NCBI GenBank assembly: GCA_947462925.1
Contig: CANHQP010000001.1
Span: 62,001-126,000 of the forward strand
From: Flavobacteriia bacterium
GTDB taxonomy: Bacteria; Bacteroidota; Bacteroidia; Flavobacteriales_D; Crocinitomicaceae
DNA length: 64,000 nt
Direction: 5' to 3'
Position numbers and translations under genes: made by a program. Under the pieces are notes generated by a model. The model did not search any database and was not told the origin of the DNA. It was given only the letters and a program-made list of their open reading frames with translations. Shown one piece after another: positions 1 through 64,000 of this stretch (position 1 is the stretch's first letter; each line of letters starts with the position of its first letter).

Positions 1-302
1 GAATCTTCTGCGCTAGCAATTAAAAGCCCTGTGTAGATTTCCCCTTTGTAAAAAAGTGTTTTTGGACTTTCTTTTGTTTCTGGATGTACAGCAGCCAAAT
101 CGATATATTCTTTGGCTTTCATTAATGCTTTTTTCCCAGCTTCTAAGTTATTTTCACCGGTCATCATCATTCTAGCCAAGATATCAGCGTACTTGTTGTA
201 TTCTAATGCAGCAGAAGTTTCGTTCATTTTTTGAGAAAATGAATTGAAAGTCAAAAAGATACTTCCTGCAAAAAATGAAATTTTGATTAATTTATTTTTC
301 AT
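1..302 (-). CDS. Secreted TPR-like protein, partial (C-terminus outside window)
   Basis: Reading leftward from an ATG at 302, the frame stays open to the window edge. It begins MKNKLIKISFFAGSIF and continues to a FNSFSQ site, a typical Sec signal peptide (about 23 residues). The mature part is helical, with an alanine/tyrosine-spaced pattern (ALEYNKYADILARM, KKALMKAKEYIDLA, LFYKGEIYTGLL) like tetratricopeptide repeats. It lies 39 bp downstream of gyrA on the same strand and could be co-transcribed with it. A TPR gene next to gyrA is, from memory, common in Flavobacteriales. The role is unknown; periplasmic location is inferred from the signal peptide. Confidence 0.75.
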   Translation of the reverse strand, partial: MKNKLIKISFFAGSIFLTFNSFSQKMNETSAALEYNKYADILARMMMTGENNLEAGKKALMKAKEYIDLAAVHPETKESPKTLFYKGEIYTGLLIASAED

Positions 303-341
303 CGTTCTAAGTTTATTTTTTATAAGATGCTTAAAAAGCAA

Positions 342-2930
342 TTATTCCACATCGCTGTTTTCAATATCCGTGCCAGTTTCAGAATCATCAGCAGAATCAT
401 CTCCTAAAATCTCTGGATTTTCGCCAGTTATTTCCAATCCTTCTACATCTTCGATTTCTTCTTCATCTTCAGATCTTGGAACTCTTGCAACTGCAGCAAT
501 TGCCGCGGTACCTTTCAAGTTAATCAATCGAACACCTTGTGCAGCTCTTCCCATCACGCGGATAACATCCATGTGCATACGAATCGTGATTCCAGCTTTG
601 GTAATAATCATTAAATCATCCTCGTCATTCACGCTCTTAATTGCCAATAATGGACCCGTTTTTTCAGTGATATTCAAAGTTTTCACACCTTTTCCACCTC
701 TGTTTGTTACTCTGTAAACAGGTTCACCATCTTCTGGATCATTCAAGAATGAACGTTTTCCATAACCTTTTTCTGATACAACCAATACAGTTTCAGCAGC
801 TTTGTCGATTACACAAACCATTCCAACTACTTCATCACCTTCGATAGTCATGTTTACACCACGAACACCAGAAGCATTTCTTCCCATCGGACGAACTTTT
901 TCTTCATTAAATCGAATAGCTCTACCAGATTTGGTTGCCATCACGATTTCATTCGTTCCGTCAGTTAATTTTGCTTCTAACAATTCATCGTTTTCACGAA
1001 TAGTAATCGCGTTGATACCATTGATTCTTGGACGAGAATATGCTTCCAATGAAGTTTTCTTAATGATTCCTTCTTTGGTACACATAATAATGAAATTGTT
1101 TTGAACATATTCTTTATCTGTCAAATCTTGAACTTTAACATAAGCTTTCACTTTGTCATCTTGTTCAATATTCAATAAGTTTTGAATCGCTCTTCCTTTG
1201 GATAATTTGTTTCCTTCAGGAATTTCATAAACACGCATCCAGAAACATCTACCTTTTTCGGTAAATATCAATAGGTAATTGTGATTAGTTGCATCGAATA
1301 AATGCTCCAAGAAATCTTTGTCACGAGTAGTAGAACCTTTAGAGCCCATTCCACCTCGATTTTGAACTTTGTATTCAGTTAAACTTGTACGTTTGATATA
1401 TCCAGCGTGAGAAATAGTAATAATTACTTCTTCATCAGGAATCAAATCTTCCATGCGCATTTCGCTTGCAGAATATTCTATTGTTGAACGACGAGCATCA
1501 CCGTATTTATCTTTCACATATTGCAATTCATCTTTGATAATTTGCATTCTGCGATCTTCATTGGCCAAAATATCTTTCAAATCAGCGATTAAAGCCATTA
1601 AATCAGCGTATTCAGCTCTTAATTTATCTTGTTCAAGACCTGTTAACTGTCTCAATCTCATTTCAACAATGGCACGAGATTGAATTTCACTTAATGCAAA
1701 ACGTGCGATCAAATTGTCACGCGCTTCTTCAGGACTCTTAGACGCACGAATGATTTTAATTACTTCATCAATGTTATCTGATGCAATAATCAAACCTTCT
1801 AAGATGTGCGCTCTTTCTTCCGCTTTTCTTAAATCAAATTTCGTTCTGCGAATAATTACTTCGTGACGGAAATTGATGAAGTGCATGATCATGTCACGCA
1901 AAGTCAACATTTCTGGTCTCCCATCAACTAAAGCAATATTATTTACTGAAAATGAAGTTTGTAGAGATGTGAATTTAAATAATTTATTTAATACAACATT
2001 TGAAATTGCATCGCGTTTTAATTCATAAACGATACGCATTCCGTTTCTATCAGACTCATCTCTAATATCAGAAATACCTTCAATTTTCTTGTCATTAACT
2101 AAATCAGCCGTTTTCTTGATCAACTCTGATTTATTAATTTGATAAGGAATTTCAGTTACGATAATTTGCTCACGACCATTAGATTCTTCAATCTCAGTTT
2201 TAGCGCGCATCACGATTCTTCCACGACCAGTCAACAAAGCATCACGAACACCTTCGTATCCGTAAATAATTCCACCGGTAGGGAAATCTGGCGCTTTGAT
2301 ATAATTTAATAACTCTTCAGCTTCAATATCTTTGTTGTCCACATATGCGATACAACCATCAATTACTTCTGACAAGTTGTGAGGCGCCATGTTTGTTGCC
2401 ATACCTACAGCGATCCCAGATGCACCATTAATTAAAAGGTTAGGGATTTTTGTTGGCATCACGGTAGGCTCTTGCAAACTGTCGTCAAAGTTTGGAGCGA
2501 AATCAACCGTTTCTTTCTCCAAATCATCCAACATTTCCTCTGCAATTTTACGCAAACGTGCCTCCGTATAACGCATTGCTGCAGGACTATCGCCATCTAC
2601 CGAACCAAAGTTTCCTTGTCCATCCACTAAAGGATAGCGTAAAGACCAAGGTTGAGCCATTCTGACCATTGTGTCATAAACCGAGGAATCACCATGTGGG
2701 TGATATTTACCCATTACTTCACCTACGATTCTCGCTGACTTTTTGTGAGGTCTATTTGAGTAAACCCCTAAATCTTGCATACCATATAATACACGTCTGT
2801 GAACAGGTTTGAAACCGTCACGTACATCAGGAAGCGCTCTTGAAACAATTACGGACATCGAATAATCGATGTACGCAGATTTCATTTCATCTTCAATGTT
2901 AATTTGTATTATCTTTTCTCCATCTGCCAT
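342..2930 (-). CDS. gyrA: DNA gyrase subunit A
   Basis: Type IIA topoisomerase subunit that cuts and rejoins DNA to introduce negative supercoils; works as A2B2 with GyrB in the cytoplasm. The 862-residue product has the full N-terminal breakage-reunion domain with the catalytic tyrosine in the motif [10 protein letters not shown] (about Tyr121). The quinolone-determining stretch [17 protein letters not shown] keeps Ser82 and Asp86 at the positions equivalent to E. coli Ser83 and Asp87, so no common resistance change is seen. The C-terminal beta-pinwheel includes a GyrA-box variant, QNRGGMG, at about residue 523 (the common form is QRRGGKG). The last 40 residues are strongly acidic, as in many GyrA tails. 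gyrB is not in the window. Divergent from clpC across a 630 bp spacer. Confidence 0.97.
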
Positions 2931-3025
2931 GTTGTCACATATTTATTTATGCACATTTATAGTGCGTTAAAGCAAGCACCGAAATTAGTTATTTAAAGGC
3001 TAGCTTCAACAAGTGTAAAAGCGAT

Positions 3026-3080
3026 TTTATAAACAAAAATCTGTGGAAAATCAATGTTTTTGTGGAGTTATTAACAATTG
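3026..3080 (+). repeat. Imperfect direct repeat, copy 1
   Basis: Aligns without gaps, at an offset of 419 bp, with 3445-3499. The first 26 bp (TTTATAAACAAAAA, two variable bases, then TGTGGAAAAT) match apart from the two variable positions. After a less conserved stretch, the pattern GAGTTNTNAACAATT matches again. Both copies read in the clpC direction and carry the TGTGGAAAA core. Confidence 0.7.
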
Positions 3081-3436
3081 TATTTTTTGATTAAACATTT
3101 TTTGGTTTAACATTTTCTTCAAGTTGTTTCGAATAGGGTTGATGTTGAATCAAATTTGATAATTATCATTCATTGCGTTACTTGTACTAAAATGCTTTAT
3201 TCATATGTTTTTATTGGGCTTAATCAACTATTTTATGAAATCATATTCATCGTATACGAGCATTTAAATAAGCTTCTTAGCGTTTAAAAAATGTTGTAGA
3301 ATAATAATTGCAAAAATTGAATCTATTCTATTCGAGTTTTTGACAAAATGGCATTTGATATTTTTTGCATGTAATTTGAGAATGGGAGGGAAGTGTTTTC
3401 CATGTTTTCATTGTGCCTAAAGAATGTTTGAAATAG

Positions 3437-3444
3437 TACATTTG
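3437..3444 (+). promoter_or_regulatory. -7 promoter box for clpC
   Basis: TACATTTG matches the Bacteroidota -7 consensus TAnnTTTG exactly. It predicts a transcript start near 3451 and a leader of about 110 nt before the clpC ATG. Confidence 0.55.
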
Positions 3445-3499
3445 TTTATAAACAAAAACGTGTGGAAAATTGGCTTTTTATTTGAGTTTTCAACAATTT
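3445..3499 (+). repeat. Imperfect direct repeat, copy 2
   Basis: Second copy of the repeat at 3026-3080. It starts directly after the clpC -7 box (3437-3444), so it would form the first part of the clpC transcript leader, or a protein-binding site at the transcription start. Confidence 0.7.
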
Positions 3500-3562
3500 A
3501 TACCATTTATATTTGTTAATCATTTAAAAAGTGTTTATTTAGTCACTTAATAAAGTAAAATA

Positions 3563-6088
3563 ATGGAAGCAAAATTTTCACCAAGAGTCAAAGACGTAAT
3601 CACTTTCAGCAAGGAAGAGGCTTTGCGTTTGGGAAATGATTTCATTGGCGTTGAGCACCTTTTACTAGGAATAATAAGGGAAGGAGAAGGTAAAGCCATC
3701 CAAATTTTAAAAGAATTTAAATTGGATTTAAAAAGTATCAGACTTGAACTCGAAGCTGGACTTACGAAATCTGTCAAATCTTTTTCGCAGCCAATGGCCA
3801 ATATTCCGTTGGTTAAGCAAACTGAAAAGGTTTTGAAATTTATGTACCTCGAAGCTAGAAATCTAAAAAGTGCAACAATTGGAACTCAACATCTTCTTTT
3901 ATCTATTTTGAGAGATGAAAACAATGTTGCATGCAGTACATTGAACAAATATGGGGTAATTTACGATAACGCTAAAGATGAATTAGAAAACATGCTAGAA
4001 GAAGAAAACAAAACACCAAGAGCTGAGTTTCCAGGTTCATCTGATGATGAAGGGGAAAACTTTGGTTCTGCACAAAGAAAACCTGCAGATCCTAAATCAA
4101 AAACGCCTGTGTTGGATAATTTTGGTCGTGATTTGACTAAAATGGCTGAGTCAGGTAAGCTTGATCCAATTGTGGGTCGTGAAAAAGAAATCGAGCGCGT
4201 AAGCCAGATTTTATCTCGTCGAAAAAAGAATAATCCAATCTTAATTGGTGAACCAGGTGTTGGTAAAAGTGCTGTTGCTGAAGGTTTGGCCTTGAGAATC
4301 GTACAACGTAAAGTTTCAAGAATTTTATTCAATAAACGCATCATTTCTCTTGATTTGGCTTCTTTGGTTGCTGGTACAAAATACCGTGGGCAATTTGAAG
4401 AAAGAATGAAAGCGGTGATGGCGGAAATTGAAAAAAATCCAGACATCATATTGTTTATTGACGAAATTCATACCATTATCGGTGCGGGTGGAGCAAGTGG
4501 TTCATTAGATGCTTCTAACATGTTCAAACCTGCATTGGCAAGGGGAGAAATGCAAGCAATTGGTGCTACGACCTTGGATGAATATAGACAATACATCGAG
4601 AAAGATGGCGCTTTAGAAAGACGTTTCCAAAAAGTTTTGATCGAACCGACTACTGTTGATGAAACCGTTCAAATCTTGAATAATATCAAGGAACGTTACG
4701 AAGAACATCATATGGTAACTTACACACAAGAAGCGATTGATGCTTGTGTGAAATTGACTGATAGATACATTAGCGACAGACATTTACCCGATAAAGCAAT
4801 TGATGCTTTGGATGAAGTTGGTTCGCGTGTTCACATCACCAATATCAATGTGCCTAAAGAAATAGTTTCATTAGAGTCTGAATTGGAAGCATTGAAAGAG
4901 AAGAAAACGGAAGTTATCAAATCTCAACAATATGAAGAAGCTGCAAGATTGCGTGACGACGAGCGTAAATTACAAGAGCAGTTAGAATTAGAGAAAAAGA
5001 AGTGGGAAGACGAAAGCAAAGCACATCGTGTAGTTGTTTCTGAAGATGACGTTGCTGAAGTCGTATCCATGATGTGTGGAATTCCTGTTACTAGAATTGC
5101 GCAAAAAGAAAGCGGAAAACTAGTTAAAATGGGCGAGGAGCTTCGTGGTAAAGTGATTGGCCAAGATGAAGCAGTTGAGAAAGTTGTGAAAGCAATTCAA
5201 CGAAATCGTGCTGGATTGAAAGATCCAAACAAACCAATCGGATCATTTTTCTTCCTAGGGCCAACAGGTGTAGGTAAAACACAATTAGCCAAAGTTTTAG
5301 CGAAATATTTATTCGATACTGAAGATTCATTAATTAGAATCGATATGTCTGAATACATGGAGAAATTCTCCATTTCAAGATTGGTTGGAGCGCCTCCAGG
5401 ATATGTGGGTTATGAAGAAGGTGGACAATTGACTGAAAAAGTGAGAAGAAAGCCATATTCAATCATTTTGTTAGACGAAATTGAGAAAGCGCATCCAGAT
5501 GTATTTAATCTTTTACTTCAAGTACTTGATGATGGTCAACTGACTGATGGATTGGGTCGTAAGGTAGATTTTAAAAATACGATTTTGATCATGACATCCA
5601 ATATTGGTGCAAGACAATTGGCTGATTTTGGTACCGGCGTTGGATTTGGAACTAAATCTCAATCTGAGCAAAAGGAAGAAAACAGTAAAGTTGTGATTCA
5701 AAATGCATTGCGTAAAGCTTTTGCACCAGAATTTTTGAATCGCATGGATGATATGATTATGTTTAAATCTTTGGATAGAACTAGTATTCATTCAATTATA
5801 GATTTGGAATTGAATAATTTGTTCAAAAGAATTAATGATTTAGGTTACAGTATTTCTGTTACTGAAAAAGCGAAAGATTTTATCGTTGATAAAGGTTATG
5901 ACGAAAAATTTGGTGCTAGACCATTAAAACGAGCAATTCAAAAATACATTGAAGATCCATTAGCCGAAGAAATCATCAAATCTAATTTACAAGAAGGCGA
6001 TACAATTTCGTTGGATATTGAGGATGGAGCTACTGAATTGAAAACTTCAATTGAAAAAGGAGCTAAATCCAAGAAGAAGAAAGAGTAG
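3563..6088 (+). CDS. clpC: ATP-dependent Clp protease ATP-binding subunit ClpC
   Basis: HSP100/Clp unfoldase that feeds substrates to ClpP. The 841-residue protein has the double N-terminal Clp-N repeat (residues 1-145), the first AAA module with Walker A GEPGVGKS (about 228), a middle domain with a UVR-type motif ([13 protein letters not shown], about 450), and the second AAA module with Walker A GPTGVGKT (about 566). A VGF tripeptide in FGTGVGFGT (about 690) sits where the ClpP-docking loop of ClpC/ClpA is found, so it should dock on ClpP rather than act alone like ClpB. The C-terminus is lysine-rich ([10 protein letters not shown]). It is monocistronic, with its own promoter box and a strong terminator at 6109. 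No clp partner or McsA/B-like adaptor gene is adjacent. Confidence 0.95.
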
Positions 6089-6108
6089 TTTAATTATTTT
6101 GATAATGT

Positions 6109-6141
6109 AAAGAAAGGAGTCTTAGGATTCCTTTCTTTTTG
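6109..6141 (+). terminator. Rho-independent terminator of clpC
   Basis: Perfect 10-bp stem AAAGAAAGGA / TCCTTTCTTT (6109-6118 with 6129-6138) and a 10-nt loop, followed by more T residues. It lies 20 bp after the clpC stop codon. Confidence 0.85.
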
Positions 6142-6240
6142 TTCTGTAATGCTATTTAACATAATATTAATTATAAGACAAATGGTTTTCTTAAATTTTG
6201 ATTATGAAGCAATTAATTCATTGTTGATTATTCAATCTTC

Positions 6241-9200
6241 TCAAATCTTCATCTTACTCCTAGGCAAACCAATTTCTTTGTCCTCGGGATAAGGCGCTCG
6301 GTGTGTCGAACTCACGTCGGTTTTCCATTCTTTTTGAATTTTATTTGCCATGTCTTTGTTGTCTGCATACCGCGGATCTGGAACGAATGGCAATTTGGCC
6401 ATTTTTTGTATCACCAAAGAAGGAAATCCGAAATCGACATCTACTTTTCCAAAAAGCAAATAGCAACCGCCGCCTTGAAATGGAAAATTCGCCAATGAAT
6501 CAGGCCAATGTGTGGTGTCAAAATACGCGCCGTTGGCATCAATCCAAGTTCCGAAATGCATCAAACCGCTTTTGATGGGCACATGTTTGATGCTAATTAA
6601 ATATCCAACCAATTTGATAAATTGATTTTCAAACTTTAAAAAATCTTTGGTCAAATAATTCCCTCTGAAATTTGTGAGTAATAAATCAAATGGTGAACAA
6701 GACACGGGAAAACCCAACAATTCAATTTCATCGAAAGCATCTTCAAATGGCGAGCGTTCTAAGGTTGGTAATTCATATTCTACAATCGGTTCTTGAATGA
6801 GCAATAAATCTCTATTTTCGGGTTTGAAATTCATCAAAATCATTCTGGCAGTAAGAATTAACTCATTTTTTGTCAAGCCAGTAAATCGAAATGCGCCAAT
6901 AAAAATGAGAATTTGCAGGTTTTCAATTCCGATGGAAATTCTATTGATGAAATCTTCTAAACTGTGATAATTTCCATTTTGAGCTCTTTCTTTGGCGATT
7001 TCTTTGCCGATTTTTTCTTCTAAATTTTGTAAATTCCGAAAGCCTAAAAAAACTTCTTTTCCTTTTACTGTCGTAGAATAATCACTGTTGTTGACACAAG
7101 GATTTGAAATAATTGCGCCTGCCATTTTTGCTTCGTGAATGTACACTTCTGTCCGATAAAATCCGCCTTCATTGATGATGACAGCAACCATGAATTCAAT
7201 TGGATAATAGGTTTTTAGATACAAACTTTGGTAACTTTCTACTGCATAAGAAGCTGAATGTGCTTTGCAAAATGAATAGCCCGCAAAAGATTCAATTTGT
7301 CGGTAAACTTCTTGCGCAAGTTGGTCTGAATAGCCCATTTTTCGGCAATTTTCGAAATAAATGTGCTTCACGCCGTCCAATTCTTTGATTGATCTGGTTT
7401 TTCCACTCATTGCTCTTCGAAGAATATCGGCTTGTGCCAAATCGATTCCTGCAAAATGATGCGCAATTTTAATTACATCTTCTTGATATACCATCACGCC
7501 ATACGTATCGCCCAATTGTTCTTCAAAAACTGGATGAAAATATTCGAATTTATCAGGATTATTGTGCCTAAAAATGTATTCGCGCAACATACCACTTTGC
7601 GCAACGCCAGGACGAATAACGGATGACGCAGCAACCAATGTTTGGTAATTCTCACAGTTCAATCGCCTCAATAAACCTCGCATAGCGGGACTTTCAATGT
7701 AAAAACAGCCAATGGTTTTGCCTTGGCGGAGCATTTCGTTGCATTTCGCTTCATCTTTACTTATTGCAATATTTCGAATGTCAATCTTAAGTCCTTGATT
7801 TTGTTCAATTAATCTTACACTGTCATTGATGTGTCCAATTCCTCTTTGACTCAAAATGTCAAATTTTTCGAAACCAATATCTTCTGCCACGTGCATATTG
7901 AATTGAGCCGTTGGAAATCCTTTGGGCAACATTTCGAGCACGGTATAATTGCTGATTGGTTCTTCCGAAATCAAAATCCCACAAGAATGCATGCTGCGCG
8001 CGTTGGGAAATTTCTCCAGCATTTTTCCGTATTCGTGCACTTGAATGGAAATTGAATTTAATTCAGGATTTGACTTTCTATTTTTAGATAAATAATCCAA
8101 TTCTTCTTTGGGCAAACCAAAAACTTTCCCTAATTCTCTGATAATTGATCGGTATTTAAATTCTACAGTTGTTCCGCAAAAAGCAACGTGCTCATAGCCA
8201 AAACGTTCAAAAATATAGGCTAAAATTGTATCTCTGTCTGTCCAAGACCAATCAATGTCAAAATCCGGCGGACTGGATCGACTTGGATTCAAAAAACGTT
8301 CAAAATACAAATTCAATTCTATGGGACAAATGTTGGTAATTCCCAGGCAATAACTCACAATACTGTTGGCGCCACTCCCCCTTCCAATGTGCATAAATCC
8401 TTTGCTGTTGCTGTATTGAATAATGTCCCAAGTGATTAAAAAATAGGCGGAAAATCCTAAATCATCAATGACCTTAATTTCTTTTTCTACCCGTTTTTTG
8501 GCTTCTAAATTTTGGTCGCCATACCTCCTACTCATGCCTTCCAGCGCCAATTTATTGAGCAAAGCTTTGTCTTGTTGTTTATTTCTAGTGTAGTAAAATT
8601 TATTTTTATTGGTCGTGAAATCAAATTTAAAATTACAACTGGCAATCATCCTTTTACAATTCTTAATCAATTGAGGATGATTCTTGTATAAATCCGCCAA
8701 TTCATTCAAAGAAAGCATGAATTCTTCTTGTCCGCAGTAATCTTGTTCCTCAAGTTTTGTCAAGATCGTATTGAGTTCAACCGCCCGCATAATTTGATGC
8801 AGCTTGAATTCCTTTTTAGTGCGAAAAGTCACAGGATGCCACAGCAACATTTTTTCGACATTGGCTTGATTTTCTTTTTTGATTAGTTGATTCAATTCAG
8901 TGTATTTAACACCAATAAATTCATGCTTTTTCAGGCTTTTTGGAGAATTTTCAAAAGGATAAACGACCATCACTTCTTTAAAATCTGGACCAAATTCAGG
9001 AATTGGTTTTTTGGTGATGTTGTGCTCAGAAAGAAAGCGACACATTTCTGAAAATCCATTGAATGTTCTGGCTAAACCAACGTAAAGTAATTGATTGTTT
9101 ACTCGAAATTCAATGCCTACAATCGGTTTGATATCATTTTTCAAGCAAGCTTTCACGAAATCAAAAACGCCCGCACTGGCATTGATATCTGTCAATCCCA

Positions 9201-9297
9201 AGACTTTTAAGCCTTTTTCCTTTGCCATTTGCACAAGTTCCTCCACGGGAATGGTGCCATAACGCAAACTGTGATATGAATGACAATTTAGATACAT
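6241..9297 (-). CDS. dnaE2: DNA polymerase III alpha subunit, DnaE2/ImuC-like
   Basis: C-family DNA polymerase, probably the translesion type. The ATG at 9297 (MYLNCHSYHSLRYGT) is preferred over an upstream one because the dinB stop lies one base ahead of it. The 1018-residue product has an N-terminal PHP domain (HSYHSLRYGT), a palm with the catalytic PDFDIDW aspartates (about residue 344), GRGSGANS, and finger/thumb motifs such as FAGYSFCKAHSASYA. It is about 140 residues shorter than replicative DnaE, as DnaE2/ImuC proteins usually are. It is second in an operon with a Y-family polymerase and divergent from a self-cleaving repressor, which fits DNA-damage-induced mutagenic repair. The symbol is by context; an alternative is that this is simply the only DnaE nearby, but a replicative one would be longer. 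Confidence 0.85.
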   Translation of the reverse strand: MYLNCHSYHSLRYGTIPVEELVQMAKEKGLKVLGLTDINASAGVFDFVKACLKNDIKPIVGIEFRVNNQLLYVGLARTFNGFSEMCRFLSEHNITKKPIPEFGPDFKEVMVVYPFENSPKSLKKHEFIGVKYTELNQLIKKENQANVEKMLLWHPVTFRTKKEFKLHQIMRAVELNTILTKLEEQDYCGQEEFMLSLNELADLYKNHPQLIKNCKRMIASCNFKFDFTTNKNKFYYTRNKQQDKALLNKLALEGMSRRYGDQNLEAKKRVEKEIKVIDDLGFSAYFLITWDIIQYSNSKGFMHIGRGSGANSIVSYCLGITNICPIELNLYFERFLNPSRSSPPDFDIDWSWTDRDTILAYIFERFGYEHVAFCGTTVEFKYRSIIRELGKVFGLPKEELDYLSKNRKSNPELNSISIQVHEYGKMLEKFPNARSMHSCGILISEEPISNYTVLEMLPKGFPTAQFNMHVAEDIGFEKFDILSQRGIGHINDSVRLIEQNQGLKIDIRNIAISKDEAKCNEMLRQGKTIGCFYIESPAMRGLLRRLNCENYQTLVAASSVIRPGVAQSGMLREYIFRHNNPDKFEYFHPVFEEQLGDTYGVMVYQEDVIKIAHHFAGIDLAQADILRRAMSGKTRSIKELDGVKHIYFENCRKMGYSDQLAQEVYRQIESFAGYSFCKAHSASYAVESYQSLYLKTYYPIEFMVAVIINEGGFYRTEVYIHEAKMAGAIISNPCVNNSDYSTTVKGKEVFLGFRNLQNLEEKIGKEIAKERAQNGNYHSLEDFINRISIGIENLQILIFIGAFRFTGLTKNELILTARMILMNFKPENRDLLLIQEPIVEYELPTLERSPFEDAFDEIELLGFPVSCSPFDLLLTNFRGNYLTKDFLKFENQFIKLVGYLISIKHVPIKSGLMHFGTWIDANGAYFDTTHWPDSLANFPFQGGGCYLLFGKVDVDFGFPSLVIQKMAKLPFVPDPRYADNKDMANKIQKEWKTDVSSTHRAPYPEDKEIGLPRSKMKI

Positions 9298-9298
9298 C

Positions 9299-10459
9299 TT
9301 AAATCGCTTGTTTTTTATTAAAAACACCGACACTTCTTTGAATTGCATTTTCTCCAAATCGATTTTTGATTTTATCGATGGCATCATAAAGCGAAATCAA
9401 TTCACTTGTATCTTCAAACAAATCAATTTGATGTGTACCATGAACCAAACTGCTGAAACGAACGCCAATGAGTCTTAATCTCATTCTTCTGGTGTAAACC
9501 GAATCAAACAATGTGACTACTTTTTGAATGAGCACGTGGTCGCATGAAGTGTATGGGATTTTGCATTGTTTTGTCTCTGTATCGAAATTGCTGTAACGAA
9601 TTTTCACGGTCACTACGGAGGTTAACCACCTTTCTTTGCGCAGTTGAAAGCCTAATTTTTCGACCATTTTCACCAATTCACCTTTCATGCGGATCAAGTC
9701 GATGCTGTCTTGCGCAAAAGTATGTTCGGTGGACAAAGATTTTCTTTCCGTGTAAGGTTCTACAGGCGTAAAATCAATTCCATTTGCTTTTTTCCAAAGT
9801 TCTTTTCCATTCTTCCCAAGTAATTTTTGCAATAAATCCATGGGCATTTCTGAAAGTGTTTCAATTTTTCGGATGCCAATTCGAGAAAGCGTCTGAAAAG
9901 TAACATCACCAAGCATGGGGATTTTTTTAATCGACAAAGGATTTAAGAAAGGTTTGACATGGTTGTTTTTGACTTCCATTCTACCCAAAGGTTTTCCTTC
10001 TCCGGTAGCAATTTTAGAAACAGTCTTATTGACTGACAAACCAAAACTCATGGGCAATCCAGTTTCTTTGTGGATTTTTTGAATTAATTCGTTCGACCAT
10101 TTGTAGCAGCCAAAAAACTTATCCATTCCAGAAACATCTAAATAAAATTCATCCACACTCGCTTTTTCCATCACAGGCGCAACTTCTTGAATAATTTCAG
10201 TCACCAATTTGGATTGTTTGGAATATAATTCCATGTCGCCCTTGACCACTTTTGCTTGTGGACAAAGTCTTAGCGCCATTTTCATCGGCATGGCAGAGCG
10301 AACGCCAAATTTTCTTGCTTCATAGGAACAAGAAGAGACCACTCCCCTATCAGAACTCCCGCCAATAATCAAAGGCAAACCATTTAATTCTGAATTGATT
10401 AAACGCTCACAACTCACAAAAAAAGTATCCAAATCCATGTGCACAATTGTTCTATTCAT
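9299..10459 (-). CDS. dinB: Y-family DNA polymerase IV
   Basis: Translesion DNA polymerase. Starting at the ATG at 10459 gives 386 residues beginning MNRTIVHMDLDTFFVSCERL. The catalytic acids are in MDLDTFF and SVDEFYLDVSG, which are intact, so it is an active polymerase rather than an ImuB-type pseudo-enzyme. Two helix-hairpin-helix-like turns follow (KIPMLGDVTFQTLSRIGIRKIETL), then the little-finger domain. HQIDLFED near the C-terminus resembles the QLxLF sliding-clamp motif. An upstream in-frame ATG at 10513 would add 18 residues that are not family-like and would run into the divergent control region. First gene of the operon with the DnaE2-like gene (one base between the stop and the next ATG). 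Confidence 0.92.
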   Translation of the reverse strand: MNRTIVHMDLDTFFVSCERLINSELNGLPLIIGGSSDRGVVSSCSYEARKFGVRSAMPMKMALRLCPQAKVVKGDMELYSKQSKLVTEIIQEVAPVMEKASVDEFYLDVSGMDKFFGCYKWSNELIQKIHKETGLPMSFGLSVNKTVSKIATGEGKPLGRMEVKNNHVKPFLNPLSIKKIPMLGDVTFQTLSRIGIRKIETLSEMPMDLLQKLLGKNGKELWKKANGIDFTPVEPYTERKSLSTEHTFAQDSIDLIRMKGELVKMVEKLGFQLRKERWLTSVVTVKIRYSNFDTETKQCKIPYTSCDHVLIQKVVTLFDSVYTRRMRLRLIGVRFSSLVHGTHQIDLFEDTSELISLYDAIDKIKNRFGENAIQRSVGVFNKKQAI

Positions 10460-10502
10460 TACGAGAAATTTAAAATTGAAATATTTATGCAATAGTATTC
10501 CA

Positions 10503-10513
10503 TTTTGGGACAA
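10503..10513. promoter_or_regulatory. Additional operator half-site
   Basis: TTTTGGGACAA carries a half-site (TTGGGACAA) nearly identical to the arms of the palindrome at 10529-10547 and is inverted relative to its left arm. The two bracket the -7 box, so the repressor could hold both the dinB-dnaE2 and its own promoter. Confidence 0.45.
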
Positions 10514-10520
10514 TTTATAT

Positions 10521-10528
10521 TATTTTTG
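10521..10528 (+). promoter_or_regulatory. -7 promoter box for the S24 repressor
   Basis: TATTTTTG matches TAnnTTTG. The transcript would begin inside the palindrome at 10529-10547, leaving a very short leader before the ATG at 10547. Confidence 0.5.
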
Positions 10529-10547
10529 TTGTCCTAAATTAGAACAA
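10529..10547. promoter_or_regulatory. Palindromic operator of the SOS-type repressor
   Basis: TTGTCCTAAATTAGAACAA is a 19-bp palindrome with a central A and one mismatched pair between the 9-bp arms. It overlaps the predicted transcript start and the first base of the repressor ATG. Position and symmetry fit an autoregulated XRE/LexA-like repressor binding as a dimer. It has not been matched to a published site. Confidence 0.6.
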
Positions 10548-11326
10548 TGTCAATATTCTCAGAAAACATCAGGTATTTAAGAGCGCAAAAGCAATTGTCG
10601 CAACAAAAATTAGCGGATCAACTTGAAATCACGCGTTCGAGACTTTCCAAATACGAAGATGGATTATCGGAGCCACCTTTGGATTTATTGAGAAAAATCT
10701 CAGGTTATTACCACATTAGCATTGATTTATTGATTAGTACAGATGTGCGCAAAATCGCTTATGAAAATCTTTTGACTTTGCCCGACAATCGGATTGTTTT
10801 GCCCATCACGATTGATAAAAATGGAAATGACAACATTGAAATTATTCCGCTCAAAGCAAAAGCGGGTTATTTACAAGGTTATGGAGACCCTGAGTTTATT
10901 GAGAATTTAGAATCGATGACTTTACCGTTCATTTCAAAAGGCAAATGCCGGGCTTTTCCGATTGAAGGCGATTCCATGTTGCCACTCAAAAATGGTTCAT
11001 TTGTGGTTGGAAAATACATTGAAAGCTTGGATTTAATCAAAGATGGAAAGACGTACATTGTTTTAAGTCTTTCGGAGGGAATTGTTTACAAGAGGATTTA
11101 TCGAAAAAACAAAAAATCAACTTCCTTCCTACTTCATTCAGACAATCAGTTTTACAAACCTTTTGAATTGAGAGCATCAGAAATATTGGAAGTTTGGGAA
11201 TTTGTATGTTCGCTCACAACAGTCGAATACCAACCTAATGAGTTAAAACAAGAGAATATTCAAGAAATGTTTCTTACCTTACGTTCTGAAATTGGTGAAA
11301 TTCGAGAAAAATTAGACAAGAAATAA
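10547..11326 (+). CDS. LexA-like self-cleaving repressor (XRE HTH + S24 peptidase)
   Basis: DNA-binding repressor of the SOS type, 259 residues. Residues 5-60 form a lambda-Cro/XRE helix-turn-helix (QKLADQLEITRSRLSKYEDG). After a linker there is an Ala-Gly pair in LKAKAGYLQGYG (about 107), the place and type of bond cut in LexA/UmuD/CI. The S24 domain has the nucleophile serine in IEGDSMLPL and the lysine in EGIVYKRIYR, so the Ser-Lys dyad is complete. The HTH is phage-repressor-like rather than the winged helix of E. coli LexA. Divergent from dinB-dnaE2 and followed by the SRAP gene with an overlapping TAATG. It probably represses itself and the polymerase operon until DNA damage triggers cleavage. 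Confidence 0.88.
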   Translation: MSIFSENIRYLRAQKQLSQQKLADQLEITRSRLSKYEDGLSEPPLDLLRKISGYYHISIDLLISTDVRKIAYENLLTLPDNRIVLPITIDKNGNDNIEIIPLKAKAGYLQGYGDPEFIENLESMTLPFISKGKCRAFPIEGDSMLPLKNGSFVVGKYIESLDLIKDGKTYIVLSLSEGIVYKRIYRKNKKSTSFLLHSDNQFYKPFELRASEILEVWEFVCSLTTVEYQPNELKQENIQEMFLTLRSEIGEIREKLDKK

Positions 11327-11898
11327 TGTGTTACCACACGGAACATAAAGCCACTGCGAAGGAACTCAAAAAGCAATACAAAGCAACGTTTCCTGAAGAA
11401 GATAAATTTACGACCAAAGAATTTGTGAATGGTTTTGAGCATCCGCTCTGTCCAATTATTACGCGTCAAAATCCTGCGGAGATTCAGTTATACAATTGGG
11501 GATTATTGCCAAATTGGTCCAAAGATTTAAAAATCCAGAACAATACGCTCAACGCAAAAATAGAGACCATTCATGAAAAGCCTTCCTTCAAAAATTATTT
11601 CGAACAACGGTGTATCATTCCTGTAACTGGACTTTATGAATGGGAACACAAAGGAAAAATCAGGGAAAAAAATTTGATCAAAGTCGAGAATAAACCTATT
11701 TTTTCGCTGGCGGGACTTTGGAACATTTGTCCAAATCCATTGACAGGCTTACCAATGAACACCTTTACAGCAGTCACTTCAGATGGTTTTGTAGCGATTC
11801 TTGAAAATGAGGAAGCGTGGTTAAACGAAGGAAAATTGCTTATCAATACAAAGACCATTTGGACCAGCTTGGTTGCGCCGCAGTTGGGTTTGTTTTGA
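11326..11898 (+). CDS. SRAP (YedK/HMCES) family protein, probably lacking the active-site His segment
   Basis: SRAP proteins use Cys2 to form a DNA-protein crosslink at abasic sites in single-stranded DNA. This 190-residue member keeps Cys2 (MCYHTEH), the Asn loop (TLNAKIET) and the glutamate loop (CIIPVTGLYEWE). The stretch that normally carries the histidine and the HxxRMPVIL motif appears shortened: the chain passes from FTAVTS directly to DGFVAILENEEAWL, where about 18-20 residues are expected between. The length is also below the usual 210-230. The frame is open and the rest is well formed, so the deletion is in frame. Translation is coupled to the repressor (TAATG overlap). Whether it still resolves crosslinks is uncertain. 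Confidence 0.85.
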   Translation: MCYHTEHKATAKELKKQYKATFPEEDKFTTKEFVNGFEHPLCPIITRQNPAEIQLYNWGLLPNWSKDLKIQNNTLNAKIETIHEKPSFKNYFEQRCIIPVTGLYEWEHKGKIREKNLIKVENKPIFSLAGLWNICPNPLTGLPMNTFTAVTSDGFVAILENEEAWLNEGKLLINTKTIWTSLVAPQLGLF

Positions 11899-11918
11899 AA
11901 AGAAAAGTGATTTGCGCC

Positions 11919-12119
11919 TTAAATTTTAATGCTTTTTAAATCGATTTTGAATGTTTTACCAATTGGTACAATATGGCCTTGAACATTTAATTCATTAAGG
12001 CTTTTTTCGGATATTTTATCTTGTCGTAAAACAAAAGAGTGATGGATACGCACATATTCCAATTTATAAGGGACAAGATTTTCAACTTCTCCAATTTTAT
12101 ATCTGACCGTGTATTTCTA
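11919..12119 (-). pseudogene. LytTR DNA-binding domain fragment
   Basis: Reading leftward between in-frame stops (TAG at 12119-12117 and TAA at 11921-11919), the translation has the hallmarks of a LytTR domain C-terminal half: LEYVRIHHSFVLRQDKI, then GHIVPIGKTFKIDL. There is no start codon, receiver domain or first half of the LytTR fold; upstream sequence is interrupted by stops. This is the tail of a decayed response regulator (AlgR/LytR type). Confidence 0.65.
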
Positions 12120-12219
12120 TTTGAATAGCTATAATTTCAAGGTAATTTCACTCTGCTTTGAAAAATAATAACGAGTAATTGGTTTATCGAGAAATAAGAA
12201 ACGCTACATTTTTACGCGA

Positions 12220-12393
12220 ATGCCAATTCGACTTATTACCAATTGGAGACTTCAAAAAGTGTTCAAGAAAAAAATCATTGAAATTATGTCTGAAAATAGT
12301 GGTTGGACCAATTCAGAAGAAGATAAAGCTATTATCCAAAGAATGGCACTTTGGTTGCCAGAAATGACTGAGAAGGAATTGCCATTTATGTAA
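12220..12393 (+). CDS. Short ORF of unknown origin, possibly a remnant
   Basis: An ATG at 12220 opens a 57-codon frame (begins MPIRLITNWRLQKVF, ends EMTEKELPFM). It is hydrophilic and resembles a C-terminal fragment of a small protein rather than random frame. It sits between the LytTR fragment and the tRNA. No promoter was seen and no family is recognised. It may be debris from the same event that left the LytTR fragment. Confidence 0.25.
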   Translation: MPIRLITNWRLQKVFKKKIIEIMSENSGWTNSEEDKAIIQRMALWLPEMTEKELPFM

Positions 12394-12416
12394 TATCAAT
12401 TTTCAAATTTCGACAA

Positions 12417-12448
12417 ACAAAAAAAGCCTCGAAAAAATCGAGGCTTTT
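12417..12448 (-). terminator. Terminator after tRNA-Lys
   Basis: Perfect 11-bp stem AAAAGCCTCGA / TCGAGGCTTTT (12422-12432 with 12438-12448) with a short T-rich loop and, on the minus strand, a T run after the stem. It starts 2 bp from the tRNA 3' end. Confidence 0.85.
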
Positions 12449-12450
12449 GG

Positions 12451-12523
12451 TGATCCGGCTGGGATTCGAACCCAGGACCCATACATTAAAAGTGTATTGC
12501 TCTACCAGCTGAGCTACCGAATC
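12451..12523 (-). tRNA. tRNA-Lys (TTT anticodon)
   Basis: The 73-nt minus-strand sequence folds as a full cloverleaf: acceptor stem GATTCGG / CCGGATC, D-arm with AGCTCAGCTGGTAGAGC, anticodon loop with TTT flanked by C and AA, and the T-arm GGGTTCGAATCCC. The discriminator base is A and CCA is not encoded. It has its own -7 box at 12566-12573. Confidence 0.95.
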
Positions 12524-12565
12524 TTGATGTCTTTTTCTCGATATCGTTTTATCGTTAGACGGGTG

Positions 12566-12573
12566 CAAAGATA
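12566..12573 (-). promoter_or_regulatory. -7 promoter box for tRNA-Lys
   Basis: Minus-strand TATCTTTG matches TAnnTTTG. A TTGC lies about 19 bp upstream of it as a possible -33 element. The mature tRNA 5' end is about 40 bp downstream. Confidence 0.6.
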
Positions 12574-12845
12574 TGTACTTATTTTGAATCTGCAAGCGCT
12601 TTTGCTTACTTTTTTTTAAAATTATTAGAATATTAATTAAAAATAAACTTCTGTAAAATTATTGTTACTGATTTCCTTTGGTTTAGGACTATTAATTTAA
12701 ATTTCTTTTTTTCGAACTTGCAGGTCCTCTGCTGCTATCAAATTTATATAATCTGTTCCTTTTTAATTCAAAGAAATCGCAGGAACTTCTTGAAATTAGA
12801 ATAAATTATTCAAACATGAATCAGTGGCTATTTATTTACAAGAAA

Positions 12846-12887
12846 CAATTAGCATGTCTTTCGGTTTTCTCCTTCACATGCTAATTG
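12846..12887 (-). terminator. Hairpin after the TonB operon
   Basis: Perfect 12-bp inverted repeat CAATTAGCATGT / ACATGCTAATTG with an 18-nt loop, 47 bp after the lipoprotein stop on the minus strand. There is no clean T run after it, so it may be a terminator or an mRNA 3'-end stabiliser. Confidence 0.5.
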
Positions 12888-12934
12888 TCTTGAATCTTCG
12901 ATAATTTAATTAATGTTTGACATTTTATAAGGAT

Positions 12935-13489
12935 CTACTCAATCTTTGTCACAAAGTTTAGTTCGATGTCAGTGTCACCTAAATCACAGTTTCCATTTTT
13001 AATTCCAGGTTGATGTTTTAATGAAATGGTCACATTTCCATTTGAAGCATTTCCTGTAATCCAATTGGATAATAATCCGATTTCAAAAACTCCATCTGAA
13101 TCTGTTCTTTGCACAGAAACGTTGGCGCCACTAATATTGAAACACACCAAGTGATCTCCTGCTTCTTCTAGGATTTCATTGGTGATTGTATCTGTTGGAT
13201 TAACAGATTCATTCAAAAATTGAATAGATGCATTATAGGTTGAATTTGGTTTCAAACGAATCGTGTCAAATACGGTTGGTTGATTTCCTCCGGTGCCATC
13301 TATGTCTCTGAAAACAGCTTCATAAGTTGGATTAACGCCATTAGGATCAGTAAAAGTGATTTTAAATGTGGTGATTAATTCTTCTTCATTCGTTGGTGTT
13401 GGTGGTGTTTCAGGATCGTCTTTTTTACATGCTGATAAAAAAACTGATGCGCCCATGGCAAATACTACTAAAAATTTGAATTTTTTCAT
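12935..13489 (-). CDS. Lipoprotein downstream of TonB receptor
   Basis: 184 residues with a lipoprotein signal (MKKFKFLVVFAMG, lipobox FLSACKK at about residue 21), followed by a proline/threonine/glutamate linker and a beta-rich domain with many Asn/Thr/Asp residues. The N-terminal motif with KKDDPE after the Cys suggests surface or outer-membrane anchoring as seen in Bacteroidota. It is 10 bp downstream of the TonB receptor and surely in the same operon, so it may be a substrate-binding or accessory lipoprotein of that transport system. No catalytic motif is seen and the family is not recognised. Confidence 0.75.
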   Translation of the reverse strand: MKKFKFLVVFAMGASVFLSACKKDDPETPPTPTNEEELITTFKITFTDPNGVNPTYEAVFRDIDGTGGNQPTVFDTIRLKPNSTYNASIQFLNESVNPTDTITNEILEEAGDHLVCFNISGANVSVQRTDSDGVFEIGLLSNWITGNASNGNVTISLKHQPGIKNGNCDLGDTDIELNFVTKIE

Positions 13490-13499
13490 GATTTTTTAA

Positions 13500-15809
13500 T
13501 TAAATGTTAAATGGTATTTTTAATTTAAACCCGATGTTTCTTCCTACTTCATCGGAAAAGTATCTGAATCGATTTAGGTAGTCTCGATAAACTTGGTTGG
13601 TTAAATTACTCACTTCTAAACTAAAATCAACTTTCTGATTTTTTATCAAAAAAGAATAAGTTACTTGGCCGTTTACCAATAAATAGCCAGCCGGTGGAGA
13701 CACATAGTCACTATTTACTTCCACCCTATCTTGCATCCTAACCATGGGCGTTGAGAATTGAATATTCAAAATTCTGTTTTTTGTAAATTGGTGACTAAAT
13801 GTAATACCTGGTTCTAACTTATCAGCAGGAATACCAACTAAAAAGCTTCCTTGTGTTTGATTATAAGCTCTTACTATTGAGCCTTTTGCATGTACTGTAA
13901 ACTTCTTGAGCAGTTTGTAGTAAACAGACAAATCAACTCCTGAAAATCTTGCATCAATTTGTTCATATTTGAAAACTGGAAAAGCTCCCTTGATTGTCAA
14001 AACGGGTGGCAATGTTGGACGCAAATACACAAAACCATTGATTTGATTATGGTAAGCATCTGCTTGAATTGTCCATTTTTTTGTTTTGAAATTGATTCCA
14101 GCTTGAGAATTGTAAGCAACTTCTTGTTTGATATTTTTATCGCCGATTTCAATTGCAGCAGCTCCATGATGTAACCCATTGCTATATAATTCATTGATTG
14201 AAGGTGGTCGCCAGGCAGTTCCAAAATTCAACTTCAAGATCCAATGATGACCAATATTTCTTGAAACGCCTGTTGATCCGCTAAATTGCTGGAATTGATG
14301 TTTATAATTCTTTAAAATTTTTGATTCATAGATAAAAACCGATAAATCAGTTCTATCGAACCTAATACCCGCTTCTATCTCGTAATTCTTTAATTTTAAA
14401 ACTTCAAGCAAATAAATTCCTGCTGTATTCTTTTTGAAATTTGGAACAAAAAACCTCCCTTGATAACTATTTCCTTGATTTTGGTAAGAAATTCCAGCTT
14501 CTCCTTTCATGTTCTTGAAAAGTTGATGTTCCCATTTTAAATCAGCAGAGTGAGTAACCAATGACAATTGAAAAGCTGGTAATCCCAAAGCAGCAATAGA
14601 ATCGTTGTAAGGAGTATGTCTGTCAAATTCTTTCCTTACATTCTGTTGTCTACCATATTGAAAATACAACCTGTTTTTGACATTGACATTGAAATTTGAT
14701 ACTAGCTTAACAAGTTCATGATTAATTTCTTGACGTGGTTTATCTATAGCATAAGTGAAAGAACCTAACTCTAATGGTTGACTTGCATTAAAAGCATTAT
14801 TTAGGTCCGTTAAATTGCCAATATGTGATCCTGAAAAAATCCCTAAATCAGTATTAAACTTTGAGTAAAAAAACTCAGTTCCCCATTTTTTTGCATCGTA
14901 TTTTGCGTTTAAAGAGTAATTTACCTCTCTAATACTCGTGTTTTTTAAATAGTAAGTCGGTGTTTGTAAAGTTCCTCCTTGCTTAAAGGTACCTTGGGCA
15001 CGCCAAGAAAAATTGGATATCTTCTTAAATCCGCCCTCTAGAATAGTTGAAAAACTTCCTTGACGACCATTGCTGAACAAAGTGGATTGAAATTGCCCTC
15101 TTAAACCTGGCTTGTAAATCAATTTTGCAGGTTCAAGCATAATTACTCCAGCGATTGCATCGGAGCCATAACGAACCGCATTTGCGCCCTTAATCAGGGA
15201 AACCTCAGAATACAAAAAAGGATCAATTTCTGGTGCATGTTCGCTTCCCCATTGTTGTCCTTCCTGTCTGATTCCATTATTCAAAATCAAAACCCGATTA
15301 CTATGCATTCCATGAATTATCGGCTTAGAAATATTTGAACCTGTATTTAAGGTACTTACACCAGGCAATTGCTTCACCAAATCCCCTAATGTTTTACCTG
15401 TAGCAAATGATTTTTCTAATTCCGATGGTTTTTCAACTGTTAATGTGGACATTTTAAAAACAGTAAATTCAACTTGAACTTCTTCTAGTTCATCAAAGTG
15501 AAATTCAATATAAACCTTTTCAAATACGTTTGAATTAAAGGTTCTTTTAAATTTAACAGGTTCGCAACCAATGTGGTGCAAACAAACAATTGTATATTCT
15601 CCAGCACAAAGGCCAGAAAATTTAAATTGTCCAATGGAATCGGTCGTAATGCTAAGATTTGCTTCTTTGATTTGAATTTTAGCAAATGGAACTGCAGTAC
15701 TGTCATGCTGATCAATTACTTGTCCTGCAAAAATCAAATTACACCCTCTTTCTTGAGTAAAGGGGATAAACGAAATCAACAGAAAAGCAATCAAAAGATA
15801 CTTTTTCAT
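13500..15809 (-). CDS. TonB-dependent outer membrane receptor
   Basis: 769-residue outer-membrane active transporter. A signal peptide (MKKYLLIAFLLISFIPF) is followed by a carboxypeptidase-like regulatory domain (about 25-105: AGQVIDQHDSTAVPFAKIQI, GEYTIVCLHH) and a plug domain with LGDLVKQLPGVST, IHGMHSNRVLILNNGIRQEG and LIKGANAVRYGSDAIAGV. The rest is a 22-strand-type barrel ending YFSDEVGRNIGFKLKIPF. The plug stretch QQWGSEHAPEID is found, from memory, in Bacteroidota receptors linked to metal uptake, including ZnuD-like ones. It stands between a small Cys/His-rich protein and a lipoprotein in one operon. Metal as the substrate is an inference. Confidence 0.9.
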   Translation of the reverse strand: MKKYLLIAFLLISFIPFTQERGCNLIFAGQVIDQHDSTAVPFAKIQIKEANLSITTDSIGQFKFSGLCAGEYTIVCLHHIGCEPVKFKRTFNSNVFEKVYIEFHFDELEEVQVEFTVFKMSTLTVEKPSELEKSFATGKTLGDLVKQLPGVSTLNTGSNISKPIIHGMHSNRVLILNNGIRQEGQQWGSEHAPEIDPFLYSEVSLIKGANAVRYGSDAIAGVIMLEPAKLIYKPGLRGQFQSTLFSNGRQGSFSTILEGGFKKISNFSWRAQGTFKQGGTLQTPTYYLKNTSIREVNYSLNAKYDAKKWGTEFFYSKFNTDLGIFSGSHIGNLTDLNNAFNASQPLELGSFTYAIDKPRQEINHELVKLVSNFNVNVKNRLYFQYGRQQNVRKEFDRHTPYNDSIAALGLPAFQLSLVTHSADLKWEHQLFKNMKGEAGISYQNQGNSYQGRFFVPNFKKNTAGIYLLEVLKLKNYEIEAGIRFDRTDLSVFIYESKILKNYKHQFQQFSGSTGVSRNIGHHWILKLNFGTAWRPPSINELYSNGLHHGAAAIEIGDKNIKQEVAYNSQAGINFKTKKWTIQADAYHNQINGFVYLRPTLPPVLTIKGAFPVFKYEQIDARFSGVDLSVYYKLLKKFTVHAKGSIVRAYNQTQGSFLVGIPADKLEPGITFSHQFTKNRILNIQFSTPMVRMQDRVEVNSDYVSPPAGYLLVNGQVTYSFLIKNQKVDFSLEVSNLTNQVYRDYLNRFRYFSDEVGRNIGFKLKIPFNI

Positions 15810-15844
15810 TAATGAATGATTTATTAAAAATTATGAAGATAACC

Positions 15845-16153
15845 TTAGAATAAATCAGTTGGAGGACCACGAGTTGCTGAAAGCTTTTTTAAAGTAGATG
15901 CAAGTTCATATTTGGAAATCGATACTTTTAAATACTTGATTTTGGAATACCAAATTACTTTATGCTCATTTAGTATTGAAGGGTAAAATTGAAAGTCACA
16001 AATGTTACAGTGTTCTTTTTCAATATTATATTCGGTCTTACTTGAATTTTTCTTTGAATGAATTTGCTCACAATCATGCCATATATTTCTTGGTACTAGT
16101 AATAATGTAAAACTAGTTAATAGAAGAAATATCCACCATTTTGATTTTTGCAT
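15845..16153 (-). CDS. Small Cys/His-rich membrane-anchored protein, RGPP tail
   Basis: 102 residues. An N-terminal hydrophobic segment (WWIFLLLTSFTLLLV) is followed by HDCEQIH and EHCNICDFQFYP, so two Cys/His pairs plus a CxxC lie just outside the membrane. The C-terminus is TRGPPTDLF. Small proteins with a CxxC/His patch and an (R/A)GPP end occur beside metal-related TonB receptors in Bacteroidota, and DUF2946 proteins in Proteobacteria have a similar plan; the link here is by resemblance only. First gene of the TonB operon, 35 bp ahead of the receptor. A role in metal sensing or hand-over is inferred. Confidence 0.65.
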   Translation of the reverse strand: MQKSKWWIFLLLTSFTLLLVPRNIWHDCEQIHSKKNSSKTEYNIEKEHCNICDFQFYPSILNEHKVIWYSKIKYLKVSISKYELASTLKKLSATRGPPTDLF

Positions 16154-16210
16154 GTTGTAAATGTAATCAATTTTATTAAATGCAACAAAATAACATTAAG
16201 AAAATATAGC

Positions 16211-16246
16211 AAAAAAAATTCCCGATAACTTTTGCTACCGGGAATT
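16211..16246 (-). terminator. Rho-independent terminator of rpsA
   Basis: Minus-strand stem AATTCCCG / CGGGAATT (16239-16246 with 16217-16224) extended by two pairs past one mismatch, then a run of eight T. It begins 21 bp after the rpsA stop. Confidence 0.85.
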
Positions 16247-16267
16247 GTATTTTTGAAAGGATTGAAA

Positions 16268-18091
16268 TTATTTTCCTTCTCCTTCTTCCATTGTTTTTTT
16301 CAATGCAGATAAAGCATCTAAATCACCCAAAGTAGATTTCTCAGAGTTTGAGTTGATTGCTTTCACAGCTTGAGAAGTTGCGCTACCAGCTCCAGCGTTA
16401 CCACCTTTCTTAGCACCAGCTTTTCCTGCTGCAGTAGATGCTGCAGTTGGACGATCTTCACCTTCTTCAAAAGTACGTGTATGAGAAACAACAATTTTCT
16501 TAGAATCTTTATTGAATTCAATTACTTTGAAATCTAAAGTTTCTTCAACTTTCGCGTTTGATCCGTCTTCTTTCTTCAAATGTTTAGAAGGACAAATACC
16601 CTCAACACCGTAAGGAAGAGAAACGATTCCCGCTTTGTCTTTCGTTTCGATGATAGTACCTTGGTGTACAGAACCTTCTCCGAAGATAGTTTCAAACACT
16701 TCCCATGGATTCTCTTCCAATTGTTTGTGTCCTAAAGAAATACGACGATTTTCACGATCGATTTCCAATACAACAACTTCCATTTCGTCTCCTACTTTGC
16801 AGAATTCTGATGGATGTTTGATTTTTTTCTGCCAAGAGAGGTCAGAAATATGAATCAATCCGTCAACACCTTCTTCCAATTCAACGAAAACTCCGAAGTT
16901 AGTGAAGTTACGAACTTTCGCATTGTGACGAGTTGCAACAGCATATTTAGCTTCGATAGCTTCCCATGGATCTGGCATTAATTGTTTGATACCAAGAGAC
17001 ATTTTTCTTTCTTCTCTATCCAAAGTTAAGATAACCGCTTCAACAGTATCACCAACGTTCATGAAATCTTGAGCAGAACGCAAATGTTGTGACCAGCTCA
17101 TTTCTGAAACGTGAATCAATCCTTCTACACCAGCAGCGATTTCAACGAAAGCACCGTAATCAGCCATTACAACAACTTTTCCAGAAACTTTGTCACCAAC
17201 ATTTAAGTCTGTGTTCAAAGCATCCCATGGATGAGCTTGCAATTGTTTTAAACCAAGAGCGATACGTTTTTTGTCGTCATCAAAATCAAGAATTACTACA
17301 TTCAATTTTTGATCCAACTCAACGATTTCTTCTGGATGATTTACACGACCCCAAGAAAGATCTGTAATGTGAATCAAACCGTCAACACCACCTAAATCGA
17401 TGAATACACCATAAGATGTGATGTTTTTAACAGTTCCTTCCAATACTTGACCTTTTTCAAGACCTGAAATAATTTGTTTTTTCTGTTCTTCCAACTCAGC
17501 TTCAATAAGCGCTTTGTGAGAAACAACCACGTTACGGAATTCTTGGTTGATTTTAACCACTTTGAACTCCATGTTTTTACCAACGTAAATATCGTAATCA
17601 CGAATTGGTTTAACATCGATTTGAGAACCTGGTAAGAAAGCTTCAATTCCGAAAACATCCACAATTAAACCTCCTTTAGTTCTGCATTTCACATAACCAG
17701 TGATTACTTCACCTGTACGCAATACATCGTTTACACGAATCCATGCTTTGTGCATACGTGCAGTACGGTGAGAAATAACCAATTGTCCAGTTTTGTCTTC
17801 TTGACACTCAACGTAAACGTCAACTTTGTCTCCAACTTTCAAATCTGGATTGTAACGGAATTCACTAACTGGAACAACTCCTTCAGATTTGTATCCAACG
17901 TTAATAACCGCTTCTCTTTTTGTCAATACAACAACAGTTCCTTCAATAACTTCTTTTTCGTTAATAGAAGACAAAGTTGCTTCGTACTTGTCAGCAAGTT
18001 CTGCTCTTTGAATTTTGTTGTACCCGTCCATTGCGAGTGCATCCCAATCAAAATCGGCAGTTCCCTGCCCTGTAATTTTTGTTTCAGCCAT
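16268..18091 (-). CDS. rpsA: 30S ribosomal protein S1
   Basis: 607 residues with six S1 (OB-fold) RNA-binding repeats, which bind mRNA and deliver it to the 30S subunit. The most regular copies have the pattern GVFIDLGGVDGLIHITDLSW, GAFVEIAAGVEGLIHVSEMSW and GVFVELEEGVDGLIHISDLSW (residues about 240-470), each followed by a KRIALGLKQL-like end. The first copies (about 50-200) are more divergent, as in other S1 proteins that bind the ribosome by them. After residue 545 comes a low-complexity Ala/Gly/Lys tail, then a short acidic-basic end. In Bacteroidota, which rarely use Shine-Dalgarno pairing, S1 is expected to be central to initiation. The leader contains two competing pairings (see 18119-18177). 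Confidence 0.96.
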   Translation of the reverse strand: MAETKITGQGTADFDWDALAMDGYNKIQRAELADKYEATLSSINEKEVIEGTVVVLTKREAVINVGYKSEGVVPVSEFRYNPDLKVGDKVDVYVECQEDKTGQLVISHRTARMHKAWIRVNDVLRTGEVITGYVKCRTKGGLIVDVFGIEAFLPGSQIDVKPIRDYDIYVGKNMEFKVVKINQEFRNVVVSHKALIEAELEEQKKQIISGLEKGQVLEGTVKNITSYGVFIDLGGVDGLIHITDLSWGRVNHPEEIVELDQKLNVVILDFDDDKKRIALGLKQLQAHPWDALNTDLNVGDKVSGKVVVMADYGAFVEIAAGVEGLIHVSEMSWSQHLRSAQDFMNVGDTVEAVILTLDREERKMSLGIKQLMPDPWEAIEAKYAVATRHNAKVRNFTNFGVFVELEEGVDGLIHISDLSWQKKIKHPSEFCKVGDEMEVVVLEIDRENRRISLGHKQLEENPWEVFETIFGEGSVHQGTIIETKDKAGIVSLPYGVEGICPSKHLKKEDGSNAKVEETLDFKVIEFNKDSKKIVVSHTRTFEEGEDRPTAASTAAGKAGAKKGGNAGAGSATSQAVKAINSNSEKSTLGDLDALSALKKTMEEGEGK

Positions 18092-18118
18092 TTGGCGTTT
18101 TTAAATTGTATTTCGAAG

Positions 18119-18177
18119 AATTCCAGTACTTTCGAAAGAAGTTAAAAATAAAACTGTCCAAACTGGAATTGACAGTT
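18119..18177 (-). promoter_or_regulatory. Structured rpsA leader with two competing pairings
   Basis: In the minus-strand transcript, AACTGTC (18177-18171) pairs with GACAGTT (18158-18152), closing a 12-nt loop. Nine nucleotides of that loop, AATTCCAGT (18170-18162), are perfectly complementary to ACTGGAATT (18127-18119), which lies 28 nt before the rpsA ATG. The two pairings could be mutually exclusive or form a pseudoknot. A palindrome CTTTCGAAAG sits just upstream of the 3' arm. This is the layout of an autoregulatory leader; no known family was recognised. Confidence 0.6.
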
Positions 18178-18193
18178 CTCTTAATTTAGGGTG

Positions 18194-18201
18194 CAAAGGT
18201 A
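18194..18201 (-). promoter_or_regulatory. -7 promoter box for rpsA
   Basis: Minus-strand TACCTTTG matches TAnnTTTG, with TTTG at 18220-18217 as a possible -33 element. It predicts a transcript start near 18187 and a leader of about 95 nt that begins just before the structured element. Confidence 0.65.
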
Positions 18202-18366
18202 GTGAATTATTTATTTCAAACTAAATATTGATTAAAATATTCTTGTTTAAACATTTGAGATCGATTTTTCGAGTGAAATCTTGTCATTTCCTTTGCCTTT
18301 TGACTTCGTAATACAAGCAACTTTTTTTATTTGAAACAAAATTTTAATTGTAATTTAAGTTTTTAT

Positions 18367-18374
18367 TAATTTTG
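18367..18374 (+). promoter_or_regulatory. -7 promoter box for the HAD-like gene
   Basis: TAATTTTG matches TAnnTTTG, 19 bp before the ATG at 18394. Confidence 0.55.
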
Positions 18375-18393
18375 CGAGGAAAATCGAAAATAA

Positions 18394-18795
18394 ATGATCC
18401 CTCAAAATACCAAAACAATTGCTGTTGACTTTGATGGCACTATTGTAGAAGACAGATACCCTGGAATTGGAAAACCACTCATGTTTGCCTTCGAAACACT
18501 TGAATTACTCCAGAAAGACGGACATCGCTTGATTTTATGGACTTACAGACATGGACAAGAGCTAGACGAAGCTGTTGAATTTTGCGAAAAAAAAGGGATT
18601 GTTTTTTATGCTGTAAATAAAAGTTTTCCAGAAGAAGATTTTACACCTAATACAAGACGCAAATTAAATGCTGATATTTTTATCGATGACAGAAACATTG
18701 GAGGATTCCTTGGCTGGGGTAAAATTTATCAATTGTTGTCTACTCCAAATACCCCTGAATTAAAGCAAAAGAAAAAGGGACTTTTTAGGTTTTAA
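18394..18795 (+). CDS. Small HAD-like hydrolase (BT_0820-like)
   Basis: 133 residues. The HAD motif I is present as AVDFDGTIVED (about residues 10-20), with both catalytic aspartates, and motif IV as DIFIDDRNIGG (about 94-104). The middle contains LILWTYRHGQELDEAVEFC, matching the short cap-less HAD proteins found in Bacteroidota (BT_0820 type), whose natural substrate is unknown to me. The C-terminal 20 residues are basic (KQKKKGLFRF). It has its own promoter box. A phosphatase activity on a small phosphorylated molecule is inferred from the motifs only. Confidence 0.8.
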   Translation: MIPQNTKTIAVDFDGTIVEDRYPGIGKPLMFAFETLELLQKDGHRLILWTYRHGQELDEAVEFCEKKGIVFYAVNKSFPEEDFTPNTRRKLNADIFIDDRNIGGFLGWGKIYQLLSTPNTPELKQKKKGLFRF

Positions 18796-18861
18796 ATTTA
18801 AAGTAACCCAATTTTAATTATTTAATAATTTCTAAATCAACTAGTAATTAAATAATTAGTT

Positions 18862-18869
18862 TACATTTG
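18862..18869 (+). promoter_or_regulatory. -7 promoter box for the DoxX-like gene
   Basis: TACATTTG matches TAnnTTTG. It overlaps the more upstream possible start of the next gene (18867) and so argues for the ATG at 18894. Confidence 0.55.
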
Positions 18870-18893
18870 ACATTCGTATTTTTATTTTTTCTA

Positions 18894-19277
18894 ATGTCAA
18901 AAAAGGTACAAACAGTATTGATGAGCGTTTTTTATTTTACAGCGGGCATCTTTCATTTTATAAAACCGGAATTTTATCTGGGCATTATTCCTGATTTTAT
19001 CGCAGAAAAAGAATTTGCAGTTGCACTTAGCGGACTCCTTGAAGTTATCGCATCCATTTTTTTACTTTTTAAGGAAACAAGAAAAATAACATCTAAATTG
19101 ATTATTATCATGTTATTGGTTTTCTTATTTGTAATTCACTTTCCAATGGCCTTCGAGTTTTACCAAAACAATGATTCTTTATTTTGGTTTGCCATATTTC
19201 GAATTCCACTGCAATTTGTATTTATTTTTTGGGCATATAAAATTTCCAAAATAAAAGAAGAATCTAAGTTTTATTGA
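18894..19277 (+). CDS. DoxX-like integral membrane protein
   Basis: 127 residues from the ATG at 18894 with four hydrophobic helices: TVLMSVFYFTAGIFHFI, FAVALSGLLEVIASIFLLF, LIIIMLLVFLFVIHF and FAIFRIPLQFVFIFWAY. The order (YFTAGIFHFIKPEFYLGIIPDF, then SGLLEVI) matches the DoxX/MauE-like family of small inner-membrane proteins, whose function is poorly known. The charged C-terminus (KISKIKEESKFY) would be cytoplasmic. It appears monocistronic. Confidence 0.75.
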   Translation: MSKKVQTVLMSVFYFTAGIFHFIKPEFYLGIIPDFIAEKEFAVALSGLLEVIASIFLLFKETRKITSKLIIIMLLVFLFVIHFPMAFEFYQNNDSLFWFAIFRIPLQFVFIFWAYKISKIKEESKFY

Positions 19278-19342
19278 TTTTCTTAGAGTATCGATAAGCA
19301 TATTTTAAAGTTATTTTTTAAATTTATGCTAAACTTCATTGG

Positions 19343-20377
19343 ATGCAAGAAAATGTTAAATTGAATTGCCAATTATATGACTATGATTCAGACTCATACA
19401 TTCTAACCAAAAATACGGTTGATTTTTATGCAGAATATTTTGCTGAGCAACAAAACAACAATGATAAAACGCATTGGCTCAATTTTCACTCGGTTAAAGA
19501 AAAAGATCAAATTGAAAAATTATGTAAAAAATTAAATATTGAATCTCTAACCTTCGAGGATATTTACAAAGAATTCAAACGCCCAAAACTAGAAGAATAT
19601 AATAATTATCTTTTTTTCAAGATAAAATCTGCACTCCCCCAAGTTAATTCTGCCCTTTTTCAGCAAGAAAGTATTTCTTTCATTGTTGGTGCAAAATATT
19701 TGATTTCATTTCAAGAAAAGAGTTCTGACCACTTTACAGATGTTAGAGATAGAATTGAAAAGAAAAGAGGTAAGATTAGATTAAAGGGAACGGATTTTCT
19801 CCTTTTCAGACTGCTTGAAGCAATTATTGATAATTATTTCGAAGCATTGGATGATATTGTAGATTCTATTGAAAAACTTGAATCAAAAGTAATTCGTCAT
19901 CCGCACAGTGATACTTTAAAGAAAATCGAAGTGCAAAAAAGGAAGTTGGTTGAATTACGAAAAATAGTCTTTCCTATGCGTGAAATTACCTCTCAACTAG
20001 AGAAAATGCATAGCCCGTTTCTGAAAAAGGAGAATCACTATTTCTTTGTAGAATTAAAAGACAATTGCTTAACTATTTTGGATGAAATTGATGCAAACAA
20101 ACAAATTCTTGATGGCATGGCCAATTTATATTATGCTGTTCAAGGACAAAGAATGAATGAAATTATGCGTTTGCTCACAATTGTTAGTTCTATTTTTATT
20201 CCTCTAACATTTTTAGTTGGTGTTTACGGAATGAATTTTAAATTTATGCCCGAACTTGAAATGAAGTACGGTTACTACATTACATGGGGGATTATGTTGC
20301 TTATTGCAAGTACACTGTTAATCTATTTCAGAAAAGTAGGTTGGTTGAAGAGACCAAATTTTAGAAACAAACTATAA
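19343..20377 (+). CDS. corA: Magnesium/cobalt transporter CorA
   Basis: 344 residues, inner membrane. The long N-terminal cytoplasmic domain is followed by a coiled stalk (about 170-275: VDSIEKLESKVI, QRMNEIMRLLTIVSSIF) and two C-terminal membrane helices, IFIPLTFLVGVYGMN and YYITWGIMLLIASTLLIYF. The YGMN signature that forms the channel mouth is complete (YGMNFKFMPE). CorA works as a pentamer that passes Mg2+ down its gradient. Followed after 9 bp by the CotH gene on the same strand, which may only be chance proximity. Confidence 0.93.
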   Translation: MQENVKLNCQLYDYDSDSYILTKNTVDFYAEYFAEQQNNNDKTHWLNFHSVKEKDQIEKLCKKLNIESLTFEDIYKEFKRPKLEEYNNYLFFKIKSALPQVNSALFQQESISFIVGAKYLISFQEKSSDHFTDVRDRIEKKRGKIRLKGTDFLLFRLLEAIIDNYFEALDDIVDSIEKLESKVIRHPHSDTLKKIEVQKRKLVELRKIVFPMREITSQLEKMHSPFLKKENHYFFVELKDNCLTILDEIDANKQILDGMANLYYAVQGQRMNEIMRLLTIVSSIFIPLTFLVGVYGMNFKFMPELEMKYGYYITWGIMLLIASTLLIYFRKVGWLKRPNFRNKL

Positions 20378-20386
20378 ATTAAGACT

Positions 20387-22462
20387 ATGAAATTCAATAT
20401 ACTAATAGGATTTTTACTTGCAGTAAATATATCTTTTTCACAAACATTTTCAGGAAATGCAGGACCAATTGCAGATAATTCAGAATCAAGTTATACGCTA
20501 AATGTAAATGGATTAACCAATCTTTTAGATACCAATAACTTTGGTTTAGAAACTATTTGCCTGAATTTAACGCACACTTATCTTGCAGATTTAGAAGTTA
20601 GATTAGTCTCTCCTTCTGGAGTTTCTATTTTACTTTTTGCAGGTATTGGTGGAGGTGATGATAATCTTGAAAACACTTGTCTAAATGTTGATGCAAGTCA
20701 AGCAATCACTGAAGGTTTCGCGCCTTTCACGGGTACTTTTCGTCCGAGTGGACAAATGGGCTTGTTCAATAATCAACAAACGGGAAACGGCGTTTGGACT
20801 TTAAAAATTAACGATACAGCAGGTCAAGATTTTGGCGATTTAGTAAGTTGGAGTTTGACTTTTGGTAATAATCCAGCAAGTTATTTTGTTTTCACAAGTT
20901 CTAATTTGCCCATTGTTGTAATCAATACCAATGGACAAAATATTCAAGATGACCCGAAAATTTCTGCGGATATGGGAATCATTTTTAATGGTGAAGGAAT
21001 CAGAAATTATACAACTGATCCAAAAAATAACTACAATGGAAAAATCGGTATAGAATACAGAGGTTCTTCCTCACAAATGTTTCCTAAAAAACCATTTGGA
21101 ATCGAATTGTGGGACTTAAACAACAATTCGATTGATTCCTCGATACTTAATATGCCGAAAGACAATGATTGGATTTTAGGTGTAGCTTATAGTGATAAAT
21201 CTTTGATGCGAAATAGTTTAACATTTAGAACATGGGAAAAGATGGGTTACTATGCACCGCGCGGAGAGAATGTGGAATTAATTTTAAATGGAGAATATTG
21301 GGGAGTTTATTATTTGTGTGAGAAAATAAAAAGAGGAAATGACCGCTTAGATATTGCAAAATTAGATCCGATAGAAATTACTGGGGATGATGTAACTGGT
21401 GGATATATTTTAAAAATTGATAAAGGAACGGGTTCTGCGGCAAGTGAATGGCAAAGTAACTTCCCTCCTGCCAATAATCCTGATGGAATTGCTCCAACAA
21501 TTATGATTGACTATCCAAGCACAGATGCAATTGTTCCGCAACAATTTAACTACATTAAAAATTACGTCGATAGTTTTGAAACTGCCCTTGCAACAATTGA
21601 TTTTTTAGATACAGTAAATGGTTATAGACATTTTGCTGACGAAGCTTCATTTATTGATTATTTACTTATTTCTGAAATGAATAAAAACGTAGATGGTTAT
21701 AGAATAAGTACTTTCTTTTCAAAAGACAAGACTTCCAAAGGAGGAAAACTAAAGATGGGACCAGTTTGGGATTATGATTTAGCATACGGAAATGCCAATT
21801 ATTGCGAAGCTTGGGATCATACTGGCTTCTCTTTTGATTTCAATACGGTTTGTGGAGATGATACTTGGCAAATCCCTTTTTGGTGGAATAGAATGATGGA
21901 GGACACTTTATTTCAAAATAATCTGCGTTGTCGTTGGGAAAACTTGAAACCTATTGTTTTTGACACTACAATTATCAATCAATATCTTGATTCAATGGCT
22001 ACACGATTGAATGAAAGTCAAATTAGAAACTACAACCAGTGGCCTATAATAGGGACTTATGTTTGGCCAAACTATTTTATCGGTAATTCTTACCAAGCAG
22101 AAGTTGATACTTTAAAATGGTGGATTAAACAAAGATTTGAATGGTTAGATGCCAATATTCCTGGAAATTTAATTGGCTGCGGCTTTACAAATGTCAATGA
22201 ATTAAATTCGCAAATTAACTTTGACATTTATCCAAATCCATTTCAAAATCAGTTTACTGTTCAATTTAATGAAAATTTAAAAGGATTAGCTAAGATTAGC
22301 ATATTTAACCTAATTGGAGAGGAAATTTACGTTAATGAAAGTTCAATTATAGATGGAAAAATAGCTATTGAACTGCAAGCCGAACTCACAAAAGGTGTTT
22401 ATTTGGTTGCAATTGAAATCAATGGTCAAAAAAGTAAAGTTCATAAATTGATAAAGGATTAA
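20387..22462 (+). CDS. Secreted CotH-type kinase-like protein with P domain and T9SS tail
   Basis: 691 residues. A signal peptide (MKFNILIGFLLAVNISFSQ) is followed by a proprotein-convertase P/Homo-B domain (about 22-160: LADLEVRLVSPSGVSILL, GVWTLKINDTAGQDFGDL). The central part (about 175-600) is CotH-like, with SDKSLMRNSLTFRTWEKMG, LNGEYWGVYYLCEKIKRG and the WDYDLAYGN metal-binding motif seen in the CotH kinase fold. The last 75 residues are a T9SS type A sorting domain (FDIYPNPFQNQFTVQF, then KGVYLVAIEINGQ). Spore-coat CotH phosphorylates serines; this copy would act outside the cell or on the surface. Whether it is catalytically active is not known. Convergent with the next gene, 3 bp between stops. 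Confidence 0.87.
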   Translation: MKFNILIGFLLAVNISFSQTFSGNAGPIADNSESSYTLNVNGLTNLLDTNNFGLETICLNLTHTYLADLEVRLVSPSGVSILLFAGIGGGDDNLENTCLNVDASQAITEGFAPFTGTFRPSGQMGLFNNQQTGNGVWTLKINDTAGQDFGDLVSWSLTFGNNPASYFVFTSSNLPIVVINTNGQNIQDDPKISADMGIIFNGEGIRNYTTDPKNNYNGKIGIEYRGSSSQMFPKKPFGIELWDLNNNSIDSSILNMPKDNDWILGVAYSDKSLMRNSLTFRTWEKMGYYAPRGENVELILNGEYWGVYYLCEKIKRGNDRLDIAKLDPIEITGDDVTGGYILKIDKGTGSAASEWQSNFPPANNPDGIAPTIMIDYPSTDAIVPQQFNYIKNYVDSFETALATIDFLDTVNGYRHFADEASFIDYLLISEMNKNVDGYRISTFFSKDKTSKGGKLKMGPVWDYDLAYGNANYCEAWDHTGFSFDFNTVCGDDTWQIPFWWNRMMEDTLFQNNLRCRWENLKPIVFDTTIINQYLDSMATRLNESQIRNYNQWPIIGTYVWPNYFIGNSYQAEVDTLKWWIKQRFEWLDANIPGNLIGCGFTNVNELNSQINFDIYPNPFQNQFTVQFNENLKGLAKISIFNLIGEEIYVNESSIIDGKIAIELQAELTKGVYLVAIEINGQKSKVHKLIKD

Positions 22463-22465
22463 AGA

Positions 22466-25400
22466 TTACTTCAAAACATTAACATGTCCAGTGAAAACTT
22501 TTCGTTCATCATTTTTCTTTAGCTTAAATGATATTCTCCAAACATAAATTCCATCTTGTACAAGATTCGGCGTTTGAATATATGAACCATCCCAACCAAT
22601 ATTAACATCATTTGATTCAAATAAAATTTCCCCCCATCTGTCAAATATTGCAAGATTATAAGTTGTTGGATCAAATCCTGAGGTGAAAATAGGTTTAAAA
22701 ACTTGATTAAAATTATCTCCGTCAGGTGTAAATGCATTTGGAACATAAAATATTAAATCTTCTTCATAAATAATAACCAATGAATCAGTTGAAGAACAGC
22801 CATATTCAGAATAGGCTGTTAAAGAAATTACATATCCCTGCTCATTAATTGCAAAATTATGACTTGGATTGATTGAATCAGAATTAGTTCCATCACCAAA
22901 ATCCCATTCATATGAATTTGCACCAACTGATAGATTATCAAAAGTAACAGTTGAATTATCAAGATTAATAACAAGAGGATTTCCTGTAAATATGGCTTCC
23001 GGATATCCATTTACACAGATATAATTGTTTGATGTATTTGAGGAAGAACAACCATTTAAGGAATTTGTGAGGGTTACATCAAAGCATCCAGGTTGGTCAA
23101 ATGTATAACTAGGATTACAGCCAATTAATGTTATTCCATTACTAAAAGTCCACTCACATGAGTTTGGATCACTTGGAGAAGTACTGCTGAAATTAACTGT
23201 TAATGGAATACAGCCTGAAAGGGTATCAGCGTTAAAACTGACATTCGGAAGTGAATTTACAACTACATTGCCCACAGCGGTTGAACTTGGACAGTTATTT
23301 AAAGTATAAACTACCGAATAATTGGAAGTGAATTGTGGAGAGACATTAATGGTTGAAGTCACTTCTCCATTCGGCGACCACAGGAAACTGCCTCCTAATA
23401 AATTTGGAGTCGCAGTGAGAGAGCCAGTAGATCCTTCACAGATCGCAATTGAAGTGACATTTAGAATCGGAGTTGGATTAATCGTAATCGAAGCACTGTC
23501 GTTCAATACATTACTACAATTTAAATCATATAAATTAGTAATTTGATAATTTGCAGGTAACTGTCCCAAAATAAGTGTTGAATTACTTGAAACAATAGGT
23601 ATTTGCGAAACCCCATTTATTTCATAATCAATTGTCCAAGGGCCATTCCCTGTAAAACTTACAATCACTGGATTTATTATTTCTCCAGCGCAAAAAATTC
23701 CTCCTCCGGATAGTGAAGCAGTTGGAAGCGATGCAGAACTTTCAGTTATAATAATACTAGTAATTGCTGAATAACATTGATTAACCTGATTGTATAACGA
23801 AATCGTATCTGATGATGAAACACTAATTGTTTGTGCTGTTTCTCCTGTACTCCAAATATTATCAAATTGAAAATTAGAAGTCAATTGAACAAATCCACCA
23901 TCGCAAAAACTCGTTGGACCATTTGATGTTATTATGGGTGCATCTAATGCTGGAATAACTGAGATTATTACATCTTGCACAGATGAACAACTTCCATTGC
24001 TCACAGTTACAGAATAAATAACATTTTGAATTGTGCTCGAATTATTTGTAAGTAAATCTGAAATATTATTTGAACCCGAGGCAAGAGTTGTCTCTCCTGA
24101 AACAAATTGATTGTTGCTGGCGAGCCACGAATAATTTGCATTTAAATCACTTGTCAAATTTATGGAAGTTGTATTTTGGTTGCAAATAGTATCAAATAAT
24201 TCACTAGTTAAAAGAGGAGTTTGATTAATAATCACATTTATCGTATCACTAACCATTTCACATTCATTAGTAACATTAACCCAATACATTCCTGATTGAT
24301 TTACTATAATCGAATCATTTTCTTCTTGATTGTTCCATTCAAAAGACAAATTTCCAGAAGCATTGCTAACATTTGCTTGTATTATGAAAGGAGAAGACTG
24401 ATCAAAACAAAAAGTTGTATCACTGGGCAATTGAACCTCTATGTTTGAGTTTACAATAAAAGGTACAATAGTATCAACTATCATGCAACAATTAAGTGGA
24501 TTTACCACTGTTAAAATTAAAGTATCACTATCATAAACGGTGATTGAGCTTCCAGTTTGTCCATTTGACCAATTAAAAGTTGGATTAATGATATTTTGAA
24601 TCGATGCTGTAATGATCGACGAATCACAACTAGAAACTTCATTAAAATTAACAATCTCATTACACGGTGTCAAGTATTCTAAATCAACGAGGATTGGATT
24701 TAAGTTATATGCAATTGTGTTTGGAATACTGATCAAATTTATATTATTTGAAAAGGGAGGAAAGTCAATGGTATTTACAGTTACGGGTGAAATTGTTAAA
24801 CAACCTTGAGGATCGTCCAGATTTTGATCAAGTATTATTTGAGCTATATCTCTACTGTTAGTATTTGTTGTGAAATAGGCTCCAGGAATATAGTGTAGAC
24901 CATTTTTAAAATTACTTGCTCCACCGCAATTTAAGGGGCCACTAATATGTCCAAGATTTCCTGATCCTAAACTTATCAGTTTGGCTGTTTCAAAGATTCC
25001 ATTTTTATCTGTTTTGATTGCAAACATTTTAGAATTTGGCTGATTTAAATTAGCATACCCATAGAATACATAGCTTGTCGGCGTTATGTTCAAGCCTCTT
25101 CCAACTTCGAGCGAAATCCCTCCCAAATTATATTGTTTGCACCAAGCAACATTGCCGTTCAAGTCAGTTTTAATAAGTCCTGCGATATTATCAGTACAGG
25201 TTGAACAATTGTCATCACCATATTGGACAATTACCAATGAATCACTTCCATCATACTCAATACTGATTCCATAAAACCTAGAAGTTGCTGTAGTAGCCGT
25301 ATTAAATTGAAGGTACTTACTAAGAAAAATTATTCCTTGATCGTCAATTCCAATCAACAAAGTTCTCATATCTATGTTTGAGCCATTTACATAAGACCGT

Positions 25401-26020
25401 CCAGTGATAAACATTTTACCATTAATCATCTCAGAAGTCGAATAAAAATCATCGATATAATCAATTCCAAATCCAGGAAAGTTTATCCCCAAAGCTGCTG
25501 TTTGCCATAAAATTGTACCAGATGTGCTAGACAAGGCAACTACTTTTCCATTGTAACCTGCAGCGTTATTTACTTGAGATCCAGTGACAAAATATCGACC
25601 ATTTGCGTACTTCATACTTGAAAAGTATGTATTGCTCAATGCTTCAGATTTAATCCAATAAGGCAAGCCAGTGGTTGCATTAAGTTTAAAAATTAAACTT
25701 CCTTCGATAGTTGTACCAGTTTTTAACCATCCACAACCGAAAATTGTATCGCCAATAATATCTATATAAGAAACATCTGAAGAGTATCCTACATTAATGG
25801 TATTTAGTTGTTTACTCCACAGAACTTGACTATTTATATCTCGTTTAAAAATCCATGCCTCGTTGTTACTAGTTGCTCCAAAGTACGTATTCCCATTATT
25901 GTCTGCACAAATAGCATAGGCATATTCATTTGAACTAGAACTACCAATCAAGGTTGAAGATTGAGCAAAGGAAATATTTATAAAAAAAAGGAAAAGTATA
26001 AAAGAGTAGAATCTTATCAT
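22466..26020 (-). CDS. Large T9SS type B cell-surface protein with PKD/Ig-like repeats
   Basis: 1184 residues from the ATG at 26020 (MIRFYSFILFLFFINISFAQ, a clean signal peptide); a possible start further out at 26095 adds only a hydrophilic stretch ahead of it. An N-terminal PQQ/propeller-like part (NGNTYFGATSNNEAWIF, repeated SG and WxxW turns) is followed by several Ig/PKD-like repeats rich in Asn, Ser and Thr, with one good PKD motif (YEWDFGDGTNSDSINPSH) near 1070. The C-terminus is the gliding-motility-associated CHU_C type domain (PNAFTPDGDNFNQVFKP, then AIFDRWGEILFES and WDGSY), which marks T9SS type B secretion and attachment. A surface adhesin-like role is probable. Confidence 0.87.
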   Translation of the reverse strand: MIRFYSFILFLFFINISFAQSSTLIGSSSSNEYAYAICADNNGNTYFGATSNNEAWIFKRDINSQVLWSKQLNTINVGYSSDVSYIDIIGDTIFGCGWLKTGTTIEGSLIFKLNATTGLPYWIKSEALSNTYFSSMKYANGRYFVTGSQVNNAAGYNGKVVALSSTSGTILWQTAALGINFPGFGIDYIDDFYSTSEMINGKMFITGRSYVNGSNIDMRTLLIGIDDQGIIFLSKYLQFNTATTATSRFYGISIEYDGSDSLVIVQYGDDNCSTCTDNIAGLIKTDLNGNVAWCKQYNLGGISLEVGRGLNITPTSYVFYGYANLNQPNSKMFAIKTDKNGIFETAKLISLGSGNLGHISGPLNCGGASNFKNGLHYIPGAYFTTNTNSRDIAQIILDQNLDDPQGCLTISPVTVNTIDFPPFSNNINLISIPNTIAYNLNPILVDLEYLTPCNEIVNFNEVSSCDSSIITASIQNIINPTFNWSNGQTGSSITVYDSDTLILTVVNPLNCCMIVDTIVPFIVNSNIEVQLPSDTTFCFDQSSPFIIQANVSNASGNLSFEWNNQEENDSIIVNQSGMYWVNVTNECEMVSDTINVIINQTPLLTSELFDTICNQNTTSINLTSDLNANYSWLASNNQFVSGETTLASGSNNISDLLTNNSSTIQNVIYSVTVSNGSCSSVQDVIISVIPALDAPIITSNGPTSFCDGGFVQLTSNFQFDNIWSTGETAQTISVSSSDTISLYNQVNQCYSAITSIIITESSASLPTASLSGGGIFCAGEIINPVIVSFTGNGPWTIDYEINGVSQIPIVSSNSTLILGQLPANYQITNLYDLNCSNVLNDSASITINPTPILNVTSIAICEGSTGSLTATPNLLGGSFLWSPNGEVTSTINVSPQFTSNYSVVYTLNNCPSSTAVGNVVVNSLPNVSFNADTLSGCIPLTVNFSSTSPSDPNSCEWTFSNGITLIGCNPSYTFDQPGCFDVTLTNSLNGCSSSNTSNNYICVNGYPEAIFTGNPLVINLDNSTVTFDNLSVGANSYEWDFGDGTNSDSINPSHNFAINEQGYVISLTAYSEYGCSSTDSLVIIYEEDLIFYVPNAFTPDGDNFNQVFKPIFTSGFDPTTYNLAIFDRWGEILFESNDVNIGWDGSYIQTPNLVQDGIYVWRISFKLKKNDERKVFTGHVNVLK

Positions 26021-26238
26021 AAAATGGCAAAAATTAAGCTTGTTGTTTAGATTAAGAACAAATTTAATAAAATAGTTAATAAAATTGACCCTCAAAACGA
26101 AAAAGTTAAAAACAGCTAGAGATACCGCTAATTTTTAATGCTCAAGATTGGAGTTGTTTTTTTTTTAATAGTTTTTCTCCCAAGTCTTGAAAATAGATTC
26201 CAAAACTTCACCTTAAATGCTAACTCAATTAAAATTAC

Positions 26239-26246
26239 TAAATTTG
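26239..26246 (+). promoter_or_regulatory. -7 promoter box for the first FkbM gene
   Basis: TAAATTTG matches TAnnTTTG. It favours a start at 26255 (very short leader) or 26270 over the open frame's first ATG at 26138. Confidence 0.5.
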
Positions 26247-26254
26247 GAAAGTCA

Positions 26255-27151
26255 ATGGAACAGTTTTCTATGAAGTCATTCACATCTAATATATTACGCT
26301 TTTTGATATTTTTTTTTGTAACGAAAAAATATACTTATTTACTTGGAATGGTTTTATTGAGATTTTCTCGAAAATTGAGAAAAAAATATTTTAACCCAAG
26401 TAATACAATCAATCTGGTGCAAGTAAACAATTGCATGGGAAATATCAAAATGGAGTTAGATGCAAATAGCTACATGGGAGGTAGTCTTTTTTGGTCTGGT
26501 TTTCATCATCTTAATGAATGTTTATATTTAAATTCTTTTTTGACAAACAACATGGTATTGGTAGATGTTGGAGCAAATCAAGGGGAATTTTCATTGTTTG
26601 CAGCATCGAAAATTAAAGGTGGAAAAGTATTGTCTTTTGAACCAGTTTCAAGCAATGTTAAAATGCTCAAAAAGAATATTGCACTGAACAATTACAGCCA
26701 AATTGAACTTTTTGAGTTTGGCCTGTTAGATGAAGAAACTGATTTACCAGTATATACTTCAAATGATGAAATATTAAATAGCGGAAGACACGAAGGACTT
26801 TCAACATTATATCCGGATGACTATCGTTCAGTGCAGGAAGAAATAATTCAATTAAAAGTTTTTGATAGCTTATTCTTTGAAAAACTTGAAAGATTAGATT
26901 TTATCAAAATTGACATTGAAGGTGCTGAATTACCAGCATTGAAAGGGATGTTAAAAACAATTACAAAATTTAAACCACAGATTTTAATTGAAATTAGTTC
27001 AGAAACAATTAAGAATACGAACTATGAATTTGAAGAATTATTAGAATTTTTCGAAAAACTAAATTATCAAGCTTATTCACTTTTTCGAGGGAATTTAGTG
27101 AAGGAAAATGATTTAAAACTTACTAGTTGGGGCAACTACATTTTTATCTAG
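26255..27151 (+). CDS. FkbM family methyltransferase (1)
   Basis: 298 residues from the ATG at 26255 (MEQFSMKSFTSN); ATG 26270 is a close alternative. The SAM-binding Rossmann fold starts at VLVDVGANQGEFSLFAASKI, with the acid loop VLSFEPVSSNVKMLKKNI, and the FkbM signature DFIKIDIEGAELPALKGM follows. A hydrophobic stretch near the N-terminus (RFLIFFFVTKKYTYLLGMVL) may associate with the membrane. FkbM enzymes methylate hydroxyl groups, often on sugars in glycan loci. It begins a tight block with wecB (5 bp away) and a glycosyltransferase, so O-methylation of a surface glycan is likely. Confidence 0.87.
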   Translation: MEQFSMKSFTSNILRFLIFFFVTKKYTYLLGMVLLRFSRKLRKKYFNPSNTINLVQVNNCMGNIKMELDANSYMGGSLFWSGFHHLNECLYLNSFLTNNMVLVDVGANQGEFSLFAASKIKGGKVLSFEPVSSNVKMLKKNIALNNYSQIELFEFGLLDEETDLPVYTSNDEILNSGRHEGLSTLYPDDYRSVQEEIIQLKVFDSLFFEKLERLDFIKIDIEGAELPALKGMLKTITKFKPQILIEISSETIKNTNYEFEELLEFFEKLNYQAYSLFRGNLVKENDLKLTSWGNYIFI

Positions 27152-27156
27152 TCTGA

Positions 27157-28281
27157 ATGAAAAAAATCGCAATAGTTATTGGTACGAGGCCTGAAGCTAT
27201 AAAGCTAATTCCTTTAATTTTAGAAATTAAAAAAAAATCTAATTTGACTGTTGAAGTCTGTTCCACAGGTCAACACAAAGAAATGTTAGATCAAGTATTT
27301 AATTTGTTTCAAATTACTCCTGATGTTGAGCTGAAAATCATGACTCAAAATCAAACTTTAGCAGATTTAACTTCTGAATTAACAAAAAGATTAAATAATT
27401 ATTTAATTGATTCAAAGCCAGATTTTTTGATTTGTCAAGGAGATACAACTACTGCATTTGTTTCAGCACTTGTTTCATTCTACAATAAAATTCCAATTGG
27501 TCATGTAGAAGCTGGTTTGCGTACAAACAACAAATTTTCACCTTTTCCTGAAGAAATAAATCGACAACTAATTTCGAAGTTGGCAGATTTTCATTTTGCT
27601 CCAACAGTCGATTCGAAAGAATCGCTAATTCTTGAAAATATCTCTCAAGATAAGGTAACTGTAACTGGAAATACAGTGATTGATTCTCTGTTTATTGTGA
27701 AAAATAAGATTGAAAACAATGAACTTGAAATTAACTCAGATTTGGTCAAACTCTGCGAACAAAAACAATTCATTTTAGTAACAGGCCATAGAAGAGAGAA
27801 TTTTGGAGAAGGATTTGAAAACATCTGTAAATCAATCAAAATTTTAGCTGAAAGATTTAAGAATATAAATTTTATATATCCTGTTCATCTTAATCCAAAT
27901 GTAAAAGATATAGTTGAAGCAAAACTTGGTGGCATTGAAAATGTTTTTCTTATTCCCCCACTCGATTACATCAATTTTATATTTGCATTGTCCAAATGTT
28001 ACCTTGTTCTAACCGATTCTGGAGGTGTTCAAGAAGAAGCTCCAAGTTTTAATAAACCCGTTCTTGTTATGAGAGAAAATTCAGAACGAATGGAAGGTGT
28101 TAATTGTGGAGTGGTTAAATTAGTGGGAACTAATTTTGAATTGATTGTACAAAATGTTTCTCTCTTATTAAATGATAAGGAAGCTTATGAGTCAATGACC
28201 AATTCTGTTAATCCATATGGTGACGGATTTGCATCTCAAAGAATAGTTGAAATCATCAGTAATTATTTTGTGAAAGAATGA
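27157..28281 (+). CDS. wecB: UDP-N-acetylglucosamine 2-epimerase (non-hydrolysing)
   Basis: 374 residues; converts UDP-GlcNAc to UDP-ManNAc in the cytoplasm. The family motifs run in order: IGTRPEAIKLIPLI, STGQHKEMLDQV, CQGDTTTAFVSAL, GHVEAGLRT, FPEEINRQLIS, TGHRRENFG and LTDSGGVQEEAP. These carry the catalytic Asp, Glu and His of GT-B-fold epimerases. The last four bases overlap the next gene (ATGA), so it is translationally coupled to the glycosyltransferase. UDP-ManNAc could go into teichoic-like, capsular or lipopolysaccharide sugars; the acceptor cannot be deduced here. Confidence 0.95.
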   Translation: MKKIAIVIGTRPEAIKLIPLILEIKKKSNLTVEVCSTGQHKEMLDQVFNLFQITPDVELKIMTQNQTLADLTSELTKRLNNYLIDSKPDFLICQGDTTTAFVSALVSFYNKIPIGHVEAGLRTNNKFSPFPEEINRQLISKLADFHFAPTVDSKESLILENISQDKVTVTGNTVIDSLFIVKNKIENNELEINSDLVKLCEQKQFILVTGHRRENFGEGFENICKSIKILAERFKNINFIYPVHLNPNVKDIVEAKLGGIENVFLIPPLDYINFIFALSKCYLVLTDSGGVQEEAPSFNKPVLVMRENSERMEGVNCGVVKLVGTNFELIVQNVSLLLNDKEAYESMTNSVNPYGDGFASQRIVEIISNYFVKE

Positions 28282-29447
28282 AATTGCTTGTGTTAATTGA
28301 TGATTATCCCAGTGATAAAAACCTTTATTCAAATGTTTTCGCGCATGCAAGAGTAAAGGAATACATCAAGCTTGGATACATTGTTGAAGTGGTAATTACA
28401 TCCAACTACAAATCAGTTGAAGATTATGTTTATGAAGATGTTAAAGTTTTTGGTTCAGCCAAAATAACTGATATTAAAAAGAAAATCACCGATTTCAAAC
28501 CAGATGCCATATTAGTCCATTTTGCCCTTGGCAGGATAATTAAGCATATTCTTACGAAAGATTCAAAAACACCTACCATTATTTGGGTTCATGGTTATGA
28601 GGCCTTGGGTTGGTATAGAAGACTTTTTAATTTTGATCCATTTGTACTTAAAACGTACTACAAACTTTTAAGTCTGATTTTCAGAAATACAATTCAACTT
28701 TATTTTTTTCGTCAATTAATAAAATTTGCGAACCAAAACAAAAATATTGATTTTGTTTTCGTTTCTGAATGGATGAAGGGAATTGCAGCTAAGGATTGTT
28801 TAATAAGAATAAAAAATTCTGAAATAATCGGAAACCCAATTGATGATTCACTTTTTTACTACCAAGAAAAAAATGAAAGCATGAGATTTAACATACTCAT
28901 GATACGCCCATTTAATTCAAAGAAATACGGTACAGATCTTGTCACAGAAGCACTCATTATACTGAAGAAAAATCCAATTTTTGAAAATTTAAACTTCACT
29001 ATAGTTGGCAAAGACGCAGAGAAAAGTAAACTATTTAGCCATTTCAAAGATGCCAAAAATGTTATGATAAAAGGAACTTTTTTAGATCAAAAATCAATTA
29101 AAGTATTACATGATCAAAATGGTGTTTTTTTAGCTATTTCAAGACAAGATGCACAAGGTGTTTCGATGTGCGAAGCTATGAGCAGTGGATTAGCTATTAT
29201 CAGTTCAAATAATACTGCCATACCCGAATTTATTCCTGATTATCAAGGTGGATTATTGTCAAACAATACCCCTTCCGATATTGCAAATAAAATTCTAGAA
29301 ATTGTTGAAAATAAAGCGCTCTTTCTTAAGCTTTCAAAACAAGGATCAGAATTTATTAGAAAAAAGGTAGGATTTGAATCGATAATAAATCAAGAATTAA
29401 ACGTTATTAATAAGTCAATTAAAAGAAATGATGCAAATATTATATAG
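28278..29447 (+). CDS. Glycosyltransferase family 4-like (1)
   Basis: 389 residues with a GT-B plan. The N-terminal half holds LVLIDDYPSDKNLYSN and ILVHFALGR; the C-terminal half has LMIRPFNSKKYGTDLVTEAL, FTIVGKDAEK and the nucleotide-sugar site GVFLAISRQDAQGVSMCEAMSSGLA with E-A-M-S-SG, as in family GT4 retaining enzymes. It overlaps wecB by 4 bp and the second FkbM gene by 20 bp. It most probably adds a sugar to a surface glycan; donor and acceptor are unknown. Confidence 0.87.
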   Translation: MKLLVLIDDYPSDKNLYSNVFAHARVKEYIKLGYIVEVVITSNYKSVEDYVYEDVKVFGSAKITDIKKKITDFKPDAILVHFALGRIIKHILTKDSKTPTIIWVHGYEALGWYRRLFNFDPFVLKTYYKLLSLIFRNTIQLYFFRQLIKFANQNKNIDFVFVSEWMKGIAAKDCLIRIKNSEIIGNPIDDSLFYYQEKNESMRFNILMIRPFNSKKYGTDLVTEALIILKKNPIFENLNFTIVGKDAEKSKLFSHFKDAKNVMIKGTFLDQKSIKVLHDQNGVFLAISRQDAQGVSMCEAMSSGLAIISSNNTAIPEFIPDYQGGLLSNNTPSDIANKILEIVENKALFLKLSKQGSEFIRKKVGFESIINQELNVINKSIKRNDANII

Positions 29448-30333
29448 AATTTTATATTCTCCTTTTATCAATTTAATTGCGAGAAATTTAAATAAAGGAC
29501 TTCATACACTTTTCCCTACTATTTTTAAATTGCCACCGTCAGGAATTATTAGATTGAGTTCAAAAGAGGTTTCGGTAAAAATTGCAACAAATCAATCCAA
29601 TTTCTTAACAAAAGAAGTTTTCTGGGAAGGCTTTGAGAATTTTGAATACACCAAAATTTTCATCAGTTTATCTAAAAAAGTAAATTCATTTTATGACATC
29701 GGTGCAAATATCGGATACTTTTCAATTTTGGCTGGAAAAGCAAATAGTAACATCGAAATTCATGCATTTGAACCATCAAAAGGACCTTTGTATTTCCTTA
29801 GAAAAAATTGTGAATTGAACAATCTTAAGAATGTAAAAATTTCATCTTTAGCACTTTCTGATAGAATTGGGAAAATTACTTTTTACGAAATTCAAAACGT
29901 TAAATATACTTACCTAAAGCACAATTTAGCTGGGGAAAGTAATACTGGGAGTAAGACATCAGGAAGAAACTATATGCCAATTGAAGTCGATACAATTCGA
30001 CTAGATGATTATTACTTGAATTCTAATTCAAACAATAAAATAGACTTAATCAAAATTGATACTGAAGGCACGGAAGATATTATTTTGGAGAATGCACATG
30101 AAATATTAACCAATCATCGACCTATCATTATTTGTGAAACACTGTTTGGTATGATTGAAGACAAATTAGATGCTTTGATGACAAAATATGATTATGAATT
30201 TTACAATCACACCGAAAATGGATTAGAAAAAGTATCAACTATTGTTAGATCAAAAGACAATGGTGTAATTAATTGCTTTTTTGTTCATCCTTCAAAAGCT
30301 CATTTAATCGAAGAATATATTTCAAAAAATTGA
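29428..30333 (+). CDS. FkbM family methyltransferase (2)
   Basis: 301 residues; two adjacent ATGs (29428 and 29431) are possible. SAM motif FYDIGANIGYFSILAGKAN, the acid loop IHAFEPSKGPLYFLRKN, and the FkbM signature IDLIKIDTEGTEDIILENA are present. It differs strongly from the first FkbM protein, so the two are probably not a recent duplication and may methylate different positions. It overlaps the glycosyltransferase by 20 bp and ends the cluster; about 230 bp follow before the desulfurase gene. Confidence 0.87.
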   Translation: MMQILYRILYSPFINLIARNLNKGLHTLFPTIFKLPPSGIIRLSSKEVSVKIATNQSNFLTKEVFWEGFENFEYTKIFISLSKKVNSFYDIGANIGYFSILAGKANSNIEIHAFEPSKGPLYFLRKNCELNNLKNVKISSLALSDRIGKITFYEIQNVKYTYLKHNLAGESNTGSKTSGRNYMPIEVDTIRLDDYYLNSNSNNKIDLIKIDTEGTEDIILENAHEILTNHRPIIICETLFGMIEDKLDALMTKYDYEFYNHTENGLEKVSTIVRSKDNGVINCFFVHPSKAHLIEEYISKN

Positions 30334-30534
30334 TTTTAATTTTTCAAAGCTTGTTTGTAATTTTCACTTTTTCAAATATTTTTAAATTGACTGAGTTTTT
30401 TGATTCAATTTAATATTCATTAATGGAAAAATGAAAGTCCTTTGAGATTGTCAATTGGAATCCTAAACCAAGACTCGGTTTAATTAATTTTAAATTGATT
30501 CGTTGTTTATTACACGATATTTTCCCTAAAATTT

Positions 30535-30542
30535 TAACTTTG
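30535..30542 (+). promoter_or_regulatory. -7 promoter box for cysteine desulfurase
   Basis: TAACTTTG matches TAnnTTTG, 20 bp before the ATG at 30563. It shows that the desulfurase is transcribed separately from the glycan genes upstream. Confidence 0.6.
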
Positions 30543-30562
30543 CAATTCAAAATATTTAGAAA

Positions 30563-31702
30563 ATGCGTGTATATCTCGACAATGCTGCAACAACTCCAAT
30601 AGCTCCTGAAGTATTTGAATGTATGATTCCATATCTACAAAATGAATTTGGAAACCCTTCATCTACACATTTTTATGGTCGTCAAGCTAAAGCTGTAATT
30701 GAGAATTCACGTAGATCAATTGCTAAACATTTAAACTGTAATCCCGCTGAAATAATCTTTACTTCTGGTGGAACCGAAGCGGACAATATGGCTTTGCACA
30801 CTTCAATTGAAGCCCTTGGAGTCAAAAGAATCATCACTTCAGCAATTGAACACCACGCAATTGGACATACCGCTGAGTATTTAGCAAAACATGAAAATGT
30901 AGAGCTTGTTCATGTGAAAATTGATTCAAAAGGAAACGTTGACTTAAATGACCTAGAAAATTTATTGCAAAAGGATATTAAAACATTGGTTTCGCTAATG
31001 CATGCTAACAATGAAATTTCTACTTTGTTGCCTTTGGATAAAGTCTCTGCACTTTGCAAAAAATACAATGCATATTTTCACTCCGATACAGTACAAACAA
31101 TGGGACACTATCAATTTGACTTGCAAAAGACTCCGATTGATTTCCTTACATGTGCTGCTCACAAATTTCATGGACCAAAGGGAATTGGTTTTCTATTCGT
31201 GAATAAAATGCTAAAAGTGGAAGCTTTGATTCATGGTGGTGCCCAAGAAAGAGGTTTAAGAGGTGGAACAGAAAATTTATACGGTATTGCAGGATTAGCC
31301 AAAGCAATGGATTTAGCGTATGAAGACGTTATTGGTCATCAAAATCATGTTCAAGCATTGAAAAGTCACATGATTGAATCGTTGCATCAACATTTTGATG
31401 ATATCTATTTTCACGGTGAAACAAATCCTGAAAAAAGTCTTTACACAGTCTTGAATTGTAGTTTTCCTAAAACTGACAAGGCAGGAATGCTACTTTTTAC
31501 TTTGGATTTAAAAGGCATCGCTTGTAGCGGCGGAAGCGCTTGTTCTTCAGGTGCTGTCAAAGGTTCTCATGTATTAGAAGGAATCAAGGCTGATGGAACA
31601 AGGCCAAACTTGAGATTTTCTTTTTCAAGATACACTACCAAAGCAGAAATCGATTATGCTGTTGAACAGTTAGTTACCGTTTTCAGTAAAACGCTTGTTT
31701 AA
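30563..31702 (+). CDS. Cysteine desulfurase
   Basis: 379-residue PLP enzyme that moves sulfur from L-cysteine to scaffold proteins or tRNA thiolases. Key sites: YLDNAATTPIAPEV, SGGTEADNMALH, DTVQTMGHYQFDL, the PLP lysine in AAHKFHGPKGIGFLF and the persulfide cysteine in GGSACSSGAVKGS. The order and size match IscS/NifS class I desulfurases. It has a promoter box of its own and is translationally linked to a glycosyltransferase 2 bp downstream, an unexpected partner. No iscU-like or tRNA-thiolase gene is seen next to it. A housekeeping Fe-S/thiolation role is likely. Confidence 0.93.
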   Translation: MRVYLDNAATTPIAPEVFECMIPYLQNEFGNPSSTHFYGRQAKAVIENSRRSIAKHLNCNPAEIIFTSGGTEADNMALHTSIEALGVKRIITSAIEHHAIGHTAEYLAKHENVELVHVKIDSKGNVDLNDLENLLQKDIKTLVSLMHANNEISTLLPLDKVSALCKKYNAYFHSDTVQTMGHYQFDLQKTPIDFLTCAAHKFHGPKGIGFLFVNKMLKVEALIHGGAQERGLRGGTENLYGIAGLAKAMDLAYEDVIGHQNHVQALKSHMIESLHQHFDDIYFHGETNPEKSLYTVLNCSFPKTDKAGMLLFTLDLKGIACSGGSACSSGAVKGSHVLEGIKADGTRPNLRFSFSRYTTKAEIDYAVEQLVTVFSKTLV

Positions 31703-31704
31703 TT

Positions 31705-32832
31705 TTGGATAAAAAACTTCACATTCTTTTTCTAAGCTCTTGGTATCCTACTGAAAGCAAGCCATTCTTAGGGAATTTTGTGAAAAGACATATCGAACTT
31801 GTTTCCAAAAATCATTTCGTTACTGTATTGGATTTGCAATCAGACACTTTAGTTTCTAGTATTCAAATAACGCAGACATCGATTGAAAATCTGACTGAAA
31901 TAATTGTTAAATACCCCAAAGGTTTAAATCCAGTTAAACAATGGTTCAATGCGAAAAAAGCTTTTAAAACTGGTGTTGAATCAATTCAAAATGTGGATAT
32001 TATCCATGGAAATGTAATCTTATCGAAGGGCTTGCAATTTGTTTGGGCGAAAAAATATTTTCAAAAACCTTTAGTGGTCACTGAACATGCTTCCTATTTC
32101 AGTAAACAAAAATCTCAATCATGGAATTGGCGGGAAAAATTAATCTTAAAGTCTGTCATAAAAAATACAACTGTTTTTACTGCTGTTTCTACATTTCTAA
32201 AAACTGAAATCCAGCAATCTTTTACAGATTTGAAAATTGAGATTTTACCAAATGTAATAGACGATTCCATTTTCACTTTAAAGGAAAAATCGCAAAATTC
32301 AACAATTAAATTTATCCACGTTTCAACTTTGGATGAACGTTATAAAAATGTTTCTGGAATTATTGAAGCTTGTTCCATTTTAAAGAAGCAAGGAAAAAGC
32401 AATTTCGAATTGGAAATTATTTCAGATGAAAATTTTGAAGCACTACAAAAAAAAGCATCCAAGCTGTCACTAGAGAATATTATTGCATTTTCAGGACCAT
32501 TGCAACCTACTGAAATAGCGGAGAAAATGCAACTTTCGGATGCTTTGATACTTTTTTCAAACTATGAAACTTTTTCGTGCGTCATTGCAGAATCCTGGGC
32601 AACAGGAACGCCAGTAATTTCAACGAATGTAGGTATTGCAAATCATATGACAGATAATTTAGGAATTCAAGTTTCTAAAAACGATACTGCTTCACTAGCG
32701 AGTGCAATGACACAGTTCTTAGATAAAAAAGTGACATTTAATTCACGAGAATTAAAAAACGCTTCTTTGGAATATTCTTCAAGTCAAGTGCTGAAATCGA
32801 TTGAGGAAATCTATTCGCTGGCACAAAATTGA
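31705..32832 (+). CDS. Glycosyltransferase family 4-like (2), TTG start
   Basis: 375 residues. Sequence begins DKKLHILFLSSWYPTESKPF and has no ATG near the start, so the TTG at 31705, 2 bp after the desulfurase stop, is the only sensible start. The GT-B fold has FLGNFVKRHIEL, VVTEHASYF and the nucleotide-sugar site LFSNYETFSCVIAESWATG. It is likely translated by coupling to the desulfurase gene. Probably cytoplasmic or peripheral to the inner membrane; the sugar is not identifiable. Confidence 0.83.
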   Translation: MDKKLHILFLSSWYPTESKPFLGNFVKRHIELVSKNHFVTVLDLQSDTLVSSIQITQTSIENLTEIIVKYPKGLNPVKQWFNAKKAFKTGVESIQNVDIIHGNVILSKGLQFVWAKKYFQKPLVVTEHASYFSKQKSQSWNWREKLILKSVIKNTTVFTAVSTFLKTEIQQSFTDLKIEILPNVIDDSIFTLKEKSQNSTIKFIHVSTLDERYKNVSGIIEACSILKKQGKSNFELEIISDENFEALQKKASKLSLENIIAFSGPLQPTEIAEKMQLSDALILFSNYETFSCVIAESWATGTPVISTNVGIANHMTDNLGIQVSKNDTASLASAMTQFLDKKVTFNSRELKNASLEYSSSQVLKSIEEIYSLAQN

Positions 32833-32885
32833 ATTGAAAGTTCATAACTATCCTTTTGGTTGAAAAAATAATGCAAAAAACATAG

Positions 32886-34553
<1,668 letters not shown>

Positions 34554-34555
34554 AA

Positions 34556-36526
34556 ATGGATAGAAATACGATTTTAGGTCTTGGACTTATTGGTGCTATT
34601 TTGGTGACTTTCACCTTAATCAATAAGCCTACAGAACCTACCAAAGAGGAACTTGCGAAGCAAAAAAAGGAAATCAAAGCGGCAATCAAAGACGCTAAAG
34701 ATAAAGACACTTCCAAAGTTGTTGCTAAAATTGACGAAAAAACTGCCAAGATTTTAGTTCCAAAATTGGATAAAAATAAAGTGCAAATTAAAGATGCTAA
34801 AGGTGCTCTGGTTTTTACAAATACTATCACAAAAAAAGATACATCTATAGCTGAAAATGTTCAAGAAGTTCCTGCTACAAATGAAGTAGTTAAAGGAGAA
34901 ATCATTCGACTTGAAACCAATAAATTAGCTTTTGAATTCTCTACAAAAGGTGGTATTTTGGCTGCGGTTTATTTGAAGGAATTTCAATCCTATACAGACT
35001 TTGCTTCCAAAAGTAAAAAGTGGGTTCCATTGAAATTATTCGGTGAAAATGATGCTGTGAATGAATTGAGTTTCCCATTAGAAGGAAAACAATTTTCAAC
35101 TGGAAATCAACTTTTTAGTGTCGTTGATTCATCTAAAAATGGAATTACATTTGAACTAAAAACAACCAACGACCAATCTATTCAATTTGTTTATTCTTTG
35201 AAACCAAATGCATATGACATGGATTTTGAAGTGAAATTGAAAGGTTTCGCAGGAAAAGTAAATCCAAAAAATGTCATGTTGAATTGGAATGCTGATTTGA
35301 AAAAATCAGAAAGACTTTTGAACGCGCAAAGATTGGTTTCAACAGTTTGCTTCAAATATAAAAACGAAGACCATGATTGGTTGAGCGAAGCAACAGATGA
35401 CGAAGAAAAAATGGAACAAACGGTTGAGTGGATTGCTTTCAAACAAAGTTATTTCAGTTCAATTATGAAACCAGTTGCTGGTTTTGATAAAGCTGGTTCA
35501 AGTTTGAAGATCAAAAAATTCAGTGAAACAGAAGACAGAAATCATTCACATATCAAAAGATACGAGGCTTCTATGAATTTAGCTTTTACAAATACTGGAG
35601 ATGCGAGTGCAAAAATAAACTGGTTTTTCGGACCAAATGATTACGAAGTGCTAAAATCTTACAACTCAAATTATGAGGACATCATCAATTATGGTTGGGG
35701 ATTGTTTAGATGGATTAATATTTATGCAATTCAACCTTTATTCAACTTATTGGCTGGTTCAGGTTTAGGATTTGGTATTGTTATTTTGTTGGTAACATTA
35801 ATTATCAAGTTGTTCTTGATGCCAATCCAATGGAAAATGTATGTCTCTTCAGCTAAAATGAGAATTTTAAAACCTGAGGTTGATGAATTAAATGCCAAAT
35901 TTCCAAATAAAGAAGATGCAATGAAAAAGCAAATGGAAATGATGTCCTTGTATCGTACAAGTGGCGCTTCTCCCCTAGCTGGCTGCGTTCCAATGTTAAT
36001 TCAAATGCCAATTTTATTAGCGGTTTTCCGTTTCTTCCCAGCAGCTTTTGAATTGAGACAAAAACCATTTTTATGGGCAGAGGATTTATCATCATACGAT
36101 TCAGTTTATGATTTTGGAACCTATTTACCACTTTATGGTGATCATATTTCTCTTTTCACTCTGTTGATGGCTGTTACAACATTAGTTTATACCTATGTAA
36201 ATAGCGGAAATATGCAACAACCAACTCAACCAGGAATGCCAAATATGAAAGTGATTATGTATATTTTCCCATTCATGATGATTTTCTTCTTTAACAATTA
36301 TTCTTCTGGATTGAGTTATTATTACTTCATTTCAACTTTAATTTCAATATTAATAATGTTGGCAATTAAACAATTCTTTGTGGATGAAGATAAATTGAAA
36401 GAGAAAATGGCAGCAAGAAAAGCGGCTGCAACAAGCGGAAATTCTGGTGTGAAAAAGAAATCTAAGTTTCAAGAAAGATTAGAACAAATGCAAAAAGCAC
36501 AACTTGAGGCGAAAAAGAAAAAATAA
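34556..36526 (+). CDS. yidC: Membrane protein insertase YidC
   Basis: 656 residues; inserts inner membrane proteins, with or without SecYEG. The N-terminal membrane helix (ILGLGLIGAILVTFTLI) precedes a large periplasmic domain (about 100-360) typical of Gram-negative YidC. The C-terminal 60-kDa insertase core begins after LKSYNSNYEDIINYGWG and contains the five-helix region with LLVTLIIKLFLMPIQWKMYVS, ASPLAGCVPMLIQMPILLAV and LLMAVTTLVYTYVN. The lysine-rich tail (KFQERLEQMQKAQLEAKKKK) may contact the ribosome. A strong terminator follows. Confidence 0.96.
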   Translation: MDRNTILGLGLIGAILVTFTLINKPTEPTKEELAKQKKEIKAAIKDAKDKDTSKVVAKIDEKTAKILVPKLDKNKVQIKDAKGALVFTNTITKKDTSIAENVQEVPATNEVVKGEIIRLETNKLAFEFSTKGGILAAVYLKEFQSYTDFASKSKKWVPLKLFGENDAVNELSFPLEGKQFSTGNQLFSVVDSSKNGITFELKTTNDQSIQFVYSLKPNAYDMDFEVKLKGFAGKVNPKNVMLNWNADLKKSERLLNAQRLVSTVCFKYKNEDHDWLSEATDDEEKMEQTVEWIAFKQSYFSSIMKPVAGFDKAGSSLKIKKFSETEDRNHSHIKRYEASMNLAFTNTGDASAKINWFFGPNDYEVLKSYNSNYEDIINYGWGLFRWINIYAIQPLFNLLAGSGLGFGIVILLVTLIIKLFLMPIQWKMYVSSAKMRILKPEVDELNAKFPNKEDAMKKQMEMMSLYRTSGASPLAGCVPMLIQMPILLAVFRFFPAAFELRQKPFLWAEDLSSYDSVYDFGTYLPLYGDHISLFTLLMAVTTLVYTYVNSGNMQQPTQPGMPNMKVIMYIFPFMMIFFFNNYSSGLSYYYFISTLISILIMLAIKQFFVDEDKLKEKMAARKAAATSGNSGVKKKSKFQERLEQMQKAQLEAKKKK

Positions 36527-36543
36527 TTTTCCCCATATTTTTT

Positions 36544-36577
36544 AAAAAGGTTTACTGGAAACGGTAAACCTTTTTGC
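36544..36577 (+). terminator. Rho-independent terminator of pyrG-yidC
   Basis: Perfect 12-bp stem AAAAAGGTTTAC / GTAAACCTTTTT (36544-36555 with 36564-36575) and an 8-nt loop, ending in T. It starts 18 bp after the yidC stop. Confidence 0.88.
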
Positions 36578-36637
36578 TATCTTTAAGAATCGAAAAGAAT
36601 TTTTTTCAAAATTAATCTATTTTCAAATTAATTATTT

Positions 36638-37537
36638 ATGTTCAAATATCTGATTTTATTAGGTTTAGTATTTCTCGCTGCTTGCTCTCAGAATAAAACC
36701 AAAGTTGAGCCTGAAAAGAAAAACACAAATACTTTAAAAGAGAACATATTTAATCCTTTGTATGTCACTGCGCTTTTTGATTCACCCAATAATTTTGGCC
36801 CAATTTGGAATACTGATGTTATACTTGCGCTGAAATTAAAAAAAGTGAGTCTTTATGTAAAAGGTGGCAGATACAAGAACAACATGTCTGAAAAACTGAC
36901 TTACTCTTTCAATGCAGCTGGTAAAGCAATAGATTTCAATCATTTTCTTTATAATAATTCAACATCTCCTTTCTCAAATTCAGGATTTACTTATGATTCA
37001 AAAGGATTCTTAGAAAAAATTGATGTTTTTAAATACATGGAATTTGGAAATGTACCTCCTATTTTTATTCGAAAGGATTCTGCCAAAACAGTGGTAATTA
37101 CATCTAAAAACAACAATAATTTTGATTCATTGATATTTTATCCGACGATAGAAAATCCAAAACTAATCGTTGAAATTGTAAATCATAAAGTTAATTCGGC
37201 CGAATTTTTGCTCGAAAAAGGCACCAGTCTTGAAGAAATTCAAGCACTCGCAAAAACCTTGGATTCAACCTTGAAAATTTTTGCGCTTTCCGAAAAATCA
37301 GTCACTTATTTAGAAAATGATTTACCTATTGAAAGCTATCGATTAGGAATGAATTGGAATAAACAGGAAAAATCAAAATCTTGGGAGTACAATGAAAATC
37401 AACAACTTATTGGATTCTCTGAACGTCTTCACGGTACACTGATTAAGAATATTGTAATATATTACGATGACGATAATTTACCTACTGAACTAGTCATTGA
37501 CCGAAAAAGATTTATATTCTATTCCTCCACAAAATAA
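36638..37537 (+). CDS. Lipoprotein of unknown function
   Basis: 299 residues with a lipoprotein signal (MFKYLILLGLVFLAACSQNK, Cys at 17). After the linker the mature part has RHS-like or repeat-style beta turns (YSFNAAGKAIDF, YDSKGFLEKIDVF, YNENQQLIGFSE), spaced like YD-type repeats. No catalytic motif is seen. It shares one base with the next gene (TAATG), so the two are an operon; the downstream gene codes for a DUF4268 protein. Envelope location is inferred; family not identified. Confidence 0.7.
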   Translation: MFKYLILLGLVFLAACSQNKTKVEPEKKNTNTLKENIFNPLYVTALFDSPNNFGPIWNTDVILALKLKKVSLYVKGGRYKNNMSEKLTYSFNAAGKAIDFNHFLYNNSTSPFSNSGFTYDSKGFLEKIDVFKYMEFGNVPPIFIRKDSAKTVVITSKNNNNFDSLIFYPTIENPKLIVEIVNHKVNSAEFLLEKGTSLEEIQALAKTLDSTLKIFALSEKSVTYLENDLPIESYRLGMNWNKQEKSKSWEYNENQQLIGFSERLHGTLIKNIVIYYDDDNLPTELVIDRKRFIFYSSTK

Positions 37538-38001
37538 TGCTATCTAAACAAGAACTAAAGGATAAAAACATCCAATTTTGGACAGATTTTAAATCTTACA
37601 TGTCGAAACATCGATCGTCTAATGGCAGAAAAATCAATTGGATAAACTACCCTACTGATGTGAAATTTATCTTTCTTAGATTAGAAGTTGATAAATTTGG
37701 TGCAAGAGTTTGTTTTGACATCCAAGCTAAAGATCAATCAATTCGAGAAATTGTTTGGGAACAAATGGAAGAGCTCAAAAAAGTGATGGAAAGTAACATG
37801 GGAGTTGATGGAATTTGGATTTCTAATTACAGCACTGCAGAAATAGCTTCATTTGGTAGAATAAAATGGGAATTAGAAAATGTAAACTATTTCAAGGAAT
37901 CAGATCAAATGGCAATATTCGAATTCTTAGAGGAGAAATTAGTCGCCTTCGATCAATTCTACCAAGATTTCAAGGACATCATCATCTTGTTAGTCAAATA
38001 A
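37537..38001 (+). CDS. DUF4268 domain protein
   Basis: 154 residues, no signal peptide, so cytoplasmic. It starts on the last base of the lipoprotein stop (TAATG). The sequence NIQFWTDFKSYMSKH and INWINYPTDVKFIFLRLEVD, with RVCFDIQAKDQSIREIVWEQ, corresponds to the DUF4268 family, which is also found fused to or beside restriction-like nucleases. Here there is no nuclease partner in view, and the gene is paired with a lipoprotein. Function unknown. Confidence 0.75.
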   Translation: MLSKQELKDKNIQFWTDFKSYMSKHRSSNGRKINWINYPTDVKFIFLRLEVDKFGARVCFDIQAKDQSIREIVWEQMEELKKVMESNMGVDGIWISNYSTAEIASFGRIKWELENVNYFKESDQMAIFEFLEEKLVAFDQFYQDFKDIIILLVK

Positions 38002-38060
38002 GTAATTTTCCATTTAACATTATTTTACCGCTCGTTTTCTAAAATCTGCCAATATTCTTT

Positions 38061-38068
38061 TAACTTTG
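38061..38068 (+). promoter_or_regulatory. -7 promoter box, near-leaderless gene
   Basis: TAACTTTG matches TAnnTTTG and ends only 5 bp before the ATG at 38074, so the message would be leaderless or nearly so. Confidence 0.5.
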
Positions 38069-38073
38069 TAACT

Positions 38074-38880
38074 ATGTCAAAATATATTTTAACTTTAGTT
38101 TCACTTGGATTGTCTTTCGTTTCAATAAGTCAGGTGGTAATTTTAAACGAAGATTTTCAATCTGGCTTTCCTTCAACTTGGTCGATGGTAGACGTTGATC
38201 AACAAGTTCCAAATAGTGCTGTTGCAGAGTATGTAAATCCTTGGATTATCAAGGCAGATCCAGAAAACACAGCTGATTCCGTTGTAAGTTCTACCTCCTT
38301 TTACGAACCTGTAGGTCAAGCAAATAAATGGTTAATCACGCCTGCAATCACCTTAGGGGATTATGGAAATTACTTATCTTGGCAAGCAAAATCTCATGAT
38401 CCATCTTATCCTGAAAATTATAAAGTTTTAATTTCGACCTCAAATCAAGTAGCCGATTTTACAGATACAGTAAGATTAATTGTGCTTGAAAATCCAGAAT
38501 GGACAACACGTGAGATAGAATTAAGCGATCTAGGATTTAATGGCCAAACAGTTTATTTGGCATTCGTTAATAATACTAACGACGGTTATAAATTGTATTT
38601 GGATGATATTAATGTGAGAAAAAATGATCCAGTTGGAATTCAAGAATTGACTGACGTGCAAATTCAAGTTTATCCAAATCCGACAACTGGAAATATCAAA
38701 ATAAACTGTGACAAAGAAATCAATCAAGTTTCTATCTTTTCTTTAGAAGGAAAACTAATGAATGAATTCAATTATAATAATGGAGATCAAATAGATTTAT
38801 CCAATTTAAATTCAGGTATTTATTTATTGAGAATAGAAATCGCTGGTAGTATCAAAACAATTAGAATAACTAAAAAGTAA
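38074..38880 (+). CDS. Secreted choice-of-anchor J protein with T9SS type A tail
   Basis: 268 residues. Signal peptide (YILTLVSLGLSFVSIS), then a choice-of-anchor J/cleaved-adhesin domain (about 20-190: ILNEDFQSGFPSTWSMVDVD, ANKWLITPAITLGDYGNYL, LYLDDINVRKND). The last 75 residues are a T9SS type A domain (IQVYPNPTTGNIKI, QVSIFSLEGKLMNEF, SGIYLLRIEIAG). In this phylum such proteins are usually surface adhesins or enzymes with binding modules. Here the domain stands alone, so binding to a carbohydrate or protein is likely. Confidence 0.87.
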   Translation: MSKYILTLVSLGLSFVSISQVVILNEDFQSGFPSTWSMVDVDQQVPNSAVAEYVNPWIIKADPENTADSVVSSTSFYEPVGQANKWLITPAITLGDYGNYLSWQAKSHDPSYPENYKVLISTSNQVADFTDTVRLIVLENPEWTTREIELSDLGFNGQTVYLAFVNNTNDGYKLYLDDINVRKNDPVGIQELTDVQIQVYPNPTTGNIKINCDKEINQVSIFSLEGKLMNEFNYNNGDQIDLSNLNSGIYLLRIEIAGSIKTIRITKK

Positions 38881-38886
38881 TTCGTT

Positions 38887-39306
38887 CTAAGGCTCAGGGA
38901 TTGGTATTAATTCTAGTGAGTATTCGTAATTAGAAATTGGTTTCAAAATAATTTTCTCTTCCGAAAGCATTTTTAATTCAAAAATCCAGCGTTTATTATC
39001 AAAGTCAAAATGGACTTTGTCAAAATTTTCAGAAACAGAAAAGGTTCCTTTTTGACCAATTTCGTCACCCAACGTATTCATTTTCTGCATGTAAAAATTT
39101 CCAGACTTGTGGAAAATCAAAATTTCTTTGTATTTGTAGCTAATTGGCGAGAAATCTTTTCCGTCCTTGTACTTATGTACTACCATCCAAACCTTTGAAG
39201 TATTGCTGTGAAAAACAAAAGACTGATCTATAGTTATCATCTGATTATCTGAAACGCAGGCATTCAGCAGCAAGATCAAGACGAATAATTTTCCAAGCTT
39301 ATTCAT
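38887..39306 (-). CDS. Small lipoprotein (1)
   Basis: 139 residues with a lipobox (LLNACVSD at about residue 17). The mature part is beta-strand-like with alternating hydrophobics. It resembles small Bacteroidota lipocalin-like or DUF domains, but no family is certain. 6 bp downstream of the next lipoprotein gene and transcribed with it. Confidence 0.7.
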   Translation of the reverse strand: MNKLGKLFVLILLLNACVSDNQMITIDQSFVFHSNTSKVWMVVHKYKDGKDFSPISYKYKEILIFHKSGNFYMQKMNTLGDEIGQKGTFSVSENFDKVHFDFDNKRWIFELKMLSEEKIILKPISNYEYSLELIPIPEP

Positions 39307-39312
39307 GCAATT

Positions 39313-39936
39313 TTACAATGCCATTTTGTTATCACGAATTACTTTGGCTATTTCCACGTTCATTGAATCTTGCAGTTCTTTTTTGATATTGCTTCCCTCA
39401 ATTTTTTCAACGCAAACGTATTGATAGCGATTTTCTTTCCATTTATACAAACACTGCAAGCGATTTTCATATTCATCAAAGAATTGTAAAACCAAATCAT
39501 CATGTCCCGAAGGAGATTTTCGCATTCCTATTAAATGAGCTACAAATGTATTTACCAAAACCAACTTCCCTTGTTCACGCTGGTACACCAAAGCTCTTCG
39601 CAATGGCCAATCATGAACACCCGATCGGATAACGAGAATAAATGCATTTTCAATTTTTTCATTTTCAATGAATGGTAAAACATGAAAATACTTGGGATTA
39701 CATGCTGGTTGAACTGCATTATTCAAGTCCTTTTGATTGGGATCGCAAATCTTTAACTCATAAAGTAAATCCAACATTTTTGGATCTGAAAATTTTACTT
39801 CATCAAACAAAATTTCAATGTTTTTCTCTTCTTTGATTTCTTGATTATCAACAATTTCTACTGGAATATCCTTTGGCTCATTCTTACAAGAAGAAAAGAT
39901 AAGCAACACAAAGAAAAAAGGCAAAATTTTATTCAT
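39313..39936 (-). CDS. Small lipoprotein (2)
   Basis: 207 residues. Lipobox FSSCKNEPKD at about residue 17, then an acidic linker (PVEIVDNQEIKEEKNIEILF). Motifs such as HVLPFIENEKIENAFILV, SGVHDWPLRRALVYQ and LRCLYKWKEN-like segments suggest a globular domain but give no function. It lies between the other lipoprotein (6 bp) and the HMG-CoA lyase gene (42 bp), all on the minus strand; a shared transcript is possible. Confidence 0.7.
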   Translation of the reverse strand: MNKILPFFFVLLIFSSCKNEPKDIPVEIVDNQEIKEEKNIEILFDEVKFSDPKMLDLLYELKICDPNQKDLNNAVQPACNPKYFHVLPFIENEKIENAFILVIRSGVHDWPLRRALVYQREQGKLVLVNTFVAHLIGMRKSPSGHDDLVLQFFDEYENRLQCLYKWKENRYQYVCVEKIEGSNIKKELQDSMNVEIAKVIRDNKMAL

Positions 39937-39978
39937 TTCTAAAAATTTTATTGAAAACGTAAAAAGACAAATAGGTTA

Positions 39979-40845
39979 CTATACATGAATTGGAAAAACC
40001 GAGCTACTCATTTCAAATGAACGCTTAAATTCTTGGTTATCAATTCCTGTTTCAATTGCATTCTCTTGAAACCATTGAATCATTAATTCAGTAGGCATAT
40101 TCCCTGTAAGATCATCTGCAGCCATTGGACAGCCACCAAATCCTTTGATTGCTCCATCAAATCTTCTGCAACCACTATTGTAGGCTGCTTCGATCAAATT
40201 TTTAGCGTCGTTTGGAATTGTATGAAGGTGCGCACCAAATTCTACATTCTTCAAAGCTGGAATTAATTCTCTAAATAAGGATGAAACCAAAGTAGGATTC
40301 GCGCATCCAATCGTGTCTGAAAGTGCTAAAATCTTTATTCCGAGCTCATTATATAATCTTTCTGACCATTTAATTACAATGTCGGAATTCCAAAGATCTC
40401 CATAAGGATTTCCAAATCCCATAGATAAGTAAACAACTAAATCTTTATTGTTTTTAAATGCTAAATTTTGGATAGTCTCCAAGCGTGACCATGATTCTTC
40501 AATTGAAGCATTGGTATTTCGCTTTTGGAAAGTTTCCGAAATCGAAAATGGATATCCTAAAAAGTCAATTTCTTCAAATTGGACAGCTTCTTCTGCTCCC
40601 CGTTCGTTAGCAATGATTGTCAAAAGATTTGTATCAGTATTGCTCAAATCAAGTTTTTCTAAAACTTCAACAGTATCTCTTAATTGCGGAATGGCTTTAG
40701 GTGAAACGAAGCTTCCAAAATCAATTGTGTCAAATCCACATTTAAGCAATTGATTGATATAACTTGCCTTCTTCTCAGTTGGTATAAAATCATGTAATCC
40801 TTGCATTGCATCACGAGGACATTCGATTATTTTTAACTTATCCAT
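39979..40845 (-). CDS. Hydroxymethylglutaryl-CoA lyase
   Basis: 288 residues of the DRE-TIM aldolase family; splits HMG-CoA into acetoacetate and acetyl-CoA, the last step of leucine breakdown. N-terminal site IIECPRDAMQGLHDF carries the Arg-Asp pair, the metal-binding histidines are in FGAHLHTIPNDAKN, and the lyase signature FGGCPMAADDLTGNMPTE has the catalytic cysteine. The PRDAMQG variation of the usual PRDGLQN is familiar from Bacteroidota forms. No other leucine catabolism gene is adjacent. Confidence 0.9.
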   Translation of the reverse strand: MDKLKIIECPRDAMQGLHDFIPTEKKASYINQLLKCGFDTIDFGSFVSPKAIPQLRDTVEVLEKLDLSNTDTNLLTIIANERGAEEAVQFEEIDFLGYPFSISETFQKRNTNASIEESWSRLETIQNLAFKNNKDLVVYLSMGFGNPYGDLWNSDIVIKWSERLYNELGIKILALSDTIGCANPTLVSSLFRELIPALKNVEFGAHLHTIPNDAKNLIEAAYNSGCRRFDGAIKGFGGCPMAADDLTGNMPTELMIQWFQENAIETGIDNQEFKRSFEMSSSVFPIHV

Positions 40846-40912
40846 GCTTGTAAAATTAAGAGAATTAAAGCTAAAATCAATAAAAAATTTTAAAAAAATA
40901 GTCCAACGATTA

Positions 40913-41947
40913 TTAATTCATCCTAGCTAAAATTGCCTTATTGATTCGTTTGATGAGGCCTGGTCCTTCATAAATAAAACCTGTATAAAGTTGAATCAAA
41001 TCAGCTCCGGCATCCAGTTTTTCCAAAGCATCTTGCTCACTATGAATTCCACCGATTCCAATGATAGGAAATGCTTTATTTGACTTTTCTGATAAATAAC
41101 GAATCACTTCGGTAGAACGATTCTTGACTGGTTTGCCAGATAATCCACCAGCACCAATTGATTCAATAGTTTTAGAATCCGTTTTAAGATTATCTCTTGA
41201 AATTGTAGTATTGGTAGCTATGACACCTTGAATTTTTAATTTTTCAACAATCTCAATGATGTCATCCAATTGACCATCAGTTAAATCCGGTGCAATCTTC
41301 AATAAAATTGGTTTGGGTGATTTATTTTGATTGTTCTCAATAACCAATTCTGACAACAAAACCATCAAGGGCTCTTTCTCTTGTAAATCTCTCAAATTGG
41401 GGGTATTTGGTGAGGAAACATTCACCACAAAATAATCTACAAATGGGAAAAGAATTTGAAATGATTTGCGATAATCATTCAAAGCATCTTCGTTGGCCGT
41501 AACTTTATTTTTACCAATATTTCCGCCTATTATAATATTTGAGGTTTTGTGTTTTAATCTTTCTGCTGCAATCTCTACTCCTTCATTATTGAAACCCATT
41601 CTATTGATTATGCCTTCATCCTCCTTTACTCTAAAGAGTCTAGGCTTCTCGTTTCCAGGTTGACCAACTGGTGTAATGGTGCCAATTTCGATGAATCCAA
41701 ATCCACAATATGCTAAATCGTTAAACATTTTTGCATCCTTGTCAAAACCTGCACCTAGACCGACTGGATTTTTAAATGTCAATCCAAAGACTTCTTTCTC
41801 TAAACGTTTGTCTTCTATAACATACATTTTTTTCCAAAGCCATTTCATTCCGGGTACTGACAACACAATATGAATTGCTTTAGCGGTAAAGTGATGCACT
41901 TTTTCAGGGTCGAATAAAAACAAGAAAAATCTAATGATAGAATACAT
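40913..41947 (-). CDS. pyrD: Dihydroorotate dehydrogenase, quinone-dependent
   Basis: 344 residues from the ATG at 41947 ([20 protein letters not shown]); the upstream possible start (41992) would lie before the promoter box at 41971-41964. Class 2 features: an N-terminal amphipathic membrane-binding helix, [42 protein letters not shown] with the catalytic serine (class 2, not Cys) and the FMN phosphate motif GAGGLSGKP / [26 protein letters not shown]. It oxidises dihydroorotate in pyrimidine synthesis and passes electrons to menaquinone. A terminator of the next gene lies between. Confidence 0.94.
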
Positions 41948-41963
41948 AATATTGAACTTTAGA

Positions 41964-41971
41964 CAAAGGTA
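41964..41971 (-). promoter_or_regulatory. -7 promoter box for pyrD
   Basis: Minus-strand TACCTTTG matches TAnnTTTG. The position, 17 bp before the ATG at 41947, decides the pyrD start. Confidence 0.6.
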
Positions 41972-41978
41972 AAAACAG

Positions 41979-42006
41979 AAAGCGAGGAACAAATGCCCCT
42001 CGCTTT
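41979..42006 (-). terminator. Rho-independent terminator of the outer membrane protein gene
   Basis: Perfect 9-bp stem AAAGCGAGG / CCTCGCTTT (42006-41998 with 41987-41979), 10-nt loop, then a T-rich stretch on the minus strand. It sits between the outer membrane protein gene and pyrD. Confidence 0.8.
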
Positions 42007-42031
42007 AATTTTATCAATATGTTTCTAACAA

Positions 42032-42973
42032 TTAGAATTTTGCTCTTCCACCTTTGTATCTTGGAACATACATTTTTCTCATTGGTTTGTACGTAAGATT
42101 TTTGTAGAAAGTAATGTTTAAGTAAAAATAAGCATCTTTTTCAGGCTCTCCTCGCTTAGACCCAGGATTAAACCATTCAGGATGAGTTACAGAAGGATTA
42201 CTTAATGCTGCTGAAGTAGCAGATACTTCTGCTTCAAGAATTGCAGGATCATAATAAAAACCATGAACGTCATCAATGTAATCTGAAAATGTTTTAACAT
42301 AAGTTGCTTCAATTCCAATTCTCCACATACCTGAAAGTGCCCTTCTGTATCCAATACCAATTGGAATGGTAGCGGTAAAAGGTAAATAAACTTTTGCACC
42401 ACCTTCTAAACCTTGACCTTCAGTTTTTAAAGGTCTCAAATTTTCCCATCCACCTTTGTAAGGTGCTTGTGGATTGAAATATGCTAATCCTATTCCTGCA
42501 AAAAGATATACTTGGTCATGGTGCTCACCGAAACCTTTCATTCCTTTCATGTTATATCTTTTACCGTATTTTTCGTTAACAAAGATTAACCATTCAAGTC
42601 TTTGATTCAAATTGACAACTGGCGCACGAAAAGCCAAGTTACGTGCATTTCTGTCTGGATCTCCCGTTTCGGCATCACTACCTCTTAGTAGACCAACATT
42701 TAGTAAAGTTGTAGTTGCAAAGTGTGGTGCGAAACGCATTCTGTAACCAACTCCAACGTTTAGACTTGTTGAAGGAAAATCAATGTCTACCAAACTGTAA
42801 TCAGTTCCAATTTGATCTCTTCCCCCCAAATCACCCAAAAATTGAGTGGCCCCAGCTTGAAGTATAAACTCTTTTCTGTTCATTTTCCAATTCTTTGCTG
42901 AATTGAAATTTGATGACTGACTCCAAGATACTAAAGTGCTCAACGCCAAACAAAAAATTAAAAAATATCTCAT
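42032..42973 (-). CDS. Outer membrane protein, DUF6089-like
   Basis: 313 residues. Signal peptide (FLIFCLALSTLVSWSQ) followed by beta-barrel strands with alternating hydrophobics and aromatic ends: EFILQAGATQFLGDLGG, NVGVGYRMRFAPHF, PIGIGYRRALSGMWRIGIEA, and the family motif KTFSDYIDDVHGFY. It matches the DUF6089 outer-membrane barrels common in Bacteroidota (often near purE-type or ISP genes). The C-terminus is basic (MYVPRYKGGRAKF), unlike the usual Phe-ended barrel. Function unknown. It has its own terminator. Confidence 0.83.
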   Translation of the reverse strand: MRYFLIFCLALSTLVSWSQSSNFNSAKNWKMNRKEFILQAGATQFLGDLGGRDQIGTDYSLVDIDFPSTSLNVGVGYRMRFAPHFATTTLLNVGLLRGSDAETGDPDRNARNLAFRAPVVNLNQRLEWLIFVNEKYGKRYNMKGMKGFGEHHDQVYLFAGIGLAYFNPQAPYKGGWENLRPLKTEGQGLEGGAKVYLPFTATIPIGIGYRRALSGMWRIGIEATYVKTFSDYIDDVHGFYYDPAILEAEVSATSAALSNPSVTHPEWFNPGSKRGEPEKDAYFYLNITFYKNLTYKPMRKMYVPRYKGGRAKF

Positions 42974-43096
42974 AATTAAAATAAAAAAGACAAAATAAGT
43001 CTATTTAACGTCACGAATTTAAACAAAAAAAGCTTAAAAATCTAAAAATGTTAGAATAAGTTATCAAAACGCACTTGTGGATGAGAATTGTAACAC

Positions 43097-43510
43097 CTAA
43101 TTCGCTTGAATCATCTTGAAATCGTAAATTTTTCCATCGTCCAAAGAAATTAATTGAATAGATTCTTTATCCTTTTTTTCAAAATAGAAAACAATGGGTT
43201 CACCAGGTTCATTTTCACGGGCCAAAGCCAAAGTTTTATACTGCCCATTTTGCAAAATCCCCTTGTACACATTTTGACTGTCTTTTCTTTGCTTAAACCA
43301 ATTCAACACTTCTGTTTGATTGATAGTTAGGACAACAAAATAAAAAAAACCTTCTTCATCAACATACAAATATCCATTGCTTATTTCTTGACTTTGTCCA
43401 CGAAATAGAAAAGTTTCATTTTTGGCAATTTTTACCGTTTCAATCTTTTCTTGAGCATACAAATTGTATGTTGAAATAAAAATGACTATCTGGATAATTA
43501 AAAATCTCAT
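43097..43510 (-). CDS. Small secreted protein (1), linked to sigma operon
   Basis: 137 residues. Signal peptide (MRFLIIQIVIFISTYNLYAQ), then a small beta-rich domain with QSQEISNGYLYVDEEGFFYF and GEPIVFYFEKKDKESIQLI. No motif of known function. It overlaps the next gene by 4 bp (ATGA), so the two are co-translated. Confidence 0.7.
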   Translation of the reverse strand: MRFLIIQIVIFISTYNLYAQEKIETVKIAKNETFLFRGQSQEISNGYLYVDEEGFFYFVVLTINQTEVLNWFKQRKDSQNVYKGILQNGQYKTLALARENEPGEPIVFYFEKKDKESIQLISLDDGKIYDFKMIQAN

Positions 43511-43914
43511 TCAATCGGTATTAAGTTCATTGGAACTAGTTCAAAAATATGTTTATTTATATCTTCAGTTACAATGTTCGTTATAAAAATCATCTCACCT
43601 ATTGCATATTTGTAAATATCTTCAATTATTTCCTTAGGAATTACATTCCCTTTAATATCAACAGATAAATTCTTTTCTCCATGCGGATAACTAATAACAA
43701 ATGAAAGTATTTTATAATTTTTAGCTGTTTGAATACCTTCTAAATCACCCAACTGAGAAATTAGAATTTCACCATCGTAAATGTGATCGATATGGGGAAA
43801 CAAATTTTCTACGTCAGAAGAATCCAAACCAATTTTTACATGTTCAATCTCTTCAGGCTGAGCAAGTACTACTAAATTATTTAACAATAAAAAACTAAAC
43901 AGAAACAGTTTCAT
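43507..43914 (-). CDS. Small secreted protein (2), linked to sigma operon
   Basis: 135 residues. Signal peptide (LFLFSFLLLNNLVVLAQ). The mature part has IEHVKIGLDSSDVENLFPH and YDGEILISQLGDLEGIQT. It overlaps the large membrane protein gene by 20 bp. Function unknown; its position in the sigma/anti-sigma unit suggests a periplasmic partner or target. Confidence 0.7.
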   Translation of the reverse strand: MKLFLFSFLLLNNLVVLAQPEEIEHVKIGLDSSDVENLFPHIDHIYDGEILISQLGDLEGIQTAKNYKILSFVISYPHGEKNLSVDIKGNVIPKEIIEDIYKYAIGEMIFITNIVTEDINKHIFELVPMNLIPIE

Positions 43915-45517
43915 TCATTAACTTATTGAGTAAATCCCTTACCGATTCACCGCTTTCGCCTTTTTTGAATATTATTTTGGAAATAATACTTTTGGACTTT
44001 CCACTTTTTAATTCACAAATTCCGAAATCGCCTCCTCTTTCAACACCAAAGATAACCAAATCATCATTTGCATGAAATCCAAAATTCGAAATTGGATGAA
44101 TTGCTCTTTCCCCATAATTGAATCTCAAATCTTTGTCAAGGTTGAAAACAAATATCTGACTAAAATCGGCTGATGTAGATGAATTTTCCCAAACAAAAAA
44201 TGGTTCATTTTTCATCGCAGCTGGATATTTACTTGGCTTATCGCAATTGTAAACGCCCCATTGGTTCACTTGAAAACTTGCCGTTCCATTATCACTCGGA
44301 CTACTTACCAATTTTTCATTTAATGCAGCCAAGTCTCCCATTAAAGCTTTCTGATATGCTTCTTTTTGTTTTTGTAGGACTGATTTATTTCTCTCAATTT
44401 CAGCTATAGTTTCATTAAAACTAGCAATCGCCAAATCAAATTCCTTTTGGGCTTCTGTCAATTCCTTTCCCTGCAAAACTGGTCTAACGGGCAATCGCAA
44501 TTTTTCAGAAGTTGCTGTGAAAATCATTTCATAAGCATCTTTATTTTTCTCCAATTTAACATCTGACCATGTTTTTTTGGTGAAATTTTTATCATAACCG
44601 GAAGTAGGAAGTATTTCAAAAACTAAATTTTCAAATTTCGCTAATTCAGGATAGGTTTTTTTGTTAAAATCCAAATCGAATTTTTGATGAGATTCATTTG
44701 GGATTTTAAAACTTTCAGCACTTGGCTTTTGAACTTCCGATTTTGATTGGTCTAAAGCGATTATTTGTTTATCAATGTTAGCAATCTGTTTTTTAATCTC
44801 AGTCGGCTTATTCAAGCTCAATTTTGATTCTTCTTTTTGATGATTCAATTCATATTTCACTGGATGTTTGGTCCAATCTTTGGTTGTTTCATTTAAGCTC
44901 CAAAAATCAAATCCAGCAGGATTCTTGGTCAACCTCATATCGATTTTAATTGGTTCTTCCGAATTAATTTCAACCACTTGATCGTTTTGTTTTCCTCTGA
45001 TTTCAATCATTCCTGCAGAAATAAAAGCATCCTCTTTTTGATAATCCATGGGAATTCCAGCTAGAAATGCAGAGACTTTATCAGGGAATTCTCGCACTTC
45101 AATTTCTACACTTTCATTCCTGTTTTCAGGCAGCAAACTTTCTTTTGGAATCTCAATTTTGGTCCCACTTGGAAGTATAATTTCTTCATTCTTATTTGGA
45201 TTTACTTCAAAAGTTTGAAATGGAACATCTTCACCTTCAATTGGAGGGTGAATACATTCAGTGTCTTTTGGTAAATCTTTGATTGCTAAAGTATTTGTCT
45301 TATCATGCGTTTCATTTTGACTGTTTAAATAATTCACACTAAAAAAAAGTGCGATTCCGATGGAGGCTAATCCTGTTGGTCCCCAAAACCATGGACTTTT
45401 CCAAACAGGAGGTTTTGATAACAAATGTTTTGATAGTACTTGATCAAAATTTTGTCTTGCGCTGATTTGCTCTGAATTTAGGTTGGGGCGATCCAGATTC
45501 ATTTTTCTATTGGTCAT
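43895..45517 (-). CDS. Membrane-anchored anti-sigma-like protein
   Basis: 540 residues from the ATG at 45517. The N-terminal part (about 1-35, cytoplasmic: NLNSEQISARQNFDQVLSKHLL) precedes one membrane helix (FWGPTGLASIGIALFF at about 46-61). The rest is periplasmic: a ZU5-like beta domain (LPSGTKIEIPKESLLPE, ESVEIEVREFPDKVSAFLAG, FISAGMIEIRGKQNDQ) seen in other Bacteroidota surface proteins, coiled coils (KKQIANIDKQIIALDQ and a run around 350-400) and a C-terminal beta part. It follows the ECF sigma gene by 132 bp on the same strand. That order and topology fit an anti-sigma factor, but the short cytoplasmic segment has no clear zinc-binding HxxxCxxC motif. Confidence 0.65.
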   Translation of the reverse strand: MTNRKMNLDRPNLNSEQISARQNFDQVLSKHLLSKPPVWKSPWFWGPTGLASIGIALFFSVNYLNSQNETHDKTNTLAIKDLPKDTECIHPPIEGEDVPFQTFEVNPNKNEEIILPSGTKIEIPKESLLPENRNESVEIEVREFPDKVSAFLAGIPMDYQKEDAFISAGMIEIRGKQNDQVVEINSEEPIKIDMRLTKNPAGFDFWSLNETTKDWTKHPVKYELNHQKEESKLSLNKPTEIKKQIANIDKQIIALDQSKSEVQKPSAESFKIPNESHQKFDLDFNKKTYPELAKFENLVFEILPTSGYDKNFTKKTWSDVKLEKNKDAYEMIFTATSEKLRLPVRPVLQGKELTEAQKEFDLAIASFNETIAEIERNKSVLQKQKEAYQKALMGDLAALNEKLVSSPSDNGTASFQVNQWGVYNCDKPSKYPAAMKNEPFFVWENSSTSADFSQIFVFNLDKDLRFNYGERAIHPISNFGFHANDDLVIFGVERGGDFGICELKSGKSKSIISKIIFKKGESGESVRDLLNKLMNETVSV

Positions 45518-45649
45518 CTGCACGAATTAAATAAAGGTTGAAAATTACAAAACTGTTCTAAATATTGGTTCGAAATGTCTTGCTTTTTATTGATTATAGC
45601 CAAAATCCTTTCCTCCAGATGGAAGAAAGGAATCTTGAAATGATGCTTG

Positions 45650-46219
45650 TTATTTCTCATGAAAATATTTTTTTAATTTTTCTAACGCTCTAAAACACTT
45701 TACTTTCGCATTGTTTTCAGTAATATCTAAAATTTCGCCAATTTCTTTGAAAGATCGTCTTTCGAAAAAACGCATTTCTATCAACTGAAGTGGCTCTTCT
45801 TTCAATTTACCCAATGCGCGAAAAAGAATCTTTTTATTGATTTCAGATTGATCTTCGTCCATTTCATCCATCATTTCAAACAAAGTAACACTTTCAACAT
45901 TTACTGTTCTTAATGCTTGCTTGTCGCGGAAAGATTGATACAATTCACTTTTCGCTATGCGATACAACCAAGAACCAAATGGTACTCCTCTATTCTCATA
46001 TTTATGAATATTTTTCAATGCTTTCATAAATACCTGTGACGTAACATCAAATGCCATTTCGGTATCATCCATCCGTTGGTGAATGTACCGGAAAATGGGC
46101 TCATGGTATTTCTTGTACAGCGGGCCAAACAACTCGGGGTTGCTTTTAGCTTGCTGTATCCACACTTGCTCCTCCTCAAGACGCTCGTGTGTGTGGTGAT
46201 ACAATGGGTTAACTGTCAT
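45650..46219 (-). CDS. ECF RNA polymerase sigma factor
   Basis: 189 residues from the ATG at 46219 (MTVNPLYHHTHERL); the further start at 46285 is less likely. Region 2 has FGPLYKKYHEPIFRYIHQRM, MAFDVTSQVFMKALKNI and PFGSWLYRIAKSEL; region 4 has PLQLIEMRFFERRSFKEIGE and NNAKVKCFRALEKLKKYF. Typical sigma-70 family, ECF subgroup with no region 3. It should be held back by the next gene's product and direct transcription of its own unit and others. The target promoter was not identified. Confidence 0.87.
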   Translation of the reverse strand: MTVNPLYHHTHERLEEEQVWIQQAKSNPELFGPLYKKYHEPIFRYIHQRMDDTEMAFDVTSQVFMKALKNIHKYENRGVPFGSWLYRIAKSELYQSFRDKQALRTVNVESVTLFEMMDEMDEDQSEINKKILFRALGKLKEEPLQLIEMRFFERRSFKEIGEILDITENNAKVKCFRALEKLKKYFHEK

Positions 46220-46513
46220 GATTTCTGGTTTTATTTTTGGTTTTATGCATGTAAAGCTTGCAGACTTTACAATCAAATAATGCAAACTTTAATATTCGTT
46301 ACACTATTTTATCATAAAACGAACCAAAAATTCTAGTTATTATAAAAAATTGAAAATAAATGTTTGGAAAGTGTTGTAAAAACTGAGGATTCGTGTGATA
46401 AAAAAAATCGTTGTTGGTTTTTGGCATGATTTTCAAAATCGATTATTATTGCTGCGCTTTTGACTTTTTTTAAAACAAAAATGCACGCCAAAAACAATTG
46501 CAGACATTTCTTT

Positions 46514-46564
46514 GCGCCACGGATGCAATCCGTGGCTACCCATATTTGGTACCTACGGCACCAT
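46514..46564. repeat. REP-like palindromic element
   Basis: A GC-rich island in AT-rich DNA: perfect 9-bp inverted repeat GCCACGGAT-GCA-ATCCGTGGC (46516-46536), then a second hairpin GGTACCTACGGCACC about 13 bp on. The two-hairpin layout and the ACGGAT/ATCCGT core resemble REP elements that are moved by REP-associated (Y1/RAYT) transposases and occur many times in Bacteroidota genomes. Copy number could not be checked in this window; no other copy was noticed. Confidence 0.5.
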
Positions 46565-46620
46565 CTAATATTTAAAATTCTGTGTATTTATTTTTGTTGT
46601 TTTTAGCATGAATTGCTCAT

Positions 46621-46653
46621 AAAAAAAGCCGAAAATGAGATTTTCAGCTTTTT
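46621..46653 (-). terminator. Rho-independent terminator of the dapF-mltG operon
   Basis: Minus-strand stem of about 13 bp with one mismatch between 46640-46653 and 46623-46636 (AAGCTGAAAAT against ATTTTCGGCTT), then a T run. It starts 19 bp after the mltG stop. Confidence 0.75.
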
Positions 46654-46671
46654 AATTTTAATGGATAATTT

Positions 46672-47724
46672 CTATTGCTGTGACAACCACTCTTGGAATT
46701 TCTTGGCGTTTGCGGCATGTTCGGCGTAGCCAACTGTGAAATCATGTTTTCCGGAATAATCAGCTTTGGCGCACATGAAAATATAGTTGTTGTTGTCTCT
46801 ATTTAGTACCGCATCAACTACTTGTGTCGGTGGAATACAAATTGGACCTGGAGGCAAACCGTCGTTGTAATAAGTATTGTAGGGACATTTAATTTCTCGG
46901 TGTTCATAAGTTAAACGTTGAACGCCATCCAGTTGATCTCCCCAGCAAAACTTAAATGTTGGATCTGATTGCAAACGAATTCCTTGTTTGATTCTATTTA
47001 AATACAAACCTGCAATGATTGGCCATTCTTCTGGATTTTTCGCTTGTTCCGAGTAAACAATACTTGCTAATGTAACTGCTTCAGACGGTGAATCTAAACC
47101 GATTTTTGCCAATTTTGACTTTCTTTCAGGTGTCCAGAAATCTTTGAATTCATCAGCCATGCGAACCAAAAACTGCTCGGCGTCTGTGTCCCAAAACATT
47201 TTGTAAGTATTTGGCAAAAACAAAGCTGGCAATTGCTCTGAAGTAAAATCGTATTTTTCCAAAGTTGAATCATTAGTCAACATATCTGCCAAATCAGCGC
47301 TGTCAATCATCAAACATTTAGCGACTTTTCCTGACATTTGATACACATCGCGACAGTTGTTGAACGTCACTTCTACTTCGACTTCCGCATTTCCATTTCC
47401 TGCTGAATTTTTCGTGAATCCATTTAATAAGGTTCTGTAACTCGTGCCTGATTCAATGTCGTATTTTCCAGATGCCAATCTTTCAGCGTCCAATTTTTTA
47501 TATTCACCCACTTTCAAAAACGCGTCTTTGTTGGCGATAATTTTTTCACTTTCCAATTGATCAGCCAACCCTTTCAATCCTTTTGAAGCATCAAAATAAA
47601 ATGCAACTGTTTTTGAATTTTCTGTTGTTTTCATTCCAGCCATGTATACTGAAATTTTTGGCCAAAAAGCCACGATACCAATTGCTCCAACGATGAGCAA
47701 ACCAATTCCTACTTTTTTAAACAT
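46672..47724 (-). CDS. mltG: Endolytic transglycosylase MltG
   Basis: 350 residues; cuts nascent peptidoglycan chains and is thought to end their growth. One N-terminal membrane helix (VGIGLLIVGAIGIVAFW) is followed by a LysM-like subdomain and the YceG/MltG catalytic domain, with SIVYSEQAKNPEEWPIIAGL, where the glutamate in YSEQ is the likely catalytic one, and LYLNRIKQGIRLQSDPTF. The family ending NYIFMCAKADYSGKHDFT, then EHAANAKKFQEWL is complete. It overlaps the GNAT gene by 16 bp. Confidence 0.93.
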   Translation of the reverse strand: MFKKVGIGLLIVGAIGIVAFWPKISVYMAGMKTTENSKTVAFYFDASKGLKGLADQLESEKIIANKDAFLKVGEYKKLDAERLASGKYDIESGTSYRTLLNGFTKNSAGNGNAEVEVEVTFNNCRDVYQMSGKVAKCLMIDSADLADMLTNDSTLEKYDFTSEQLPALFLPNTYKMFWDTDAEQFLVRMADEFKDFWTPERKSKLAKIGLDSPSEAVTLASIVYSEQAKNPEEWPIIAGLYLNRIKQGIRLQSDPTFKFCWGDQLDGVQRLTYEHREIKCPYNTYYNDGLPPGPICIPPTQVVDAVLNRDNNNYIFMCAKADYSGKHDFTVGYAEHAANAKKFQEWLSQQ

Positions 47725-48230
47725 AGTTGATATATTCTTTCGTTTATCCTTTTTCCTTGGTCAAAAAACCATTCTTTTCGAGTTCCTACCAATTCGAACC
47801 CTACACTTTCAAATAAATGAATACTTGAAGTATTATCTTCTAAAACATTGGCTGTCAAATTATGGAAATCAAACATGATTTGACAATATTCAATCAAAAT
47901 TTCTAAACTTTCTCTGGCAAACCCTTTGTTTCTTTCTTTTTCTTCTGCTATCAAAATCCCAATTCCTGCTCTTCCATGCTTGAAATTTGCTTCAAATAAA
48001 TCCAATGTTCCTACTGCTTCATTGGTATCATTTAAACAAATCATCAGTCGCATTTCGCCACTTTGTCGGAAGTTATGAATGCTGTTGATGTAATCCAAAA
48101 TCCCATGCATCGAATAAGGTGCTTCTGTCCCACTCACGCGCCAATTGTCAGGATTATTTTCCCAAATTAAAACCTTCGCCGCATCTTCTGGTTCTATCGC
48201 TCTTAAATGAATTTTACTACCTCTTAGCAT
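47709..48230 (-). CDS. GNAT family N-acetyltransferase (RimJ/RimL-like)
   Basis: 173 residues with GSKIHLRAIEPEDAAKVLIWE, RLMICLNDTNEAVGTLDLFE and the acetyl-CoA site RAGIGILIAEEKERNKGFARE (R/Q-x-x-G-x-A form). The plan matches the RimJ/RimL-type acetyltransferase_3 group, which modify proteins or small amines. It overlaps mltG by 16 bp and the unknown gene upstream by 14 bp, so it belongs to the dapF-mltG operon; the substrate is not evident. Confidence 0.85.
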   Translation of the reverse strand: MLRGSKIHLRAIEPEDAAKVLIWENNPDNWRVSGTEAPYSMHGILDYINSIHNFRQSGEMRLMICLNDTNEAVGTLDLFEANFKHGRAGIGILIAEEKERNKGFARESLEILIEYCQIMFDFHNLTANVLEDNTSSIHLFESVGFELVGTRKEWFFDQGKRINERIYQLCLKK

Positions 48231-48723
48231 GAGTCAATTGGTATAATCTATTTTGAATATCTGATCTTGAATACGCTGGAATTCCACTATAATCTGCTGG
48301 TAAATTGATCCCAAAAATGGTTTCAACTACACCTGCTTCATTCAGCAAGTTTAATAATTCTAAGAGAATTAAATCTTGTGTTTCAGAAAAATAAATTTCC
48401 GTAATAGGCGTCAAACAAGTCAAACCATCGGAATTTGCTTTTTGATACTTTTCAAAAACTGTTTCTAAGTGTCTGTTTTTAATGCTATTTTCTGAAGTTT
48501 TGATAACAAGTGTTGGTATTTTTTTCGTACTCAACAACTTGGTGATTTTTTGCACTGAAATGTTTTCGTCTTTCCCTGAAACTTTTAAGCTGAAATACAA
48601 TCCATCCTTTGAAATTCCAATGTGTGGCGGAATTTTATCTGCATGAAAAACCCAAAGAAAAATCCCCAGTTTGAAATCTTCATTGTCAATATTTTTCCAA
48701 GAATCGATCATTCCGTTATACAT
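48217..48723 (-). CDS. Conserved protein of unknown function
   Basis: 168 residues from the ATG at 48723 (MYNGMIDSWKNIDN); an upstream start at 48801 would overlap dapF by 86 bp. No signal peptide or membrane helix. Features include GISKDGLYFSLKVSGKD, KKIPTLVIKTSENS and a C-terminus FGINLPADYSGIPAYSRSDI. It overlaps dapF by 8 bp, so the pair is co-translated. No family recognised; the tie to dapF suggests a cytoplasmic role in the same cell-wall or lysine branch, by position only. Confidence 0.7.
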   Translation of the reverse strand: MYNGMIDSWKNIDNEDFKLGIFLWVFHADKIPPHIGISKDGLYFSLKVSGKDENISVQKITKLLSTKKIPTLVIKTSENSIKNRHLETVFEKYQKANSDGLTCLTPITEIYFSETQDLILLELLNLLNEAGVVETIFGINLPADYSGIPAYSRSDIQNRLYQLTHAKR

Positions 48724-49495
48724 GAATCGTTCCTTTAAAAACAAACTCTGCTGGTCCTGATAACCAAATATTTGTGAATGAAGAATTATCTTCTGCAACA
48801 AAAGAAACTTTTAATTTTCCACCTTTGACAACAATATCATATTCTTGAAAACCAATTTGCTTCACTTTAAATGCGCTTGCGATAGCTGCGGCTGTAACTC
48901 CAGTTCCACAAGACAACGTTTCGTCTTCTACACCGCGTTCGTATGTTTCAACATTTAGATGTTTCTCGTTTTGACGAACTAAATTGACGTTGATTCCATG
49001 TTCTTGATAATGTGATGAATAACGTATTAATTTTCCAAACTCAACAACATTCTGAATTTCATCATTTTCGATAAATCTGATATAATGCGGCGAACCTGTA
49101 TTTAATTCAAAATCTCCGTCAATGTCTTTTATTTCAATCACATTTTGCATTTCGATAGAAATGGTTTTCTCGTTCATTTTAGCCTGATGCTCTCCATCGA
49201 TGGCTAAAAAAGTAACACTTTCACAATTAATCCCCAAAAATGCAGCAAATGCTACTGAACATCGTGCTCCGTTTCCACAAAAACTTTTGGAACCGTCAGA
49301 ATTGCTGTAATCAACTTCAAAAGCATAATTCTCATGTTTGTTGATACAAATCAAGCCATCGGCGCCAATACCAAAACGGCGATCGCAAATCAATTGAATT
49401 TGAGCGATTGACAGTTGATTGTATTTTCCATCGCGGTTGTCGAGCATCACGAAGTCATTCCCGGTTCCTTGATATTTATGAAAATTGATTTCCAT
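48716..49495 (-). CDS. dapF: Diaminopimelate epimerase
   Basis: 259 residues; turns LL- into meso-diaminopimelate for lysine and peptidoglycan. Both catalytic cysteines are present: SFCGNGARC (about 73-81) and LSCGTGVTAAA (about 194-204). The N-terminal FHKYQGTGNDFVMLDNRD and substrate loops are complete. First gene of an operon that ends in mltG. A promoter box lies at 49512-49519, only about 10 nt leader. Confidence 0.95.
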   Translation of the reverse strand: MEINFHKYQGTGNDFVMLDNRDGKYNQLSIAQIQLICDRRFGIGADGLICINKHENYAFEVDYSNSDGSKSFCGNGARCSVAFAAFLGINCESVTFLAIDGEHQAKMNEKTISIEMQNVIEIKDIDGDFELNTGSPHYIRFIENDEIQNVVEFGKLIRYSSHYQEHGINVNLVRQNEKHLNVETYERGVEDETLSCGTGVTAAAIASAFKVKQIGFQEYDIVVKGGKLKVSFVAEDNSSFTNIWLSGPAEFVFKGTIHV

Positions 49496-49511
49496 GAAAT
49501 TGAATTTGAAG

Positions 49512-49519
49512 CAAAGGTA
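49512..49519 (-). promoter_or_regulatory. -7 promoter box for dapF
   Basis: Minus-strand TACCTTTG matches TAnnTTTG, about 17 bp ahead of the ATG at 49495. Confidence 0.6.
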
Positions 49520-49585
49520 AGAGAATTAAAGCTTAATTTTAAGCTTTTGAATCGCGATTTTCTAACAATCAAAGAAACATTTGTA

Positions 49586-50143
49586 ATGCAGACAAACAAA
49601 GAAAAAATGTTGGCTGGTGAGTTGTATCAGTCGTTTGATCAAATTCTTTCTACTGAGCGACAAGAGGTACAGAAATTACTTTATCGACTCAATCAATTAG
49701 AACCAGATAATTTCAAAGAAAAATCTGAAATTTTAAATTTAATTTTCAAAGATTTAGGTAAAAATATTTTCATTGAATTGCCATTTAGATGTGATTATGG
49801 TTACAACATCAGCATTGGAAAAAATTTTTTCGCGAATTTCAATTGTACGTTTCTTGACAGTGCTCCAATTAAAATCGGAAATCATGTACTTTTCGGACCA
49901 AATGTAAGTTTGTTCACCTCTGGACACCCTATTGATGTTGAAAAAAGGAAGAAATTATTTCAATTTGCCAAACCAATTACTATTGAAAATAATGTCTGGA
50001 TTGGCGGTAACACAGTTATAAATGCTGGAGTGACAATTGGAGAAAATACGGTAATTGGTGCTGGAAGTGTCGTTACAAAATCAATTCCAGCAAATGTAGT
50101 GGCAGCAGGAAATCCTTGCAAAGTGATTCGGAAATTGGATTGA
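49586..50143 (+). CDS. Sugar O-acetyltransferase (maltose/galactoside type, left-handed beta-helix)
   Basis: 185 residues from the ATG at 49586 (MQTNKEKMLAGELYQ); the longer frame from 49415 lacks family-like sequence and runs antisense over dapF. N-terminal Mac domain, then hexapeptide repeats: ISIGKNFFANFNCTFLDSAP, NHVLFGPNVSLFTSGHPI (with the catalytic histidine), NVWIGGNTVINAGVTIGENT and SVVTKSIPANVVAAGNPCKV. Acetyl-CoA-dependent; the sugar or related substrate is unknown. Its stop abuts the stop of the convergent MFS gene. Confidence 0.92.
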   Translation: MQTNKEKMLAGELYQSFDQILSTERQEVQKLLYRLNQLEPDNFKEKSEILNLIFKDLGKNIFIELPFRCDYGYNISIGKNFFANFNCTFLDSAPIKIGNHVLFGPNVSLFTSGHPIDVEKRKKLFQFAKPITIENNVWIGGNTVINAGVTIGENTVIGAGSVVTKSIPANVVAAGNPCKVIRKLD

Positions 50144-51394
50144 TTATTCAACGAAATCTAAATCTTTGTCGTGTGTTTCAGGAATGGTTGCAGTTGAATA
50201 AATCCCAATAAAAAAACTGATTAAACCCAAAATTGAACCTGCGACAATGACTCCTAAAGAAATTTTAAAACTCAAGAAAAACCAAGTCATTAAAACAACG
50301 GTTCCGCGCACCATATTTGGAATTGTCGTTGCTGCTGTAGATCTAATATTTGTACCGAATTGTTCAGCGCCAACTGTAACAAACATTGCCCAATAACCAG
50401 TTCCCAAACCTAACCATGTGCAATAGAAATAGTACATGGAAGCAGATTTTACACCACTGAAAAGCATTAAAATGACTCCAACAGCTGTGAAAATCATCAT
50501 TCCTAAAATGGCTTTTTTACGAGATTTGAGCCATTGACTGATGAATCCACTCATAAAATCTCCTGCGGAAATACCAATATATGCCCACATGATTGCCAAT
50601 CCTGGATCAATTTTTTCTTTGATTCCCATCGCTTCGCCAAACTGATTTCCCAAAGTGGCCAAGATGCCAATACAAAACCAAGTTGGTAGTCCGATTCCGA
50701 TACATTTCATGTATTTTACAAAGCGATTCCAATTGGTGAAAAACATCCAAAAATTGCCTTTTTGAATATGAGAATCAGCTTTCACATGTTTGTACATTCC
50801 TGATTCAATGACGCCCACTCTCAATAGCAGCAAGCAAAGTCCCATTCCGCCACCGACAAAATAAGCGATTGACCAATGTCCTGAAAGTTCGACTGTAAAT
50901 TTGGCAACAACAGCACCAAAAAGTCCAAATCCAGCAACCAAGGAAGTTCCAATGGCTCGCAATTCTTTTGGTAAAGATTCTGAAACAAGCGTAATTCCAG
51001 CGCCTAACTCTCCAGCCAAACCAATTCCAGCAATGAAACGCAAAATTAGGTATGCATTTCCTTTGTCCATGAAATTGATATTTGGTAGAAATCCACAAGC
51101 AATATTTGCCAATGAATAAGTGATAATTGAGCCAAAAAGTACTGACAATCTTCCTCTTTTGTCGCCCAAAACTCCCCATAGAATTCCTCCAAGTAGCAAA
51201 CCACCCATTTGCCAACTGTTGATTATTGGTCCTAAGGTATCAGGATTATATCCCAATTCTGTTACACTTGGTATGCGAACAATACTATAAAGTAATAAGT
51301 CGTAAATATCTACAAAATAGCCTAATGCAGCAATAATTACTGGTAGACTAAAAAGCAGTTTTATTTTTTGATTGAAAGTGAAAGTTTGACTCAT
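50144..51394 (-). CDS. MFS transporter (1)
   Basis: 416 residues with twelve hydrophobic helices, inner membrane. The MFS motif A is GILWGVLGDKRGRLS after helix 2, and a mid-protein GxLAGELGAG segment (GIGLAGELGAGITLVSE) resembles metabolite:proton symporters of the AAHS/sugar-porter type. The C-terminus is short and acidic (ATIPETHDKDLDFVE). Last gene of the operon with the epimerase-CBS fusion, 15 bp after the other MFS gene; substrate not identified. Confidence 0.87.
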   Translation of the reverse strand: MSQTFTFNQKIKLLFSLPVIIAALGYFVDIYDLLLYSIVRIPSVTELGYNPDTLGPIINSWQMGGLLLGGILWGVLGDKRGRLSVLFGSIITYSLANIACGFLPNINFMDKGNAYLILRFIAGIGLAGELGAGITLVSESLPKELRAIGTSLVAGFGLFGAVVAKFTVELSGHWSIAYFVGGGMGLCLLLLRVGVIESGMYKHVKADSHIQKGNFWMFFTNWNRFVKYMKCIGIGLPTWFCIGILATLGNQFGEAMGIKEKIDPGLAIMWAYIGISAGDFMSGFISQWLKSRKKAILGMMIFTAVGVILMLFSGVKSASMYYFYCTWLGLGTGYWAMFVTVGAEQFGTNIRSTAATTIPNMVRGTVVLMTWFFLSFKISLGVIVAGSILGLISFFIGIYSTATIPETHDKDLDFVE

Positions 51395-51409
51395 AAAATT
51401 TGCATTCGA

Positions 51410-52777
51410 TTAGTTTTCTTTCAACTGAATCTCAACTTCATTTTTAGGAACTAGAAATAACATAATCAGTCCTAGGATAAAGAAAAAAGCAACTGAAATA
51501 ACTGAATATCTAATTGAGCCAGTCAACATTTCGACCATTCCGAAGAATAAAGTTCCCAGTACGATTCCAATTTTTTCGGTTGCATCATAAAATGAAAAAT
51601 AACTTGCGTGATCTGTTGTTTCAGGTAAAAATTTAGAGTAGGTTGAACGTGCAATTGCCTGAACTCCACCCATTACCAAACCTACACAAGACGCAAGGAT
51701 GTAAAACTCAACAGGCGTTTCAACGATAAATGCTGCCAAACAAATTAAAATCCAAATTGAGACAGAAATGATTAATGTTTTGATGTTTCCAATTTTTGCA
51801 GAAACTTTCGACATAATAAAAGCACCCGCTGCTCCTAATATTTGGATCAAAAGTATGGCAATAATTAATCCTGTTGTTCCAGAATCGTCTGGCCAAGCGA
51901 TTTCTTTGTTGGCAAAAATTGTTGCCATGAGCATCACTGTTTGAACTCCAGTATTGAAAAAGAAAAAAGCATATAAGTACTTTTTCAATCGTTTTGTTTT
52001 GCGGAAATCTTTGAAAACCAATTTCAATTCTTTGAAACCACGCCATAAAATTCCTTTTTCTGGCTTTTTATTGTATACGTTATTTGGCAATACTCGGTAA
52101 GTAATTTGTGAAAAACCAATCCACCACACACCAACAAAAACAAAACACCAAGCTGTTGGGTAATTGAAAACTTTCATCCAAATTAAGCACAAAATCAATA
52201 ACAACATAGAACCGAAATAACCCATGGTGAATCCTCTGGAAGAAATCTTATCATGGTCTTTGACTTCCGCAATTTCAGGAAGAAAAGCGTTGTAAAACAC
52301 CAAACTATTCCAAAAGCCAATACTTGCCAAAAAGACAGAAAGGAATCCAAGTTCAATGTGATCAGTGTCGAAGAAATACAAGGACATGCAAGAAAATGCA
52401 CCTAAATAGCAGAAAAATCTCAAGAATTTCTTTTTGCTTCCGCTATAGTCAGCTACTCCAGAAAGAAGCGGAGATAGAAAGGAAACAACTAAAAATGAAA
52501 GTGATAAAACGAAAGAATATAATACTGATGAAGAAAATTCCCAACCAAAAAAGTTTACTGGAATATAAGTTCCTTCAGGGATTTCTTTGACCAAAGTCTG
52601 AATTGTTTCGCTTGAAACATTGTCGCTTAAATGCTTTTCTGCCTTGATATAAGCCGCTTTGGTTTTAAAATCATAAAACAGTGGAAATACAGCAGATGAA
52701 ATGACTAAATTGTAAACAGAATTTGCCCAATCATAAAACACCCAACCTCTGATTATCTTTTTGTTACCCTTCTCCAT
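51410..52777 (-). CDS. MFS transporter (2), UMF1/Atg22-like
   Basis: 455 residues with about twelve membrane helices. The start GWVFYDWANSVYNLVISSAVFP is the marker of the UMF1/Atg22 family, whose vacuolar members in yeast export amino acids. The C-terminal half has GGVQAIARSTYSKFLPETTDHASYFSFYD, another signature of this family. Next to a lysine/alanine-dehydrogenase-like gene (35 bp) in the same operon, so export or uptake of an amino acid-like compound is a fair guess. Confidence 0.88.
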   Translation of the reverse strand: MEKGNKKIIRGWVFYDWANSVYNLVISSAVFPLFYDFKTKAAYIKAEKHLSDNVSSETIQTLVKEIPEGTYIPVNFFGWEFSSSVLYSFVLSLSFLVVSFLSPLLSGVADYSGSKKKFLRFFCYLGAFSCMSLYFFDTDHIELGFLSVFLASIGFWNSLVFYNAFLPEIAEVKDHDKISSRGFTMGYFGSMLLLILCLIWMKVFNYPTAWCFVFVGVWWIGFSQITYRVLPNNVYNKKPEKGILWRGFKELKLVFKDFRKTKRLKKYLYAFFFFNTGVQTVMLMATIFANKEIAWPDDSGTTGLIIAILLIQILGAAGAFIMSKVSAKIGNIKTLIISVSIWILICLAAFIVETPVEFYILASCVGLVMGGVQAIARSTYSKFLPETTDHASYFSFYDATEKIGIVLGTLFFGMVEMLTGSIRYSVISVAFFFILGLIMLFLVPKNEVEIQLKEN

Positions 52778-52812
52778 AGTTCAAATTTGGGTTCCAAGAT
52801 ACAAATTGAAGC

Positions 52813-54039
52813 TTAATTTACCGCAACAGAATTTACATAATCATTCAAATAACTGAAATATTCAGTCAATTCGCCATTCAAATTTGTTTCTGAAGCACGA
52901 CCAATTATATTGTCAGGATCTTCGTTGAATAAAGCTGGAAAAATATGTTTAATTAATTCATTTCCAAAATCTTCAGAGGCATCCATTGGCAATTCACAAG
53001 GTAAATTATCAACTGACATTACAGCAATTGCATTTTCATTCATGAAATCAATTTCTGATTCAGATTTGGGATCATAACCAAAAATAGGATCTGCAATTGT
53101 ACTTGCTTTAATTGTCGATGCAATCGGACCAGCAACATCGCAAGAAACATCAGCAACCACTTTCAAACGAGATTTTTCATTTCTCAAATCGTCCGCTGTT
53201 AAAATGTATGGAGAACTGCTAGACCAAAAGTGACAAGCAATGTACATGTCTGCTTCATTGGCATATTTTCCGAAGACAGATTTATATTCATTTCCGTGAG
53301 AATAGAAATGTTTTTTGTCAAATTCTTGTCCTGAAATAGGAGCAAAATAATCCTCCACTTCTAAATGAGTAAAAACCGGTTTATCAAAAGAATCATTCAA
53401 AAATTCTGCTGGACTTACTTCCATAATCGGCAACAAATCCATGATTTCTCTTGCACCATAACCAACTCTACCAAAACCAGTTAAAACAATTTTGGTGTTT
53501 GAAGGTAAAACTACTTTTTTTAATTCATTTTCAAGTTCAATGCGGTTTTCACATTCGCAAGCTTTTTTCAATTGAAAAGTTTGATTTTTCATTCCAAAAG
53601 CCCTGAAACCATTGTAGCAACCAACAATTCCGGCGTAGCGACCAAATCCTATCAAACGCTTTCCGAGTTTATTTTTCATTACTTCGTAATCAATCAGTTG
53701 AATTTTCTTCTGAAGAATCGTCTGTAATAATTTTTGGTTATATGGTTGTTTTTTAATCGTATGAGAAAAGAAAATATATCTTTTATTAGGAATTAAATCG
53801 TCTTTTTTAAATTCTTTAACGCCCATGATGATGTCACATTCAGACAAATCTTCTTGTACTTTTATACCTTGTTCGATGTATAATTCATCTTTAAAAGTTC
53901 TGATTGGACTATTTTGAACTATTACTTCCACGTTTGGAAATTTAAGTTCAACAAGTTTACATTGTTTAGGTGTCAAAGGAACCCGAAAGTCAGGTGGAAC
54001 CTTACCTTCTCTTGCAATTCCTAATTTTATTTTTTCCAT
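52813..54039 (-). CDS. Saccharopine/alanine-dehydrogenase-like oxidoreductase
   Basis: 408 residues. The N-terminal half has LGIAREGKVPPDFRVPLTPKQ, the substrate-binding start of the alanine dehydrogenase/PNT and yeast LYS1 families, plus HTIKKQPYNQKLL. The NAD-binding site is KIVLTGFGRVGYGAREIMDL, a GxGxxG Rossmann motif. The C-terminal part has DVSCDVAGPIASTIKASTI and MSVDNLPCELPMDAS, as in LYS1. It probably oxidises an amino acid or forms a secondary amine with NAD; lysine is the likely substrate but not proved. In the operon between the KdsC-like phosphatase (31 bp) and the UMF1 transporter. Confidence 0.83.
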   Translation of the reverse strand: MEKIKLGIAREGKVPPDFRVPLTPKQCKLVELKFPNVEVIVQNSPIRTFKDELYIEQGIKVQEDLSECDIIMGVKEFKKDDLIPNKRYIFFSHTIKKQPYNQKLLQTILQKKIQLIDYEVMKNKLGKRLIGFGRYAGIVGCYNGFRAFGMKNQTFQLKKACECENRIELENELKKVVLPSNTKIVLTGFGRVGYGAREIMDLLPIMEVSPAEFLNDSFDKPVFTHLEVEDYFAPISGQEFDKKHFYSHGNEYKSVFGKYANEADMYIACHFWSSSSPYILTADDLRNEKSRLKVVADVSCDVAGPIASTIKASTIADPIFGYDPKSESEIDFMNENAIAVMSVDNLPCELPMDASEDFGNELIKHIFPALFNEDPDNIIGRASETNLNGELTEYFSYLNDYVNSVAVN

Positions 54040-54070
54040 ACTTTTATTTATTCTTTAGAAATTGGGGTAA

Positions 54071-54754
54071 TTAACTTCCTAACGGATTTATTTCTAAATA
54101 ATTGTCAATAAATTCTCTCACACATCCCTCGCCACCGCGTTTTGACAGGATCAAATCTACTTCTTTTTTTACAACTTCAACTGCATCTTTAGGACAAGTT
54201 TTGAAACCTATAAGTTGCATGATCTCTAAATCATTGATATCATCGCCAATCATGGCTACTTCATCTAAACTGATATTTAACTCTTCGCACCACTTTCTCA
54301 GGATGTTAATCTTTGGTTCACGTCCAACATAACAATGCTGAATTCCAAGCATTTCGGCTCGAGCGCTTACACCAACATCTCTAAATCCAGCGGAAATAAT
54401 TCCCACATGAAAACCTTTTTTGACCAAATGTATAATTCCCATTCCGTCTTTGGTGTTGAATTTCTTGAATTGATCTCCACTTTCAGCAAAATACATTCCT
54501 CCGTCTGTCATTACGCCATCAACATCTAAAATTAGCATTTTGATATTTGCCAATTTCATGGTCAATTCGTCTGTTTTGAACAATAGTTTGAAAAGCAAAG
54601 AATGCAAATCAATTTCATATTCATCGCCAAAAGCTTCTAGATCAGCAATTCCCAATTCAAAAATTGAATCTACCTGAAAATCAGCTAGTAATTCATTGAA
54701 ATCTAAACCGAATTTTCTGCAAATTCCTTTGGTATTTTGTTCTAGAAAAATCAT
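54071..54754 (-). CDS. KdsC-like HAD phosphatase with N-terminal extension
   Basis: 227 residues, of which the first 66 (MIFLEQNTKGICRKFGLDF, then a run of short helices to FKTDEL) are not part of the usual 165-190-residue KdsC fold. The HAD part starts at MLILDVDGVMTDGGMYFAES with motif I intact, then GIISAGFRD (motif II) and EVAMIGDDINDLEIMQ (motif IV). KdsC removes the phosphate of 3-deoxy-D-manno-octulosonate 8-phosphate. The stop of the DAHP synthase gene overlaps the ATG by one base. The start is firm because that overlap fixes the frame; an internal Met before the HAD domain exists but would leave a gap. Confidence 0.85.
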   Translation of the reverse strand: MIFLEQNTKGICRKFGLDFNELLADFQVDSIFELGIADLEAFGDEYEIDLHSLLFKLLFKTDELTMKLANIKMLILDVDGVMTDGGMYFAESGDQFKKFNTKDGMGIIHLVKKGFHVGIISAGFRDVGVSARAEMLGIQHCYVGREPKINILRKWCEELNISLDEVAMIGDDINDLEIMQLIGFKTCPKDAVEVVKKEVDLILSKRGGEGCVREFIDNYLEINPLGS

Positions 54755-55752
54755 TAAATCATTTTATAACCAACGCTGTTTGCTACAGGTTGTAGTGAAT
54801 TCAACAACGCTTCAAATTCTGGATGTGTCAATTGTTGAGAAGCATCAGATTTCGCCACTTTCGGATTTCTGTGTGCCTCGATTAATAATCCATCAACGCC
54901 CATTGCAACACAAGCGCGCGCTAAATCAGCAATTCCGTATGCGTAACCCATTGCGTGACTTGGATCTAAAATAATTGGCAAATTGGTGTAATGTTTCAAC
55001 CAAGCAACGCCACATAAATCCAATGTAAATCGTGTTCCTGTTTCAAAAGTTCTAATTCCTCTTTCGCACAAAATCACGTTTTCATTTCCTCCAGAAAGCA
55101 CAAATTCTGCTGCTTGCACAAATTCTTGTAAGGTTGTACCAAACCCTCTTTTGATTAAAACTGGCTTTTGTGTTTTAGCACAAGCTCTTAAAATCCCTTG
55201 ATCGTACATTGCTTTTGCACCGACTTGAATTACGTCAGAATATTCGATGATTTCGTCGATATGCGTTGCGTCACGTGCTTCTGTGATGACATTCAATCCG
55301 TAATCTTCACGCATTTTAGCCAATAATTTCAGTCCGTCTAATCCCATTCCTTGGAAACTGTAAGGACTCGTTCTTGGTTTGTAACAACCTCCACGCAAAG
55401 TACTTAAACCCAGTTTAACTAATAACTCCGCAGATTCACGGATTTGATCTTCTGATTCTACTGAACAAGGTCCACCAATTAAAACGGTATTTTTGGTATT
55501 TCCTCCTATCGTAATTCCACCGATTTTAACTTCTCTAGTTTCACTGCGGTAATTCTTTGAAGCCAATTGAATATCATTGGCGAAAACCCATGAATCCTCG
55601 ACTTTTCCGTCTAATTCAGCAGGGATTTCTTTTACTCCCGAACCAGTAATCAAAACAGATTTCCCGTCAGATTTAACATAAAAAGCTTTGATTTGCTCAG
55701 CTAACTTTTGTGCTTCTTCTGCACTAATATTTTCTTTTAAATATAATATCAT
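54754..55752 (-). CDS. aroF: 3-Deoxy-7-phosphoheptulonate synthase (DAHP synthase)
   Basis: 332 residues of the T. maritima-like type, with an N-terminal ferredoxin-like domain (about 1-70) and a TIM barrel. Motifs: IGGPCSVESEDQI, GCYKPRTSPYSFQGMG, VITEARDATH, VGAKAMYDQGIL, LIKRGFGTTLQEF, CERGIRTFETGTRF and ILDPSHAMGYAYG. It condenses phosphoenolpyruvate with erythrose 4-phosphate, the first step of aromatic amino acid synthesis. It overlaps the epimerase-CBS gene by 4 bp and the phosphatase by 1 bp. Because its neighbours look like ulosonic-acid enzymes, the substrate deserves testing, but the sequence itself is DAHP-synthase-like. Confidence 0.9.
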   Translation of the reverse strand: MILYLKENISAEEAQKLAEQIKAFYVKSDGKSVLITGSGVKEIPAELDGKVEDSWVFANDIQLASKNYRSETREVKIGGITIGGNTKNTVLIGGPCSVESEDQIRESAELLVKLGLSTLRGGCYKPRTSPYSFQGMGLDGLKLLAKMREDYGLNVITEARDATHIDEIIEYSDVIQVGAKAMYDQGILRACAKTQKPVLIKRGFGTTLQEFVQAAEFVLSGGNENVILCERGIRTFETGTRFTLDLCGVAWLKHYTNLPIILDPSHAMGYAYGIADLARACVAMGVDGLLIEAHRNPKVAKSDASQQLTHPEFEALLNSLQPVANSVGYKMI

Positions 55753-56753
55753 AATTCACTTTTAATCAAATTTACAAACGTAACAATTCCTGTTGCTTTT
55801 CTATCTTCATTGGTTACAGGAAGATACATTACTGGAAAAGGACATTTTTTTATCAAATTCAACATTTCGTTGACTGTATTTTCTTCATTTACTGTAACTG
55901 GATTTTCATTTACCATTGACAATGCATCTACATTTGATAGATTGTCTAATTGTTTGATCAAACCTTTTCTAACATCAGCATTGGAAATCAAACCTCTAAA
56001 TTGATGATCATCTCCCACAACGATGCAAAATCCCAATTGTCCTGCTTCGATGCATTCCAAGACGTTTTTCAAATTCAGATCATTGTATTGAATACAAGGC
56101 GTTTCGTTGATTGGAGTCATGAAATCTTTCACTTTGAAATGCGATGTAACATCTCTTTGTGTCAAATTCATCAATGCATGTCCAATACTTGGTGCGTTGA
56201 ACAAATACGAGCCAGAAACAGAACTACTTACGCCCATATTCCTCAAAATAAATGACACTTCAGCATTTACACCTCCATCCACATGAATTGATTTTGAAGG
56301 ATATTTTTTCTTGAAAGACCTGATTTTTGAATAATTCCAAGTATCAAAAACACCCCCACTTTGTCCTGGAATGGTTGCCATGATTAGAATAAAATCATAT
56401 TCGGCGTAAGCGTCAAAGGCATCAATTGACGTTGGTGTAATGATTGCCAAACCTTTTTTTCCTGTGACTTCATTAGGGAAAACCAATGGTTCTTTTAAAT
56501 CTTCGTACTGGAAAGTCACATATTCAACGGGATTTTCAATCAACAAATCCATGTATTTAGATGGATTTTCGGTAATTATATGCAAATCAATCGGAATATT
56601 ACACCAAGAACGAATTTGACGAATATCTTCAAAGACTGATAAATCATCGTTGCAATCCACATGCAACAAATCAACATTGTGATCAACCAAATCTTGAATT
56701 ACTTCTTTCAATGGTCTTTTTTTGTCACTATATATGGAAGCGGATATTTTCAT
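55749..56753 (-). CDS. Ribulose-phosphate 3-epimerase-like domain fused to a CBS pair
   Basis: 334 residues. Residues 1-210 are an Rpe-type TIM barrel: KISASIYSDKK at the start, NVDLLHVDCND and PIDLHIITENP with His/Asp metal ligands, MATIPGQSGGVF for the phosphate loop, IHVDGGVNAEV with the catalytic Asp. Residues 215-334 are two CBS domains (VKDFMTPINETPCIQ, GFCIVVGDDHQFRGLISNAD, ENPVTVNEENTVNEML, FPVMYLPVTNEDRKATGIVT). CBS pairs bind adenine nucleotides and are known on KpsF/GutQ-type arabinose-5-phosphate isomerases, not usually on epimerases. First gene of the six-gene operon with DAHP synthase and a KdsC-like phosphatase. The sugar phosphate acted on is unknown. Confidence 0.82.
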   Translation of the reverse strand: MKISASIYSDKKRPLKEVIQDLVDHNVDLLHVDCNDDLSVFEDIRQIRSWCNIPIDLHIITENPSKYMDLLIENPVEYVTFQYEDLKEPLVFPNEVTGKKGLAIITPTSIDAFDAYAEYDFILIMATIPGQSGGVFDTWNYSKIRSFKKKYPSKSIHVDGGVNAEVSFILRNMGVSSSVSGSYLFNAPSIGHALMNLTQRDVTSHFKVKDFMTPINETPCIQYNDLNLKNVLECIEAGQLGFCIVVGDDHQFRGLISNADVRKGLIKQLDNLSNVDALSMVNENPVTVNEENTVNEMLNLIKKCPFPVMYLPVTNEDRKATGIVTFVNLIKSEL

Positions 56754-56886
56754 CTCTAACTATTTAACTGAAAATGAATTTACTAAAAGAAAATATTTCG
56801 GTGAAGATTGGTATTCAAAGCTAATCGCCTTCAATACGAACTTTTTATCATCAACTACATTTCTTGAAGTTCATAAATTTTGGGTT

Positions 56887-56894
56887 CAAAGATA
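56887..56894 (-). promoter_or_regulatory. -7 promoter box for the epimerase-CBS operon
   Basis: Minus-strand TATCTTTG matches TAnnTTTG. The leader to the ATG at 56753 would be long (about 130 nt), with no obvious known riboswitch. Confidence 0.5.
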
Positions 56895-57028
56895 AGATTA
56901 TTTAATCGTTCTTTTGGTCAAATTGAAGATTTCTTCGCTTAATTTGGTCGAAAAAACCTCTATTTATAGATCTGTTCTAGATTGACAATACGGATTTATT
57001 CGATTGCCAGATAATCCAATGAATTTTC

Positions 57029-57036
57029 TAAATTTG
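57029..57036 (+). promoter_or_regulatory. -7 promoter box for the hydrolase gene
   Basis: TAAATTTG matches TAnnTTTG, 18 bp before the ATG at 57055. Confidence 0.55.
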
Positions 57037-57054
57037 AAGTTCCAAATCTAAATC

Positions 57055-57885
57055 ATGAAAAAAATCACCAATGCTTATTATATTGGAAGCGAGAATCGTA
57101 AAGGATTAATCGACCTTGAAATTCCTGCCAATTTTAACCAGAAAATCATTGTCTTTGTTCACGGCTACATGGGCTTTAAAGATTGGGGTGCTTGGAATTT
57201 AATGGGTGATTTCTTTGTTGAAGAAGGTTTTGGTTTTTGTAAATTTAATTTAACCCACAACGGAACGACCGTTGATAATCCTTTTGATTTTATAGATTTA
57301 AATGCTTTTTCAACCAATAGCTATACAAAGGAGAAAAATGACGTTCAATATGCCTTAGATTGGATAGAAAATCAATTTGAAAATCTACCTGAAATCTATT
57401 TGATGGGTCACAGTCGTGGCGGTGGAATTGTGCTTTTAAATGGTTCTGATAGTAGAATCCATGCAGTAGTTACACTTGCTTCGATTAGTTCCGTGCAAAA
57501 AAGATTTGCAGATTCAAAAATGATTGATGCTTGGAAAAAAAGCACCATTCGATTGATTACCAATCAAAGGACAAAACAAGAAATGCCGCACCATTTCAGT
57601 CAATATGAAGATTTTATCGAACATCAACAAGAATTAGATATTCAAGCAGCTGGAAAAGCTTTAAAAAAACCAGTTTGCATTATCCATGGTTACGACGATA
57701 CATCTGTGTCTATCGAAGAAGGAAAAGAAATTGCTGATTGGACCAAGATGAAATTAAATGTCATTGAAAACACAGACCATGTTTTTGGCGCCTCACACCC
57801 TTGGAATTCAAAGCAAATGCCAGAAGCATTGACTAAAGTTTGTGACATTGTGTTGGACTTTGTAGATCAAGTAACTAACGTCTAA
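57055..57885 (+). CDS. Alpha/beta hydrolase
   Basis: 276 residues. The oxyanion region is VFVHGYMGFKDWGAWNLMG, the nucleophile elbow YLMGHSRGGGIVLL (Ser about 122) and the late histidine NTDHVFGASHPW. The aspartate appears in IHGYDDTSVSIEEG. No signal peptide, so cytoplasmic. Dienelactone-hydrolase- or esterase-like; the substrate is unknown. Followed after 9 bp by a tRNA/rRNA methyltransferase gene on the same strand. Confidence 0.87.
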   Translation: MKKITNAYYIGSENRKGLIDLEIPANFNQKIIVFVHGYMGFKDWGAWNLMGDFFVEEGFGFCKFNLTHNGTTVDNPFDFIDLNAFSTNSYTKEKNDVQYALDWIENQFENLPEIYLMGHSRGGGIVLLNGSDSRIHAVVTLASISSVQKRFADSKMIDAWKKSTIRLITNQRTKQEMPHHFSQYEDFIEHQQELDIQAAGKALKKPVCIIHGYDDTSVSIEEGKEIADWTKMKLNVIENTDHVFGASHPWNSKQMPEALTKVCDIVLDFVDQVTNV

Positions 57886-57894
57886 TATTTGTTT

Positions 57895-58572
57895 ATGAAT
57901 TCAAAAGTTTTGGCTGCCTTTTATGAGATTATCACACCCAATAAAAAGGAAATGTTTGACAGAATCGCTGCTGATCGCACCAAACATTTGACTGTTGTAA
58001 TGGAAAACATCTATCAAGAACACAATGCCAGCGCGGTTTTAAGGTCTTGTGATTGTTTCGGTTTACAAGATTTACATGTCATTGAAAAAGACAATACATA
58101 CAAAATTCAACGCGACATTGCTTTGGGCGCTGGTCGCTGGGTGGACATGTATAATTATGACGATAGCGAAAATGTGACTAAAGATTGTTTAAATGATTTG
58201 AAATCGAAAGGTTACAAAATTGTTGCAACAACGCCACATACTGATTCTCAAACAATTTACGATTTAGATTTAACACAACCAATCGCTTTGGTTTTTGGAA
58301 CTGAGCGCCGAGGTATCAGTGAGGAAGTTGTCGAAATGGCTGATGAATTTGTAAAAATCCCAATGTATGGTTTTACAGAGAGTTTTAATATTTCGGTTTC
58401 AGTTGCCATTGTTTTGAATACATTGCGTCAGCGCTTAGAGCAAAGTGATCTGAACTGGAAATTGTCTGACGAAGAACAAACACTATTAAAAATCAATTGG
58501 TGTTCCAAAATCTTGAATGGAGGCGATCTGCTGGAAAAGAAGTTTCGTTCTGATTTGGAGGGAAATGATTAA
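57895..58572 (+). CDS. trmH: TrmH/SpoU-type RNA 2'-O-methyltransferase
   Basis: 225 residues from the ATG at 57895 (MNSKVLAAFYEIITPNK); a TTG at 57889 is not needed. SPOUT fold: VMENIYQEHNASAVLRSCD, ALVFGTERRGISEEVVEMAD and the SAM-knot motif YGFTESFNISVSVAIVLN, matching TrmH (tRNA Gm18) as the best guess. A C-terminal helical tail is present as in TrmH. Sits between an alpha/beta hydrolase and a kinase gene on one strand. Confidence 0.85.
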   Translation: MNSKVLAAFYEIITPNKKEMFDRIAADRTKHLTVVMENIYQEHNASAVLRSCDCFGLQDLHVIEKDNTYKIQRDIALGAGRWVDMYNYDDSENVTKDCLNDLKSKGYKIVATTPHTDSQTIYDLDLTQPIALVFGTERRGISEEVVEMADEFVKIPMYGFTESFNISVSVAIVLNTLRQRLEQSDLNWKLSDEEQTLLKINWCSKILNGGDLLEKKFRSDLEGND

Positions 58573-58581
58573 TTTAATATC

Positions 58582-59526
58582 ATGAATCAAGCACTTATTT
58601 CGATTGTTTCTAATAGTTCTTTTCAGGAAATGGAATTGCTGAATCATTTTGAAGTAGTGAATAAGTTAGGAGCACCTAATAAGCGTAAATTCAATGAAGT
58701 ATATTTGATTAAAAATACAACTTCTAACGAATTTATGGTGCTTAAAAAAATGGTAAAAACCGATCAAAACAAACATTTATGGGGAGTTTTGATGGCAGAA
58801 TCTACTTTTGATTTTTCAAAAAAAGGTTTGCCAAAAACAATACTGTTTTGCGAAAACGAACAAGAAATCATATTGATTCGAAGTTTCCAAAAAGGCATTC
58901 CTTTGAACGAATATTGGAAACAGTTGAAATCTAAAAATCAATTGGAATTTCTGAAGCAAATGATTACCGCATTGATTCCAATATTTGATGAATTAGCAAA
59001 AAAAAACATTGTTCATTGCGACATCAAGCCGAGTAATATTTTGGTTGATGATTCTTCGGAAAAGTTAGAATTTAGTTTGATTGATTTCGGTATGGCATTA
59101 GATCAAAATAATTTAGAAAAAAGAAAAACACTTTTCGCCTTGGGGTACTCCGCACCTGAAATTATCTTAAATCGCTTGCATCTTGCCAATCAATCTAGCG
59201 ATATTTTTGCTTTTGGAATTTCGATTTGGCAACTTTATACTGGAAAACTTCCCTTGGTCCATCCTAATCCAAGTGTGATGACGAATTTACAAATCACTCA
59301 TCCACTACCCACACATGGTCAAATAGGTAGATCTTTACAAAAGATTTTAAATAAAATGTGTCATAAACACTCGTTTAAGATTCCACCAAATCTATTGGAA
59401 GAGAGTATTTTAGACGAATATCTCGCAAATGCAATAAATGATAGATTTCAAAATTTGCAAAGTGTTTTGGATGAGATCACTAAAGTTCAAGAAAGGAAAT
59501 TTTTGAATTTATTTACTAAAAAATAG
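58582..59526 (+). CDS. Small serine/threonine protein kinase (Hanks type)
   Basis: 314 residues with no membrane helix or extracellular sensor. Motifs: the ATP-lysine in EFMVLKKMVK, the catalytic loop VHCDIKPSNILVDD with the catalytic Asp, DFGMALD, and the activation-to-APE stretch LGYSAPEIILN. This is a complete catalytic kinase. There is no matching phosphatase next to it. It overlaps the 3' end of the convergent outer membrane gene by 11 bp. Targets unknown. Confidence 0.85.
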   Translation: MNQALISIVSNSSFQEMELLNHFEVVNKLGAPNKRKFNEVYLIKNTTSNEFMVLKKMVKTDQNKHLWGVLMAESTFDFSKKGLPKTILFCENEQEIILIRSFQKGIPLNEYWKQLKSKNQLEFLKQMITALIPIFDELAKKNIVHCDIKPSNILVDDSSEKLEFSLIDFGMALDQNNLEKRKTLFALGYSAPEIILNRLHLANQSSDIFAFGISIWQLYTGKLPLVHPNPSVMTNLQITHPLPTHGQIGRSLQKILNKMCHKHSFKIPPNLLEESILDEYLANAINDRFQNLQSVLDEITKVQERKFLNLFTKK

Positions 59527-60169
59527 TTTTCTTGTATCCTAGGCCAAAGGTAAAAAGCAATTGACTTCCATGCTCATTGAAAGCACTTGTTGCCAAATTG
59601 TTGGTCGATTGTAGCAAAATAAAATAATCGAAAGAAGCATCGAAATACAGTGTTCCCCAAGCGAAATCATTTTTGATACCGCCAGAAAGTCCAAATGCCA
59701 AACTAAAAATATTTCCTTTTGTTTCAATTGTGCCTAGCTGATATTTCGATTGATCGAAATCATCTGTTTCCAATTTCGCTGTGTTAAACACTGCCATTAA
59801 GTGCGTTCCTCCGTAGGGTGCGAATCCATAATCATATCCATTACCAAAATAATATCTACGCCCGCCTTCAATACTCGTGTAATTGAAAGAATTTCGTGAA
59901 TTAATCTCTAAAAATGGTGGCTGTGTATTAAAATCAATTGCATTCACAGCTATTGGTGCGGAGACGCCATTGTGTTTTCCATAAAATGAAATTTTGCCAT
60001 AATAAGAACTTTGCTCATCAATTGGGTATTCTCCCATAATTTGAAAACCCACATAAGGTTGCTGAACTCCAAACGCTTTTAAAAGTGCAGGACCTCCGCC
60101 AACTGCAAACTGACTTAAACTAACATTTGAGAATAAAAAAATGGTAAAAATTAAAGCTATTATTTTCAT
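59516..60169 (-). CDS. Outer membrane beta-barrel protein of unknown function
   Basis: 217 residues. Signal peptide (MKIIALIFTIFLFSNVSLSQ), then strands with alternating aromatics and glycine (YVGFQIMGEYPI, YYGKISFYGKH, YFGNGYDYGFAPYGGTHL, NIFSLAFGLSGGIKNDFAWG, FDASFDYFILLQST) and an end with FTFGLGYKKTIF. It resembles the small porin-like outer membrane barrels of Bacteroidota; partners are unknown. Its last 11 bp overlap the kinase gene on the other strand. Confidence 0.75.
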   Translation of the reverse strand: MKIIALIFTIFLFSNVSLSQFAVGGGPALLKAFGVQQPYVGFQIMGEYPIDEQSSYYGKISFYGKHNGVSAPIAVNAIDFNTQPPFLEINSRNSFNYTSIEGGRRYYFGNGYDYGFAPYGGTHLMAVFNTAKLETDDFDQSKYQLGTIETKGNIFSLAFGLSGGIKNDFAWGTLYFDASFDYFILLQSTNNLATSAFNEHGSQLLFTFGLGYKKTIF

Positions 60170-60210
60170 TTTATACTTTTTAAAATCTTCATTAATAACA
60201 CGAAAAAAAA

Positions 60211-60762
60211 TTATTTGTTTTCATGTTTCAACCAATTTGGTTTGGACTGCAAAACTACATCAAAAATCGAGCAAGTTTTTTCGTGAGCCCCTTTTAAATA
60301 TCCTGCGCTCATTAAAAATTCGTTGATAATTTCGCCTCCGACAAATTTAAAGTTCTTTTTGAATAGTTTTACCCACTCTTCCTTAGACTTGGGATCATTT
60401 AAATCTATCCAATTTTTAAATGAACCATATTCTTTCTGCAACGAAAGAACTTCCTTTGCATTGTGTATGGCGGCGTTTATTTTTAATTTATTTCTGATTA
60501 TTCCAGGATTTTGAAGTAATTGCTCAATCTTTTCCTGATCATAATTGGCGATTTTTTCTACCGAGAAATGGTCGAATGCCAACCTGAAATTTTCTTGCTT
60601 CATCAAAATAGTTTGCCATGAGAGTCCAGCTTGATTGATTTCCAATATCAATCTGCCAAAAAGTTCATCATCAGAATCAATGGGAAATCCATACTGTGTG
60701 TCGTGATACAATCGATTGACCTCCTGTGGATCCTTGGTTTCGCAGAATTTACAATAACTCAT
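60211..60762 (-). CDS. tag: DNA-3-methyladenine glycosylase I
   Basis: 183 residues; removes 3-methyladenine from alkylated DNA. Starts MSYCKFCETKDPQEVNRLYH with Cys4 as part of the zinc site, and near the C-terminus GAHEKTC provides the His and Cys that complete it. The helix-hairpin-helix and substrate region is ILEINQAGLSWQTILMKQENF, and VGGEIINEFLMSAGYLKG replaces the usual VGPxxxYxFMQAxG. The replaced Pro is a detail; overall it looks functional. It has its own promoter box. Confidence 0.9.
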   Translation of the reverse strand: MSYCKFCETKDPQEVNRLYHDTQYGFPIDSDDELFGRLILEINQAGLSWQTILMKQENFRLAFDHFSVEKIANYDQEKIEQLLQNPGIIRNKLKINAAIHNAKEVLSLQKEYGSFKNWIDLNDPKSKEEWVKLFKKNFKFVGGEIINEFLMSAGYLKGAHEKTCSIFDVVLQSKPNWLKHENK

Positions 60763-60783
60763 TTTTTGATTTTGAATAGCTTA

Positions 60784-60791
60784 CAAATTTA
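60784..60791 (-). promoter_or_regulatory. -7 promoter box for tag
   Basis: Minus-strand TAAATTTG matches TAnnTTTG, 22 bp before the ATG at 60762. Confidence 0.5.
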
Positions 60792-60822
60792 AGCTATTTT
60801 TACCATCATCAATTCTTAAAAA

Positions 60823-61419
60823 ATGTCAATTTACGCTTTTAATGGTTTTATTCCAGTGGTAAAACCAAGTAGTTTTGTTCATCCAAAGGCCTCTGTAACT
60901 GGAAATGTCATTATTGGAGAAAATGTTTACATCGGTCCTGGAGCAGCCATTCGTGGAGATTGGGGACAAATTATCATTGAAGACGGATGCAATGTACAAG
61001 AAAATTGCACGATACATATGTTTCCTGGTACAACAACCATTTTGAAAAAATGTGCACACATAGGACACGGTGCAATTATTCATGGTGGAATTATTGGTGA
61101 GAATTGTTTGATTGGAATGAACAGTGTTATTATGGATGATGTGGTCATTGAAAAAGAATCGATTATTGGAGCACTTTGTTTTGTACCAGCCAAAATGAAA
61201 ATACCAACCAGAAGTTTGGTTGTAGGAAATCCTGCAAAAATAATCAAACAGGTTTCCGATGAAATGATTGCATGGAAAACTAAAGGCACAGCTTTGTATC
61301 AGGAATTACCCAGAGAATGTCAAGAAACTTTGATTGAAGTTGAACCTTTGACAGAAATTGAGGCAAACCGACCTTCGCAAGCGAAAATGTATGAAACTTG
61401 GGAGAAAGTGAAGAAGTAG
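60823..61419 (+). CDS. paaY: Gamma-carbonic-anhydrase family protein (PaaY-like)
   Basis: 198 residues of left-handed beta helix with hexapeptide repeats (SVTGNVIIGENVYIGPGA, CNVQENCTIHMFPGTT, GHGAIIHGGIIGENCLIG). The zinc histidines of the gamma-class (IHMFPG and GHGAIIHGG) are conserved. The size and the extra C-terminal helix (CQETLIEVEPLTEIEANRPS) match PaaY/CaiE-type proteins, which act as thioesterases in phenylacetate or carnitine pathways. No paa genes lie nearby, so the role is open. Confidence 0.83.
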   Translation: MSIYAFNGFIPVVKPSSFVHPKASVTGNVIIGENVYIGPGAAIRGDWGQIIIEDGCNVQENCTIHMFPGTTTILKKCAHIGHGAIIHGGIIGENCLIGMNSVIMDDVVIEKESIIGALCFVPAKMKIPTRSLVVGNPAKIIKQVSDEMIAWKTKGTALYQELPRECQETLIEVEPLTEIEANRPSQAKMYETWEKVKK

Positions 61420-61420
61420 A

Positions 61421-61550
61421 TTTTAAGATATTAGGATATTAGGATATTAAGATCATATACAATTCTAAAAATCCAACACCGCCGCAGGCAGACGCGCAGC
61501 GAATCTAATAATCTAAAATGGTCTTTTGGATGAAATCAATAGTTAATTGA
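61421..61550. repeat. AT 8-mer tandem repeat followed by a GC-rich patch
   Basis: Three near-identical 8-bp units AGGATATT (61427-61450, first copy AAGATATT), then a GC-rich stretch CGCCGCAGGCAGACGCGCAGC (about 61480-61500). The combination differs from the flanking sequence and from genes nearby; no coding frame is convincing. Origin unknown. Confidence 0.4.
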
Positions 61551-61577
61551 GTGAATAAATTCAAAAAAACAAATAAC

Positions 61578-62165
61578 ATGAACAAAATTTTAAACAGGAA
61601 TACATTTTTTATCAAGGAGCATGTTGGGATTTTTAAGGCGGCGAATAATTTTGATATTTTGGACCCTGAAAACAGTGAAATATTGATGACTTGTAGAGAA
61701 GAAAATTTGGGATTTTTCACCAAACTCTTTCGTTTTTCATCTTACAAAAGAATGACTCCTTTCCATGTTGAAATAAAAGACGCCAGTGGTCAACTTATTT
61801 TGACTGTCAAAAGAGGATTTTCTTTGTTTCTCTCAAAAGTTGACGTTTTAGACGAAAATAATCAATTAGTTGGTCTTTTTAAACAAAAATTCTTCTCCAT
61901 TGGCGGAAAATTTGATGTTGAGGATGCAAACGGAATTTTTTTATGCACATTGAAAGGGAAATGGACTAGTTGGGATTTTAAATTTGCTGATTCTAATCAA
62001 GAATATGCGCATGTAACCAAAAAATGGGCTGGACTTGGAAAAGAACTTTTTACTACTGCTGATAATTACATCTTGAATATTTTTGAAAATGTACCAGAAA
62101 ATGACTCTAAAAGAATATTGATTTTAGGAGCAGTTTTATGTATTGACATGGTTTTAAAAGAATAG
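61578..62165 (+). CDS. Phospholipid scramblase-related protein (LURP-one-like)
   Basis: 195 residues from the ATG at 61578 (MNKILNRNTFFIKEH); a GTG at 61551 is a less likely start. The tubby-like barrel shows GIFKAANNFDILDPENSE, YKRMTPFHVEIKDASGQ, KVDVLDENNQLVGLFKQK and CTLKGKWTSWDFKFADSN. The C-terminal hydrophobic helix (ILILGAVLCIDMVL) may be a membrane anchor. Scramblase-like proteins in bacteria have no settled function. Confidence 0.8.
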   Translation: MNKILNRNTFFIKEHVGIFKAANNFDILDPENSEILMTCREENLGFFTKLFRFSSYKRMTPFHVEIKDASGQLILTVKRGFSLFLSKVDVLDENNQLVGLFKQKFFSIGGKFDVEDANGIFLCTLKGKWTSWDFKFADSNQEYAHVTKKWAGLGKELFTTADNYILNIFENVPENDSKRILILGAVLCIDMVLKE

Positions 62166-62271
62166 TTAAATATCAGTTTTGAATTCGAAAACATGCAAAA
62201 AAACGTGCGTAAAGTTTGCTAAATCGTTAATATACGCTAAAACTTAGCGCTTCGACTGGCATTGATTTTGG

Positions 62272-62279
62272 TAACTTTG
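62272..62279 (+). promoter_or_regulatory. -7 promoter box for small lipoprotein gene
   Basis: TAACTTTG matches TAnnTTTG, 17 bp before the ATG at 62297. Confidence 0.55.
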
Positions 62280-62296
62280 AAATCAAAAGGAAAAAT

Positions 62297-62629
62297 ATGA
62301 AATTCATTATAGTTGCAATTAGTGTTTTGGGATTTTTTTCCTGCACAACACCAAAAACAATCACACAAGAAAATCAGACGATGGAAAGAGATATTTTAGC
62401 TGAAGAACGCGTGATTGGAATTGTGCATTTAAATGAAAGTTGCGGCGCTTTGATTACCGCACAAGTGGGTGATAGAGAGGTGATTTTATACCCAAACAAT
62501 TTAGACGAAAAGTTTAAGAAAGAAGGCATGAAATTGAAGTTTTTCTTTTTGAATTCTTCTATGCCTATTCCAAACGGATGCAATGCAGCAGCGCGTGGAG
62601 ATTTGAAAGACGTGAATGCAGTTCGCTAA
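62297..62629 (+). CDS. Small lipoprotein of unknown function
   Basis: 110 residues. Lipobox FFSCTTPKT at about residue 16. Mature part: EERVIGIVHLNESCGALIT and FFLNSSMPIPNGCNAAARG. Two cysteines outside the lipobox may form a disulfide. Its stop touches the stop of the convergent acetyltransferase gene. Monocistronic with a promoter box. Confidence 0.7.
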   Translation: MKFIIVAISVLGFFSCTTPKTITQENQTMERDILAEERVIGIVHLNESCGALITAQVGDREVILYPNNLDEKFKKEGMKLKFFFLNSSMPIPNGCNAAARGDLKDVNAVR

Positions 62630-63073
62630 TTACGTCAAACCATCTTCGTTCAGTACTTTTACAAAATGAAATCCTTTCGGGCCAAAACCTTGGTTATAAT
62701 AGAATCGATGTGCGCTAAAATTCGTTGTGTAAGCATCCAGAACCAAGATCGTGCAATTTAACTCCAACGCTTTATTTTCCAAGAAATCAGACATCAACTT
62801 CCCTACTCCTTTCGAACGATAAGTCGGATCGACAACTACATTGTCTAATTCAATGTATTTTCCGCACCACAATTTCGTTCCAAACCAAAAACCACTGATG
62901 GCAACGCATTTGTCTCCATCAAAAACAGCCACTTGACCGTAATTTGCATTGAGCATATCGGTCAACATTTCAGCATACCTATCAAATGTCAATTCAGGAT
63001 ACAAAAACTGAAGCACATTCAATTGTGGTATCATTTCTTCCTTCGTTTTTAGTTCTTTGACTTCGAATGACAT
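62630..63073 (-). CDS. GNAT family N-acetyltransferase
   Basis: 147 residues. GNAT motif A is IELDNVVVDPTYRSKGVGKLM, with the acetyl-CoA loop RSKGVGK complete, and the tail FSAHRFYYNQGFGPKGFHF is the usual end. It has an N-terminal half with KTKEEMIPQLNVLQFLYPEL. Cytoplasmic; the substrate is unknown. Abuts the lipoprotein gene convergently. Confidence 0.85.
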   Translation of the reverse strand: MSFEVKELKTKEEMIPQLNVLQFLYPELTFDRYAEMLTDMLNANYGQVAVFDGDKCVAISGFWFGTKLWCGKYIELDNVVVDPTYRSKGVGKLMSDFLENKALELNCTILVLDAYTTNFSAHRFYYNQGFGPKGFHFVKVLNEDGLT

Positions 63074-63136
63074 TATTTTGGTTTAAAATTTAGTTGTAAA
63101 AATAGCGAAAAATCAAATTAACCGATTTAAAAAGTC

Positions 63137-63144
63137 TATCTTTG
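63137..63144 (+). promoter_or_regulatory. -7 promoter box for tmRNA
   Basis: TATCTTTG matches TAnnTTTG, 12 bp before the first tmRNA nucleotide at 63157, so transcription would begin at or near the mature 5' end. Confidence 0.65.
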
Positions 63145-63156
63145 CGCTAGTTCTTT

Positions 63157-63555
63157 GGGGTCGTATTGGATTTGACAGCAGATGCGATTGTCAAGTGTAA
63201 GCATGTAGAGCGTTGAGGTGGAGCTCTTTAATATCCTGTCTCAAACTATAATTGACAACACGTCATACGCACTTGCTGCTTAATTAACTGAATGTTAATT
63301 GGCTTAATCTCGGTGAAGTTTAGTAGCCCTGACAAGTACTTTCTTCAGAACTCTGCCCATTAGTTCTGATTTACGAGAGTTCATCCTTTTGGGCTAGTTG
63401 GAGTGACGGTTCTAAGCTCCTGCGAAATCTCAGAGCATAAGTTGTGGATTTGGGTGTTCCTGTCCGTCCCACAATCGAAAAACAACCAGGAAATAAACAT
63501 GTAGAAAGCTTGCTGATTCTTTGTTTGGACGAGGGTTCGATCCCCTCCGACTCCA
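63157..63555 (+). ncRNA. ssrA: tmRNA
   Basis: About 399 nt. The 5' end GGGGTCG pairs with CGACTCC at the 3' end, with discriminator A; the T-arm is GAGGGTTCGATCCCCTC and CCA is not encoded. The tag reading frame ends at TAA (63281-63283) and gives (...)DNTSYALAA, the usual ALAA proteolysis tail. Pseudoknots are presumed but were not folded. tmRNA with SmpB releases stalled ribosomes and tags the unfinished protein for degradation. Integrase-bearing DNA begins after it. Confidence 0.9.
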
Positions 63556-63864
63556 CAATTTTTAAAGCCATTCGTATCAACACGAGTGGCTTTTTGGGTA
63601 AATAGCCCTAAATTTAAGGGGTTTACGAATTTTACTCCTTTCAGAAAACTACCTACAAATAGAAATAAAATCAAATAAATACTAAAATCATTGCTAGCAA
63701 ATCAGCTAGTAGTTTTTTTTTCAATTTTGCTAGCTAATAACGCGTAAACAATTGTAAAGCAATAATTTACTTTAAATTAAATTTGTGCTTTTTTGTTGCG
63801 TTTTATTGGATTTTGATACGTTTTAAAGTCGCTTTTGACACAAAATTTATTAAAAAATGAAAGT
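63556..63864. other. tmRNA-integrase junction
   Basis: About 310 bp between tmRNA and the recombinase gene, without a gene. Several GCTAGC palindromes (63694-63740 area: TTGCTAGCAAAT, CAGCTAG, TTTTGCTAGCTAA) lie here, a possible arm-site or hairpin set for the integrase. The attachment core itself would be in or next to the tmRNA 3' end. Confidence 0.45.
63564..63595 (+). terminator. Terminator of tmRNA
   Basis: 12-bp stem AAAGCCATTCGT / ACGAGTGGCTTT (63564-63575 with 63582-63593, one G-T pair) followed by T residues, 8 bp after the tmRNA 3' end. Confidence 0.8.
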
Positions 63865-64000
63865 ATGCAAAACATGAAAAAATTTAGTGTATTATTTTAC
63901 CCCTACACAGTAAGAGAAAAAAACGGTTTACTCCCAATTTACATCAAGATTACAGTGGATGGCCAAAGGGTGTATATTGCAACAAGTCACTACGTGGATC
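63865..64000 (+). CDS. Tyrosine recombinase/integrase, partial (N-terminus)
   Basis: Open from an ATG at 63865 (or 63874) to the window edge. The translation MQNMKKFSVLFYPYTVREKN, then GLLPIYIKITVDGQRVYIAT matches the Arm-DNA-binding domain (three-strand sheet) of the phage-integrase-like tyrosine recombinases of Bacteroidota conjugative and integrative elements. The catalytic domain lies beyond 64000. The gene reads away from tmRNA, as expected for an element integrated at its 3' end. Confidence 0.8.
   Translation, partial: MQNMKKFSVLFYPYTVREKNGLLPIYIKITVDGQRVYIATSHYVD

Follow-up and report, generated by a model that had tools for sequence, protein, structure and literature searches.

Ribosomal protein S1 of E. 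coli specifically represses its own mRNA, rpsA. The initiation region of this mRNA is folded in a conserved way and lacks a canonical Shine-Dalgarno (SD) sequence, and the control is a competition between free and 30S-bound S1 (PMC10931766). Pseudoknots are high-affinity targets of S1 (PMC10931766), and the ribosomes of Bacteroidia leave the SD unused for most genes (PMC9976891). Because Bacteroidota do without SD pairing, S1 is a prime candidate for delivery of mRNA to their ribosomes, and we found no description in the literature of how the S1 gene is regulated in this phylum. S1 is a protein with little sequence preference. Here we analyze the rpsA leader in a window of 64,000 nt of DNA from a Flavobacteriia bacterium of the Crocinitomicaceae, and find a conserved RNA structure that forms on the mRNA strand and is linked exclusively to rpsA. 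Like its E. coli (gamma-proteobacterial) counterpart, this leader precedes the same gene, is structured without a canonical SD and has AU-rich single strands, and initiation is likewise expected to depend on S1 (PMC10931766). The E. coli fold, compared here by its description only, is not described as a kissing complex (PMC10931766), whereas the Bacteroidota element combines a loop-loop helix between two hairpins with a UACAA anchor. Feedback by S1 has been demonstrated for E. coli rpsA, and we infer it for the Bacteroidota leader, which, if this holds, would be analogous to the E. coli rpsA operator but structurally unlike it.

The Flavobacteria leaders of S4, S15, S16 and L19 (Eckert and Weinberg, 2020) likewise precede ribosomal protein genes of this phylum and are specific to particular lineages, but the text of that report contains no rpsA (bS1) leader and neither of the words pseudoknot and kissing (PMC7247131). 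In E. coli tisB, a standby pseudoknot in the 5' UTR is needed for binding of 30S and S1 (PMC7708055); however, tisB is an unrelated gene, its pseudoknot lies far from the sequestered ribosome-binding site, and it serves as a translation activator and not as a feedback operator. The rpsU gene of F. johnsoniae provides a case of autogenous control of a small-subunit protein (bS21) in SD-blind Bacteroidia (PMC9976891), but there control uses an extended SD and ribosomes lacking bS21, with no structured leader, and initiation is largely bS1-independent. In a single locus (L300:1180-1255), Flavo-1 RNA (RF01705) ends about 85 nt short of the rpsA promoter box; it is a separate small RNA that does not overlap the leader. 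In Rfam release 15, which includes Flavo-1, no family scored above its gathering threshold over any leader tested and only weak chance matches were returned; a known RNA family was therefore rejected as the identity of the leader. Elsewhere in the window, Rfam located a tmRNA (63157-63558, plus strand) and a tRNA (12451-12523, minus strand). A full-text literature search on rpsA leaders, with subscription papers outside its coverage, returned no paper describing this one. The kissing-hairpin rpsA leader is thus very probably a new RNA control element, and it is probably S1 that would use it to keep its own synthesis in check.

The rpsA product of the window was identified as bS1 by the NCBIfam equivalog NF004953 (30S ribosomal protein S1; 909 bits compared to a cut-off of 720) and by six PF00575 stretches. 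The gene and the parts of its leader are as follows.

18194..18201, minus strand: -7 promoter box TACCTTTG, of the Bacteroidota TAnnTTTG type, from the sequence and from relatives
18150..18179, minus strand: P1 hairpin, arms AGAACUGUC (18179-18171) and GACAGUUUU (18158-18150), with 12-nt loop AAUUCCAGUUUG
18162..18170, minus strand: 5' strand of the kissing helix, AAUUCCAGU, inside the P1 loop; perfect 9-bp complement
18138..18149, minus strand: AU-rich, single-stranded linker AUUUUUAACUUC, 12 nt, from the consensus of non-redundant leaders
18111..18137, minus strand: P3 hairpin, arms UUUCGAA (18137-18131) and UUCGAAA (18117-18111), with 13-nt loop
18119..18127, minus strand: 3' strand of the kissing helix, ACUGGAAUU, inside the P3 loop
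18106..18110, minus strand: UACAA, abutting P3 on its 3' side, from alignments A2-A5
18092..18105, minus strand: A/U-rich spacer to the AUG, 14 nt, unpaired, without Shine-Dalgarno
16268..18091, minus strand: rpsA, ribosomal protein bS1, 607 aa, six S1 domains, by NCBIfam and Pfam

A defined fold without a canonical SD, as in E. coli, was thus found in this leader. The -7 box is equivalently placed in the leaders of relatives (median of 57 nt before P3), and the rpsA transcript is expected to start at about 18190-18184, as predicted from the box. Because the box lies upstream of P1, and in the same place in relatives, the expected transcript includes both hairpins. Among non-redundant leaders, the linker has the family consensus uuaA.c immediately 5' of P3, and UACAA, which is invariant in model alignments A2-A5, has the consensus AUACAA. 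The spacer is 10-17 nt long in most relatives. The 3' end of P3, at UACAA, lies about 19 nt before the AUG, which would be the upstream edge of the expected 30S footprint.

A preliminary description of this leader had noted a perfect 7-bp hairpin with nine loop nucleotides complementary to a segment 28 nt before the start codon. Both features were recovered on the minus strand. P1 is a perfect 7-bp helix (AACUGUC/GACAGUU) that extends to 9 bp with outer G-U and A-U pairs, and its loop segment AAUUCCAGU matches ACUGGAAUU perfectly (9/9), with the last base of the loop-loop pairing 28 nt upstream of the start codon, whose A is at 18091. The preliminary description had overlooked P3, the second perfect 7-bp hairpin, whose loop holds ACUGGAAUU. 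The kissing-hairpin structure has a combined stacking score of -36.4 kcal/mol in the window, which was matched by none of 1000 dinucleotide shuffles of the leader (mean -17.7, s.d. 3.5, best -27.9). The signal from the nested fold is weak (z -1.4), because the loop-loop helix cannot be represented in a nested structure; searches for nested structures miss this leader because its decisive helix is a pseudoknot. A linker-spacer helix in the nested minimum-energy fold was rejected for lack of conservation (z +2.2). The loop-loop helix is compatible with both P1 and P3, and the leader almost certainly adopts a kissing-hairpin fold. Two exclusive states had also been proposed, in which the anti-segment is either hidden in a hairpin or engaged in a long pairing. 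This proposal was not supported, since the complement sits in the loop of the conserved hairpin P3 and all three helices can co-form; the presence of both kissing strands in conserved hairpin loops leads us to reject a two-state switch as the main picture.

Each of the 20 close genomes searched gave an rpsA match, full-length in 19 of them. Further leaders came from 80 named GTDB loci and from about 140 loci sampled by order and class. Among the named loci, the nearest kin of the window include Fluviicola, Brumimicrobium and Crocinitomix, which makes the window a Crocinitomicaceae-like member of Flavobacteriales. By eye, the same layout of box, P1, UUAA(C) linker, P3, UACAA, spacer of about 14 nt and AUG recurs almost throughout the window's order. 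An optional extra promoter-proximal hairpin (e.g. CCAAUUU...AAAUUGG) is found 5' of P1 in L009, L044, L046-L048 and L054. The MAG records L033, L039 and L045, titled Chitinophaga pinensis, Sphingomonadales and Chryseobacterium gleum, contain Crocinitomicaceae-like rpsA genes and leaders and are probably mislabelled.

Covariation of the two loops was assessed with hairpins that were chosen blind. Among hairpins that end at [UC]ACAA the best was taken as P3, and the best one upstream of it was taken as P1; because kissing was ignored in this choice, circularity was avoided. In 79 leaders less than 75% identical, native loop pairs had a mean score of -9.09 compared to -4.53 (s.d. 0.22) for loops swapped between species (z -21.2; 0 of 20000 permutations). 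The same comparison gave z -13.6 in an earlier set of 33 leaders. A first swap test had taken the whole upstream region, which diluted the signal, and loop-only tests were used instead. In the joint structure, loop-loop kissing extends over at least 5 bp in 71 of the 79 leaders, with 70 different strand sequences among the 71 and 92% Watson-Crick pairs, and at least one loop is wholly consumed by kissing in 23 of the 71. Thus, the rpsA leader shows the properties of a kissing loop, namely two hairpins, complementary loops and loop-loop covariation. Shuffles of each leader, scored by stacking only, gave median z values of -2.3 in the window's order, -3.7 in the group f65, -1.0 in the mixed named set and -0.7 in other orders; this score is weak for single leaders and separates groups rather than individual cases.

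The stems were evaluated in A7, a model-fitted alignment of 74 distinct rows that leans toward the structure; in it, 97.3% of stem cells are paired and 10 of 11 pairs show double changes. The covariation score was 0.771, compared to 0.227 in shuffled alignments and at most 0.147 with slid partners. Both hairpins contribute: 94.4% of cells are paired in P1, with double changes in all 5 modelled pairs, and 99.3% in P3, with double changes in 5 of 6 pairs. The columns of P3 are anchored by UACAA and are gapless in element-padded alignments that predate any model. MAFFT misplaced P1 in diverged leaders, and element-wise padding and model realignment were therefore used. Among stem cells that are not Watson-Crick, 52 are G-U and 5 are A-C, and this excess implies that the functional strand is the rpsA mRNA. 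Covariation in relatives had been set beforehand as the test of the preliminary description, and it was found by a wide margin in the stems and in the loop-loop helix.

We also determined where the structure occurs. Covariance model R2 found a single site in the window's own genome and likewise a single site in each of 16 relatives out of 20, in every case immediately upstream of rpsA. A class-wide draw of 148 genomes yielded 7 sites, all 7 at rpsA, and these included four families outside the window's order. One site per genome, always at rpsA, is the restriction to the regulated gene seen in ribosomal protein leaders. A second genomic site in G138, returned by model R1, was rejected, as it falls in an apparent protein-coding stretch on the other strand. 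The reach of R2 is limited because the model cannot use the kissing helix, and absent matches are therefore no evidence of loss. Some leaders of the class lack UACAA and still have a kissing pair (e.g. L226, L249 and L255). The kissing fold is present upstream of rpsA across much of Bacteroidota, in the window's order and in other Bacteroidia orders, with almost none of its sequence preserved. A structured rpsA leader near the start codon, as originally noted, is thus conserved and covarying in relatives and specific to this gene, and its confinement to rpsA makes S1 autoregulation the leading idea.

In f65, a large family that comprises many dozens of genera and is probably Flavobacteriaceae (one member has a uS2 almost identical to a chain in a solved ribosome), the rpsA leaders (L287-L316) are larger, with P1 of the form CCUUUU...AAAGG and P3 of the form CUUCUG...CAGAAUACAA. 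These leaders have two loop-loop helices in crossing order, e.g. AGCGA/UCGCU and CAGGAA/UUCCUG, which exceeded swapped loops with z -5.3 (0 of 20000) and z -3.1 (35 of 20000), respectively. Some members have an additional hairpin between UACAA and the AUG. The rpsA leaders of Bacteroidales, including Bacteroides, are short and have another conserved box and no kissing fold. This box, resembling AAUGUCUAAC or of the type AACATAATGTCTAACTTATTAA, was found with a loose pattern in 29 of 43 Bacteroidales leaders (loci among L063-L110) and is possibly a different S1 site. Because the kissing fold is missing from Bacteroidales, any S1 autoregulation in this order must use another element.

The element ends at a near-fixed distance from the AUG and leaves the start site open. 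A scan between P3 and the AUG found no terminator in the leader, the only terminator-like hairpin (5 bp) being inside the coding region, and a transcription attenuator was rejected for this reason. Together, the fixed position relative to the AUG and the lack of a terminator point to translation initiation. We consider it probable that the leader is an autogenous translational operator of bS1, and S1 itself is its likely ligand. The 5' leader of rpsA mRNA folds into P1 and P3, locked by the kissing helix. According to this model, in bacteria with SD-blind ribosomes, initiation on it would depend on contact of S1 with this complex and with the AU-rich single strands on its flanks. When S1 is in excess of ribosomes, free S1 would sit at that site and keep the 30S subunit out; alternatively, free S1 may keep the kissing complex closed. 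We infer S1 binding, repression and competition with the 30S subunit from the E. coli precedent and the leader structure, and the simplest reading is an S1 operator that doubles as a landing site for ribosome-bound S1.

The main alternative is that the kissing complex is a standby site or enhancer that recruits ribosome-bound S1 for strong SD-free translation, with no feedback by free S1. We regard this alternative as rather unlikely, although it has a precedent in E. coli tisB mRNA, where a pseudoknot is required for binding of 30S and S1 and for standby-mediated translation (PMC7708055), and is consistent with the location of the element just upstream of the 30S footprint and with the unpaired, A/U-rich spacer. 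However, a general enhancer would be expected at other highly expressed genes, whereas model matches are confined to rpsA, and gene-specific feedback leaders are common on other ribosomal protein genes. A lower probability attaches to the idea that the leader does not sense S1 but another ribosomal protein (uS2, for instance), a metabolite, temperature or an RNA chaperone, or that its only effect is on mRNA stability. Cooperation of uS2 and S1 in the control of E. coli rpsB (PMC10931766) lends this idea some support, but the leader is associated with rpsA alone and has little conserved sequence beyond UACAA and the UUAA(C) linker. The leader alignments also showed nothing like the large, conserved, unpaired core that is typical of metabolite aptamers. 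A chance hairpin and complement, or a DNA inverted repeat bound by a transcription factor, is highly improbable in spite of the AT-rich leader and a nested-fold z of only -1.4, being refuted by the shuffles (0 of 1000), the loop swaps (z -21), the excess of G-U over A-C (52:5) and the position downstream of the promoter box.

Returning to the S1 operator, we lean, by a little less than for the window's leader itself, toward a bS1-sensing leader class that is widespread in Bacteroidota, in which the kissing complex would be recognized by its shape and AU-rich flanks while the loop letters drift; it would be doubled in f65, replaced by a short box in Bacteroidales, and set the supply of S1 without SD. 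A drifting sequence with a kept loop-loop contact would explain how S1 singles out its own message. If this reading is true, the class would be the means by which S1 supply is set through feedback in a phylum that does without Shine-Dalgarno pairing. For F. johnsoniae, S1 has been purified and reporter plasmids exist (PMC9976891), and these make the leader directly testable. The S1 proteins themselves vary at the N terminus: extensions of up to about 170 residues occur in members of several families of the window's order, for example L010, L012, L018, L149 and L189. The three read over their whole length (L010, L012 and L018) are rich in Lys, Ala and Glu, and the S1 of the window has no such extension.
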